Positions 1 through 64,000 of a DNA stretch of 64,000 nt are shown here, piece after piece. Positions within the stretch are counted from its first letter, which is position 1; every line of letters begins with the position of its first letter. The notes beneath the pieces are model-generated. The model worked only from the letters and a program-made list of their open reading frames with translations. It was not told the origin of the DNA and ran no database searches. Source of the DNA: Symmetrospora coprosmae. Taxonomy: Eukaryota; Basidiomycota; Cystobasidiomycetes; Symmetrosporaceae. The position numbers were made by a program, and so were the translations under genes. The stretch covers positions 1 to 64,000 of the forward strand of contig VUYT01000049.1 in assembly GCA_008802785.1 (NCBI GenBank), given 5' to 3'.

Positions 1-302
1 TCCATCTGCTCTTTCCCTTCGCCTTTCTATGCTCTTCAGTACCATATTGTTGTAGCCTTTAGCGCCTGCAGCGATGCAACCATTGCCTTCACCTGCTGCT
101 CGCCGTCCCCTTTGACCTGTGCTTTCGCTCGTGTCGTCGCCGCTGAGACTGGTTGAAAGGGATCTCTCCCATTGCTCAAAGAGCTCAAGCAGGCACGCTC
201 AAGCACCACAACGCTCTGCTCAGACCAAATCACTCAAGCTCAAACTCGGCGACAGACTCGCTTGGCCAGCCAACACACTCTTTCAACTTCAGTTGCGCCC
301 TC

Positions 303-683
303 ATGACCAGTCCCGCACCTGCCATACCAGCGACAGCATCTACGCCGCTTCCGCCCGCACAGCATCCCGTCCCAGACTGGTCGTCGTACTCGCTCGTCAA
401 GCACGACGACGATCTCTTCCACTTGTACTACGCGCCTCCAGCCACCGTGTCGTCCAGCGAGGGCGGTGGCGCCCCTGCGCCCGTGATGGACTCGACGACT
501 GGCAAGCTGTACGTGCTGGGCAGCGAGCCCGCCGATACATCGCGCTTCCTCGGCGTCTCGCCAAGCAGGATCAGTGGACCGGGATGGAAGGTCGTGCGTG
601 GGCAGTACTCGGACGTCTGGAGGACCGTCTTTGAAGGCCCGCAACGAGGCGCAGACCTCTCAAAGAGGTTCCGGGCGGCTTAG
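303..683 (+). CDS. small protein of unknown function, copy A
   Basis: A 126-residue reading frame starting at the ATG at 303. The N-terminus is rich in Pro and Ala. It is followed by a compact block with SYSLVKHDDDLFHLYY, then an Asp-Ser-Thr-Thr-Gly-Lys turn, and ends with RISGPGWKVVRGQYSDVW. I do not recognise the family. The same block order (SY.L, D..G..Y, ISG.GW.V.R...W) recurs in the next ORF, at 1024-1389, so the two look like diverged tandem copies. That recurrence is the main reason to believe this is a real gene. No signal peptide or membrane segment is visible. No intron was needed, but an upstream exon cannot be excluded. Confidence 0.5.
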   Translation: MTSPAPAIPATASTPLPPAQHPVPDWSSYSLVKHDDDLFHLYYAPPATVSSSEGGGAPAPVMDSTTGKLYVLGSEPADTSRFLGVSPSRISGPGWKVVRGQYSDVWRTVFEGPQRGADLSKRFRAA

Positions 684-1023
684 TGAGGGCTGTACTGACG
701 AGTATCGGCCGAATTGCAGGCGCACAAGTAGCTGGACTGCTCGTCATGTATGCCAGCCTTCAGCCCGTCGGTCTGCTTGCATGTTCACATTCGAGACAGA
801 GCTGTTAGTAGTAGACAAACAGATACCGCCGTGGAAGCACCGCCGCGCGTGCACAGCCTGCTAATGAGCAGGGCAGATGCCCGTCCTGGTGTGCTTCAAA
901 CAGCGCATTCGTCGCTGAAAGGCGATGGCATGCCCACCGGGCTGATGAGCCCGCTCCGTCTGCAGAAGGGCCGCTGGCTTGCCTTAATATCAGGTCGCAG
1001 CCGTCATTTCAGATTGAGTGCCA
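684..1023. other. intergenic stretch
   Basis: The 340 bp between the two related small ORFs hold short open frames that do not resemble either neighbour. I see no repeat or RNA gene. A short first exon of copy B could lie here. Confidence 0.4.
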
Positions 1024-1389
1024 ATGTGGTGGAGACGCAAGACTCGTACACGTCAACTGCAGGTGGAGAGACTTGCTGTGCCCGGTCCCGATAGCTACGT
1101 TTTGGAAAGCGTCGGGTGGGGTACCCGGATCTGCTTTCGTAGGCCTGGGACGGCGGAAGCGGCGAGGCCAGTCATCGACCATCGTGGTGCCTTCTATGCG
1201 CACACAGGATGCGGAAGCGACGTGAATGTTCGGGTGGTGAGCAGAAGCGCAATCAGCGGAGCCGGATGGACAGTCACGCGTGTAGGGGATGCTTGGAGAG
1301 CGGAGCCGCCTCCCCAACGCAGACGTGTGCGATGGCTAGCTCGCATCAAGCCGGACGGCATGCGTGATCAGAACCAGCCCTGTCTGTAG
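1024..1389 (+). CDS. small protein of unknown function, copy B
   Basis: A 121-residue frame from the ATG at 1024. Its middle reads SYVLESVGWGTRICFRRPG, then DHRGAFYAHTG, then AISGAGWTVTRVGDAWRAE. This parallels copy A (303-683) over about 75 residues, with conserved SY, D..G..Y, ISG.GW and a terminal Trp. The first 25 residues are basic and have no counterpart in copy A, so the true start may lie on an upstream exon or at a later position. Function is unknown. Confidence 0.45.
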   Translation: MWWRRKTRTRQLQVERLAVPGPDSYVLESVGWGTRICFRRPGTAEAARPVIDHRGAFYAHTGCGSDVNVRVVSRSAISGAGWTVTRVGDAWRAEPPPQRRRVRWLARIKPDGMRDQNQPCL

Positions 1390-1437
1390 GACCGCCCCTC
1401 AAATATATGCCCCGTGTCGCCATCAATGCCCTTGCTG

Positions 1438-2068
1438 TCAATGCAGATCTGTCCTGTAGACATCGACATCAAAGAACCGCTTGACTGCCCAAGAATGGCC
1501 CCCGACCCTGTGAGAGGAGAGAACAGCATGCTCAGCGCGATCCGCTACTGTTGTGAAAGTCGTTGGACGACACTCACCATATCGGACCGCCCCTCCAAAA
1601 GGGCAAGACGTCATCGCGCCCCCGTCTTCTCGCCGCTATCCGCTCCATGATCTCGCCCTTCTGGAACAGGCGTGCCTCCTCTCCGCTGACTTTGCCGTCC
1701 TTCTCGTCTGCGGCGAGCATCCACAGGCCCAGTGCGTCGCCCTGCGCGATGAGTCCGCCGGGCTTTACGGCCTGGACGAGCTCTCCCGCGGAGTATCGGC
1801 GCTCCTCGTCGATGGCGAACTTGCCCACTCCGCCGAGGAGCTGCCGCTGCGTCCGGCACGTCGGGACGTGGATCGTGAGCGAGAGCAAGCCCGTGTTGCG
1901 GAAGACGAGGTGCCGCGTCAAGGCGAGGAAGAGCGCGAGAGGGAAGTTGAGGCCCAGCGAGAGGTCCCCGCGCAACGAGTCGAGGAACGTAATGTGCTGC
2001 TTGCTCGGCGAGCCAGAGCGGCGCGCAAAGAACGTCAGCAGGCGGTGGAAAACTGGATTGGACGACAT
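1438..2068 (-). CDS. two-exon protein of unknown function (weakly caleosin-like)
   Basis: Exon 1 is 2068-1578 and exon 2 is 1507-1438. They are joined over a 70 nt intron with donor GTGAGT and acceptor ctcacag, giving 186 residues. The start is the ATG at 2068 (MSSNPVFHRLL); an in-frame extension to 2158 exists. Visible parts are a hydrophobic segment LGLNFPLALFLALTRHLVF near residue 40, a charged stretch LAADEKDGKVSGEEARLFQK near residue 130, and a C-terminus LPFWRGGPIWVGGHSWAVK completed only by splicing. The hydrophobic stretch plus the later D.KDG..S.E segment faintly recall caleosins, but I see no canonical EF-hand, so this is only a suggestion. The clean splice phase supports a real gene. 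Confidence 0.6.
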
Positions 2069-2400
2069 GGTGATTGCTGTATCGCTCAGTGCTGTCGCTG
2101 GTAATAGGCAGTGGGAGAAAGCGAAGAGAGCAGAGGGAACGCGCTGCTCTACGAGCACGACGATCGTTCAGGATCGACGGGCAGATGTATGACTTAACTT
2201 ACAACGCGAGAGGGACATACAACCTGTATACCACTGAATGGATGACTGTCCGGTGTACAACAACAAAGCGCTCCTGCGGCAGCCCTAGCAGCCGACGACC
2301 TCGGCTGGATGGCATTGCACCGCGGCCACGTATCCACTAGACGCGATGTCACTCCCGAACAGCTTCCCGAAGCACATCTCCAATGGAGTGCACTTTCAGC
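2069..2400. other. intergenic stretch
   Basis: Holds the promoter of the minus-strand gene that starts at 2068 and the 3' flank of KIN17. No other coding signal, repeat or RNA gene is evident. Confidence 0.4.
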
Positions 2401-3702
2401 TCACCGCCGCTGGCTGCCCATCCCCGGCGCTCCTCTTCCGCCCTGCTCTTTCCGGCGCTTCCTCTCGAGTTCCTCCTGGACGATGGCCTCCACTGCCGAC
2501 AGCGGTCGCTTTGTCCCAGCAGCAGCAGTGCCTGCACCGGGAGCTGGCTTCGGTGCCTTTAGCGGATTCGCTTTCAATGGGTTGGCTTTCGCTGCTTTGA
2601 ATGCGTTGAGCTTCTTTGGCGCCGACAGCACAGGCTGCGCAGGTGCCGAGGATAGTGTCGATGTCGAGGCGGTGGGCGCATTTTCGCTACTGTCTGCAGC
2701 CGTGGCCGTGAGTTCTGCAGTGCTTTCTGCGTTGGCAACTGGGGCAGTGCCATCTCCTGCTGCCGCAGTTGACGCCGCTGTTGCAGACTCCGGGGCTTCC
2801 GATGCGACTCCTGCTGGCGGCGCCGGCGGCGCACTCGGCTGACTAGCCTCCTTGCTGGCAACGGTAGCTGATGTGGATGATGGCACAGCCTTGCCTCCAA
2901 GCGCCATCTTGAATGGCTGTATGCTGCTGAGATCTATTGGCACTTCCTCCTCGGCACCTTCTTCGTCCCCTTCTTTCGCGCGCAGGGCTTCTGCTGCTCT
3001 CGCCCGCTCAATCTGATCATTCAAGAACCTCCGCTGCCGCTCTTCGTCGCCCATGTCCTGCCGCTCCTTCTTCATCGCTGCGTCGGAGCGCGCCAGTGCC
3101 GCTGGCGAGTTGTCGATCCAGCTGATGAACCATCCCTTTTCGGTCTCGTCGACATGGCAGATGCCCTCCTTGCCAAGCCACTGGACAAATCCCGTGAGGG
3201 TGACCCATTGCGTTGCATTCATGTGGGAGTGGTGCTTGTCCTGGATAAACTCCTGGTAGACCTGGTTCGCGCGGACTCGCTTGGTGCCCCAGCGCCGGGA
3301 GAGGAGGGCGAGAAAGTCGTCCTTGAACTCCTTCGAGTACTGCTCAATGTACGTGTGCGCGCTCTCGCCGACGACGAGCATCTGCCGGACGTGCCCTTCG
3401 GACAGCGAGTGCTGCTTGAAGGCGTTCTCGTCTCTACAGAACGGGGGGTGGCGGATTCGCACAGTCAGTTCTGGCTGTTGGGCAATACGCAGACTGGCGG
3501 GATAGACGCCCTCACCTGCATTGCTTCTCGCAGACCTGACAGTAGAATCGCAACCGCTGCAGTCCTTTTGCCTTGCTTGCGTTGGCAATGGCCTGTCGAG
3601 GGACGACCGGTCAGTGCCGCTCGTTCAGCCTCTCTGCGCCTCGAGCCGGGCAGCCCAGCACCTGCGCACCTTTGGGGTTCCTGCCTCTGCCTTCTTGCCC
3701 AT
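2401..3702 (-). CDS. KIN17-family DNA/RNA-binding zinc-finger protein
   Basis: Three exons (3702-3670, 3592-3516, 3433-2401) give 380 residues. The N-terminus MGKKAEAGTPKAIANASKAK splices into LRFYCQVCEKQCRDENAFKQH, the conserved KIN17 N-terminus with its CxxC...H zinc finger. A winged-helix-like block follows (TYIEQYSKEFKDDFLALLSR, then WVTLTGFVQWLGKEG and CHVDETEKGWFISWID). Residues from about 160 on are charged (RQRRFLNDQIERARAAEAL), then low-complexity Ala/Ser/Pro, ending in a basic SAVEAIVQEELERKRRK tail. KIN17 proteins are nuclear, bind curved DNA and RNA, and act in DNA repair, replication and mRNA processing. As is usual in fungi, no C-terminal KOW/SH3-like module is visible. It is divergently placed with the glycosyltransferase gene, about 290 bp between starts. 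Confidence 0.92.
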
Positions 3703-3992
3703 GGTGATGCTATCCTCGCCCGCTGAGACTGTGTCCTGTAATCTGATGCTTCTCGGTGGGACGGTAAGAGCGAGAAGAGCAAGGGAGCTCAATGGCGAGT
3801 GGCGGCCATCAGCTGTGGACCCTCGACTCGCCTCAAGGTCGGCGACCAACATCGTGTGCAGCGTGGGATCAGCTATACAGCTTCACTCCATGGCCCATCT
3901 CGAGATCCTGCATCCATGACGGCAGCTCTGACGCCTCTGCCGCTTCTGCTGCTGCTGCTCCGTCTCGTCGACCTGGAGGCACCACGGCAGCA

Positions 3993-6900
3993 ATGATGAG
4001 CGGACATGGACATGGCCACGGCAATGGCAATGGCTGGACCGCCACAGACGCCGCACACAGCAGCAGCAACGCCAATGGCGTCAATGGCAGCAGTAGCAGC
4101 AGCAGCCTACGCGCACGGGGCTACTCGCTGTCTGTTGCCGATGGCAGCGCCGGCCCGACCGCAGGGGCAGGTGCAGGCGGCCAACGCGTCAACGGCGCCC
4201 CACCGCAGCGGCGTCCAAGCGACATCACAGTAGACCGAAGCTCGAGCGCCAGTGGGAGCAGTACTGCTCGCGGCTTGGCTCTGCGCTCTGATGGACTCGC
4301 AGGAAGGAGCTCGCCCTCGACATCGACCTCTGCTGCGACCTTCGGCAGCCCAACAGTCTTTACGCGTCGCTTCAAGGCAGCAGGCCTCATGCATGAAGAC
4401 CACGCTCAGCAGGAGGATGCGCGTCAAAGAAATGGCGCGCTGCTGTACCAGGCATCACCTAGTGCTGTCCAGCGCGCGACCTTTCTTGGTGGCGGCGAAC
4501 CCTTCGCCAACTCGGACGACGCATTCGCTTCCAGCGTCACCATCTCGCCCACTCGCCAACGTACCGAGACGTCGAGCACCTCTGCGTCATCCACTTCGCC
4601 GCATCACACCCGGCCAATTGTCCCGGACCGGCGCGATAGTGGGAGGTTCAGCTATCTGCAGCGAGCACCAACTACCGACAATCGCCAGAACGGCCATGCC
4701 TGGTCAGACTCCGCCAGAGCAAGCTCTTCAGCCAAAGTATATCCCTCCTTCTTCCCGCTTCAGCCGAACACGCGACGGAAAGGCTCCATCCTGCATGCGT
4801 GGAGGTGCTCGTTGGCGAATCTCCTGCATTCTCCGCCATTACGCCCGCGCACGCTCGCCTTTGCGCTCGTGCTGCTCCTCTTCTGCTACTGCGTGCTGCC
4901 GAGACATTCAGTCGTCCCAGCCATCGAAGTGTCGGATGCCCGGCAGGACAGACAACGCGAACCGCCAGTGGTCTTGCCATCCAGGAAGTGGTGGCAGCCC
5001 TTGCATCGGGATAGAGAGGCAGAGCCTTCACTGGCCAAAAAGTGTGAGTGGGCTTCTCCGCACATCGGTCGATGGCCCTTGTACGTCGCAACTTGGGCTC
5101 AGTCTCGAAGTTCCAGCGCGACCAAAACAAACGTCCTACATCTTGCCGCGCCACACCTACAAGGAGCTTCAGTCTATACCATCCCGTTATACCATCCGAT
5201 CCGTCAACAGCAGTGAAAATCATACTTCAGTCCAGCCGTTCAAAACGCCCTCGGTGACCGCCATCATCGACTGCTTGTCACATGGCGATGTTTCCTCCGC
5301 AGAGATAAGTGCATCCATCAAAGCCTTAGTGCGGGAGCTTCAGGCTCAGAGCATTGCGCCAGATGCGGTACGGGTTCTCGCTCGTCAAAAGCCGCAGTCC
5401 GACTCGCAAATGAGCCTCGCCGGAACGCCAGGCTGGGCGTCCGTCCTTGCCATACCGGACGGAGCAGATCCTCTGTCATCCGTGAAGGCGATACAGCCGA
5501 CCTCCCACTTCACCCTCGTCCTGAGCTGTCCAAGCGGCATTTCCCGCCCCATGTTAGACGCGGGCACCGTAGAGCTGCTCGTGGGCGTAGCCGGCAACGA
5601 TGCCTACTCCAGTCGCATCATTAGCAACGCGGGGTTTTCTTTCTCGCCCTGGCACGATGACAGTCAGCCTTCTCCACTTATCCCCTGGTCCGCCAGTCCA
5701 GCAACGACAGAAGGAGATTTGCCAGCAACTGCTGCACGACAGCTTGAGCGGACGCAGGCTATAGACATCCCCTACGGGCTCAGTCTAATTCAGACCTCCT
5801 GGCTCTCTATCGATCGCATCGACAATGCCGAAGAGGCAGATCATAGCCCCCTTGCGCTGCTCCCCGACTTTGGCCTGAGCGCGTACATCGCTATACTCCT
5901 CCGCAGAAAAGCGGGTATACATGCGTTGGCCCTGCCTGTCGCTCCAGAAGTGTCGGTATCACCGGGAGATCTGGTCAGCATCGCGGTACGCTTTGACAGC
6001 CTGCCGCTAGAAGCGCTGGTGACAGGCTCCCCACCAGTTGATCAGGACAAGGTTAGGGCAACGCCCATCGGTACGGCCGCGCGTGTCGCAGTCTATCTCG
6101 CCGACGAAGAGGCCGACAACAGCGACTGGGAAGACCTCATTTGCGGCTTCGCCAAGGAGGCCATCTTCGGACACGAAGTTCGCGTCTTCTTGCCAACGGC
6201 TTCCGCATCGCCGAACATAGGCAGCATGCTGGGGAGATGCCCAGAAGTTCTGTACCGCCGGCTTGACATATTGCAGCAAGACTGGACCCCAGATGTCTGC
6301 CTGCGAGGTGCCCTACAGGGCGCTAGCGGTGGTACAGGTAAATGTGTGGGTATAACGCTTCCTGAAGAAGACGTGCGCCATGCATCGTGGATGTCTGCTC
6401 TGCCGCTAGAAAGCTTGCAAAGTGAGTGGACCTGCCGTGCCACCCCGATATCTCGAGTTCTGGGTGATTGATAGGTTGCGCTTGCCGCTGTCTCCCTTTG
6501 CAGATTGGCACACGCCTCAAATCGATCTCGTTGTCATCACCAATAATCGACCTCTCTCCCTGCACCGGCTGCTCTCATCTCTCCGGGCCTCTCACTATCT
6601 CGGCGATCGCGTTAACTTGTTCGTCAGCATGGAGCAGACAGCCGACCGGGCAACGTCTTCCATGCTACAAGATGCGTCCTGGCCATATGGCCAGCTCACG
6701 CTCAGGCACCGCGTAGTCTTGGGAGGTCTCTTGTCAGCCATCGTGGAAAGCTGGTACCCGTCGAACAACCACAACTACGGCGTCTTGCTGGAAGACGATG
6801 TCGAGGTGTCTCCGCTGTTCTACTCCTGGCTCAAGTTCAGCATCCTCTACTATCGTTACGGCCCTGCTTCGGTCCGGGAGCGGTCCAAGCGCCTGTTTGG

Positions 6901-7690
6901 CATCTCCCTCTACCAGCCGAAAAACATTGAATTGCGACCAGAAGGCAGGAAGCGCTTCGACACCCACCAGATCTTCCATGACCTTGGTATGCCCGCGACC
7001 ATGCCATATCTCTCCCAGATTCCATGCTCGTGGGGAGCTGCCTACTTCCCGGAGCACTGGCGCGAGTTCCACCAGTTCCTCTCGCTTCGTCTGGCCGAGT
7101 CCGCCCTCGACATCACCGACTACATTGTCCCCGACATCCGGTCGAACCGCTGGCCAAAGTCGTGGAAGCGGTACATCATCGAGCTTGTCTACCTCCGCGG
7201 GTACAGCATGCTGTATCCCAACTACGAAGGGTTCCGCTCGCTCTCGACCAACCACCTCGAATTGGGCACGCACGTGAAGGACGATGCGGCTGCGCAACGG
7301 AGGCGCGAGGCGTTCAAGGTGCCGCTACTCGGGGAAGATGACAGCGTGCTCGAGGGCATGTCGCACGACACACTTCCTCCTTGGACTACGATGCCAGTCA
7401 TTGACTTCTGGGGCAGCATCGTCACCGAGGCAGAGATCGTGGCCAGAGCTCAAGCGACCAGGGAGGAGCTAGCACTCTGCGAAGTCGATCGAGATGGCAG
7501 CGGTGGTGCCTGGTCGCTTTCAGACGAGCTATCCTTCGATGCAGGGGATCTGCTGTGCCCACGAGAGGACAACCTTGACACGTACGCTGAAGAGCGGATC
7601 ACTCTGGCGGAACGGGAAGCACTGCTTGCGGAGCGTGAAGCCAGGCTAGCGGAGGAGGAAGAAGGTGTGGACAGTCATTCAGAGCAGTAG
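3993..7690 (+). CDS. type II membrane glycosyltransferase (GT2-like), large fungal form
   Basis: Three exons (3993-5043, 5231-6421, 6504-7690) give 1,142 residues with consistent phases. The N-terminal ~270 residues are Ser/Ala/Gly-rich and probably cytosolic. A hydrophobic segment, TLAFALVLLLFCYCVL, near residue 290 is a signal anchor, so the catalytic part should face the Golgi lumen. A long lumenal middle of unknown fold follows. The last exon opens with IDLVVITNNRPLSLHRLLSS, the Rossmann-type start of GT-A family 2 enzymes. It contains YGVLLEDDVEVSPLF (acidic EDD motif for metal and nucleotide sugar) and IPCSWGAAYFPEHWREF. The tail holds a Glu/Ala coiled segment (LAEREALLAEREARLAE). Donor sugar and acceptor cannot be read from sequence. 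An in-frame ATG at 3792 would add 67 residues; 3993 was preferred because it leaves room for a divergent promoter with KIN17. Confidence 0.8.
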
Positions 7691-8321
7691 CATCGCATAG
7701 ACAACGCAGTGTAGAATGGTCGCAGAGTCTTGCAATTGTTGTTGTCGATAAAAGTGTCACGCCAGCCGGAAAGCAACGGTAGCGGTGTCGCCCCGAGGGT
7801 GACGGGTCAGTGTATCTGTGTGTGCATACCACAGAGCACAGCCCGGTGATGGCTTGCGCACAGCTTGCCCATAGGCGCGCCTTGACGATCTTCTTCGGTC
7901 CAGTCCAACACGTGGTCCGAGATCAAGACGCGTCCTGCAAGTGCGTTCCGGACGCCGCCACCGACACCGCTTTCTACTTTCGACGGGCATGCAGGAGCGG
8001 CCTGCAGCCGGTCAGAGTTATACCGGATGGTCCAGCTTGATGCATGACAGCAGACACACATGGCCTTGACCGTCACTGACGGTGCCGCGCTCTGGCCTCG
8101 TGCGTGTGCCAGCTATTTCAGCTTTCAAGCGAACGCGTGCACGGACTCCGTCGGATGACAACAATCAGGGATAACGGGGGCTGAGCTCTTCTCCTCTCTG
8201 ACAACCTCAACACTTCCGCACCACTCTTGCTCTTCTTCCATACGTGCCCTCTGATTCTTCCGTATACATCAGCGCTCTCCACTCCCTGCCTCTTCGTTCT
8301 TCACGCTCCGCCCCGTTCAAG
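7691..8321. other. intergenic stretch
   Basis: The 3' flank of the glycosyltransferase gene and the promoter of the membrane-protein gene. Short open frames on both strands show no recognisable protein. A pyrimidine-rich tract precedes the start at 8322. Confidence 0.4.
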
Positions 8322-9461
8322 ATGCCATCGACCACCTTCTGTCTCACTCCGCCTGAAGGGTCCAGTTGTGAACGGCTCCCGGCGTATAGTAGCCCATCTA
8401 TTGCTCCGCCTAGCTATCGCATCCGATGCTCGCACGAGCTGTCGACCATCCTGGAGATGGAAGAAGAGGTCGAGGAAGTGCTGGAGGAGGAGAGAAGCAC
8501 CGGCAGACCGTACTTGACGGGAAGACACTCGAGTATGGTGCCTCAAGCCCTGCTTGTAGATGCCTCGGCGACGCTCTGCGCATACCTATACTTTGTGAGC
8601 CGAGCCAACGCGATCTGTTTTGAAGGCCGCCCAGGCTGACGTCGAGCATCGCTCGCACGTTGTTCAGACCTCCTTGCAAGCTCGCATGGCACTGCAGCAG
8701 AAGGCTTTCTTCGATACGCTCGCGGCTGTCTGTGCCTCCACTCCGGAGGCGTCCGACTATGCACTAGTGCACAACTGCGCTTCGGCCTTGGCGCACTATC
8801 AAAACACAGCTTCGCTTGCCGAGGTCGGATCCCTCCACTACCTCGTCATCGCCGCCGTTCTCACAAAGGCTCTCTGTGGCTGGATGGTGCTCACCCATGC
8901 TCGGCGGTACATTCGGCCCTTCGACTATCTTGTCGTCTCGGGTGGCGCTCACTGCTTGATGCTAGTAGGTGCTGTGTCCCCACGAGGGACATGAGCATGC
9001 ATGAGCTGATTCCCTTTCGCTTGCTTATCAGTACATGATGTTCTTCGTGCCTGTGGCCAGTCTCCTCGAAGGCACAGCCATGACCGAGACCTCCATTCTC
9101 ACGCGAGCCTTGATCAAGGTGTTCTGGCTCCTGATTATCGTGAGTCGTGCTCCGCGCGCATCGCTCGAACTGCAGCAGCACTGGGATGGTTGGCTGAATT
9201 CAGATCTCTGTCAGTGCGCGACTCTCGCACTCGTCAATAAAGCAGCCAGCATTGCTCTATCGCTTTGCCGCCGAAGCTTTGGCCGCGTCGTCCACGTCAA
9301 AGAAGAGCTCATCCTCGTCGAGTCTGGAAGGCTGCCAAAGGCTGCGTAGGGAAAGCTCCGTTATGTCCCGAGCATATCTTCGAAATTCTGGGCGACAGCC
9401 TATCCACGGGTTTCTACGGTTTCCAGTGGTGCATGGACACTGCATTGCAAAAGGGTTATAG
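8322..9461 (+). CDS. multi-pass membrane protein of unknown function
   Basis: Four exons (8322-8594, 8635-8964, 9032-9139, 9204-9461) give 322 residues with phase-0 junctions. The introns are 40, 67 and 64 nt. Likely membrane segments are LVDASATLCAYLYF, HYLVIAAVLTKALCGWMVL, LVVSGGAHCLMLYMMFFVPV (created across an intron) and LIKVFWLLIIISVSARL (also created by splicing). The fact that two hydrophobic segments form only after splicing supports the model. The N-terminus has a Glu-rich stretch (EMEEEVEEVLEEE) and the C-terminus is Ser/Lys-rich, both probably exposed. I do not recognise the family. Its end lies 55 bp from the end of the convergent hydrolase gene. Confidence 0.65.
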
Positions 9462-9516
9462 AGTCATCGTTGTACACCTAGCATCTATCCGATCGCGTGT
9501 GATGATTGCATGCAAG

Positions 9517-10629
9517 TCACTCTTCGCTGAGCTTCGACATCCATGACACGGCATACTGAGCCCAGTCGTCGCTTCCATTGCCTAAGTTAAGCGTGAGCGG
9601 GAGGCTGATGTGGTTGTGTCCGCGGCACTCGTAAACGTCTAGAGGGCCGTGTTCCGCCTGCTTCTCGGCATACTGCTCGCGGAAGAGAGCAAGCTGCGTC
9701 CCACACGACAACCGGTCGGCTCTTGCAACAATCATCAATAGCAGCCCACTCGTACTCACTGGCTTCAGAAACTCATGTTTCGGGTCAAAGGTGCCGTAGA
9801 AGGCAAGCACGGGCGTCCTGTCGTGACTTTGCGCTCGCAAAACAGCAGGGTAGCTCGCCAGCGCTGCTTGCGCATTGCCGTAGTAAGCCGCGTCGCCGGG
9901 ATCAACATCCTCAGCGCCAGGTGAGGAGTACTTGATGCTCAGAAATAGAACACCTCGCAGCTTGATCTGAGGAATAGCGGATGGGCGCAAGACCTGATTG
10001 TCGAGGAACGATCCCCACAGAAGTGTCGCTAAATGCATGCCCCCAGCGCTAGCTCCGAGGAAATAGACGTTCTTCAGGTCCGCAGCTGAGACATCACCGC
10101 GGGCGAGCCATTGCAGCGCTAAAGACAGATCTTCGGCTCCGGAAGGGTACTTAGCCCCATCGGGCACCCTTCTGTAGTCCAGGATGAGGGTCACGTAGCC
10201 CGCACTTGCGAAGTAATTGCCGAGAGCCAGGTACTCTGACAAGCTTCTCGTAAGCGCTCATGACGATGGCTGCCAACAGACGCTCGGCTCGCACTCACCG
10301 CCAGGCGACGAACGTTTGTCGCCCACCATGAAACCACCTCAGTAGGCGAAGAGGAGAACCGGTCTCTGGTCACCGGCTTTGATGCCTTTCGGAAGGTAGA
10401 CGTCCAGCTTCTGTCGAGGGTGCGAGCCATAGCTGAACTCGCTGTCGGGCTCGCTGTACGGGGAAGCGGCATGGTGTGCCGCCTGTGCTGGCAGGAGGAG
10501 ACGGATTGTGAAGGGGATCTGCTTGACCTGCAGATCGCTTAAGGGTCAGATCTTGCAGGCAGAGCAAGTACTCCGCTACGTGAGCCTCACGACAGAGCAG
10601 TCATTGCCGAAGTCAGCTATCTTGCGCAT
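9517..10629 (-). pseudogene. alpha/beta-hydrolase (esterase/lipase type) with an in-frame stop
   Basis: Four exons (10629-10591, 10527-10299, 10256-9760, 9693-9517) join in phase with introns of 42-66 nt. Family marks are QKLDVYLPKG at the first strand, GYVTLILDYRRVPDG, the nucleophile elbow FLGASAGGMHLATL (GxSxG with Ser between two Ala/Gly), LAFYGTFDPKHEFL with the acid Asp, and ECRGHNHISLPL with the catalytic His. In this family the second strand ends in a Gly-rich oxyanion loop (YGGGF-like). Here the codon after FAY is TGA, giving FAY-stop-GGFMVGDK. Everything after it is intact and in frame. Readings: a young null allele, a base-call error, or stop readthrough. Without the stop the product would be an about 370-residue carboxylesterase-like enzyme. 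Annotated as a pseudogene with that caveat. Confidence 0.7.
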
Positions 10630-10918
10630 GATAGTGTCGACGTCATGAGGGTTGCTCTCGCCAGCGGGGGTTGCGCTCTCCGCGGTAGCCGTCATATCGC
10701 AGTTTGAGGCCAGGTCCAGCAAAGCGGAAGGTCGAGAAACCAACCCTCACCATGACTGTGCCCGAGTCGTTGTCGAGTGCGACCGAGAAGGCCGCCGATA
10801 AAACGCGGAGACGGTCCGAGACGCCCGGCTGGCTGGAGAACCGGTGGCAAGGCTGTCGTCGACCCTTCCCTCCGAAGTGCATCATACCACATAGCCCTAC
10901 CAAGCTTTAGCATCAGTC

Positions 10919-11615
10919 ATGATCAGACCACTCGGATCTGTCAGCTCGTTCACAATCCAGCATCGCGCTGGGTACAGGTGTGTTGACGGAAAGAGAGCTG
11001 CTCGCCTGCCTGTTTGGGTCGCAGGCATCGAGGCGGGGCTGACCATATAGATGTCTGGTGAGGCAGCTGCTATGTGCGCGTCGCCTACTGCGATAGCTCC
11101 GCATACTCTGCGGCTGGACCAAATGTCTGGAACGTCATCATCTCCGGTCGTATCGAAGGTCGCATCAACCTCGGCGAGACCGTGCCACGCAGCCTGAAGG
11201 GCACGAGCATCCCGGATGGAGCGATAGTGCAGGTGAGCAAGAGATCTGCGGATCCGAACTTCCGAACAGCGGTTCACCTGAGAACGCACTCCCCCCGGAT
11301 ACGCAGCTCGTCATCGAATTGGTTGCTGCTGGCAACCCGAAGGTCATGGCCGAAGAGAGCTGGACCTACGACGAGGACTCCTTCCGGACTGCAACCTATA
11401 AGACCTCCGGGACCGTCTTCAATCCAAAGGTCGAGCGAGTCGTCCGAGCCCGGCCTCCACCTCCGCCACCTCCGGCTCCTCTGGCCTCAATGACGATCCC
11501 TGCAACAGAGGAGACCCCGCTGTTAGAGAAGCAAGAGAAGGAGACGGAGCAGGACCATACCGCGGGAGGAAGTACTACAGCATCTTCATGGTTCGGTCAG
11601 CTCCTGTGCTGTTAA
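10919..11615 (+). CDS. small protein with a C-terminal Cys-Cys
   Basis: Four exons (10919-10977, 11025-11057, 11097-11232, 11307-11615) give 178 residues with consistent phases; exon 2 is only 33 nt. The start is the ATG at 10919 (MIRPLGSVSSF). The core contains VWNVIISGRIEGRINLGE, then LVIELVAAGNPKVMAEESW across an intron, and TYKTSGTVFNPKVERVV, which looks beta-rich. A run of seven prolines and an acidic EETPLLEKQEKETEQ stretch lead to the end, WFGQLLCC. A terminal Cys-Cys can be palmitoylated or, in Rab proteins, geranylgeranylated, so membrane attachment is possible. I do not recognise the family. The first two short exons are the least certain; an upstream open stretch (10752-10907) might contribute. 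Confidence 0.55.
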
Positions 11616-11656
11616 TCGGCATGTACTTCCGCCCGCTCGGATGCGTTCCCTGCAGC

Positions 11657-13191
11657 CTAGCCAGCCTTGAGCAGCTTCATGTCGGTATGAGTGTAATATG
11701 ACAACGTAGGTGCCGGTGCTATGTTGTAGCCCCTGTTGTAGCGGACTGTCTCTATGCGCCGATGCGGATCGCCATGAAACTCTAGCATCCAAGCTCGACT
11801 GTCCGTGACGCCAAAGAGGCGATCATGCTCCATCACCAGGTTGTAGACAGGAGATCTATCCTTGCCTGGCCCAAAGAAGCTGACGCCCGATCTGCGGTTG
11901 GACTCTGCCTTTCTCACGTCCCAGACGCGGACGACTCCATGCATCGATGTCCCGGCGGCTACAGTGTAGCCGGCTCCGCCTCCGCATGCGACTGAATAGA
12001 TTGCGACGTCCGCGAAGGGGTCCTCCAGTGATAGCACTGGTAATCGAGAAGGCCGGCGAAAGTCGTGGATGCGGACCATGCCGTCGTAGTATCCGGAAAT
12101 GAGGGTGTTGCTCGCGTGCCCTAAGGGCGATCTAGGTGGAGGTGAAACGAACGAGTAGACCGATGTCGGGCGCTCGTTTCCCAGCAAGCTGACAGGTTTA
12201 TCCGCATCCATTGGCTCGCCGTCTTCACCAAGCATATATGTGGCGAGTGGCTGATATCCCGACTGGCCAACGGCTAGCCATGCAGGCCGATTGGCCCCCG
12301 GCTCGAGATGCAGAGTCCAGGGCTTTGTCTTGATCCGCCAGGAACAGGGCTCGAGCCAGGGAGACTTGGTCGGATAGAGCGCTATGACGCCGCCGCCGCT
12401 TTGGGGCGTGGCACAAGCGAGCAGACCGGATTGGTGAGCGCTGAGTGCCTGGACCGAGTGCCTCGAGTGCGCGAAGCGGGAGATAGACTGATACTCCATC
12501 TGACCGCGGGTCCCGCGTACTACCCTGCATCGCTGGAGTAAGCCGGAGTGGTGCCCCAGCACGATGTCTCCGGTACCAGCCAGGCAGGTCAAGGCGGTTA
12601 TGATGTCCGTCTCGTTCCGTCCTAGCCAGCGCGAGCGTCTCCTGCCGTCACTGCCCTGATACCTCGTCGCATGGATATGGCTCTCCTCTACTGGCATAGC
12701 TCGTCCTCCAGCATCCGGCGGGAACACGAATGTTGAGAGGCCGGTTGCGCCCGATATGATGAGGCGCGAGCTGTCCTCCTGCAGCGCCAGAATGGGCAGA
12801 GTACGCTTTGGGAAGTGCGAGAACTCCGTAACAGCAATATCGCAGAGATGCGACCAGGAGCGATCTATTGCAGTCGCGCGGCGGACGCGAGCGGTCCAGT
12901 CGACCTTGCGGCCGGGGGAGGTCCGCTCCGAAGGATTCGTCGTGGAGTGGAAGAAGAGGCATCGGCCATATGCAGGATAGCCATAAGTCTGGACGATCCG
13001 ATGCGCTATCCGTGAGCATCGCGAGAGGCGTGCAAGCTATGTGATTAGCCAGCCAGGTCAGAGGATGGTGTCAGCTCGGGATGTGCCGGCATTCCTTGGC
13101 CTCGCGAACGTACGGACTGCACATCGAAATGCGCGAAGAGGTATTCCTGAAGCTCGTGCGGCAAGTCGAGCAACTGGCCCTTATTCGGCAT
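11657..13191 (-). CDS. F-box and WD40-repeat protein
   Basis: Two exons (13191-13114 and 13036-11657) give 485 residues. The N-terminus MPNKGQLLDLPHELQEYLF followed by FDVQSLARLSRCSR is a typical F-box (LP.E...YLF....). The remainder is a beta-propeller with WD-like units, for example TALTCLAGTGDIVLGHHSG, ASNTLISGYYDGMVRIHDFR and SMHGVVRVWDVRKAE. Such proteins are substrate receptors of SCF (Skp1-cullin-F-box) ubiquitin ligases, with the F-box contacting Skp1 and the propeller holding the substrate. The substrate is unknown. Joining the F-box to the propeller across a 77 nt intron in phase supports the model. The gene ends 41 bp from the end of the convergent Cys-Cys protein gene. Confidence 0.85.
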
Positions 13192-13427
13192 TATGTGTCC
13201 TGCAGATCAACGGCGGTCTAAGGAGCAGGTGCGAATTTCGGAGCTGGGAGTTCGCCACCACGTCATCGACAAGGTGCTGTAACAATGTCGTCTGCCCATC
13301 TCCTACTCGCATGCTTGGCAGCGCAAAGAGCACAGCGATGTCGAGTCTTCGGTTGAACGTTAATAGCGGTATGAATCAGGGCAGATCTTGCTACATTGGT
13401 TCTTAGCCGTTCGCTGAATCGGAAAAG

Positions 13428-15928
13428 CTAAGACGAACAGCTACACTGGAATCCGAGCATTGAGTTATCTCCCAAGCTGCACAGTCTCCTTTGCTCCTGC
13501 ACCTCGTCTGTCGGCTTTGTGCACACGGTTGGATCGATGGCATCCTCACCGTACTCCTCGAATGGATTGGTGGCCATGTCCAGCACACGCTGCAGGAACG
13601 CCTTGTCGTTGTCCTGCTCCAATCTCTGGATGGTCTCCTCGAGTACCCATTGCCGCAGGATGAAGCGTGGGTTGTGAGCGGCCATTCTCTTCCGGCGCGA
13701 ACTCGCTGCCGCGCCGCCAGACTTTTCAGACTCCTCAAGGCGAGCCTGCCAGGTGCTCAGCCAACTCTTCCAGTCTTCGCGGCAGGTGTCACGAAGGTGC
13801 TCCGGGACTTGAGCTTTAGGCAAGAGGCGGTCGAGGAATGCATCAATGGTTTTAGACGTTGTCGATTCGAACTGCGTCAACAGGCGGAACGTGCCGCTGA
13901 AGTCAAGCTTGTGTCGCTCCATGAGCTCAAGCAGTGGCGTGAAGAGCTGGGTGAAGTCGCTCTGCTGCGAGTCCAGTAGCCCAAGTTTCTGAAATGCCGT
14001 CAAGAAGGCAGTCAGCATGCTGCATCTCGGCAATACGTGCTTGTGGCAGACCCACCTGGCTCATCAGACGCTTGTACTCCTGGATGTGAACAGCCATGAA
14101 CTCCGAAGCTATCTCCTCGACGACCTTCAAGCCCTCGTCGTGCCAAGCCTCTAGCTTGCTGGTGTCCTCAGCCCATCCCTTGGGTGCCCCCGCTGGTCCC
14201 TCGCCAGCATCTCCGTTTCGCGCCATCTCGAGCTCGCAGCCAATGATCTCCGATAGAGCATTGCCAAATTTTTGAACGGCGTCGACGCCGATAGGCGGCT
14301 GGTTGCGGTACGAGTACCGTCCCTCTCCGTCGGAGTGATTGCAGATGTGGTTGGAGGAGTAAATGTCCATGAAGGCGTATCTGCAGTTAGAAGGGTGTCA
14401 GAAGTGGACGTAACGATCAGCGTCTGGACCCGATGACTCACGGTCCATAGTCAATCGTCAATCCAGAGATGCTGATGTTGTCGGTGTTCAGGACGCCATG
14501 CATGAACCCGCAGGCTTGCCACCTGGCAAAGGTCCGCGCGTTTCTGCGACTCGCCTCTCGGAGGACTCGCGCAGCCAAGCTCTTGTCCTCCGGGCCGCCC
14601 TGCACAGCATTGCCCGTTTTTGCGAAGCCAAAGACCTCCCTTCCTGCATAGTTGACGAGATCGCGGAGGGTGTCCCACTGGTCCCGGCTCCAGGGCAGCT
14701 CGAAGGAGCCGATGCGAAGCCAGGACGGAGCTACGCGGCAGACGACAGCGGCAGTCTCCATCTCCTCTCGCGCGACGTCAACGTCCGGGAGGTGCACCAG
14801 GCTGAGCGCCCGTGAGGTGGGCACGCCGAGCGCAGCCATGGCCTCGCTGCCGAGGTACTCGCGCACGGAGCTTCGCAGGACCGCCAGCCCGTCGGCGAAA
14901 CGGGAGTACGGGGTCCGGCCGGCTCCTTTCAGCTGCAGCTCCGCCACGGGTGGGTAATACACATTGTCCTGCTCATACGTCGGCCACTTCGACGGGGTAG
15001 TGTAGATGGAAATGGCTCGCCCATCACCGAGCTGGGACGCCCAGCTGCCGAATTGATGGCCGCCATAGCAAAGCGACCACGGTGCGAAACCTCGCTTGCC
15101 ATCTTTTGCTTCCTGGACCGCGACAATGTGCCCAGCGAGGAACTGCTCGAGCTCGTTCCGCTTTGCCGTCTCCTCGCCACCAGCATCGCTGCCACTCTTG
15201 AGGAACTCGAAAGCGTCACCAACATCCAAGGTCGGGAACAGGTCGGCGACGCTCTTGGCGGAGAGGCCGGCCAGAACAGGCGTTCCGACCGCATCGCGCC
15301 GTGCCTCGGACGTGTAGGCCGGGGTAGCTTTTCTGGCATCTCCTGCGATGACGGGCTTGACGGGCTCGCTGAGATCGGGCTCGAGGCTAGCGAGATAGTC
15401 CTCGACGTTCAGGGCCTGTGGACGTGACGGGCCGTCCTTCTGCGCCTGCGCTGCAGCTGCCTCAGGCGCTCCTTCCTTGACCGCACTTCCGTCACCAACG
15501 GCCTCGCCAGGCACCTTGCGCGGGCGGACCTGGTGCGGCTTGACCGCATACGGGAAGGACAGCGGGAGGGGCGTGGTGTACGAGAAGTGCGAGTTGTGAA
15601 CGGGGCGCGAGCGCCTCAAGGTTGTTGGCTTGGGTGCATAACCATCCTTGGAGGGATCGTCGGTCGTGGGCGGATGCTCGCTGTCGTAGGTGGAGAGCGA
15701 GAGCAGGGCCGACACGGATGGGACTGCTGGGTCGGGGGTGAGATACTCTGGCAGTGAGGGTGCCAGAGGGAGGCCCAAGATGGACGTCTTCTCCCCTCCC
15801 TGCTGTTGCTGCTGCTGAGTGTTGCTGCTCATGGCGCTCGCGGTGGCGGTAAAGTGACGTCGCTGGAAGTGACTGGCGAGAGCTGCAAGGCGGCGACGGC
15901 TGTGATGGAGGCGATTGATGGAAGCCAC
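13428..15928 (-). CDS. FMP40: SelO/Fmp40 protein adenylyltransferase, mitochondrial
   Basis: Three exons (15928-14442, 14380-14056, 13988-13428) give 790 residues. The first ~30 residues are basic and lack acids (MASINRLHHSRRRLAALAS), fitting a mitochondrial targeting peptide, followed by a Gln run. SelO pseudokinase blocks are clear: CYGGHQFGSWASQLGDGRAI, ELQLKGAGRTPYSRFADG, SVREYLGSEAMAALGVPT and HGVLNTDNISISGLTIDYGP. SelO enzymes bind ATP in a flipped orientation and attach AMP to substrate proteins; the yeast homologue Fmp40 acts in mitochondria in redox control. The C-terminus ends in Cys-Ser-Cys-Ser-Ser, where animal SelO has selenocysteine near the end, so the fungal protein uses cysteine. 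The segment from residue 45 to 200 is longer and lower in complexity than I would expect. Confidence 0.93.
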
Positions 15929-16122
15929 GCTGGGCAGTTGGGGCTACAGTCAAACAGTGTGTCGCGCTTGTGAGAAAGCGGGCTGTAATGCAGGAAGCAA
16001 GAGTGAGAGCAGGGACAGCCTGCCAGTGCCCGGCGGTAGGGAGGAAGTTGAGCGGCCCGGAGCTTTCGCCACCCACTCGCTGACACAGCCTGCCAGGCTA
16101 AGACTGATCTACAAAGCTACAC

Positions 16123-17651
16123 CTACGCAATCATGTCCATGTCTATATCGTCATCATCATCATCGTCGTCATCATCAGCACCATCCGTCGGTTCGGCCTT
16201 GACGGCTGGATCATCGCCACCCTCTTCCTTCTTTGCTGACCCGTCAAGCGCCGCCGGAGCCTGCTTGACTCGCTTCTTGTACGCTTCCTGCAAGCTCCAC
16301 ATTCCCGCGTATGGCCCGCGCTTGTTGAGCTGCGCAAGATCCGCCAGCACCTCTTTGAGGTACGACTCGGGCTGTTGCGTGTGGGCACGCTGAGAGCGTA
16401 GCAGAAGTCCAACACGTCAGCTCATTCCGCTAGATGATTCGCGGTCGCTACTCACCAGATTCTTCATGCTCCAGTAGTCGTATTGTTCAAATGCCGTGAA
16501 GAGCATGTCGAGCAGCTCGTTGCGAGGGATCCGCACCAACTTGTTCCCTTCGCCCTTCTTGGCAGTCTCTTTGCCCCTCTGTTCGATAGACGGATGTATA
16601 TCGGAAAAGGTTAGTGTCGGTGTCGCAGCATCTTGAGCAGCGACAAGCAACTCACAACAAAAGTGTCGAACTTGACGGTTCGCATGCCTGTGATACCCAG
16701 TCGCGTAGTTTCCATGTCGAGGTTGTCGACCATTTGCAGCCTGTGAAATATGGGCATGGAGCTTGAGCATTAAGTCACATCGCCAGGGGATACCTCTTGC
16801 GCGTACTCACTTGCGCTTCGGTTCGGCTGCCTTCTTCTGCCGTTTCCGCACGATGGCCCGATAGGATTCCGAGTCAACCCGTGGCGTCAAATTACATTCG
16901 TGCTGTTCGGTGCGCAACGAGAGAATTCGCAGTCAGCATGAAGCGCTCTCGAAATCCTTTTGCTGACCACACACATGCACTACGCCTGTAAGGGTCGGCT
17001 TGCCTGTAGCACGCAAGACAAGCATGAGCATGGCGCGCACCATTGGGCTCACCGCATGAAGCACAGCTTACGCTTCTTTGCGGGTCGTGCTTCTGTCTCT
17101 CCCTCATCACCAGGTCGGATCCTGCCTCGTCCAGGCTCCCAACCCGCTTCGCCGATAGTGACGTCCTCCCGCTCGGCGTAGATGAGCGTGTTCCTGGCAG
17201 GAGGCGGCTCTGGCTGTTAGGAACTTGAGCACAGTCATACTGCACGCGCACAAACGCACTTCGTAGCCTTGTTCTGGATGGTCATGAAGTACTCCGTCGG
17301 GATGGGGTTCTCATCTGCCTCGTCATTCGGCGGGAGGAGCACGGCGATCCGCTCCTGGCCATTTGCGTCCTTCTTGTTGTAGACGCGCAGCCGGCCCAGC
17401 TCGACATTGTCCTCGCGCACATTCTGCCACCGCTCGAGCAGGAACTTTGGCACTTTGACCATCCAGATCCGCCGGTCCATCCCGTCCGTGTCGAGGTGCT
17501 CGTCGAAGTTGAGACCGAGATCCACCTGCGGCTCTTCGGCGGGCCCGAATCCTGCTGATGCGCCGCCTGATGGCCCTTCGCCTCTGTCATCGTCGCTGTC
17601 TCTGTCCATCGTGCTCGAGTCTTCCGGTCGGTTGGAGCCAAGCTGCGTCAC
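16123..17651 (-). CDS. TFG2: transcription initiation factor IIF subunit beta (RAP30/Tfg2)
   Basis: Seven exons (17651-17260, 17193-17072, 17003-16984, 16902-16811, 16740-16656, 16578-16456, 16389-16123) give 366 residues with every phase consistent. The N-terminal dimerisation part has DRRIWMVKVPKFLLERWQNV and PTEYFMTIQNKATKNTLIYA. The linker has HECNLTPRVDSESYRAIVRK. The C-terminal winged helix has LVRIPRNELLDMLFTAFEQY, then ESYLKEVLADLAQLN and GPYAGMWSLQEAYKKR. The tail is a run of about ten Asp. TFIIF beta pairs with TFIIF alpha and brings RNA polymerase II to the promoter. Exon 3 is a 20-nt microexon (RKPTLTG) needed to join the halves in frame. Confidence 0.93.
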
Positions 17652-18122
17652 GCTCGTCTCTCGTCGGTCTGGCCTGCTCTGGTCGCCGCCGCGCCTGTTG
17701 TCTCCGCTCGGACACTATCATCAAGGAAAAGCGACCGTGTCCAATACATCTAGCGCCCTCACTGCATCGTTGCGGGCACCTCTGACTACAATGCATGCTG
17801 TTCCATCACTCTCGAGGGGCTCGGATGTCCGGGACCTCCTGCCTGGTTCGCACGCTATATACACCTTTGACGAGCCAATGCACCTTTGACAGTGTCGAGG
17901 CGCTGCCCGGTGCAGCGCAGGGAGGACCCAAAGTCAGCTTGATTCCAAGTCTCCTGGCTAATCGCCTCTCTCCACCCTCTCGGCTCTGCTTCTGACTGTC
18001 AAGGCTATTCAACTCGGAAAGACTCTCCTCTGCCTCTGAGCTCCCCGAAGTGCTTAGTACTCCTGCACCGCGCCGACCCGCAAGTCACCCTTGAGCTCAT
18101 CCAGCCCCTTTCTACTTGGCTA
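17652..18122. other. divergent promoter region
   Basis: The 471 bp between the starts of the TFIIF beta gene (minus) and the small coiled-coil gene (plus). No protein-like frame or repeat stands out. Confidence 0.45.
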
Positions 18123-18780
18123 ATGTCCGGACTTCAGAACTTGATACTCGGCTACGGCAGACCGCGAAACGATTATGTTGAGATTCGCCGCGAGAGTCCG
18201 GTGCCTGTCACAAGCAAAGGTGCTCAAGGACATGCCCATACGCCACGCATCTCAAATGTGTACCACCCTGTTCGTGTGCCGACCACGATCAAGACACTCA
18301 ACCTGCCTTACAACCCAGAGGTGCGCAATGGCAGCTTGCCCGCCCAGCTTATGAACCAGGGATTGTCACGCTGGAACTCGAAGCAATGGCTGATGCTGTG
18401 GCTATTGACAGAACCCCTTCGAGCAAGCTCGTCGGGATGCGAGAGCTGCGCGGAACGACCAGAAAGAGAAGCAGAAGGAGCTAAAGGATAGGCTGAACAA
18501 AGCAGAAGTACTCCGAGAGCAAAAGATTCTCAAGGACCGCACCATCGGCCAGCGCGCACGGGGGAGCCCTATTGTGAAAGTAATCTCCGATGAACGAGGT
18601 CGGGTGGGCTCTCATGACGACGAGATACGCGGACGACGTGGAAGAGGGTCAGTCGACGACGACAGCCGGGGCCGCCGAGCGCCCACGTCAGACAATGGCG
18701 GTCCGGCTGAGAATAGATCGGGCATTCTTAGCCACCGAAGCAGTCGACGAGAGTTAGAGCATAGAGGCAGCCGGACATGA
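18123..18780 (+). CDS. small charged coiled-coil protein, unknown function
   Basis: Two exons (18123-18320 and 18412-18780) joined over a 91 nt intron give 188 residues. The N-terminus reads MSGLQNLILGYGRPRNDYVE. Splicing yields LNLPYNPENPFEQARRDARA and then a strongly helical, charged stretch (NDQKEKQKELKDRLNKAEVL). The C-terminal third is Arg/Asp/Ser-rich and probably disordered. I do not recognise the family. The reading frame of exon 2 before 18574 is clearly protein-like even though it has no ATG, which is what led to the intron. Confidence 0.6.
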
Positions 18781-18968
18781 TTGGCAGAAGCAGCTTAACC
18801 GAGTCGAAGTCGAAGTGGGATCGACCCTAGAAACTGTGTCGTAAGAAGCCATCTTCCGCAATTCTATGAATGACGGTAGCTTCCGCTATTTCCAGATGTC
18901 GGCTTCAGGTACTAGCTACATCGTTGTCCCTCCGTCTTGCATGTCTGCCTGTCCGACACCATCTCGCT

Positions 18969-20014
18969 TTACGATGACTCTGGCTTCGCATCGGCATTGT
19001 ACTGCCCGATTGACAACAGATGTCAGCTCATGACATGATTCTACCCGTTAATCGACTCGTCTCACCTTGATGCTGATGCTGTTGACACAGTGCCTCTCAT
19101 CTGTGGGCATCGAAGCCATATCAGCTCTGGTCTGGCCCTGCTTTGCGACAAGCACGACTTACCCTTGGGGTGGCCGAACTTCTCGCCCTTGAAGACGTGG
19201 CCTGCAAGGTATATTCGAAGGGTCAGTCAGTGAAGACGCGAAAGAGCAGCACCCTGTTATGATGATCCACGCACCGAGGTGGCCTCCACAGTTGGCGCAG
19301 ACGATCTCCGTCCGCTCCATTCCGAATGTACGGTCAGTGTGTCGCACTACGGTGCCTGGAATCTCCTCGAAGAAGGCAGGCCAGCCGCAGCCGCTCTTGA
19401 ACTTGCTGTCGTAGTTGTAGAGCGGGGCATCGCAGCCGGCGCAGTTGAAGACGCCCTTGTCCGGGTACTGTGAGGAGGGCATGGACAAGCGAAGCAATCA
19501 GCATGTGCATGAACACCAACTTGAAACACCCAAAGAACTCGACGGCGCACCTGCTTGTCGTACTCGCCAGTCCCGGCCATCTCGGTCCCCTTCTTTCGGA
19601 GGATGCGGAACTGCTCAGGTGAAAGCTGAGCGCGCCATTCCTCGTCGCTCTTCTGGACGCTGTAAATAGGCAATGCATGCACAGCAACCGCGGTGTCGGA
19701 ATCAGCGGATTGCGTCATCGAGATGCGCCACATCAGCCCGTCCCCGGCACTCACGGGTACGACATATTGGGTGCGGACGAGGAGAATGAGTTGCCCAGCT
19801 TGATAGACCCGCTGGTTCTGTCGTAGAGCGCTAGAGAGAGGCCGCCTGCAAGACTGGTGCCAGCGACAAAGAGCAGGCCGGATCGCGAGATGGAGGTGAG
19901 TGCGGGTGGGAGACGCAGCTTGGACTGGGTGGAGACGCTCTTGGCTAAGCTGCGGGTAACAAGCGCGGATGAGAGGTTGCTGGATCTCTTAATGGCGTGT
20001 CGCAGGAGGGTCAT
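18969..20014 (-). CDS. MXR2: peptide-methionine (R)-S-oxide reductase (MsrB)
   Basis: Six exons (20014-19755, 19659-19551, 19467-19275, 19201-19163, 19100-19066, 19001-18969) give 222 residues, phases consistent. MsrB marks are [33 protein letters not shown] and [13 protein letters not shown] (the two CxxC pairs that hold zinc), [14 protein letters not shown], and [10 protein letters not shown] with the catalytic Cys. The first ~85 residues ([20 protein letters not shown]) are basic and serine-rich with a hydrophobic [18 protein letters not shown], fitting a mitochondrial presequence plus inner-membrane or sorting segment. The enzyme reduces the R epimer of methionine sulfoxide in proteins, using thioredoxin. 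The last two exons are only 35 and 33 nt. It shares a 409 bp region with the divergent TFIIA gamma gene. Confidence 0.93.
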
Positions 20015-20423
20015 GCGGGTTTGGAGCGCGGGAGGGTTGCAGGGAGGGAGGACGAGGAGAGGAGAGGAGAGCTGGTCGTCGTCGTTTGGTGGCGAAGGCA
20101 CGAGGATCGGTGGTCTGGCTGGCCAGGCTGCTTAGGCGGACAGCGGGCTGCTGCTTCGATTTGGACCAACCTCGGCAGCAGGGGTCCAACGAGAAGGAAC
20201 AGGCATCAGCGTACACGTCCGGACACCTCTGGGGAGCTGCACAGACAGAGACACCTTCGCTGCGTGCCTTCTGTCGTTGCCGAAAGCCTCGAGCGGATCC
20301 CGTCAACGGCTTCGCGGAAGACGGACCGAGGTGTGGGCAGCCCAGCCTAATGAGAAGGTGCTCAGGATGCATGGGCTAGGTTGACACCGTGCCTGCTGCT
20401 ACCGTGTGCTGCGTACATGGCAG
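20015..20423. other. divergent promoter region
   Basis: The 409 bp between the MsrB and TFIIA gamma starts. An in-frame ATG at 20101 could extend MsrB into it. Nothing else is evident. Confidence 0.45.
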
Positions 20424-20923
20424 ATGGCAAGCAACAATGCCGGTAGCGGTGCTGCTGGTCAGACCGACTACTACCAGCTCTACCGACGGAGCAGCGTCGG
20501 GATGGCCCTGACGGACGCGCTGGACGAGCTCATCGAGTCTGGTCACATTGCGCCGCATCTCGCGCGAAAGGTCGTCGAGGAGGTGTGTGGTGTCTTCCGC
20601 TTCCCCGTTGGTTGCGAGCTCTGCCCTCCAACCTGACTCGCTCGCACCCGACTCTGTCGCCCACACAGTTCGACAAGGCCGCTTCGCAGACGCTGGCTGC
20701 CCAGCTCAAAAACAAGTGCACGACCAAGGCTAAGCTGCAGACGTATCGAAACTGTGACGAGGTGCGTGTTGTCTACCGTCCTTGTTCAGTCTGAGCAGGT
20801 CTAACCCACCTTCCCGCGCAGGTCTGGACGTTCCTCCTGCGCGAAGCCGTCTTCAAGATTGACGCTGGCGAGACGCTCGGACCGGTCGCCAAGGTCAAGA
20901 TTGTGGCACAGAAGGCTACGTAG
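20424..20923 (+). CDS. TOA2: transcription initiation factor IIA gamma subunit (Toa2)
   Basis: Three exons (20424-20582, 20669-20761, 20822-20923) give 117 residues, the usual length. [20 protein letters not shown] and [20 protein letters not shown] form the N-terminal four-helix-bundle part. [20 protein letters not shown] and [20 protein letters not shown] form the beta-barrel half that contacts TBP and DNA. TFIIA stabilises TBP on the TATA box. The start at 20424 (MASNNAGSG) is the first ATG in frame. Confidence 0.95.
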
Positions 20924-21422
20924 CAGTCTATACAGGAAATCGCGCCGGTGCGCGTGTCCAGCGAGATCAGCAGGAGACTCTGGAAAGGAAGGGAAGGAGT
21001 GGTCGCTGCGCTGCGAGCATCATCTGGGTCTTTTGTGCAGGTTGGGGCGTTGAGTCAGTACCGTGTTGTAGCGATCAAGCAGTGCCGCAGTACATATGCA
21101 TCCATTGCATCGCATCGCGTCGTCGCGTCTGTCTGTGTGTCTGGCCTGTCCTGTCTTTGCGGCTTTTCAAGTACGTCATTTTCCCGCAGCAGTCATGCAG
21201 CAGCGGCGGTCGGTCGGCAGAACGGCCGAATCTGTCTTGGCTTGGAAGAGGAAGAGGCTCCTTTCCAGGTCCCTCCGAGTCGCCACGATATACTCTGCTT
21301 TCTTCTGTACAGCATCACTGGTACTGAGTGCATCCTCTCACCCACTTCGCTCATTCTTCCATCGCTCCTTGCCGTCACTTTTCCACGTCGGGTCCTTGAC
21401 TCCCGTGCCCAGCCACCGGATC
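20924..21422. other. intergenic stretch
   Basis: The 3' flank of TFIIA gamma and the promoter of the first aspartic protease. One long open frame runs into the protease start but its upstream part is not protein-like. Confidence 0.4.
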
Positions 21423-23282
21423 ATGCGCACCTTCGCAGGCGCAGCCGTGGCTCTGAGCCTCCTGAACATCGCCGGACCCGCAGCAGCAGCGCCAGCTCCG
21501 CCACCGATACACGCCTACACGCCATTCGATGACCTCGACCTGCTCGCATCGTCGTCGGAGAAGCGCGACCTCGACCGCCGATTCACCTCGAACGGTGGCA
21601 TGCGGGTCGGCTTCCAGCAGAAGCGTGGCAGCGAGTACGGCCGGACGGTGAAGCGCTTCGCCAAGAGGCAGGGCAACTCTCCCGCGGACGATTCTGCAGA
21701 CTTGCTCAACTACCTCGATATCCGGTACGTGCCCTCAGCCCGCGACCTAGGTGCCTTCCTCCCGAGTCGCTGACCTCGCCTTCCATTTCGGAACGATGAC
21801 GCCGCCCTGCAGGTACATTGCTACGATCAACATCGCCGGACAAGATCTCGATGTCATCCTCGACACAGGGAGCACGGAGTGAGTCTGGACGTACTGTCCG
21901 GGCCCCGTTCCTGCGCTGACGCCACTTCGCAGCACCTTCGTGTACTCAGCGCAGCCCGATCCTCTCGCTGGTCTTCCAGCGTCGCAGCTGCCTCCCCTCT
22001 TCGACAACACCACTCGGGAGGGCCTTTACGAGACCGACCTCGTCTATGAGGCGCAGTACGGCGCCGGAAACGGCGTGACGTCCACTCTAGGGACAGTCAT
22101 GCTGGCCGACTGCTTCTTGAACGGCACGGACCTCGGCGACGGAACACCACTCACAGTCACGAACCTGTCCTTCGCTGCGCTGTACCAGTCTACGGCCGCG
22201 ACTGGGGCCTCTGGCCTGCTCGGTCTCGGCTTCCCCCTAAACGGTAAGGTTCAGCAGCTTTGAATCAAAGCGAAAGGCAGCTAATGCTTGAGCTGCGCAC
22301 AGGCATTGTATGGCTCGAGGCCATCACCCGCTACTATAACCAGACGGGGCAGGCTCTCTCTCTCAACGAAAGCGCCGAGTACTGGCCGATCGTGCCGCTT
22401 CTCTTCCATGAGGAGCGGATCCCGCGCAACCTCTTCTCGGTCGAGGTCGACAGAAACAACGAGACCGTCGTGCCGACCGCCGCGACACAGTTCGACTACA
22501 CCGAGGGTGGCACGCTCACCCTTGGCGATTTCCCGGAGGGTCTCGGAGAGAGCGACTTTTCTTGGTCGGCGGTTCCCGTTGTCCAATTCAACGAGGTCGG
22601 ACAAGCCAGAGGTCTGCCAGTAGCCACTGGTAACAGATGGACGACTCCTTTGCAAGCTATCTACTTCAATGGACGAAGACTTGACGACACTCTGCAGCAG
22701 ACGGACAACGAGGACGGCAATTTTGTCCTTATCGACACGGGCAACCCGTCGACCGCTCTGCCGAGTGACGTCCTCAGCCAGATCACTAACGCGTTCGCTG
22801 CTAATCCCGACGTAAGCTCCCGCCGTCTTCGATTGACCCCTGCCATCCAGGCTGACGGATATGCCACACCATCGTAGAACCTTGTCGTCCCATGTGACTC
22901 GACTTTTGAGCTCATCTTCCAGATTGGCGGTACCAACTTCACAATGGCCCGCGAGGATTTCCTTGTTCCGTCGGCCGAGGCGCTCGACTCGCTGCAGTTC
23001 GGTGGATTCAGCACGCAAGGTTGCCAGTTGCAAGCGCAGCCGAACTCCCCTACTCCCAACGAGATCGGACCCGGTACATCGATCAGCTATCTCTTCGGAG
23101 CACCGTTCCTGCGCTCAGTCTACTCGGTATGTCTCCTTGACTCTGGCTGTGCATTTCCTGTCGCAACATACGGCTGATCAGCGTTATCTGATGTCGCCCT
23201 GACGCAGGTCTTCGATTACGGAGACCTGACCAACAGCATCGCTACACCACCGCGCATCGGTCTCCGCTCGCGCGTTCAGTAG
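21423..23282 (+). CDS. secreted aspartic protease (pepsin family A1), copy 1
   Basis: Six exons (21423-21724, 21813-21878, 21933-22243, 22303-22811, 22878-23126, 23208-23282) give 503 residues. A signal peptide (MRTFAGAAVALSLLNIAGPA) is followed by a propeptide with a dibasic site near residue 80 (VKRFAKRQ). The first catalytic motif VILDTGSTDTFVY is formed across an intron; the second is VLIDTGNPST. Pepsin-type landmarks include GASGLLGLGFPL and FGAPFLRSVYSVFDYGD near the end. The protein should be an extracellular endopeptidase. It is followed by a second copy with the same exon plan. The cysteines VPCDSTFELIF and STQGCQLQ probably form the conserved C-terminal disulfide. Confidence 0.92.
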
Positions 23283-23957
23283 GCACCAATATGCAACCTC
23301 CTTCGGTCGGTCGGCCTGACCCGTCCTGGGGCCACGGACACTCGATATACGTCAGGATAATCAGATTTGTAGCAATGTAGATTTAGCGAAATCATCTTAG
23401 CGCGCCGACAATCTATTCTATCATCTCAAGGTCATTCTCATCGTTTCGCCTTTCTCGCCGCCGAACTCGCGAGGTCCCTAAGGCCCAGGCATAGTCGGGC
23501 CTGCATGGCTGATCCTCCGATGGCTCAGGCTCTCTCTGCTCGAAAACCTGGAATTGACCAAAGCGCCTTCATGGCGGCCAATTCATGCCGTTGATTGCGC
23601 CCTGAGGCAGACTCCCAGAAACTCCGCTTGTTAACTGACATGACGCGCGACACCGCGTGGCAGCGGAGAACCTGGCCCGCGTCGTCAAGAGGACGAGTCG
23701 AGTACCGAGCGGTCTTCGCCCCATCTCCTCGCTCCGAGACTCGGTGTTTCCATCTGCATCGACACCAAAGCAATCTTCTTTGCCTGCAGGTTCTCTCCTC
23801 CTCTTCACGAACCATCCCGCTCATCAGCAGCTTCCTCCGTCACCTCCTCCTCCGCCGTGCCCCACGCGACTGCGTCAGACAGCTCCGCCAGATCTGCTGA
23901 TCTGATTGCAGAGCAGCTGCAACCTCTCTCACTCTACACCAACATCACAAACTCAAC
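23283..23957. other. spacer between the tandem proteases
   Basis: 675 bp with the 3' flank of copy 1 and the promoter of copy 2. The part just before 23958 is pyrimidine-rich. No leftover protease fragment is visible. Confidence 0.45.
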
Positions 23958-25786
23958 ATGCGAAGCGCTGCAGCCTCTGCTGTCTTTGCGATCTCAAGCT
24001 TCCTTCTCACCGGTCCAGCTGCAGCCGCCCCAGCCCCAGCTCCCTTCCCAGCGCCGCTTCACGCGTTTACGCCTTTCGACGATGTTGAGCTCCTCGCTGC
24101 ATCGGTAGACGCGCAGCTCGACAAGCGCGTCGCGGTCTCAGGCGGGCTGCGCATTGGCTTCAAGGAGAGGCACGGCCAGTTCGGCGGGGCGGCCAAGCGT
24201 TTCACAAAGAGGCAGGCTGCGGACGACGAGTCTGAGCTCGGCAACTTTGGCGATATCCGGTGTGTTTGCGCTCTGGCTTACTAGTCTCCTCCACGCCGGT
24301 AAGCTGATCTGAATCCTTCGCACACAGCTACCTCGCCACCATCACCATAGCAGGACAGGAGCTGGATGTCATCCTTGACACTGGCAGTACCGAGTGCGTC
24401 CCCTGCTCTTAACTCCTGGCACATCTAATCCGTAGTGACTGACTCTCCCACCCGCAGCACCTTCGTCTATACGAGCCAGCCGGAGCCGTTTGAGGGTGTC
24501 CCCGCCGACCAGGTCCCGCCCCTGTTCGACAATTCGACACGACCCGGTCTCTACTCCACAGGCATCCCATACGAGGCCCGGTACGGAAGCGGGAACGGCA
24601 TCACAACTACGCGAGGCAATGTCCAGCTCGCAGATGTCTACATGAACGGCACAGACATCGGAGACGGTACCCCTCTCGCGGTAGCCAACCTCTCCTTTGC
24701 GGCACTGTACGAGTCAAGCTCTGCTACTGGCGCTTCAGGACTGCTCGGTCTCGGCTTCCCCCTGAATGGTCAGTTGAGCTTGGTCCATGCTTCCGGTGCG
24801 ATGCTGACTCGTTCCTCTTAACAGGCATCGTATGGCCATCGGTCATCTCAAGCTACTACAACGAGACCGGAGAGGCTCTTTCTCCCGACCAGAGCGCACG
24901 CTTCTACCCCATCGTGCCCCTTCTGCACCACGAGGGCCGCATCCCGCGTAACTTGTTCTCCGTCGAGGTCGACCGTGACCCGGCCGACGCTCCTCCTCCT
25001 ACTGGCTTTGTATACACCGCTGGAGGTACGCTCACTCTTGGAGACTTCCCTGAAGGCACCCAGGAATCGGACTTCACCTGGTCTCCAGTGCCTATCGTCG
25101 AGTTCAACGAGGTCGGGGTTAGCCGTGGGCTTCCGAAAGCAACCGGCAACAGATGGACTCTCGAACTGCAGGGAATCTACTTCAACGGAGCACGTCTTCA
25201 GGACACTGAAGAGGGTAGCGCAGGAACGGACGGGAAGCAGTATCTCCTGGTCGATACGGGGAACCCATCCACCGGTCTGCCTCAGGATGTCCTGCTGCAG
25301 ATCACGAACGCCTACGCGGCCAATCCGAGCGTGAGTGCCTACCTCAGAGCCTCTAGAAAGTCCTCTTGCTAACAAATGCTCTCGCAGAACGCCTTTGTGG
25401 CCTGTGACGCGCCTTTCGAGCTTGCGTTCCAGTTCGGCGGGAAGAACTTCACCATGAACCGCGCCGACTTCCTGGTCCCTTCATCTGAGGCTCTGGACTC
25501 GGTTCAGCTTGGTGGATCTACGGACTCAGGTTGCCAGGTGCAGATTCAACCGGGAGAGGTCTCTCCCGAGGACTTTGGGAAGGGGACACACATCTCTGGG
25601 ACCCTAGGTACACCATTCCTTCGCTCGGTATTTTCCGTAGGTTATCAGCTCCCTCAAGCGCGCACCTGATATCGCACAGCTGAATCGCATTCTTCTTGTG
25701 TGCTGCCGCAGGTCTTCGACTATGGAGACCTGACCGATGCCATCTCGTCCCCTCCGCGCATCGGCCTCGCTCAGCGCACGCAGTGA
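23958..25786 (+). CDS. secreted aspartic protease (pepsin family A1), copy 2
   Basis: Six exons (23958-24259, 24328-24393, 24458-24768, 24825-25330, 25388-25636, 25712-25786) give 502 residues. Exon lengths are 302, 66, 311, 506, 249 and 75, against 302, 66, 311, 509, 249 and 75 in copy 1. Features are a signal peptide ending AAAAPAP, a propeptide with AAKRFTKRQ, VILDTGSTDTFVYTSQPEP and LLVDTGNPSTGLPQDV as the two catalytic Asp motifs, and C-terminal VFDYGDLTDAISSPPRIG. Identity to copy 1 is high in the exons, while the introns share no obvious sequence, so the duplication is not recent. Both should be secreted; the split may reflect different pH or substrate preference, which is inference. 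Confidence 0.92.
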
Positions 25787-26135
25787 GAGCGGCGAACGGC
25801 AGCAAGCTCCAATGCTTGTATCCCGATTCAATCACTCACGCTTCTTCGGTAGTTCGCTGTCACGTATCTGTATCTAAAACCTCACGCCTGAAACTCGCAT
25901 AACGTAACGTCATTAGCCGCAGCCAGCGCTACAACCGCACGGTCGAGTATGCCATCGCTCATGGCCTCGACGATTGCGACTTGGCACACGAGCGCCTCTG
26001 AAATGCCTTGATACCTGGTGTCTCTTGCGGAGCCCACTTCACGAGACTCACGATATACAACAACATGTTACGCGGTTCTGCCCTGCGCCCTGCCTCTGCA
26101 TTGGCCAAGTACGCTTGGAGATGCCGGACACAGAA
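25787..26135. other. tail-to-tail spacer
   Basis: 349 bp between the ends of protease copy 2 (plus) and the RRM gene (minus). No further gene seen. Confidence 0.4.
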
Positions 26136-26968
26136 TCATTCTTCTTCATCATCCTGCTGAGGCTGCTTGTCGGCGGCCGCAGACTCGCCAAGTGGCCGGT
26201 TGTGGTTTTTCAGCCAAGCCTCGTCTTCCCAGACTGTGCACGGACAAACGAGACGGTAATGAGCTTCAAGCTTGACAGTCCGAGTAAACACTCCGGCTTG
26301 CGGAAACGTACTAGCACGATTGCTGTTCCCCGGCATTTGCGCTTTTGACGGCTTTGCGATGTTGCATTTGATGGTCTGCGATAGGTGAGACAATGCAGGA
26401 TTAGCTTGTTGCGCATGGGCACACGCTCGAGGATGTGCCAACGGGGATCCGCACCCGTCCGTTGAGCTCGTTGAGGTGCATATTGTCGATAGCTTCGAGC
26501 GCGTCCGAGTTCTGCGAGAAGATCACAAAGCCGAACCCGCGGTTGCTGTCGCTGTCGGCGTCTTCGATCTGGCGCTGCCCGCCGTATCCACCGCGCCCCC
26601 CTCTACCACCACCGCGCCCGCCTCTGCCTCCGCGTCCACCTCCATCGCGCCCGTCGCCTGTGTGCGCATCGCAAAAGCGTCTCAGCCTGGCTCGTTGAAG
26701 AAACGGCCAGCGGAAAGCCTCCACTCACGCTGCCCCTGGTTCTTTGGTATTTGCACGTCGAGGACATCGCCAAAGGGGAGGAAAGCGGCGTACAGCGCCT
26801 GCGAGTCCACCTCGCGTCCTAGTCCGGCTGTTGCATGAGGGTGGTGCGGTCTCAGCTCCGAGGTCTTTCCCAGTGCCATCAGCGGTGAGGCAGCCGCAGC
26901 ACAGCCCGGCCTGACTGACAGACGTAGACGGTGTTCTTTGTGTCTCCTGATGGTTCGCCTGCTTGCAT
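26136..26968 (-). CDS. single-RRM protein of the PPIE/Cyp33 type, with an RGG insertion
   Basis: Five exons (26968-26920, 26827-26729, 26657-26455, 26375-26312, 26233-26136) give 170 residues. The RRM begins NTVYVSGLGREVDSQALYAA (RNP2), continues FLPFGDVLDVQIPKNQGQ, resumes at NRGFGFVIFSQNSDALEAI (RNP1) and ends GRTIKCNIAKPSKAQ. After the domain comes IWEDEAWLKNHNRPLGES, like the segment that follows the RRM in animal PPIE. No cyclophilin domain is present, as in short fungal members. Between beta-2 and beta-3, where others have a short loop, there are about 25 residues of Arg-Gly-Gly repeats. The start ATG at 26968 is 188 bp from the divergent calmodulin start. Its targets are probably RNA in the nucleus or spliceosome, by family analogy. 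Confidence 0.85.
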
Positions 26969-27156
26969 CCTGTATGCGTAGTATGGGTGAAGTTGATGAT
27001 GTTGGCGTGTCGGTTCGCGGCCCTCTGCCTCTGCCCTGTCGCTGTCCGCTTGCTGCTGGCTGGCCCCTCTGTGCGAAATCGCCCGTGCTGGCCAGACCCT
27101 TTCTCCCTCTCCGCGACGTCCATCCACTCTCAGCGCAACCCCTCCACGACAGCATC

Positions 27157-28486
<1,330 letters not shown>

Positions 28487-28917
28487 AGGGAGCAGTAAGG
28501 CGTGGCAGCATGGTGCTAGACGGGGCGTGCGCTGTCGCTCTGGGAGGGACAAGGAGGAAGAGAAAGGGGAATCTACAGGACTGCTTGATGGTTTGTTCTC
28601 CTCCTCCGCGCATGTCCCGCCGTACTCGGCTACCCCAATGACGAGCAATGAACATGGCACAGCTTGATAGTATGACCATGAGCAACTGTGTCCATCAGAC
28701 CTGTCTTCCTTTGCTGTGTGGATCCTGTCCCTAAGCCTGCATCTCCGTCGAACCGGTGCGATCACTCCCCGCAGTTACGTCAATCCCGCTTGCCAGTGCG
28801 GCGGTCAGTGGGTGGGGGGGAGGGGGGGGGGGCGCGACTCTGTTCTACTCTGCTGCGACCCAACTGCACACGGCACTGCTGCATCCCACACGTCGCAGCA
28901 CACGCACGCACGCCGCC
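28487..28917. other. intergenic stretch with G-run
   Basis: The 3' flank of calmodulin and the promoter of the SMP/C2 gene. It contains a nearly uninterrupted G tract at 28809-28833 (separate entry). No other gene is seen. Confidence 0.45.
28809..28833 (+). repeat. poly-G tract
   Basis: Runs of seven or more and eleven or more G broken by single bases, about 90 bp upstream of the SMP/C2 start codon. It could form a G-quadruplex. It is also a place where assembly or base calling errs. Confidence 0.7.
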
Positions 28918-31900
28918 ATGGCCATCATTGAGCATCACCTCGGTGAGGGATACTCGGAGCATCACAAGGTGAGGGGCTGGAGTGGGGGATCAGGCACCTG
29001 CGCTGCACCACGCCCGTGGTGCGAAATCACGCTCGGCAGCATGGGCGGGGCAGATAGGCAGCCCCCAAGGATGAGCAGGCAGATGCGGCAGAACTCTGCT
29101 CAATCTAACATCGTGCGTGCATCCATCCGCAGATTCCCAATGTGAAGGAGTTCCGCGAGGAGCAGCGGCGGCGGTACGAGCAGGCGGATGAGCGCGCCCG
29201 CAAGCTCTCGCAGCAGGCAATGTCGGCGCCCGTGGACGACTACGAGGACGAGGACGCCTATAGGTACGGGCAGGCGCGCACCATGCCTCGCGAGCCTCGA
29301 GACGTCGATCGGACGGCTGTCAAGCCCGAGCCGGACGAGGACCAGAAGCAGGAGCAGCAGCCTAAAGACGTCGATGACGAGGAGGGAGACATCTCCAAGA
29401 TCCCCCGAGGCGACAAGAAGCCGCAGACGGGCAAGGAGGAGAAGGAGGACCTCATGAAGAAGAACAAGGAGGCCGGGAAGAAGTCAAACAAGGTCGATTA
29501 CCAGGGGTGAGTGTTGGCGAGGTCCCCCGAGTCGCGCAGGCTTGATGCACCCTAACGCCTGGCTAATCAGATCGTGATCCTCCCTGCCCTCTACAGCGAA
29601 CGCATCGTCAAGGACCCCGTTACTGGCCAGGACGTCATCGTCAAGGACGCCGATTTTGGAGAATACGATGCTGAGGAGTTCGACCCAAGGCACCCAGAGA
29701 AGCCTGGACCATCGACAAAACCTCCTCCGCGCAACCCACGCGCGTACGACACAATCCACACCGCTCCCAAGCCTGCGTCGCCTACCAACATTCTGCTGCA
29801 GCCGTTCCCGGCGCCCGTAGACGTCAAGACCTTTACCTCGATCCGAGGCACGCTCAACGCCCTCGCAGCTGGCATTGCCATCGGACTTGGCGTTCTCTGG
29901 TTCCTCGTCGCCTTCCGAGCTGGCTTCTGGGCTTTCATCATCCGCTCATCCCTCATCGGCACCATCGGCATCGGCACCTTTCTCAGCGTTGGCCTTCTCG
30001 CAAAGAAGCTCGAAAAGGATATTGAGCGTGCTCGGGCAGAAATGCACCGCAAGCGGGGCGTCAGCCACGTTCCTCCGGTGCCCGAGTCCACCGAATGGCT
30101 GTAAGCCATCTCTTCCGCACTTGTAGTCGTGACTACAGGCTGACAAGTCCCTCTTACTTACGCCCCACAGGAACGCCCTTCTGGCGACGGTCTGGCCGCT
30201 CATCGACCCACAGCTCTTCGCAAGTGTCGTGGACATGGTCGAGGACATCATGCAGGCCTCGCTGCCCAAGTTCGTCGATGCCGTCCGCATCAGCGATCTC
30301 GGACTCGGCAACAACCCGCTGCGCATCGTAGCGATGCGCGGTCTGCCAGATCAGGTCGGGGACAAGGAGTACCCGCGCGAGGAGTGGATCTACCGCGCCA
30401 AGCCTGGGGATGCCCAGGTTGCAGACGCCGGTTCGAACGCCAAACGCAATGTCAATGGTCCTGCAGCCGCAGCCATGGCTGCCGGCCATGTCGAGCGGGA
30501 GAACGACAAGAAGAGTGGCGCCCAGACGGGCGGTGTGCAGGATATCGACGGGGAAGATGAGCGCCAGCGCAAGATTGACCGGGCCGTCCAGGAGAAGAAG
30601 GAGAATGGGAACGAGACGAGCATGAACGATGTCGACAAGTCCGAAGAGGAGCTCGACCAATCTGGCGACTATGTCAACTACGAGGTCTCGCTCGCCTACC
30701 AGGCAAAGCCGGGGCACTCCACCAACAAGCGGGCGTCCAATATCCACCTGATGATCGAATTCTTTCTGGGTGCAGTGAGTGCAGGATGTGCGACACTTAT
30801 CGGGCTCAGCTGACTGATGCGTTATTTAATCCTACCAGTTCGACTGGCTACACATCCCCGTTCCTGTAAGTATGGACGATGGCGGTCCCGTCTTATCGAT
30901 AGCGCATCCACTGATCTCATACTACATTGTATCGCCAGATCTGGATCCAAGTCGAAGGCCTCGTCGTTACTGCCCGCTTACGCATCCAGATGGTGCCTCA
31001 GATGCCATACATCCGCAACATGACCTTCACCCTGATGGGCGTACCCAAAGTCGAGATCTCGGCCATTCCCATGTCAAAGGCTCTGCCCAACGTCCTGGAC
31101 CTGCCCCTCATCTCCGGCTTCGTTCAGTCGTCGATCGCTGCCGCCGCGAACGAGTACGTCGCGCCCAAGAGCATGACGCTCAATATGGCTCGTGAGTTGC
31201 TCCCCTACGACTCCATCACACGTTTGTTGAAGCTCAATGACTGAGACGCGTTATATCCGGCAGAGATGTTGATGGGCGATGGTATCAAGAAGGACACTCT
31301 GGCTCTTGGCGTCTTTGTCATCACTCTGCACTACGCAACCGACCTCTCCGCTCAAGATAGCAACGGCAAGAGCGACCCATACAGTGCGTAACGCGATGCC
31401 AAGCGCCGTTCAGCCGAAGCTGTGTGACTTACGGAGCTCCTTCTGCCCTACAGTTGTGCTGTCGTACGCCAAATTCGGAAAGCCCATGTACTCTACCCGC
31501 ATCATCATGGGCGATCTCAACCCGGTCTTTGAGGAGACTGCTGTCCTCCTTGTCTCGGCCGATGAGGTCAAAGCGCAGGAGTCGCTCTCTATCCAGCTCT
31601 GGGATAATGACAAGTGCGTGTTTCTGGCAAGAGAAGACTTTTGGTGATGTTAGCTGACATCAACCCGCTCGGCAGGATGTCCGCCGATGACCTGGTTGGG
31701 CGAGTCCACGTGCCGCTCGAGGAGCTCATGGGCGAGCCGGGCAAGGTCAACAAACGGACAGACGATCTGCAAGGCTTTGAGGATGCCGACGAGATGCGAG
31801 GCTCGCTTACCTGGTCGGTCGCATATTACGACAAGGCCAAGCTCGACCGCAACCTCGCGACCAAGAAGGGAACGGCGGAAGGTCTGCCCAAGGAGGTCAA

Positions 31901-33513
31901 GGACAAGCCCGAGGCCGAACAGCAGGCCGCTCCCACCGACAACAAGGAGGCGGCCGATGCACTGCACATCCCTCCTCGCAAGGATCTCAAATCTGGCGTA
32001 TTCAGCTGCATCATCCACCAGATCAACTCGCTCGAGCGGCAGAACCTCAAGGGCGCCTCAGGCAGCAGCAAGAAGCGCGAGGGCAGTGCCGGACAGGACA
32101 CTGACGCGCCAGAGGAGGAAGGGCCGAACCTCCCAAACTCGTACTGCGAGATCTACGTCAACGATGCCATGGTTTACAAGACGCGAACGAAGATGTACAC
32201 ATCTATGCCGTTCTTCGAGGCGGGCACAGAGGTCTTCATTCGAGACTGGACTACGGCCATTGTCAGGATTGCCGTACGCGACGCCAGGCTCCGCGAGCAC
32301 GACCCAGTCCTGGGCATTGTCTCTGCCAAATTCACAGACCTGTTCCGCGGAAGCTCGCAGGTCACGCAGATGATGGCACTCCAGGAGGGTGTCGGATTCG
32401 GGCGAGGTAGGCTGACTGGTCACTCCGTGTTCTTGAGCACTGCTGACGCAAACATGCAGTCAACTGCTCCTTCCTCTTCAAGGCCGTCGATGCGCACCTC
32501 GACAAGAGCATGCTCGGCTGGGATACTGCGACTGTCGAGCTCCTCTCGGACATCGTCCTGGACACCTCCGAGGCGCACGGCTCACTCTCGACCAAGAAGC
32601 TCAAGCTTCACACGCGGGACAGCGACCACAAGGTCAGCTCAAAGAGTGCACATATCGAGGGCGACCGCATCACGTGGGACATTGGAGACGAGGACATTCG
32701 CATGCCCGTTTACAACCGCTTTGCGAACGCTCTCGAATTCGACCTCGGCGGAAGCAGTCTCAACCCGCTCGACAAAGAGCCGGATGCGATTGCCGTGCTC
32801 TGGCTCCGCGATCTCGTCGATAACGAGGAGAAGGAGTGGGCTGTCTCCTTTCGCCGACTGAAGTCGATACGCAGTGACTGACTCAATGAACCCTTCTCTG
32901 TGTGCTAGGGTCCGCATTCCGGTCGTCAAGGGCCCGAAGATGCAGCTACTCCGCCAGAATTACCTTTCCGAGAAGATGCTCGATACGCACCCTCACGAGG
33001 TCGTTGGACACATTACCTTTACCGTCAGGCTCGAGCCTGGCCTTGATCCCGACCACGAGATGGTCGCTCAGAAGACCAACACGAACCGACACGAGTGAGG
33101 AGTCGCATCTGAGCTCTGGTGCTTGATGTTGACCGCTAACATTCGAGTTATGTACGCAGATTCGAGGTGTTTGATCGAGTCGAGGGACAGGCCGCCATCG
33201 CCGAGCAGAACGCGCATGCCGATGACGACGGTGTCGTCGACAAGCACGAGCAGAAGCAGATCGACAAGGCCAAGAAGAAGGCTCTCGAGTCGCGTCACCG
33301 CGGGTGGGTGCCTTCGAATCGATGTTCTCGCTCGATTTACGGGCCCGCACTGACCAGATACTCCTTCCGCTTCGCAGCAAAATGCAGCTCGGAGCTGTCC
33401 GAACTGCGGTCTGGATGAAGGACGGCCTGAAGGCGAGGAAGGACAAGCTCAGGGCGAAGCTTCCCGGCGGCACGCCTGTCAAGGACGAGCCAGCCGTCCA
33501 GTCTGAGGTCTAA
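28918..33513 (+). CDS. SMP- and C2-domain membrane tether (Mug190/tricalbin-like)
   Basis: Thirteen exons (first 28918-28968, last 33378-33513) give 1,221 residues with all phases consistent. Order of parts: a charged N-terminus; a hydrophobic hairpin AGIAIGLGVLWFLVAFRAGF plus SLIGTIGIGTFLSVGLL near residues 230-280, fitting ER anchoring; an SMP-type lipid-transfer domain beginning LLATVWPLIDPQLFASVVDM; IWIQVEGLVVTARLRIQM at its later part; then a C2 domain with YATDLSAQDSNGKSDPY, MGDLNPVFEETAVLLV and IQLWDNDKMSADDLVGR, which keep the calcium-binding Asp. A second, degenerate C2-like region follows (SYCEIYVNDAMVYKTRT, TEVFIRDWTTAIVRIAVRD). Tricalbins and E-Syts tether ER to the plasma membrane and move lipids. 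The overall plan best recalls fission-yeast Mug190, but no search was run. Exon 5 is only 27 nt. Confidence 0.85.
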
Positions 33514-33681
33514 GCGGTCTAATCAAGCAAGAAGTCAGTCCGCCTCTCACGATATCCGTTCAGTCGTCAGCGCTAGATAGCTATGGTCGCTTGTAACGCC
33601 CCGCATACACGAATTGTGCCGCAATTGGCCGATGAAATACATACATTGTGCACTACTAGCGGTATTTCGTCTGACTGGGCG

Positions 33682-35135
33682 TCAGGCAGTTTTCAGTCTC
33701 GGGCCCGGTGCGGCTGGCTGATAATAAGCACCCAGCAAGCGCACAATAAGCCACGCATGGATGGCGAACAGCAGAACACTTGCTGCCCAGACCGATGTGA
33801 AGCTCGCTTCGCCGAGGAGCTCCATGCCGTACGCCTGACGCAGCCAGACGGCCTGTCCCGCAACCCAAGCCAGGAGGAGAGTCCAACCCCCTGCTTCCCA
33901 TCGATTGTCGAAGTATAGCTCGTGCAGGACCAGAGGGAGGAACCAAAGGCTCCACATGAAATATTGTGATGTGCATACCCGGTTGAAGGCCGTAAAGGTG
34001 AGGGTCTGCACGAACATTGCGAACGGGAGGGATGCTCTGCGCCCGAGGAAGATGCCAAGGGCTGCGACAAGTCCTAACTGTGGCACGAAGCTCGAGTTGA
34101 GTAGTGTCGTTGCCAGTGACTTTAGATTGAGTTTCAGTGGCGCGCTGCCGAGTGAGGCAAAAGCAGAGCTAGAGAGCTGCAAGTAGATGGCGTAGAAGTG
34201 ATGGGAAAAGTTGTGCCGGTGGTCGAGGCGGGTGAGGTGATATAGGAACGTGTGCTCGACGAAAGGCTGTCCCCAGCTGCGGCAAGAGGCATTAGTCCAA
34301 ATAGCGTCATGAGCAAGATGAGCGGGACTTACAGGCTGTACATTGCCGCATTGAGAAGCATGAAAGTGGCGAATGAGACGACAGCAAATTGTAGCTGGTG
34401 CCATTGCGGTCTCCACCATTTGCTTTCATTCGCGAGCTTGGCCATGATGGGCGCAGCGTAGATGACTGGGTACAGCTTGAAGTGTACTGCCAGGCCAAAG
34501 ACGATTGCCGAGGCCTTCCAGCGCTGCGCGTTGGCCAGAGCGAGCATCGCCACGACAATGACACCCAGCAAGGCCTCGGCACTCCCTCTCGTCGAAATGT
34601 TGGCCACGAAAGGGTTGAGCAGCCAAATTGTGCTGACGAAGAGCTTGGCTTTTCTGGCAGGGAGCTGCTGCTGGGTCGTGAGGATGCGGTACAGTAAGCA
34701 CCCGACAACAAGGTCCGCAGCAGCGAAGAGACATTTGCCGAATAGCGGGTGAAGGAGGGTGCCTGGCACGAGAAGCGCGGCCAGGAGGGGCGTGTACCGG
34801 TAGGTTGCCCGGTCGTACGGCGTGCCTATCCGGCCTGCTGCACTCGAAAGCGGGCCCGGAGCTGGCGTGGACGGGTGCACGATGAAGGCCGCGGCGTCGG
34901 AGAAGACGAAGTAGTCGACGTCGGTGTACTTGAGTGCATGATGGGCATCATGGTATGCTCCGTACGCTATGAGAACGACGCGCAGGAGAGCTGCAAGGGG
35001 GAGGAGGGTAACGCTAAAAGAGGCAGCGGAAGGGGATAACAAGTGGAGGAGGGAAGGAGGTGAGCGTGCAGGGCCAGATGAGCCAGGGCGAGCTTGGGTC
35101 CCGGGAGCTCTCGAAAGGGTCGTAGGTGGTGGCAT
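33682..35135 (-). CDS. GPI14: GPI mannosyltransferase 1 (PIG-M/Gpi14)
   Basis: Two exons (35135-34333 and 34276-33682) give 465 residues. It is a multi-pass ER protein. Residues ~70-80 read YTDVDYFVFSDAAAFI, containing the DxD-type acidic motif after the first membrane segment. Other PIG-M landmarks are YDRATYRYTPLLAALL, FGKCLFAAADLVVGCLLY, WLLNPFVANISTRGSAEALL, VHFKLYPVIYAAPI, and TRLDHRHNFSHHFY just after the splice. The last part, NRVCTSQYFMWSLWFLPL, is also characteristic. It adds the first alpha-1,4 mannose from dolichol-phosphate mannose to GlcN-PI on the lumenal side in GPI-anchor synthesis. It ends 168 bp from the convergent SMP/C2 gene. Confidence 0.94.
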
Positions 35136-35782
35136 GAAGGCGGGGCCTGCGCGACTAGGTAAGCGCGGCTCGGAGGGATGTAGCGATTGCGATGTGAGCC
35201 TTTCCGGCTGTAGTGGATGCCTATGCTGTCAATGCGATCTTCATTATCTGGTGCGAATGCGGTTTCTTCGAGCGGGCTGTGCTGTGCCTGGCTTGTCCTC
35301 GCTGTGAGCCTCCAAGGTCCAAGGCAGGGGCGCGTTGGCGAGCTGATCAGCTGAAACGGGTTGCCTTCTCGTCAGTCAACTCAGCTGAAGCGATACTCAC
35401 AGATTCCACCCAAGTACGTACAGCGCGGAGATGAGCGCTATCTGCCGGGCACTTGGGATACTGCCGTGCTTATGCCCTGCGTGGCGCGGGAGGCTGACGT
35501 GCAACTGCGGGTGTGCACCCATCCCCTTCCCTCCGTCTCCCAGCAGCCACCCACCTCTCGACAGACAGAACAGCATGTGAGCAGCGCAGCCCGGAAGATT
35601 GTCCGCACGGCGGTCCATCTGCTGACGTTCACCCGGCTCGTATGCTCGTTGCGCCTCATTGCCTCGTCCAGGTCGGGCTCACCAGAGTGCGTGCAGGCAG
35701 GCACCTTCTCCTGCCGAGCGTCTGGCACAATACAGGGCAACCCGAGCTGATGCTCGCGCCTCTCCTGCTGACCGCACGACAG
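35136..35782. other. divergent promoter region, probably holding the first SNARE exon
   Basis: 647 bp between the GPI14 start and the first certain synaptobrevin exon. The initiator exon of the SNARE gene must lie here or just downstream, but I could not place it with confidence. Confidence 0.4.
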
Positions 35783-36442
35783 ACCGTACGACCCATATGT
35801 GCCTTCCCCTTCTGGCTCCCAGCCAGGCTCAGCGGGCCGCCAGCCCGGCTCGGCGGGACAGCAGCCAGGCTCAGCGGGTGGCAGCAGTGGAGGAGCAGGC
35901 AACGCGCGGACAGCGGCCATCCAGGCAGAGATTGACAACACGGTCAACATCATGCAGGAGAACATCAAGAAGGTCGCGCAGAGGGGGGAGCGGCTCGACA
36001 CGCTGCAGGACAAGACGGGTGGGTCCCGGCAGCTTGCGCAGTACGGCAGCGACGCCTAGGCCAAGCGACTGACTGTGGCTCGACTCACGTTATGCAGACA
36101 CGCTCGCGGTGTCCGCACAAGGCTTCAGGCGCGGGGCGAACCGGGTGCGGAAGGCAATGTGGTGGAAGGTGCGTGCGGGGCCTCGGCCGTGTGGGCGCCT
36201 GGCAGACGTGCACCTGGACTGACTGTCTCGATTAACCCACGCACACAGGACATGAAGATGCGCCTGCTCATCATTGCGGGCATTGTCATCCTCATCATTG
36301 TCATAGTTGGTGCGTCTAGAGAGGAGGGCGGCGATCTCACAGTCAGCAAGCAGCACGCTGTGGCTCCCGCTGACATGCACCTTCTCTCTCGCGCGCGCCA
36401 CTTCCTATACGCTGCATAGTCCCAATCGTCATCAAGAAATGA
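35783..36442 (+). CDS. synaptobrevin / v-SNARE (VAMP, Snc1-type), 5' end unresolved
   Basis: Four certain exons (about 35783-36018, 36098-36168, 36249-36309, 36420-36442). The N-terminal region is proline- and glycine-rich with three QPGSAG units. The R-SNARE motif runs from [20 protein letters not shown] through [20 protein letters not shown] to [20 protein letters not shown], with Arg at the zero layer (AQRGERL). A tail anchor [18 protein letters not shown] and VPIVIKK complete the protein. It drives fusion of Golgi-derived vesicles with the plasma membrane or endosomes. The first listed exon has no in-frame ATG; it must be spliced to an upstream initiator exon, or start inside the repeat region. 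Confidence 0.88.
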
Positions 36443-37696
36443 GATGAGTCGCACGACAGTTCGGGCGGGAACGCTTTCGAGCGTGAGTATGGAGTCGATT
36501 CGAGCCGGAGCTTCTTGCAACCGACTGACATCGGATGCGGATGCAGCCATTGGTCCCATCTCTCCTCCCTCGGGTTCGAGTGCTTCTTGAGCTCAGTACA
36601 GCGCTGGTCGACCTGAGATGTAGCTCGAGCTCGAGCCCTGGAGCCGGGTCTCAGGGACGGGCCGGCGTTTCCACCACCCCTTTCCCCCTTCCACCGCCAC
36701 TATGGACGCGCTCTCCTTCGCAAAAGCTCAGAGACAGTGCCCCTATTGGCACCTCTCCCTCCCCTCCTTCTTCCTCACAGCCACCGGACTGTCGTGCATA
36801 CGGCCCTGCTTCATTCAGGCCCTTCCCCCTCCGTCCCTTCAACCAACTTCCTTCCGACCGAGTATACCTACTCATGACCTCAGAGACGCCAAAGTTACCT
36901 GAGTCACAAGGCCCAAACATCCGCTGTGTCGCGTTCGTCTGTCGCTCTCGCTTCCGTGTTGATACAAGTCGTCTGTGCCAATGTCTTCAAAGCTCGCTCA
37001 CTCTATGCGATGGACCGCCTGCAGCCAGCGCAGACAGGCTGTCGCTTGCCATGGTTTGCAAAGAACAGCCTGCGCCCCCCTGCGCAAAGCTCAGCACGCC
37101 AGCTTTGCATTGTGGATGGCGACTCAGCCATAGTGTCAGCCTCAACGAGGCACGTGCTCCCCGCGAGTGTTACGAGTACCCGCTTGGCTGCCCTTGCTCT
37201 TCTCGACGGGAGAGCTTCAGCCGTCTCACCACCAGCAGGGAGAACAGAGGCTGGCAGATTGGAGGGTACCGCAGAGGTTGTTGCGCGCTCGGATAGACGG
37301 AAGTGCCTGCCACCCAGAACCGCAAGGGCAAGAAGGGCGGTCGCACCGAGGAGAAGCGGCCAAGACTACAAGCACGGGAGGAGCGCAGGGTGAGCACCCA
37401 TTGAAGCAGCGTAGCGAGCCGCAGACACTGATGCAAGCGTGCGCTATACAGTACAGACTGCATCGGTCCTGCTTCGACGCCCTGAGCCCTGTCTGCCCTC
37501 GCATGCTCCTCACCACCAAAGGCAGTGACGGGTGTCGGACCTGACAGCGTGCTTGGACGCAGCAGCAACAGCTCCGACCGCGCGGTGGACCGCGGCGGGC
37601 AGCGGGTGCAGCAGCGGATACTGGTAGTCCAGGATACGTCCGCGGAGGTGGAGAGAGGGAGACGCCTCCCTCTGCCTGGTGGTCACCTTCCAGACA
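36443..37696. other. long intergenic stretch
   Basis: 1,254 bp between the SNARE gene and the large Ser-rich gene. Open frames of up to about 250 codons occur on both strands, but their composition shifts and no motif is recognisable. They look like GC-rich chance frames. A short basic stretch near 37310-37390 (plus) is the only mildly protein-like part. Confidence 0.4.
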
Positions 37697-40600
37697 ATGC
37701 TCCAGAGCTCGTCCGTCCTCATCCTCGTCGTCCTCGTCGGCTCGACCGTGGTCATTGTCGCCCTCGCCGTCTCGAGGAGGAGAGCCCGTCAGCGCAGGCA
37801 GGCAGAGAGGAAGCGCCGCTTGCTGGGCATACCGGATCCAGTGCATCCAGCTCCGAAGGGCAGCACCATCACCAGCACCAGCAGCGCCGTCAGCTTGCGG
37901 AGTCGTTCCCTCTCCCTTCCCGGAGTGCGGAGGCGATTCACCCAGACCTGGTCGAACCTCTTCCCGCCGCTCGCTCTCGCCCTTGCAGACCACGACAGCA
38001 GCAGCGCCCAGCCCAGCAAGGCAGAAGAATCCACCATGAGCGCAAAGAAGCGGAATGGGCCGTCCCGCCTCCCGTCCGCTGGCGCCGCATCCCCATCAGC
38101 CGCGAACTCATCTTCGCCACTCCACACCTTGACCACCCTCGCGTCACCCCCAGTCCCAGCAACTGGCGTGCTCAGCCCCACATCCTCCAACAAGAAAGCC
38201 TCTGCACGATCCACTCCGGTCGGCAAAGGCAGCCGAAAAGCGAGCATGTCAAAGCCGAAGACGAGCCTGCCGAGTGTACGCTCAATAGGCATACAGGTGC
38301 CCTCGCCAATACCATCGGATGACGACGAGGCGACCACTACGCAGGCAGTCAGGCGGATATCAAGTACTCATGCGGAAGGACGCGAGGCAGGAGGGCAAGA
38401 CTCGGCTTCAACAGGCAACGGAGCCGCGCAGCCATCGACAGCATCTACACCGTCGAAACCGACGCCGCCACCGACAGCGACTTTGTCGCCATTTTCGTCT
38501 CCCTTGCCAAGCATTGGAGAGGCTGTCTCAACAAGCGCATCGCCACAGAGTGCAAGAGATGCGGTCCCTCATCCGAATGGGTTCGCAGCAGAAGCAGGCG
38601 ATAGCACGAGGTCCCCGGACCCGAGCTCCTCGCCTGAGCTGCACTCATCTCCCTCTATGAATACCTTGAACGAGACTCCATCCCGCTCTGGTCGCAAAGC
38701 GCGCCGTACCTCGGGCCGCCAGCAGTCTCAGGTTGCGATCCCAGGCCTGACGCCATCCGTGTCCATTTCGACCGAGCAGCTCCGGCCAAGTCAAGCCTCG
38801 ACCAATTCCGCGTCGCCCACCACACCCATCGCTGCAGCGGCTGTATCCGAGTCTCCGCAAACCTATCATGGTCCAACTCTTGCCGGGTTGGGAATCGCCG
38901 ACAACGAGAGACACAACAGCAATTCTGGCTCATCCTCCTCGTCCGCTGCGCCCTCGGTGCCTGCTTCCACCCATATCTCGCAGTCCAACTCGCGGGACCA
39001 CTCGATATCGGGCCGCTCCGCATCGTACTCCGTTTCGACAAGCGATACAGCCGCAACGAGCTTCGATCATCTCGATGCAGGGCAGGAGAGTCCGGTGCGG
39101 AAGGACGCAGACAGAGCCAGCAGCAGTAACGGACGGCAGGAGGGTCCATCCACAGCGGAGCCATACTGCTTTCACAGCTCGTTCCGGGCCGAGGTAGAGC
39201 AAGCTCGGCCCGAGCCGAAAAGAGGTGCGCATCAGCGACAGCAATCTTACTCTGCTGCGAGGAAGAACAGAGAGCTGTCTCTGCCTACACCGCCAGATAG
39301 CGAGCCACGGCGTCGCCCCACGCAGCAGCGCAGCCAGCATGCCTCGCCGCTGGATGCACGTTTTAGTAGCATGCAGTCGCCCTCGCTCGCACTCCGTCAA
39401 CCTCCCTTGCCATACTTACACTCTCCGAACCAGGCAATGCTTGCTCAACAGCAGCAGCACAATCACCAGCAGCAGTACCTGTCGATGCTCCAGCAGCAGC
39501 AGCGGTATCAGCAAGCGGCGCAACAACAGCAACAACAACAACAACAGCAGCAACAGCAACAGTTGCGAGAGCAGCAGCAACAGCAGTACGGCTACATTGT
39601 GCAAAAGGCGTATCAAGACGCGTTTGCTGGCGCAATGCTGCAGCAGCAGCGGATGGCACAGCAGGCGAGTGGCATTGCGCCCGCCGACTATGGCATGCAG
39701 TTTTCAGCCTCGAGTTCCCGGGGAGCGTCACCTGCTGCTGCTCCGCCGCCGGCCATGGCCGCTGGTCAGATCTCCAGGCCAGCATCTCCTCTCACCTTTC
39801 CATCGCTGTCACCCAGTCCGGCTAACACTACGGAGGGAGCGACCAACGGATGCGTGCTGCCTGGCTCGCACCAGCTACCTCAAGCCGGACATCCGGCCGC
39901 ACAGCCCTTAGAGATCCTCCATTCCATGCAGGAGCTGCAGAGCCAGTTGCAGTCCGCACACGCAGGTGTGATGCTCCCGCAGATGTCTCCAGCATTCCCG
40001 AATGGACAACGGACCATTCCGCCTTCGCCGTCCTTGTCGCCTTCGCCTGCTCTAGCCTCGGTGGGCTGGTCACATCCGCCTAGCCCCTCTGTTCACGGAG
40101 GTCAGCCCTCGCCTGCGCTTGTGAGCGCGGTCCACATGCTGTATCAGCCGATCCCTTCCCCCGCAACTCCGCAGATGAGCTTGCTCAATACCTCAGCCTA
40201 CCCGCCAAGCGACTATGCTCAGCATCATTCTGTATCTGCCTCGTCACCAGGCTGGATGCATAGCCCGAGTCTCGTTTCGCCGCAGCATGCATCGATGTCC
40301 GGCACGCCAGCATACGGCAGTGCGGTGCATCCTGCCGCCTCGCAAGGTCCGCTCGGTCTGCGCCAGAGCACTGGCAGGTTGCGGCAGGACACTTTCGGAG
40401 ATTCAGAGAGGCTGGGTAAGGCCCGCAGCACTCGCAGGGCCAGCCGAGGCGGCCAGGCCGATGGATCAGACGGAGGAGATTTACGCGGGAGCGATGATGC
40501 GGGAATATCGCTCGCTTCTCCACAAGCACGTCGTCCTTCGTTCGGCGCTTCGCGTGGTAGGAGACAGTCCCTGGCTCCGCCACCCTTATCGTCAGCAACG

Positions 40601-41655
40601 CCAACCAAGAAGCAGCCGCATGCGGACTTCCCCCAAGATCGCTCGATCACGCCTGACTTGGAGACGCTTGACTCCTTGAAAGACAGGGAGGACGACACGC
40701 TCGCCGTATCCGAGATCTTGGCCAAGATGAAGGCCATGGAGGCTGTGCTTGAGCGAAGAGGCAAGGAGCTCGAGCTCGCTACCTGGCGCGTCAAGTGTGG
40801 CGATGTCGACCGCTTGAATATGGAGACGGAGCACCAGAAGGCGCTCAACCACTTCTACGAGCGAGCAGAGAGAGCAGAAGCGAGGCTCAGACTGGCAGAT
40901 GAGGGTGGAAATCGGCCGATCAATGGCGGCTCTTCGCCTTCGTTGCCTGCTCGTGGGATCTATGATCAGCCTACATCAAGCGAGGCAAGCACGGACGGTG
41001 TGGATGAGTCTGATGATGGAAACATCGAGAGTCGGGTGGGTGCCTCTCCAGTCTATGTCGGGTTGGCTGGACAAGCTGACCTGCTTGCGTTGTTTAGCGC
41101 GCTCGCCGCCCCTCGGGCTCCGTCTCGAATGGCACACCTGGCTTGACTGAGTTCCAGTCACCCATGACGGCGTCCTACTCAAGCTATACGGTATCGCCTT
41201 CTCTCGATACGCCTCTGCGACACCCGCCCCACCCTTTCAAGCAGTCCAAAAAGGGGCGCCGTGCGAAGCGCAGCGAACCAACCGCGAACGACCCCTTCTC
41301 GGTCAATCGCTTCCGCAGCCACCACTCCGAGGTGTCAAGTGACGCTGGTCACGACAGCAGCGATAGTGACGACTTGGAGATTGTGCTCAGTCGCAGCCGC
41401 AGTCCAAGCCTGGGTCCAGTCGTGCCGAGCGACCAACTGCACAACCTGCCCTCGCTAAGCGACCCTGCAAGTAAGGCTGTCGGTCTAGGCGTCGTCATGG
41501 CTAGCTCGGACGCCGACATCGATCATGAGAGCGCCCTGCCTGCGAATTACGTCGGCTCCATCCCCTCATTCAGCTTCTCCCGCCCGCCAACATCACCCAC
41601 ACCACTCGAGCCCGCGCAAAACCCACTAGATGCTCACTCACCTGATGGACAATGA
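37697..41655 (+). CDS. large Ser/Gln-rich protein with an N-terminal membrane anchor
   Basis: Two exons (37697-41035 and 41098-41655) over a 62 nt intron give 1,298 residues. The N-terminus SSSVLILVVLVGSTVVIVAL is a clear membrane segment followed by basic RRRARQRRQAERKRR, so the rest should be cytosolic (type III topology). Residues 90-550 are Ser/Thr/Pro-rich and probably disordered. A Gln-rich region with near-pure Gln runs lies around residues 590-640. A coiled coil near residues 990-1070 (ILAKMKAMEAVLERRGKELE, then HQKALNHFYERAERAEARL) is the only structured-looking part. The C-terminus has a basic/Ser patch and acidic SDSDDLEIVLS. I do not recognise the family. Confidence 0.75.
39441..39600 (+). 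repeat. CAG/CAA trinucleotide tract (polyglutamine)
   Basis: Interrupted CAG and CAA codons coding for several Gln runs, the longest about 14 residues, within the large Ser-rich gene. Mixed codons would stabilise it against slippage. Confidence 0.85.
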
Positions 41656-41977
41656 CCCTCCGCTGCAGATTACCCGTACCTCTTGACGTCATGCTCTCCC
41701 CTGCTGTTCTCGTTGTTGTCATCAACAGACCCCTATGACGCAATGCGCAGGGTCATGTGCAGGGCAAATCGTGCTGACTTGCGTATCCCTAGCGAAACTA
41801 ACGGATCCGCAGGTTGTCGTACGCTAACTTACACATGCTGGCTCGGCTAACGCCCCTTTTCCTGCCGGTATGCATGTGTTAAGCGAGGTCCTCCATGGTC
41901 CTGGAAGATCGGAGCTTGTATAAAAGCGGTACCGCTTCGATCTGCTCCTTTCTCCTCTTCTTTCCTTCCCAGGCAAC
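41656..41977. other. intergenic stretch
   Basis: The 3' flank of the Ser-rich gene. It ends in a plausible core promoter with a TATA box at 41919 and a pyrimidine-rich stretch before an ATG at 41978. Confidence 0.4.
41919..41926 (+). promoter_or_regulatory. TATA box
   Basis: A good TATA box (TATAAAAG) about 52 bp upstream of the ATG at 41978, followed by a C/T-rich initiator-like stretch. That ATG opens a very short frame, which fits the degenerate gene downstream. Confidence 0.5.
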
Positions 41978-42176
41978 ATGGCCTCTTTGAGCTTTGGCTA
42001 ACGGTTCGCGATCCATTCTACAGCAGTACTCTCGAAAGAGGCCTGGGCCCACGCAAAAGCCCCTTTCGGACTCTGCCTCGTGCAGCTGATGGCGCGAGTG
42101 GCGAACGCAACGGCGTCAAGCAGCCTCTGCTTGCCTCGGAGGCCGGAAGCTGGTCGGCCGCCATCTGCCCGAAGGG

Positions 42177-44192
42177 ATGGCTATCCTGGCCGTCAATGTG
42201 GCCACACTCCCTCAGATGCGCTACGTTGTCTTGCTCAATGCCGGCGAGCTGAGCCATGCATTCCGACCGAATGGAGTCCAGCAGGGCGGAGCGAGTGCTC
42301 GCCTCTGCGCTAGCTTCGATTCGCTCGCCTCTCCGAATTCGACGCGATCTTCTCCCCGTGGCGTCGCAGGAGGCGGTTCTCCCTTCTCATATATACGCAC
42401 GTACCGGGACGTCGCCTACGACGGCTACTGTCTCGCGGTCCCGGGCGCCGGCCGCGAAGATGACATCGTCCCTAGATCCAGAAAGGCGGAGCCCCTGACT
42501 GCATCTAAGATAACCTCACACTCCATGCAGGGACGGCCTGCTTCACGTCCTGTGGAAGATGGTGTATGTCGGCATTAAGTCGCTCTTTGGCATCTCCTGG
42601 AGAGCCAAGGACACGTCAAGAATCCCCTCCTGGGACGAGAGCTTCGCCAAAGTCGAGTTCTCGACGAGGGCCGACGCGAGCAGCTCAAAGAGCAGGTCGG
42701 GTCTACATCCGGGCTCGCGGCGAGATCCAGACGATAATGGTTGCCTACTACCAAGCCAACCTCGCAGAGTGGGTACTTCTCTGACAATCTGTACTTCAGA
42801 CTGATGGCTGATGGCCTTCGTGTGCATGCAGGGCGAAGGAGTAAGGAAGGAGGAGAGGCAGGGGATCAAGCAAAAGGAAAGGAGTGAAGAATGTTGCAGC
42901 ATGACCCAAAGGAGCGTGGCAGAGACAGAAGACAACAGCAGCAAGAGAGACGAGAGAAGTATCCGTGGCACCGGCAACTCCAATTGTCGTCAGTAAGGGC
43001 TGTGAGGACGGCCATCGCCGCCGTACAAACGCACACGGTCGTGCCCCGGAAGTCGGTGCATCCCGCCAACGGCACCGTCTCCTATCGTGCCGTCCCGGCC
43101 AACTTCGAGACAGAGTATCCGCACGAGCGAGTCGACAAGATTTTCCCACATACTCTGCCTACCCGCCATCTGGAGGGATCGAGGACAGCGCGATAGAGCT
43201 GCACTGGCTGTCGTAACGAACCGACTCGAGGTGAGCTTTGACCTTCCCCGCTCGTAGTACCCGCATCCTCCCCACGCTCGGATCTAGAATAAAAATGCTG
43301 CTGACGATGCGGCGTCTTCGTCTGTCGTAGGTCGAGCAGGACTTCTGCGCGGAAGCTCTCGGTCTCACCTCCCGAGACGCTCTGCTCGATGACCAGCTCT
43401 GCCGCGGCCTCTACTTGACGCAGAACCATCATGCGAACCGGCTGACGCACGACAACCTCATGAACACGACCCTCGAGAAAACGTACGACAATGACCTCTT
43501 CAAGGCGCCCAAGGTTCTTCTCAAGTACCTCTCAAGCAGGCAAACGAGGGGAAGGTCATCGATATCTTCCTCGGCCATCAGTACAGGATGCCACTCAAGA
43601 CGAAAGACCTGGCAAAAATCATTCGTGGAGCGACGGTCTCCGATGACTCGACATTCTCCTTCATCCGCGGGTAAGTGTGCTCGCCTGTCTACAGTCTCCG
43701 AGTTCTGGCTTCGTTCTCGCTGATGCCAGTCTGACATCCACAGGGCCGCCGACACCACGTAGGTTACCTCGGCTCAAACCCTACACGTCTTGGATAAGGC
43801 TGACAGCACCCACTTGTATTCAGTGGCTCGTACAGAGCTGCGGGAGAAGCGCAGAAGACAAACGTCTCGCCGGCACTCAAGGACCGACCTTTCGACTACC
43901 TGGTGTCCTTCACCTTCGGCGAAGTCAAGGGCTTGTGAGTTAGCCATCAGGTCTTCGTTCCGCTATCGCTTCTTCTGAGCAAAGCGAAGGTGTCCATCGC
44001 AGCGTGAACAACGGAGTCGCTGCGACCGACGACTGGACGTGGATCAAGACCTACGACGAGGCATTTGTCGTAAGGACTCCAGTGAACCTCGAGCACGAGT
44101 ACGGCTGGACCAGGCCCCTCTTCCCTGGCGAGGAACAGGCGGACGACCAGGTTGATGGCGGTGCAGGCAGCCAGGAGGAAGACGACGAGTAG
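42177..44192 (+). pseudogene. degenerate multi-exon gene, family unknown
   Basis: Several protein-like blocks lie on the plus strand in order but in changing frames: SYIRTYRDVAYDGYCLAVPG near 42400; VAYYQANLAE near 42750; ANGTVSYRAVPANFETEYPH near 43100; a long well-formed block from 43330 with EQDFCAEALGLTSRDALLDD and LTHDNLMNTTLEKTYDNDLF, continued by KVIDIFLGHQYRMPLKTKDL and GATVSDDSTFSFIRG near 43650; and a final acidic exon at 44004-44192 with DDWTWIKTYDEAFVVRTPVN. Some frame changes can be introns (good GT/AG pairs exist), but at least two or three cannot. I therefore read it as a decayed host gene, or a poorly assembled one. I recognise no family, and see nothing viral or toxin-like in it. 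Confidence 0.5.
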
Positions 44193-44769
44193 GCTTTGCT
44201 CCTACCTCAGAAAAGCACAACTCAGTCTGTCCCCACGTGCATCACCCTCTTTTGTCTTCCCGCGCTTTACCATCTACTACAGGCATCTGATACGTTGTAC
44301 TGCTATCCACCATCGTAGCCAGTCCCTCGTTAATTCAGTCCCTCACATTTGCCCGAACCGCCGTGCCGCGTTCTTCTTATCCAGATCGGGCTATACACTG
44401 CAAACATGAGCACATACTTGCGGGCTTCCGCTTCATTCCTGACTGTTGCTGGCCCTCGCTGGGCCTTGCTGGGCTCTGCTAACCTTTGCTGGCCTTTGCT
44501 GGCCTTTGCTGGCCTTTGCTGGCCTTTGCTGGCATTTGCTGGCATTTGCTGGGCCTTGCTAGGCTACGAAGGATCTACCCACACCTCCCAGGCGATAGCT
44601 TTCTAGCGCGGACATTCTCGTGCACGAGACATTAGCAAGCAGCTCGTGCTGTACTTCAGAAAAAGGTACGTATAGACTGTATTGCGAGGCAGCTGAGCAT
44701 GGCGCGCGAACCGAAGGCGCAGGAAGCACAAAAAGAACTAGTCCATGCAGAGGCAGACAGTCATGCCTG
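44193..44769. other. intergenic stretch with minisatellite
   Basis: The 3' flanks of the degenerate gene (plus) and the lipase-like gene (minus). It contains the 10-bp tandem repeat listed separately. Confidence 0.5.
44446..44565 (+). repeat. 10-bp minisatellite
   Basis: About twelve tandem units of a 10-bp sequence of the form ctttgctggc. The six central units are nearly identical and the outer ones are diverged, the usual pattern of unequal exchange or slippage. Confidence 0.9.
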
Positions 44770-46112
44770 CTAGAAACCCTTGTCCCTGAACCCACACGAG
44801 CCTGGAGCGACGAAGTAGAATTGGTGGTCCTTGGCCGACGAGCCGTTGCCCAGGCAAGTGCTGTTCTCGTTGTTACCGTAGCAGCTGTGCAATGATGAAG
44901 TCGGGCCGGTCAGCCAGGGTCGAGCGAAAAGATAGCAGACTGCGGTTATGCTTACTTGACGAGCCACTGAGACTTGTCACCGTGGATGTGCACCTTGCTG
45001 CCAACGTGATAATATGCATTGAAGGGAATCTGCTGTACCATCTTATCGTTGCCGGAAACGAGACTCTGGCCGGCGAGAACCCTGATGTTGCGCGGGTCAG
45101 CGGAGACAGCTCGAGCGCGTTATTCAGGTACGAGAAGCAGATGAACGCACTGGAACAGATTGTCGTAGCGGACGACCGATGCGTAATTGAAGGCCCGTGG
45201 CATGCCCTGGTTGTGCGAATAGTGGACCAAATTGCGCGCACCGAGGTCGAGACCAGCAAGAGCAGCGACGGCGCCACCAACGCCGAGTCCTGAAACTGAG
45301 AAAAGCAAACCGCTCTCCTGATTTGAGAGGGAGAGAGCGCACGTTAGGGTGATAGTCGTAATGAGGAGACGGGCGGCGGGGGACGCGCGAGCCAGACAAG
45401 ACGCACCCTCACTGCCTTTTTGGCGACCTCGAAGTCGTTAGTCGCCTTCTTGACAGCCATGTAAAGCTTGTATACACTGTCCGCAACCATGCAGCCCTGG
45501 CAATTGGGAATCAGGCCCTCGAGGGATTGGTACTCCCAGCTCAAACCCTCAATCGGGTTGCCCTTGAAGACGATGACGATCTGTAAAGAGCAAAGCATAT
45601 CAGAAACTGTCAATGTATCGCTATACATGGAGAGATGCTCACCTTCTCCATGTCCGGGACTTTGGCGATGTATCCTGACTGGCCGACGTTCATGCCCGGG
45701 ACAGGGACGTTGAACTCCTGGAGGACGGTGAAACCCTTGGGAAAGGTGCCAGGGCACGTCTTCCTGAAGTCACCGTATGCAGACATCGAGAGGTAGGCGT
45801 GGAGGCGGGCGTGGTCCTGCTGAGTGGGGCTACGGGTGCGAGCATACATGTCAGTGACGCCTAGGCCGGCCATGTTGCAAATGTCACAGATACGCACTCT
45901 ACTTTCCACCAGGTCATACCGTTCAGGTAGTACCAGTCACTGTGATCAGGTGTATTCCACTCTGCACGCTTGCTGAGATCGGTAGAGGCACCGCCAGACG
46001 TCACGACGTGATCCGCACGTCGGGGCGAGTTCTGGTGGCCCGAAGCAGCCGAGACGAGCCCGATGCTGGCGAGAGCTGCAAGGGCCGATGCGAGGATGAT
46101 TGACTTGACCAT
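44770..46112 (-). CDS. secreted class-3-lipase-like protein lacking the nucleophile serine
   Basis: Six exons (46112-45898, 45829-45643, 45580-45413, 45317-45151, 45081-44956, 44884-44770) give 325 residues with all phases consistent. Order: signal peptide MVKSIILASALAALASIGLV; Ser/Arg-rich propeptide-like part; LHAYLSMSAYGDFRKTCPGT; the strand before the elbow, SGYIAKVPDMEKIVIVFKGN; then LLFSVSGLGVGGAVAALAGL, which aligns to the lipase elbow TGHSLGGALA. The catalytic Ser is replaced by Gly and the preceding His by Leu. Later parts include VGSKVHIHGDKSQWLV and a Cys-containing end (CYGNNENSTC, APGSCGFRDKGF). The fold should be that of fungal class 3 lipases, but hydrolysis is not expected. 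It may be a binding protein, for example of lipid or cell wall; that is inference. Confidence 0.75.
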
Positions 46113-46670
46113 GATTGGACGGTGACTGTGGGTGAGTTCGAGGGGTTTGGGCGCTTTTTCGGTGGATGTATAGGGTCGCAAGAGAGCGTGGGTGAGATAC
46201 GACTGGAAGAGGGGCGAAGGAGGTGAGTAGTTAGGAGAGATGGGAAAGCAGAGGAGAGCAGGAGAGGAAGTCTTCACTTTGTGCTCAGTCAGTGTCAGCG
46301 TGTGCGAGCCAGAAGCGGTGCTGTTGGCGGGCCCTCGAGGTCCTCTCGCAGGCGCGCGCCAAACACCATCAAAACAGAGGCCCTGGCACCCAGTCGCGCA
46401 GCTAAGAATAGAATCGTTCGCGCATTCTTCGGCTCGAGGCCTGCATCACACTGCGCCGCTTTGTCCGCTTGCGCTGCCGCCGCAACCAACGCGGTTCATG
46501 TCATGCGGCGGCGCCTGAGGCGGGCTGTCCGCAGCAAGCCGTTCGCGGAGTCGCAAGCACCCGCTGATGCATCACCACCGCCGGATCGGCAAAGACGCAG
46601 CACGTGCAGAGTCGCGATGACCTCTTCACCTTCTTTCCGCACTCTCATCAACAACAAGGAGAGGACAGAC
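46113..46670. other. intergenic stretch
   Basis: The promoter of the lipase-like gene and the 3' flank of the Ssr4 gene. Long open frames crossing it on the plus strand are antisense to Ssr4. Confidence 0.4.
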
Positions 46671-48666
46671 TCAACTACACAGCGCCATGTACTCGTCAAA
46701 CATGCTCTCCTCCAGCATAAGGCCGTCGCCGCTGCCGTTTCCATTTCCGTAGTCCATGCCATTGCCAAAGAGGTACTCGTCCTCATCGTCAAAGAGCCCG
46801 CCGTTCCGCTCCTCCGTCGACGGCTCCTGGTCCGTCGCCTGCTCAGCGTAGCCCTGGTTCGTCACCTCGGCCAGCTGCTGCCCGTTCTGCTGTTTCGCAT
46901 CCTGCTGCTGCTTCTGATCGAGGACCGTCCGCTGCGCCGCCTCTTCCGCCTCGCGCTCCCGCTTGATGCGCTCCTCCTCCTCAGCTCGCAATGCCGCCTC
47001 CTGCTCTCGAGCGGCTTTGCGCATATTGAAAGCCTGCATAGCGCCCTCCGTCATGTCTGCAATGCTCATGACGTGCGGGAGGGGCGCAAGGAGATTTGGC
47101 GCCTTTACAGCGCTTGCACCGGGCCCTCCGGCGGTTGCAGCTGCGGCCTCACTCGACTTGGTGCGCAAGTCTGCAACTTCGGCCTCGGCGATAGCAATCT
47201 GCGCCTTCAGGTCGGCGACCGATGGCAGAGCTGGCGCTTTCCAGGATGTGAGGACGTCATCGACCGTGAGCTGCAATGGCACACATGGTCAGCCATGCAG
47301 CCGGCAGCCAGAACGCTCGACCAGACTCACTGCGTCAAATATAGGCGCTATCAACGCATGATTCTTCTCGTACCGCAGACCAGCCCACGACCGCTCTGAC
47401 AGGTACTCGTACGGGTCGCTGAATGGCGCCGGAAAGGTCACGGTAGACGAAAGCAGCCTCATGCGCGCCAGCTGCTGAGCCTGCGCCGCTTGTGCAGCTT
47501 GAGCTTGAGCAGCTTGCGCCGCTGCCTGCTGCTTCTGTTGCTGCTGCTGCATCCGCTGCTGTTGCTCCAGCTGTTGCGCTGGCGGCATGGCCTGACCGTG
47601 TCCAGCGGGTGTGGCAGATCTCCGACCCGCTGCCGCAGGACTAGGTAGGAGTTGGGGCTGGGCATATGTCTGCGGTGGTGTCGCTTGAGGTTGCTGTTGC
47701 TGGAATGGCGGACGCATGCCGGGAGCAGGCACCCCACTCCGGGGTCGATTCTGAGCTTGCATCCCTGGTTGTGGCGGCGGGGACTGCATATGTGACTGCT
47801 GCCGCTGCTGGAGCTGCTGCACCTGAGCGTGCGTCATCGGTTGCTGACCCGGCTGCTGAGGAGGCGACTGCTGTGGCTGCTGCTGCTGCTGAGGCTGTCC
47901 ATTTGGCGGCCCTGGTCTTCGCAGAGGGTACACGAACGGCTCCGCCACGGTCGGCAGCGGGTACCGCCGGATGACTTCTCGCTCCCATCCGGGCGGCGCA
48001 CGCGTCTGCATCCGGTCATCTCTGCCCCAGTACACGAACCACAGGTTCGGGTTGCCTATCTGGTTCTGTCCGCCCGACGAAATGCGAAAGCGCATCCTGA
48101 AGCGCGCGATGTTGAGCTCGGGCGTGTCGAGGGGGAGCGGGACCGACGTGCTCGAGGGCGGGTAGATGCCCTGAGTGACGACGTACGTCTCGAGCTCGAG
48201 CGGCTGCCCTGTAGGGCTTGCAGGGTTGTTGATGGTCTGCGTGGTCAGGTTGCGCGACTCGGTCGACTGCGCGTAGCGGATTCCGTCGGTCGGCCAGGGC
48301 CGCGCAGGGTCATTGTAGATGAGCGAGACGGTTCCAGCTGTGTGCCATCCGTCCAATCGCGATGCAGCAGAGCAGTGAGTACGTCGTGGCGAGCGGAGAC
48401 GTCGTTCAAGGGATTCGTCAAGGAGGTATCCAGTCCATGATGGTACGGCGTCAGCTCCATGCAAGACAGCAGGAGCAGCATCGCCCACGACACAACTGAG
48501 AGAGAGCGCGCCCACCTCTTGGCTTGTCGATGAAGCACCAGCTGAATGCCGTGTCCGTCATGCCGTGCGCCATCCGGAGCAGCGTGTCAATGACCACGGG
48601 CGCAGTCGGCGGCGTCGGCGCCTCTGCCAGGTTGACATTGGCCCGCAGCACAATCTCTGGGTTCAT
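46671..48666 (-). CDS. SWI/SNF and RSC complex subunit Ssr4-like
   Basis: Three exons (48666-48516, 48337-47331, 47270-46671) give 585 residues. The N-terminal domain reads MNPEIVLRANVNLAEAPTPP, HGMTDTAFSWCFIDKP, then after the splice SLIYNDPARPWPTDGIRYAQ and a beta-rich part with FRMRFRISSGGQNQIGNPNL and WFVYWGRDDR. This matches the fungal Ssr4 N-terminal domain as I know it. A long Gln/Pro/Ala-rich middle (residues ~200-370) follows, then DPYEYLSERSWAGLRYEKNH, a charged helical region (AAREQEAALRAEEEERIKRE), and an acidic end FDDEDEYLFGNG. Ssr4 is shared by SWI/SNF and RSC in fission yeast. The gene lies head-to-tail with another remodeller subunit. Confidence 0.82.
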
Positions 48667-49289
48667 TGTGGCCTGCGCAATTCCCCTCGCAGCCGGCGAG
48701 CTGAGCCTGCAGGGTTGACGGTGACGAGGGTGGATCGTGACGAGCGAGTGAGCCAGCAGCGGCAGCACGAAGGAAGATAGGGGCAGCTGCACTCGAGGTG
48801 AACTGCCGGAGAACAAGCAGAAAGATAGACCGCTAGAAGGCATGTGCAGAGCCACACAGAACGGTCACTAATCATTGCATGCTTACGCCCTGTATTTACG
48901 GGCTCTACGCCGAGCGGCTGCTACAACAACATGGGCAGAGGCCTGCTGACATTCCCGCACAGGGCGGAACGATACGCTAATCGATGAGCTCAGTCGTTGC
49001 CGACCTTCTGCTGGCAAGACACAGAGTCAGAATTGCGATTCTTGTCAGCCAAGCGCGATTAAGCCGGGAGGTTAAAGCGGGAATTGAAATAGAATGCACG
49101 CGAGGCGGGTAACCTCAGAAAGATCAATTGGAGTTGTGTATAGAAGGTATGCTTCAGCGTCTCGCTTGGAGACTCAGGAGCGTATCCCTAGTTTTCTCAT
49201 CGCCGGAAACCCGTCTCGCGTGCATGGTGGAGGAGTAGCGTGATGAGTAGCTCGTCGTAGACTCACCAGCTCGTTAGGGTCCCACCAGC
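48667..49289. other. intergenic stretch
   Basis: The promoter of Ssr4 and the 3' flank of the INO80B-like gene, 623 bp. No further gene or repeat seen. Confidence 0.4.
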
Positions 49290-50999
49290 TCATGCGACCG
49301 CGACAGCTGCACCTCCAGGCCGCTTGAGCATCCTCGTGGGTGGCGGAGGCCGCGGCGGAGGATAGACGACCTGCTTCACTGGCGTATCCTCCTTCATCAG
49401 GACCTCCTGAACCTTGGGCAGATTCGGCGGCCAGGTGAATCTCTCCTCGAGTGAGGTTGGCACCGCCCAGATCTCCTTGTATTCGCCATTGCGGATGCTC
49501 GAGACCCAGCGGTAGCTCGTCGGGATCCTCGGCGCACGCTGCTGAAGGAGCTCCCGCATCTGCTCGGGCGGGATGACCTGACCGTTTTCGTCGACCCCAC
49601 CCTGTTTTGGCAAGACCATCGGCGAGTCTTCGACGGGCCTCTCGACTTTCGTCTGCGCTGCAAGTCTCGACGTGCTGGCTGCAGCTCGCCGCCCACCGAC
49701 CGGCTTCTTGAGCAAGCGCTCGATCGTCTCGGCCTTTTCCTCCTCGAGCTTTTTATTGAGCAGATGCTTTCGCCGTCGAGATGTCTCGACTTTGCGCATG
49801 GCTACCTCGTCGGCCGTCAGGATCTTCTTCTTGGATGGCGCTATCGTTGGCAGAGGGAAGGTCAGCAAGGTAGGCAGCAGAAGGAGAAGAGGGCGACGTA
49901 CCATCTGGCAAGGCAAGCAGCTCTGGTTCTGCACCAATATGCGCAGCACGTTGCCGTGCAGTCATGTTGGTCATCGAGACATTTGAGCCTTCCGACTTGT
50001 CGGACAGGAAGTCGTCCTCGTCGTCGTATTCCGCCCCGAGGCCTTGGTCGTCGGAACCCAGCTCGTCTTCATCCTCATCGTAGTCGTTGAGCGTCTCGTC
50101 AAACTCTGTCGGGTGATGAGACAGCTGTCAGTGTTCCACCTTGCACAGCTCCTGCACTCTGTACAGCTCCTGCACTCTGACAGCTACCCACCCTCCATTT
50201 CTGTATGTTTCCGCTTGCCTTTGCCAGCAGGAGCAGCGGCAGCCTGCTTGCCCTTCTTCGCGCCGCCCTTCGCGCTCGCAGACTTTCCTTTTGCCTTGCT
50301 GCCGCCAGTCTTTAGCGAGACGATGGTAGGATTGGGTAGGGGTGCTGGATATGATGCCTGACCAGAGCCACCAAATTTTAGCTTTATCTTGGTCGTCCCG
50401 GCAGAGGCAGCTGCAGCGGGTGCCTCTGTCTGCATCGAGTAGTCGTCGCTGTCGTCGAGCTCGTCCTCCTCATCGCCCTCTGCATCCTCGTCATCGTCAT
50501 CGTCATCCTCTTCGTCGTCCTCATCGCCTTCGGCGTCCTCTTCAGCATATTGCACGCCTCCTACGTGTCCCTGACTGTACTGCTGATTGGTCGCATACCC
50601 CGGCTCGTCGTATGCCTGGTCGCTCGCCATGGCACTGTCGACGTCCATGCTCGCGTTCGCCTTGATGGCTGCCTGTCGCTTGCCCCGGGTTGCTGACGGT
50701 GCAGGCGAGGCGACCGCAGCAGGAGCCGCTGGGGTGTGTGCCTTACCTGCGCTATTGCCGCCTGGATTGACCCGTATCCGCGTGCTGGGCGTACGTGAGG
50801 ATGGGCCGGGCGACGCCGATGCAGCCGAGGTTGAAGCGACAGCGTTGACAGCAGCAGATTTGGCAGGGACCGCTCGAGCTTTCGCTTTGGATGGTGCCTT
50901 CGCCTTTGCAGCAGCCTTGCCTCCCTGGTCGCTGTCATCGCTGCCCAGCTCATCGTGGTAGTCGTCCTCGTCGTCCGATTCGACGATTCGGGGTGCCAT
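49290..50999 (-). CDS. INO80 chromatin-remodelling subunit B (Ies2/PAPA-1 domain)
   Basis: Three exons (50999-50192, 50105-49902, 49840-49290) give 520 residues. The N-terminal half is acidic and low in complexity, with an Asp/Glu block near residues 150-190, and basic patches (GGSKAKGKSASAKGGAKKGK). An acidic DETLNDYDEDEDELGSDD follows. The conserved PAPA-1-like helix lies near residue 360: VETSRRRKHLLNKKLEEEKA then ETIERLLKK. The C-terminus has PTSYRWVSSIRNGEYKEIWA and a proline-rich tail. Ies2/INO80B stimulates the ATPase of the INO80 remodeller in the nucleus. The acceptor phases join the blocks cleanly. The first intron contains a short direct repeat. Confidence 0.8.
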
Positions 51000-51285
51000 G
51001 GCGGCGCGAGGTTGGAGAGGGATGGAGGAGCTATGGGATTGGGAAACGTGCAGACGCTATTGCGCTGGATGTGTTGACGTGCTATGGTTCACAATCCATT
51101 GATGTACAGGACAGAAAGAGTTGCGATAGACGACGAGAGAGATGGTTGGTGGGAGCAGAACGAGCGAAGCTCCGAACCGGCCCAGGTTTCGCTAAGACCA
51201 GCCAACCGCAGGGCCGCCGCATCCCCCATCGCTGCTCTCGCATATATACAATCCTCCACGCAACCTGAGCGCAAGACTGGAATCT

Positions 51286-53385
51286 ATGTCTCGACGAATG
51301 CCTGCGTCTGCCGGGATGCTGCTCGGACGATCCACAAAGATGCGAGCTCGGCCCAATGCGGCCGTCCCCATCATCCCTCCATCGCGTCATGCGCGCTTCT
51401 CCCGGAGCTGCATCCAATATCGGACCTTTGCGCTCTCCTCCAGCGCGTTGGCCGCGTCCTCAACTGCCGCTCCATCCAGTTCGAACATCGCCAAGATCCA
51501 GGGCAAGTCGCCGCCGTGCCATATATACACGCGTATGGGCCGCTTATGCAGGGTCACCACGCTCTGATTCCAGTCGTTCCCTTCTCCATCCTCCCTCGGA
51601 TGGCCTTGCCTCGGGCACGGATGCTCATGGAGATGTCCTTGCTCGCTCTGCGCCGGCGCCCTCTCAGTGCGATGTGGAATGTGGGTCGCCGCTCGATTGT
51701 TGCAAAAGGAGCAGCAGATGTTGATGTTGTATAGGCCGTCGTCAGCTTCTCCTCCGGTGGCTCGGACTCAATAACGACATCCCCGACATCGAGATAATCC
51801 GGTGGAAGGTAGGCACAAGCGGGCATATCCCACGAGACGCATCCCGCTAACGTGCCCTGTGCGCAGCCGATATACCTACCGTGCTGGCAAATGGACTTCT
51901 CGCTTACGATACAAGCGCGGTTGGAAGGGGATGACCACAGCCTGGTCCTGACAGCCGTTGACATCCCCTTCTGTGGAGCGGGCCCGGAGGTTGCGCCCCT
52001 CGGCACCTCTGGACATGGCTTCTGGCCCATGTCATTGATATCTGCCGAGCTACAAGACTACGATCCTACTAAGCATTCGGACATCTTCCAGTCCTGCGAT
52101 GTGCCAGAAGGCGAACCTGTTCCATCCGCGCAACCGATGGCTTTCACGCTGGGTCCCCAAGATGTGCTCGGACACGTCAACAGGGTCCTTGCAAACGTCA
52201 GGAACGATGAGGTTCGCTTTCCAGGAGGTAACAAGACGACTCTCTTTGCCGCCTACCCATACTATGCTCCCATGTATCTCATCGAGGGCCGTGACAAGAA
52301 GGTGGAGGCCGGTAGCAGTGTGAGTGACCGGTCTTCGCCTCAAGGCGATGCCTTCGCTCATCGCCGCAATTCCTATCCAGATCACGGCGCTATATTCTGG
52401 CCGCGCGGACGTGAGTATGAGCAGCTTTGGGTGACACGGCGTAAAGCGGCGCGGACTGTCGGCTAAGGTCCGTTCTTCTCGCAGCCATCCTCCTTTGGAC
52501 ACGCCAAAGGATTCGGCCTATGGCAGCCAGAAGAGGGCGTGTGGGCCCCGAGTGGCGGGCATCCGCTCACCGTCGAGATCATGGCCTTTCAGAAGCCCAA
52601 GATCGTCCCCAGCTTCCCGGGTCGTAGCGATGCGGCGGCCAGCGACACGTCTAGCGAAGGTAGCGACAAGCCTTTCATCAGCAATCCCTTCGAGGCCGCG
52701 CGGCAAGCTGCTAACTCTGGATCCTACGATGGGGCACCTTCTCCTTCAGACTCGTCCGAGGGCATGGGCGGGACGCTCGGGGCACTAAAATTCCGCGCGC
52801 TCGTCGCTGTCGCCGGAGAGCTGGTCAAGGATGCCATGCCCAAGGCCCTGGAGACTGCTCTTTTGCCCGAGAACTCTGCCATTCTCGGATTGAATGCCGC
52901 ATCGAATCACGAGGCCGTTGCGCGGAAAGTGGCCACGATACCCAACGCCGTTGCCTTCACCGAGACGGGCGAGCGGAATCGGAGATATATCAAGGCCATG
53001 AACGATATCAGAAGCGCTACTGAACAGTTGAATGTGGGTCGAGAGTAGTAGACGAGCTCCAACCTCAAACTGATCCGCTTTGTCGCATTGCAGGCCGCCA
53101 AAGCGATCCCGAGCATGAAGGAAGGTGTCAAGGTGGCGCTTGTGCCGTATGGTAGATCAAGGGTAGGCGCTCTCTGCCGAAAGCGCTCTTTCGGCCTCGC
53201 TGACCGAGAACGCCCTGCCTCATCAACGCTAGATTCCTATGAAACGCCTCGACGCGAAGGGCCTGGCCGAGTACAAGGCTGAGGCCGTAGCCGAGGCGAG
53301 CAAGAGCCTCTCGGCGGCTCAGCAGGAAGCGGAAGAGTCTTACCCGGAGTGGGCGAGGCAAAGCAACCCGCATGCCAAGTTCTGA
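51286..53385 (+). CDS. probable mitochondrial protein of unknown function
   Basis: Well-supported exons: one ending at 51680 (block HHALIPVVPFSILPRMALPR), then 51746-51808, 51867-52319, 52485-53033, 53094-53162 and 53233-53385, all phase 0. The first 45 codons from the ATG at 51286 (MSRRMPASAGMLLGRSTKM) are Arg/Ser-rich without acids, a likely mitochondrial presequence. They are in a different frame from the 51680 exon, and I could not find the connecting intron; a GC-AG intron is possible. Recognisable stretches are LLLRWLGLNNDIPDIEIIRW, YLPCWQMDFSLTIQARLEG, SFGHAKGFGLWQPEEGVWAP and a Glu/Ala-rich tail ending NPHAKF. I do not recognise the family. A TATATA sequence lies about 43 bp upstream of the ATG. 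Confidence 0.65.
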
Positions 53386-53926
53386 CCGTTGCACGACGGC
53401 GACAAACGGGGATTTCGGAGTCGAGGAGCCGCGCGGGCTGGTCTCATGGTCGCTCGGACTGGCAGGCGGAGGAGGCATCAGCGCAGCGGAAATTTGGCCA
53501 GCCGCTGTATCACGTAGAGCAGATGTCACGTATGTGCCAGCATTACGTGATTGCCCAGAACTCGTCCAGGAGACGAAGTGTCGCAAAATCGCCTCGCTTG
53601 TTTCTCCTTGACTCTGCTCCTCCCACTAGCCATCTTGACAGCCTGAGAGAGTGTGGCCTGACCTCTCGGCCAAGCATTCTAGCTGTCGCGTTCTAGCTAC
53701 AATGAGCCTACGAAAGCACGATCCGCAAGAGAGGCGACGTCTTTCAACGTGCCGTCCCATGCGAAACACTGAGGGGGTTCCACGCTCGGGACAGACCAGC
53801 TGCCCCACCCCGCGTGGAAAGGGTCTACCTATGTGCGAGAAGGAGAAAGTAGCTTGCGAGAGACGGGAGACGGGAGACGGGAGACGGAAAACGAGAGCGG
53901 AGAAGAGAGAGGAGAGGACGAGGAGG
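53386..53926. other. tail-to-tail spacer
   Basis: 541 bp between the ends of the mitochondrial protein gene (plus) and the Fanzor-like gene (minus). It holds a short tandem repeat at 53861. If the Fanzor reading is right, a guide RNA overlapping the 3' end of that gene would be expected here, but none can be recognised by eye. Confidence 0.4.
53861..53887 (+). repeat. 7-bp tandem repeat
   Basis: Four or so copies of gggagac just beyond the stop codon of the Fanzor-like gene. Confidence 0.75.
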
Positions 53927-56900
53927 TCAAGTGCGGACGAACGTGTGAGGCTGGTTGGGGTCAGGAGCGACGTAGCCCGCCCAGGTACCCGCAGGGATGG
54001 TCACGAACGGCTGTTCGGCAGGACCGACATTGAACGGCGGCCGCCGACCATCGGTCTCGATGTAGTGTCCGAGGATGTAGCAGTGGAGACCGCCGCTGTT
54101 GGCATCTCGGTTGAAGACGACTTGAAGCTGTCCAGGAGGGTTGTTGGCGTTCGGTGCCGCACGCAAGGACGCGTCGAGAGCGTGTGCTTGTCCGAGCGTT
54201 GCTGGGTGTGGGCAAAGAGCATGCGTGCAGCCCTGCACCCTATGTGTCGGTCTCCCTGAAATGGTGTGCAGTGTCAGCCACGGCGACGACGGTCGGAGAG
54301 AGAGCAGACGCGCGCACATTCTGGAACGCCATGAGCGCTAACGAGACCAGCTAGCGTGCCATCAGCTCGCTGACAGTGACGTTGCAGACCATGATGGCCA
54401 TTGTTGCGACGCCGTCGCTTGACAGTCCTGTTCGGAGGAGAGTCACCTCAGTTAGAGCATTGCATTGCAAAGCCTCGCTCGCATAGACATACTTGTGCGC
54501 TGCGTTCTGGCACTTGAAGACCACGCGCTCTAGCGTCTGCACGCGATGGACATGCTGGTTTGCCTGAGGCTGCACTGCGCCATTCTGCCAGATATCGCCC
54601 TGGAAAGAGCAAGCTGCGATAGTAGACGTGCCGCGCTCGCGTACGAGAACGACAGTGTGCCCGAGAATAGCCAAGAGGCGAGCCAAGGACTGTAGCACGT
54701 ATCGTCAGTTATTTTGCCATAGAAGTCAACAAGCCTAGATCGAGCAACCTACAAGCTGTGCCGCTGCCGCGTGTCCGCCTGCCCAAGTGTTGCCCTGTCC
54801 GAAGCCGAATGCCACAAGTGCTTTGAGTAGGTGGACAGGGCGGTTGAAGCGGATGCGGAGAGCATCTCGGATTGAGCCAAGAGCGCGCTCTCGACGTGGA
54901 TGTTTGAGGTGGAGAGGGCGACCGGAAGCATGGAACTCGGCGTGCGTAATGTCGCCCACGACGTATCGAGCCAGGCGAGTCTCCTGGGAGGCGCGAGTGA
55001 CCTCGACTGTTCGGCGCCGTCGCGTGGCCCTGACACGGCGTTTGTAGAATGCTCGCAATTTGCCGTACACAAGCGCTTTCTGCGCTGTGTAGACCGCGTT
55101 CTGCGGCGGTAAGATTGATAAGCCTGTCAGTAGCTTCCCTATGATGAGGAAAAGATAGGCAAACTCACCAAGCGAATGTCGCAGCCTTCTCTCGCGATCT
55201 GCAAGCCGCGCAAGTGATCTATCATGGTGTTTACCGAATCGCGATTGAGCAGAACTGCACGAGCTGCATCAGATGCACGGGCATCTCTCTCGTTGCGATT
55301 TGACCAAGCTGTGGCTGTAGCCTCCAGGCTGTGACGTCCTCGCTCGAGTCGAACATGCGCTGCCGTGCCTGCTCCGGCTTGATGCGCTTCTGGCAGGTGC
55401 GCGTCGACAGCTGCCACCTGATAGACCTGTCCAGGATCCATGCCAATCAAGCGACGGTTGGGGTTATGAAAGACTGCGGCGGGGAGAAGTGGCGTGCGGG
55501 AAATGGAAGTAAGAGAGCCGGTGCTGTCCCCGCCCGGGTATGTTGTTTCGGGCGGAGGTACATTCTGATGCCGTGCGATCTTGACCAGCTCTTCGACGCG
55601 GGTGATGCGGGACTGCCGAACGTAGGCTGGGACATTCGAAGCCATCTTGACGCGTATCTTGAGGTCCTGACCGTCTGTGATGATGGCGATCGATTCGAGC
55701 TGATTGTCCAAGCCGCCTGTGTACAGGAGGGTCAGCTTCGTTAGACTCGAAAGACTCGAAAAGATGCTGTTGCACTAACATAAGCGTATAGTATCCGGGC
55801 TCGTTACGGTCTGGCCGAACATCCCAGGAAAGAAGCGCGCAAAGGCAGCACGCTGAGCCTCGCCTGTCATCCCACTTGCGGCCGCGTAGCGTAGGGGAGC
55901 GTTGGGGAGGTGAGGCTAACACAAAATGTCAGTGAATTGATATCTTGGGGAATGGAGTACTGAGACAGACTCACCGTCCGATTGATAGCAACGTCGACGT
56001 CGGTGAACTGATACATGCCTCCTCTCGGCCGTCGGAGAGCAGGGAGCAGGGCGCTCGCAAGAATCTTGTAGTCGATGGGAATACGCTCATCTCGATATTC
56101 ATTCTTATCCGGGGTGAGCTTGATGCCCTTGTAGTTGCCAGGCAAGACACCAAGCGCATTGGCAGATAGATGTCGGTGCATTTGACCGGCGTACCGCAAG
56201 AAGAGGAAAAGACGAGTACCGATTCGCCAGTCTCGCGCCATGATGTCATCCCAGCCCTGATTGTGCCCGGCATCGTCGTAAATGTCGCGAGTGGTAGGGT
56301 AATTCACGAGTGGGGCTGCCGGGGGAACGTTGGTGAAGGTAGGAAGATGTGGAAGCAGAGCGGAGTTGAGCAGCTGAATGATGGGCTGAATAACTCGGAG
56401 CCACCGAGCTCTGTGCGCTTGGCTGATTGGCGCGGGAAACATCGGATGCTGTCCGTTGTAGGGCAGCGCGGGTGCATTCAAAGGGTAGTGAGCAAGCTTG
56501 ATGAAGCGGGGATGCAAGAACGCTGCTGTTCGCTCTGCAAGCGTATCAAAATGCGCAGCTCCCTGCCCTTGCGGGAAAAGAACTCTGCGCAGATCGCTCA
56601 AGACGACGCGGATCGCAGCAGGCACGGCCTTCTGAAGGTGTGTCTTCAAGTTACCGGCTCGCAAGCCTTTCACCTGGTCGACAAACGAACGCCAACTGTA
56701 CGTGGACGTCCGCAGATCGACCATGGTGCTGCCTGGCACTCGAATGCATGCATGCACGTTGGACTGGTAGATCTGCCGTAGACTGCCGCCAGCAAATTGG
56801 GGCGTGAGGAGACAGTCCAGCACTTCGCGCTGGAAGCCGTAGTGCAGCTGGAAGGGATTGATGGGATCTGGATGTGCGGGACGTGTCGTAGCGGGAAATG

Positions 56901-57246
56901 CGGGGATGATGTGTGGGATGGCCAGTGGGACAGGTCCGAGAAGGATGGGAGGAACGCTGAAATGGTCATAGGAAGGAAACGGGAAGAGGGCGGTAGGCTG
57001 ACGGGTAACAACTGCGCCGAGCGGGACAGTGAGGTATCCGTACTGAGCGAGCTGGTTGTCGAGGATGTTTGCGAGGAAATCGTGCTGAAGAACAGTGAAC
57101 TCGTAGTGGAGCTGAGTCGCTTCGCCAGCGAAGTGTCCAACTTGCCAGACGAGTCGTGTTTTCTTGCGCGAGCTCCAGAGAGGGGGAAGAGCGGCACGGA
57201 GCTTGACACGCGGGTAGGTACGGATGCCTGGATTACTGGGGGCCAT
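53927..57246 (-). CDS. Fanzor/TnpB-like RuvC nuclease, diverged, with a long N-terminal region
   Basis: Seven exons (57246-55975, 55915-55780, 55716-55169, 55100-54753, 54689-54493, 54427-54318, 54255-53927) give 979 residues, every phase consistent. Residues 1-560 are unlike anything I recognise. From there: PNRRLIGMDPGQVYQVAAVD (RuvC-I, Asp563); a helical basic part (KLRAFYKRRVRATRRRRTVE); LKALVAFGFGQGNTWAGGHA leading to GHTVVLVRERGTSTI, which matches the TnpB/Fanzor V.E..TS segment (RuvC-II, Glu786); a Cys/His stretch with HRVQGCTHALCPH where the zinc ribbon should be; then QLQVVFNRDANSGGL (RuvC-III, Asp921), like the NRD.N motif. The clean CxxC pairs are missing and the last two exons are the least certain. 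It shares a 390 bp promoter region with the coiled-coil gene at 57637. Alternative: a host RuvC/RNase H-fold protein of another family. Confidence 0.6.
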
Positions 57247-57636
57247 GGGCTATCAAGAACGCAGTCAGCAGCATATTAGGATATGGTTAGCAGGAGAGTG
57301 TTACGGACAGGATCTAGCAACCTGGAGAGGAGACGGAAGTACTGACGCGGCAGCGGTGAGGGCGACTGGAATGGGAGGTGTAATGCTATGAGATGGATGC
57401 TTGGAAAGTGAAGGAGAGAGGAGCAGGACGAGCTAACGATCTGTATTTATGCAGGGAGTCAATGAAAAGACGGTCTCCAGAGCGCAAAAGGTCCGTTGTC
57501 AGGCTTTGGATCTCGTTGTCAGCGTCGTCAGGGGCTTTGCGGGAAGGCTCAAGACAAAGGCGGAGATTGACAATGGAAGCAGCATCGACGTTGTTTGCAG
57601 GTGCTCCTTGGCTATACTCCAATACTGCATCACACA
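57247..57636. promoter_or_regulatory. shared divergent promoter region
   Basis: 390 bp between the start codons of the Fanzor-like gene (minus) and the coiled-coil gene (plus). No convincing frame or repeat lies within it, so both genes probably start from a common region. Confidence 0.45.
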
Positions 57637-59544
57637 ATGTCAGCCAATTCGATGAGCATGTCGCCGGCGCCAGAACCTGCTTTGCGCGATCTGAAAAGCC
57701 TCGAAGAGAGCATCACTCGACTTGTGCAGACAAGCCTCGGAGAGATAAAGGAGGAGATGCAGACAGGCTTTCAGAGTATGAACGATAAGCTCGACGGCTT
57801 CGAGAACGTGCTGCAGGAAGGACTTCGGTCAGGTGTGCCAACAAAGTACGCCCAGCAGATTCGAGATCAGGAACGTCAGCTACGCGAGCTGCGCGGGCAG
57901 CTGGCCAGCAGCGAAGCGACCGCAGAGCGGTTGCGGAACACGGACGGCATGAAGCTCGGTCAGGCGCTACAGGCAGTCAGTGCTGCAGCGAGACAAGTAA
58001 CAGCGCCTGCCAAGACAAAGTTCACGGAGTTAGTTGGAGACGTCGTTCGGACCAAGGTGATGCAGTATCATTCCGCCGGTCCTTTGGCCGTAGCTGACGG
58101 GTGTTGCCAATCAGGAAATGACCAAGGCGAAAATTAGAAGTCGATTTAGAGCGTTGACGCGTGTCAATGGGGCAGATACCCTGCCAGCGGAGAGCAGGAG
58201 CACATTGGACAAGAAGCATCCTCTGTGGCCGCTGTTCAGCTCGATTGCGAGCGAAGGTGTGTATAGACGCGCAGCGAGCATGCAGTTTAATGAACGCGCC
58301 TACTGATACCCTTGCTATCAGTTGACATGATCAACTTCTTCGTCGACCCCGCGAACCGAGCGTTGGCCAACATGCTGCCGCAGCCCGGCAATTGTCAGCT
58401 TTGGCTGACGGAGCAGCCCTGCAGAACAATCGGAGACATGCCCGATGACAGCCTCGAGCTGCCTGTGCCGGAGTCGTTGGGTCAGCCTGAGCGCAAAGGA
58501 AAAGGTGTTGCTAGCAAGGCATCGACCGGCTTGGCGTCCCAGCTTGCATCCACACGTGCGCCAGGCACCGACGCTGCCGTCGACTTGCACCCCACCGACC
58601 TTGCGCAACTCTTCTCGCTTCCGGAAGGCCCGCCCACCACGTTCTACGCCGATCTCTCGGCTCCTCTCATGTCACAGGCGCCTGCGGCTGAGCCTGGCAC
58701 CAGCTCTCGGCCTTCAGTCACAGCCAGGTCCACCTCGTCTGCATCGAGCAAGCGCAAAAAGTCTGCCAGTCCCCCGCCGGCTACGGGTAACATCCTCTAC
58801 GACAATTACAAAGATTTGAACAGCTACCTAGCCGGAGAGTGGGGATTCACGAAAGAGCCGGAGGCCACACACCTTCACCGGAGCCAGTCCAACCGCGAGC
58901 TCTCCGCAGATGCGGAAGAGCGCCCACCGACCCAACGTCGACGGGCAGAGACCACAGCGGCCGTCAGGGTGCATCCGTCGGAGCTTCCGACCTTTCACAG
59001 CCAGAGTCTCGCCCTTTTCAACCTGCACTCGACGCCGGCACACAGCGACCCTTTCATTGCTCAATCAGCCCCGCCTCAGCAGAGCACTCATCTCTTCTCC
59101 GAATCTAGCTTCCCTCCTCCCTCTTTCAGGCCTGCCATGGAAAGGCAACCCTCCTTCCCAGCCTACCCATCAGCGACTGCGGGAAACCGCTCGTTTCCGC
59201 CAACGTTCACCTTGCCAGACGCTCATCGAATGAGATCGGCTACCACCTCTACGATGAGCTCCGCATCAAGTCGCCCGCAGTACAGTCCCACCAGCCCTGT
59301 CACCTTCCAGGCTCCGACGAGCCCAGCCCGCTCCCGAACGACCAGTAGGAACACCAGTCCGACGCACCGCCTGAGGCGACAGCCGTCTAAAGCAAGCAGC
59401 TTGCACGGCAGCTTCTTGCCTGAAGAGACTCCTGGGCAGCTGGAGTCGGACGCGGCGAGCCGTACACGAGAGGCTCGTAGAGATGCAAGCTACACAGTAC
59501 CGATCTCACATGTACCCCACGACGCTAAGACCTTGCTCAAATAA
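57637..59544 (+). CDS. coiled-coil protein, divergent partner of the Fanzor-like gene
   Basis: Three exons (57637-58056, 58115-58256, 58322-59544) give 594 residues in phase. Residues 15-110 form a coiled coil (LKSLEESITRLVQTSLGEIK, then KYAQQIRDQERQLRELRGQL). Residues ~140-230 look globular: KEMTKAKIRSRFRALTRVNG, DKKHPLWPLFSSIASE and VDMINFFVDPANRALANMLP. The rest is Ser/Pro/Thr-rich and probably disordered, with ILYDNYKDLNSYLAGEWGFT as the only ordered-looking island, and basic KRKKSAS that could be a nuclear signal. I do not recognise the family. Its position back-to-back with the nuclease-like gene suggests co-expression, which is inference. Confidence 0.7.
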
Positions 59545-59645
59545 AGGCAGACTGCCTGCGCAAGTTCTGCGTTCACCCAATGGTGTCGCGTCTCCAAAAA
59601 GCCTGTGCAAGGTTTCCGGGCACGAAAGCCCATTCTGTGCCATTG

Positions 59646-59691
59646 CTGTCTGGTCGTTTTGTTGTCTTGTTGTCTGGTCGTCTGGTCGTCC
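59646..59691 (+). repeat. degenerate 8-bp tandem repeat
   Basis: Imperfect copies of gtctggtc and gtcttgtt, the first of three repeat blocks upstream of the CPL1-like gene. Confidence 0.65.
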
Positions 59692-59713
59692 CTCTTGTCG
59701 ATGGTGGCCACCT

Positions 59714-59828
59714 CAATGCTCATGCTCAATGCTCATGCTCAATGCTCAATGCTCAATGCTCAGTGCTCACTGCTCAATGCTCGTCCTCAAGATTAATGCT
59801 CGATGCTCGATGCCCAATGCTCAGTGCC
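59714..59828 (+). repeat. 7-8-bp minisatellite
   Basis: About fourteen copies of a unit of the form aatgctc with occasional one-base additions and substitutions, ending in diverged copies. Confidence 0.85.
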
Positions 59829-59951
59829 CAGCTTCATCCACTACGTACTTACAGGCACTGGCTATACCAATCATTCGAGAAGATACAGGTTGAGCCCGCC
59901 TGGCAGACCGTTCCACCCGTCCAGCCCAATCCTCCACACTGGCAAACGGGT

Positions 59952-60061
59952 CGCTTGCGAACGGGGCGCTTGCGAACGGGGCGCTTGCGAACGGGTCGCT
60001 TGCGAACGGTGCGCTTGCGAACGGGGCGCTCGCGAACGGGGCGCTCGGCGGGGCGCTCGAA
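59952..60061 (+). repeat. 15-bp minisatellite
   Basis: Six full copies of a 15-bp unit (cgcttgcgaacgggg) with single-base variants, then two shortened copies. All ends about 155 bp before the CPL1-like start codon. Being a multiple of three it stays open in several frames, which creates false ORFs. Confidence 0.9.
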
Positions 60062-60217
60062 TGGTCACACGATGGTGCCCTTCTTCTCTCTTCTCTTCTT
60101 ACCCTTCCCCCATCGCCTGCTCCTCCTCCCTCTTCGCTCTTCAGTGTCCACCACTCTCCTTAAGCAGCAGCACCCAACCCCTGTCTCTCTCGTCTCATAC
60201 CCCAAAAAATAACCAAG

Positions 60218-61947
60218 ATGCGCGCCGTCTCCCTCGCCCTCGCTATGGGCGCCCTGCTCTTCGGCAGCGGCGTCTTCGCCAACGAGACTGTACACCAGGA
60301 GCGCTCCGACATCTCCGAAGCACCTTCTCACGTCCTCCAGCGCCGCACGTTCGGCCACGGCAGCTACTCGTACTGCAGCGATAAGCGGTACAAGCTCGCC
60401 TTCCACTCTGGCTCCGGCAGCTGCTCGTGCGTCTCGTCGTGCGGATCCAAGCAGAAGGAGTGCCCAGACCCACGGAGCGGCAAAGGATACGGTGCCTGCA
60501 GCGGCAAGGGATGCACCATCATCTGCAACGACGGCTTCGAGTTGAGGTGAGTTGATGGCCGTCGCCGCCCGTTTTCGTCGACTCCGTCCAAAACTCCGTG
60601 CTCACGGAAATCCCCCTTCATCCTCCACCTTCTCAACATCTCCCTATCTACCTTATCAACACGACACGTTATACACGCATACAGCAACGGCGACTGCAAG
60701 GCCATCCCTCCCAAGTGCAAGGAGAACGAAATCATCAGCAACGGCAAGTGTGTCTGCCCATCCGGCTTCGAGGTCAAGAAAGGCGCGTGCGTGAAGATCC
60801 CGACCTGCAAGGAGTTCGAGAAGTGGAATGGCAAGAGCTGCGAGTGTGCTCCCAGTATGTATACGCCTTTGCTATCCGTGATCGTCTGCTCAATTCATGC
60901 TGACACCCTCATCCCCGTCTCACAGGCTGCGGCAGGCACAAGAAGACCAACCAGTGCGAGCCCCAATGCCCGATCAACTCGTGGTACGACGGCAAGGCTG
61001 GCGAGTGCAAGTGCGACTACAAGTTCATCAAGGTCAACGGCCAGTGCAAGCCTGACTGTGGCTCGGACAAGGAGGTGAGCTGGCCCCTTTTGTGGCGTAC
61101 TGGCTGGCCCTTCTTGCTTTGCACGCTGGCTTGACGCTGTACCTTCCCTATGCAGTGGTGCGACGACTCCCACAAGTGCATCTGCAAGCCCGGCTTCGTC
61201 GATATCTGGGGAACATGCAAGCCGGTCCCGACCTGCCCGATCGGCCAGTCCTACGACAAGATCTCCAAGTCGTGCAAGTGCCCGGAGGGTACGCAGCTCG
61301 TTAGCAAGTGGTGCAAGCCCATTGTCCCTTCGTGCCCGAAGAACGAGGTCTACGACTTCAAGACCAAGTCGTGCATCTGCATCCCGAGCTGCAAGCGAGG
61401 CCACAAGAACACTTGCGAGCCCGTCACCCCTCCCCCTGTCGGCCCGTCCCAGAAGCCTAAGCCTAAGCCGGGACACGGCCACTGGGCTCAGGACCTGCAC
61501 AAGGCCATCTGGGACTCGCGCCACCACCGTCGCGAGCAGGTCAGTGCAACTCTTCTGAGCCTCCTCTTCCACCACTATCTTCTGACATGCTCGTACTCGC
61601 ATCCAACAGGACGCTGAATTCTGCCCTGACGGACTCTCGGCCTGCCCCATCTCGCAGACGCTTGGCGGCGGCTACGAGTGCCTGGATACCACCGAGGAGC
61701 TCGAGAACTGTGGCGGTTGCACTGCCAACGGCGACGGTGTCGACTGCACTGCCATCCCCAACGCTTCCGGCGTTGGATGCCAGGCTGGCCGCTGTGTCGT
61801 CTTCTCTTGCGCAGGTGAGCATGATCCGCGCCTCGTGACCAGATCCTCAGATCTCGAGCTAACGTGCTCTTCGCCCTCCTTGCAGCCAACTTCCGCCTCT
61901 CGCCAGCCGGCGAGTGCACGCCATCTCTCTTCTTCTCGTCGGCCTAA
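60218..61947 (+). CDS. secreted Cys-rich CPL1/priA-like protein
   Basis: Six exons (60218-60546, 60685-60854, 60926-61074, 61156-61539, 61610-61814, 61886-61947) give 432 residues. A signal peptide (MRAVSLALAMGALLFGSGVF) and a short propeptide with QRRTFGHG are followed by EGF-like Cys-rich units, for example NGKCVCPSGFEVKKGACVK, GKSCECAP and DDSHKCICKPGFVDIWGTC. A linker with repeated Lys-Pro and a dibasic HHRREQ site comes before the C-terminal CPL1-type domain: FCPDGLSACPISQTLGGGYE, CLDTTEELENCGGCT, GVDCTAIPNASGVGCQAG and RCVVFSCA. Members (priA of Lentinula, CPL1 of Cryptococcus) are secreted basidiomycete proteins; Cryptococcus CPL1 is a secreted effector that acts on host macrophages. 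Whether this one has a host role is unknown. Confidence 0.88.
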
Positions 61948-62999
61948 AGTAGAAGTCACCCTCTCGTCGTTTGCACAAAGCACGGACTCTCTCGTTCAGC
62001 ACATCGTTCCTCATTTGTCACTTCTACGCACCACCGGGTCCCGCCATCACTGGCAGGCGCACCCTCTGGCCGCTCTTTTCCTTCTCGCCCATCGTCCTCC
62101 AACCGACAACGATGCGGCGCTCTGGACACTTTCTCTCTCGTCGGCTGCCTAGATCGCGAAACGGGCTGTTCGTCATTACTCTCTTTTACTCTCGTTCGGG
62201 GTCGTCTTATCGTTGGTAGACAAGTGTAACCCGTACTCGAGGCCACACACTTCCTTCTCCACACCCGGCCTTGTGCCTGTGCGGCATCGCAAGGACACTC
62301 TCGATGGCTAGGCGTGCCTGTCTGCAGTAGTAATTCACATTCTTTTCATTCATTGCTTCTAGAGGTGGGCCATCGTCGGCCAGTCAATGTCATCGTTGTC
62401 TCTTTCAAGTTGCTAGAGACCTCCTAGCCTTCCGCAAGCGAGCATGAAGCGGAGAGCAGCGTGGCGGCGGGTTGGCTGGCTGGGGCTGCAGTGGGTCAGT
62501 CTGGCCTATGCCCAAGGCCACGTCCATGTAGCACCAGACTCAGGCTGTGCTGCTGCTGCTGCTGCTACTGTCGCCTGTCACTCTCTTCGCGGAACCTCGT
62601 GCGACTTCTGATTGTGGCGTTGACGCGTGCCGTCAGTCTGGCGTCGACTCGGAGTGGGCACACATTCGGGCAATGGTTGCACCGCACTCTGTCGCAGCCT
62701 GTTCGCACTTGCATTGTCGCCCTCTGCTGATCATCAGCATTCCCTATTGACGCTCTCTTCCGTAGCGCAAAGAAGGAAGAGCCCTGTGCGCGTCGACCTT
62801 GTTCGCGCGCGCGCGCCTTGGTCGCTCCATCCCTCCGCCCTTGCCGCCTTTTCGTCTCGCTCTGCGCACTCAACAAAAAAGGAGGCAGCAGGAAGGGGGA
62901 GCCACAAGGAGAGGGAGCAGCAAGGAGAGTGTCGACACAGCGGGAGAAGCGAGCATACTCGGAGAAGGACACCCTCTCGTTCGTGAATCAGCCCCAGCC
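61948..62999. other. long intergenic stretch
   Basis: 1,052 bp between the CPL1-like gene and the HMG-CoA reductase start. It contains a short CTG repeat at 62548 and a GC-alternating tract near 62807. The last part is probably the reductase promoter. No other gene was recognised. Confidence 0.45.
62548..62567 (+). repeat. CTG microsatellite
   Basis: About six to seven CTG/GCT triplets in non-coding DNA. Confidence 0.75.
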
Positions 63000-64000
63000 A
63001 TGCCGTCCTCAGCCTCCAGCGGCAGTGGCAGCGGCGCCAGCAGCAGCAGCGGCGGCGGTGTCGGTACCGTGTTCGCGCCGCTGAGGCTGCTCGCGAGGAC
63101 TGCGAGCAAGATGCCCATCGAGGTCATCACCCTCGGGTTCTGCATCGTCACGCTGGCCTACTTCCAGCTCCTCCACGCCGTCAAGCACTCTGAGTTCCTC
63201 CATCACCCTTCAGCAGCCGGTGGAGCCGGTGCAGCGGCGAGTTCCTCGGACCATCTGGCAGGAGAGGACATAGCAGGAGGAGCAGACCCGTCGACGCTAG
63301 CAGCAGAAGCTGGCACCCTGCTCGCAAGAACTGCGACCGGCAGCTGGGTAGAGGTCCCAGCCGGCCACAGCAGCGAGGCAGTCACCCTCGTCCTGCACAG
63401 GGTCGTCGCAGGGGTCGATCTCGACCACGAGGCAATCTACCCGTATCACCATCAGGCCGCTGCACAAGACGATCGCAACATCCTCGCCTTCCCGGCACAC
63501 TCGTCGTCACCCGTCACGCTCGCAGATGAGATCACTCCCGACAGCCTGCCCACGTCTGGGAAAGCCCCTCGCGCCCTGCTTGCCAACAGCGAGCAGGCCA
63601 ACGCATCCCTGCGAGACTTTGAAGACTATCTCCGAAGCTCTGCCCTGTCTGCAGGCGATGGCAGCCACCAGCGGAGACTCACAGAAGTCTGCTACAAGCC
63701 GCCTACCACTTCCATCTTTGCTGCGAGCGAGTGCTTCACCGTCTCTTTCGACACGACCGCGTCGGTCGATGGCAACTCTGCCTTGCTGTCCTTTGGTCTG
63801 CTCCCAACGCCGGAAGCGCAGGACTGGATCCAGTCGCTGGTCGCCAAGCAGCCCGTAGCTAGCTCAGATGCGCGCGGCTACTCCTACGTATCCATGTCCT
63901 CGCTGCAGAGCAGGCCCGTGGCCGACTCTGGCCTGGGCCTCTCCTTCAAGGCCTTCCCGGCCGGAACGAGCGGGCTCGCCAATGCATCTAGCATGTCCGG
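63000..64000 (+). CDS. HMG1: probable HMG-CoA reductase, N-terminal part (runs off the window)
   Basis: An open frame from the ATG at 63000 to the window end without a stop, over 330 codons. After a Ser/Gly-rich start comes LLARTASKMPIEVITLGFC and IVTLAYFQLLHAVKHSEFL. This matches the first membrane segment and conserved P.E......TLAY..L...KHS.F motif of fungal HMG-CoA reductases. The next ~300 residues are a lumenal/cytosolic loop of low conservation, as expected in smut-type enzymes. The sterol-sensing and catalytic domains would lie beyond the window. The enzyme makes mevalonate from HMG-CoA at the ER and controls ergosterol synthesis. Assignment rests on the N-terminus only. Confidence 0.7.
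   Translation, partial: MPSSASSGSGSGASSSSGGGVGTVFAPLRLLARTASKMPIEVITLGFCIVTLAYFQLLHAVKHSEFLHHPSAAGGAGAAASSSDHLAGEDIAGGADPSTLAAEAGTLLARTATGSWVEVPAGHSSEAVTLVLHRVVAGVDLDHEAIYPYHHQAAAQDDRNILAFPAHSSSPVTLADEITPDSLPTSGKAPRALLANSEQANASLRDFEDYLRSSALSAGDGSHQRRLTEVCYKPPTTSIFAASECFTVSFDTTASVDGNSALLSFGLLPTPEAQDWIQSLVAKQPVASSDARGYSYVSMSSLQSRPVADSGLGLSFKAFPAGTSGLANASSMS

Follow-up and report, generated by a model that had tools for sequence, protein, structure and literature searches.

The window, a stretch of 64,000 nucleotides corresponding to positions 1-64000 of contig C43 in the Symmetrospora coprosmae genome (20.05 Mb in 77 contigs, GC content about 59%), carries on its minus strand a gene that encodes, as the probable reading of its sequence, a distant relative of Fanzor1, itself a eukaryotic relative of the CRISPR nucleases. 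Taken as a whole, we consider it probable that this Fanzor1-like but non-canonical protein is a divergent fungal nuclease that cuts DNA under RNA guidance; the window copy would be a formerly mobile gene that has settled at a single locus and is maintained by selection.

The gene extends from position 57246 to position 53927 and consists of seven exons encoding 979 amino acids with a single terminal stop; its six introns are 59-68 nt long and all have GT...AG borders. This splice model bears out the preliminary description of the locus, which had proposed 979 residues in seven exons with the motifs GMDPG, VRERGTST and NRDANSG in that order, and places GMDPG at residues 561-565, VVLVRERGTST at 781-791 and NRD at 919-921. 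A shorter exon 6 with GTCTGC as its donor, giving a protein of 955 amino acids, was rejected in favour of a longer one because a split Trp codon further on is common to all three members of the family described below. The features of the locus are collected in Table 1, together with other observations along the window.

Table 1. Exons of the Fanzor1-like gene and further features of the window.
Feature	Position	Strand	Content
Exon 1	55975-57246	-	Encodes residues 1-424, where the WED/REC lobe is expected; frame open, with GTGAGT as donor; homologues: P0001 88%, P0002 97% over part, C21 34%, C25 27%
Exon 2	55780-55915	-	Both flanking introns have C21 counterparts
Exon 3	55169-55716	-	ITDG (482-485) and RuvC-I GMDPG with D563
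Exon 4	54753-55100	-	Between RuvC-I and RuvC-II; VAFGFGQGNTWAGG near exon end
Exon 5	54493-54689	-	VVLVRERGTST carrying E786, the alternative glutamate of RuvC-II; AAC795 follows, replacing CxxC; C828
Exon 6	54318-54427	-	Basic stretch and GHHGLQRHC852; end set by split Trp codon
Exon 7	53927-54255	-	H875-x4-C880-x4-C885, NRD with D921, RRPPF945, stop
3' flank	53620-53926	-	Expected site of omega-RNA and right end; none detected
Gene 2	57637-59544	+	Exons 57637-58056, 58115-58256, 58322-59544; 594 aa
Tandem arrays	59712-59827 and 59945-60045		Period 7 (CTCAATG) and 15 (AACGGGGCGCTTGCG), between gene 2 and next gene
Next gene	60219 onward	+	Signal-peptide-like start, cysteine-rich stretches (by eye)
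KIN17 homologue	2404-3624	-	Assigned by Pfam
SelO homologue	14441-15943	-	Assigned by Pfam

The catalytic acids D563, E786 and D921, whose retention had been proposed in the preliminary description, are indeed present and are invariant in the window gene and in the two related genes on contigs C21 and C25, as are D484, G485, T789, S790, C828, C852, H875 and R920. The RuvC-I motif reads GMDPG in the window protein, GMDGG in C21 and AMDGG in C25, so that the latter two have DGG instead of DPG. In RuvC-II the glutamate falls within E786-R-G-T789-S790, of which the E and the TS are unchanged across the three members. DPG and an alternative glutamate are named as two marks of Fanzors by Yoon et al. 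(PMC10711439), where the rule is that this RuvC-II glutamate stands just before [TS][TS] and where the TDG motif is given as characteristic of the Fanzor1 WED domain. This motif occurs as ITDG in the window protein and C21 and as NSDG in C25, and would likewise be located in the WED domain. At the C-terminal end, PDB alignments of the SpuFz1 and PpFz1 chains have the same spacings as the window series H875-x4-C880-x4-C885...NRD-x23-F945. Overall, ITDG, DPG, ExxTS, H-x4-C-x4-C, NRD and F match Fanzor1 in order and spacing, and most of them do so in C21 too.

When the C-terminal halves of the three members were combined in a profile and compared by hhalign with the C-termini of SpuFz1 and PpFz1, a score of 28.2 was obtained, against a maximum of 18.0 and a mean of 12.3 in 100 column shuffles and 10.2 for the reversed profile; the associated hhalign probability was low, at 15.2% (P 0.0017). 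Whole-protein profiles yielded 1.9% (P 0.026) with two members and 8.8% (P 0.0038) with three. The catalytic acids, the order and spacing of the motifs and this profile match thus support, at the level of sequence, the earlier assignment to a Fanzor-type protein. Smith-Waterman scores against the C-termini of PpFz1 and L79 did not rise above shuffles. No Fanzor, TnpB or Cas12 match was returned by Pfam, NCBIfam, PADLOC, PHROGs or PDB sequences, in searches run mostly with the 955-aa model and its C21 counterpart, and what few hits there were either had no relation to these proteins or fell short of the curated cut-offs; Pfam gave no family for the four window ORFs tried or for the 955-aa protein of the first model, and PF07282 (Cas12f1-like_TNB) had no match in the whole genome at E 0.001. 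A protein search with residues 470-955 of the 955-aa model scored 7996 candidates, not one of which reached an E of 1, and none of the 40 stretches from viral contigs searched with the Fz1 pair was confirmed. Among open full-text articles on Fanzors, none also named Basidiomycota or Rhodotorula, or fungal genomes together with yeast; earlier catalogues may contain relatives of the window gene.

A departure from canonical Fanzor1 concerns the zinc ribbon, which is unusual, in line with the preliminary description: the first knuckle, TSxxCxxC, is missing in all three members, its site being occupied by AAC in the window protein and C21, with no equivalent in C25. The strict Fanzor1 motif of Bao and Jurka, D-X(125,275)-[TS][TS]-XX-[C4 zinc finger]-X(5,50)-RD as given in PMC3627910, is not matched by the window protein, where residue 793, at which the first Cys is due, is Ala; the spacings do fit (225 between D563 and T789, 34 between C885 and R920). 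Since this strict motif is absent, we classified the protein as Fanzor1-like and not as canonical Fanzor1. The window protein has ten cysteines and the C21 protein eight, and the five in common (C795, C828, C852, C880 and C885) all lie in the ribbon region, only C828 and C852 being also found in C25. As these common cysteines cluster there, metal binding may persist in another arrangement.

The roughly 560 residues that precede RuvC-I had been regarded as an extra N-terminal region of unknown nature, a claim that found no support; an additional unknown domain was rejected in favour of a simpler reading. In SpuFz1 the RuvC-I Asp likewise comes late, only at residue 383 according to PMC11423790, and the TDG motif known from the Fanzor1 WED domain lies at 483-485 of the window protein; for these reasons the stretch would most simply be a WED/REC lobe that exceeds its SpuFz1 counterpart by about 180 residues. 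An AlphaFold model of exon 1 alone, with two close relatives as alignment, had a pLDDT of 29.9.

The relatives within the genome were recovered by protein comparison. The C21 gene, found with exon 1 as query (34%, E 1.4e-48), has a model of 1005 codons and is 39% identical to the window protein from end to end. All six introns have the same phase in the two genes and five of the six fall in the same alignment column, the first C21 intron lying 5 columns off window intron 1 within a gapped stretch. The third member, on C25, was found with the C21 protein (E 1.6e-5, 25% identity) and contains one in-frame stop. Three of its five introns match window introns 4, 5 and 6 (one of them 3 columns off, at a gap); its intron 1 shares the phase of window intron 1 at a distance of 13 columns, its intron 2 is without a match, and nothing in this gene corresponds to window intron 3. 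P0003 agrees with exon 1 of the C25 gene in 424 of 426 positions. Upstream of the C25 gene, locus L033 (C25:204500-213397) holds at 7061-7624 on the plus strand a frame that we take to be Gag-like and of a Gypsy-type retroelement, an assignment made by eye from its motif. In the C21 locus (L034), positions 306-1505 and 2439-3627 form a direct duplication with 68% DNA identity near the sister element.

The C21-type element was present at seven places: a whole copy on C21, a copy from exon 4 onward at the start of contig C14, a 5'-truncated copy on C12, the right end alone at the starts of C44 and C3, and the gene-2 side at the contig starts C25:1-503 and C57:1-503. At an eighth place, on C8 (L051, 1735-2293), only a gene-2 fragment was observed (77% DNA identity over 559 bases), and the first 9 kb of C8 gave no convincing nuclease match (best tblastn E 0.18). 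C44 and C3 begin at an identical base inside the 3' end of the element and C14 begins inside exon 4 (L038, L039, L031); as these contigs start within the element, near-identical copies are probably missing from the assembly. C25 and C57 (L041 and L042, first 1.1 kb) also start at an identical base, inside the C21-type gene 2. Past the element border the two flanks resemble each other at 87-88%, with GTCCGCGCGCGGAC-like hairpins and pieces that recur in C60 and C3.

Four of the five right ends have a sharp border, ...GGGCGGGAAANCCGC, followed by unlike flanks, and the C12 end departs from the common sequence about 25 nt earlier. Directly before the border lies a near-invariant stretch of about 113 nt with a stable predicted fold. 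Over the first 93 columns past the stop codon, C21 and C14 agree in 91, against 672 of 807 columns upstream of exon 7, while both C21-C12 and C14-C12 agree in 86 of 93 with the early departure of C12 included. The 116-117-nt ends fold into three predicted hairpin regions with z values of -2.80 (C14) and -3.14 (C21), and a 74-nt part of the C21-family end also folds more stably than shuffles; a 304-nt fold including coding sequence was no more stable than shuffles (z 0.23). An Rfam search gave no lead, and no inverted repeats were recognised by eye in the C21 element. Its right-end hairpin recalls the ends of Helitrons. Fanzor1 guide RNAs have been predicted with three stems (PMC10711439).

Over 307 codons of exons 4-7, C21 and C14 differ by a dN of 0.033 and a dS of 0.465 (dN/dS 0.07); judged by these substitutions, the family is under purifying selection, and the low dN relative to dS argues that, in the sister family, selection on the protein acts on the splicing of the last exons, including the NRD exon. 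Synonymous divergence between the two copies falls to 0.155 in the last 64 codons from 0.568 upstream. Change at 4-fold sites falls significantly in the C14-C12 pair (1/36 at the 3' end vs 9/20) but not in C21-C12 or C21-C14; gene conversion may therefore explain part of the 3'-end conservation. The features of the C21 family would be expected of a live Fanzor element with an omega-RNA, for which the conserved end is a candidate.

Carriage by a transposable element was thus found for the C21 family but not for the window copy. The DNA of the window gene had no other match in the genome in a search that skipped very common words, and none of 23 listed pairs of terminal inverted repeats around the copy stood out. 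Its 3' flank aligned with the 3' end of the C21 family no better than shuffles did (242 of 500 scored as well), and the C25 3' flank was not similar to that end either; eight 110-nt folds of the window flank gave z values from -1.69 to +0.84, and the stretch 53780-53926 gave +0.81. Metagenome sequences provided close relatives of exon 1, namely P0001 and P0002 (242/250 residues identical in the latter), and these suggest a retained, immobile copy. Compared with P0001, 375 of 424 exon 1 residues agree against 10 of 19 intron-encoded ones (Fisher P 0.0002), in a single comparison that covers exon 1 alone. It is possible that the window copy has been domesticated.

Gene 2 of the window is arranged head to head with the nuclease gene, and the C21 gene has a neighbour in the same place and orientation. 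Both neighbours have two introns, of phase 0 and 1 as read by eye. Over the first 220 or so residues, similarity between the two gene 2 proteins was not significant, since 157 of 2000 shuffles did equally well; with the coiled coil removed, 1574 of 2000 shuffles did, so that we do not claim the two as proven homologues. The last exon of gene 2 (106 codons) is intact in C21, C25 and C57, with dN/dS values of 0.29, 0.55 and 0.50 for the three pairs; Pfam hits on the C21 gene 2 were all below curated cut-offs and mostly to coiled coils. The pairing of nuclease and gene 2 is suggestive only.

In the explanation that we favour, the N-terminal WED/REC lobe would bind a guide RNA and the RNA-DNA hybrid, and the C-terminal RuvC domain, with D563, E786, D921 and a rebuilt zinc ribbon, would cut DNA. 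If the window copy still uses a guide RNA, this would have diverged or be supplied in trans, for instance by the sister elements. A bolder proposal, which we regard as rather unlikely, is a separate fungal Fanzor1 branch with a rebuilt zinc ribbon and a two-gene element made of the nuclease and a head-to-head coiled-coil partner, the window copy being a domesticated pair that may draw guides in trans from its mobile sisters. It is unlikely that the gene, though derived from Fanzor1, no longer performs RNA-guided cutting and is retained for another role, for instance RNA or DNA binding or control of the sister elements: such a loss would be consistent with the altered zinc ribbon, with the existence of metagenome relatives at 88% and 97%, and with the failure to find an omega-RNA-like stretch or a second DNA copy for the window gene, but the three acids are kept at 39% and 25% identity.

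The failure to recognise mobile ends or a second copy would equally suit a functionless relic of a dead transposon, intact merely through recency. This we regard as quite improbable, given that all 979 codons and six introns are intact, that the acids are kept although the nearest relative in the genome is just 39% identical, and that exon residues are better kept than intron-encoded ones in the single exon 1 comparison with P0001. The weakest candidate is another RuvC/RNase H-like or unrelated protein with Fanzor-like motifs by chance, in keeping with the lack of a relevant family-library match, of pairwise significance and of a high hhalign probability. Such a coincidence is very improbable, since the profile score exceeds all 100 shuffles, the window gene has the Fanzor features correctly ordered and spaced, most of them being present in C21 as well, and a mobile sister family has an omega-RNA-like end. 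Should the Fanzor1-like reading hold, a long, diverged and intron-rich branch would be added to the eukaryotic RNA-guided nucleases, and its altered zinc ribbon would test how much of this domain is needed. Within one 20-Mb genome, a family with several live copies would exist alongside a lone settled copy, opening the host role of Fanzors and their possible domestication to direct test, with an omega-RNA candidate precise enough for small-RNA sequencing.

Among known systems, Fanzor1 (SpuFz1 8GKH, PpFz1 9CF0, GtFz1 9CER) shares with the window protein TDG before RuvC-I, DPG and the alternative Glu just before TS; SpuFz1 and PpFz1 also share H-x4-C-x4-C followed by NRD and an RPxxF-like end at equal spacing, and a further likeness, in the sister family, is that the sequence separating the stop codon from the right end is conserved and predicted to fold. 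The window protein differs in its length: it has 979 aa, whereas PMC11423790 puts most Fz1 at 600-700. The window gene also lacks the first CxxC knuckle, has six introns and lies outside a recognisable element, and the C21 and C25 members have DGG in RuvC-I. Fanzor2 and TnpB (IS607, IS605) likewise have the D-E-D pattern in RuvC and a zinc motif ahead of RuvC-III, but theirs is a CxxC..CxxC ribbon in the TnpB and L79 alignments, and their N-terminus is short, unlike that of the window protein. The glutamate of TnpB usually precedes the zinc motif by about 50 residues, according to PMC10711439, and in this the window gene differs. The Spu-1 Fanzor elements of Spizellomyces are described in PMC10432273 as a single ORF between inverted repeats, whereas the C21 element has a second, divergent gene and no inverted repeats recognised by eye; they resemble it in having several copies per genome and a right-end RNA region, with a 75-nt scaffold and a 14-15 nt guide in Spu-1, followed by a variable flank.
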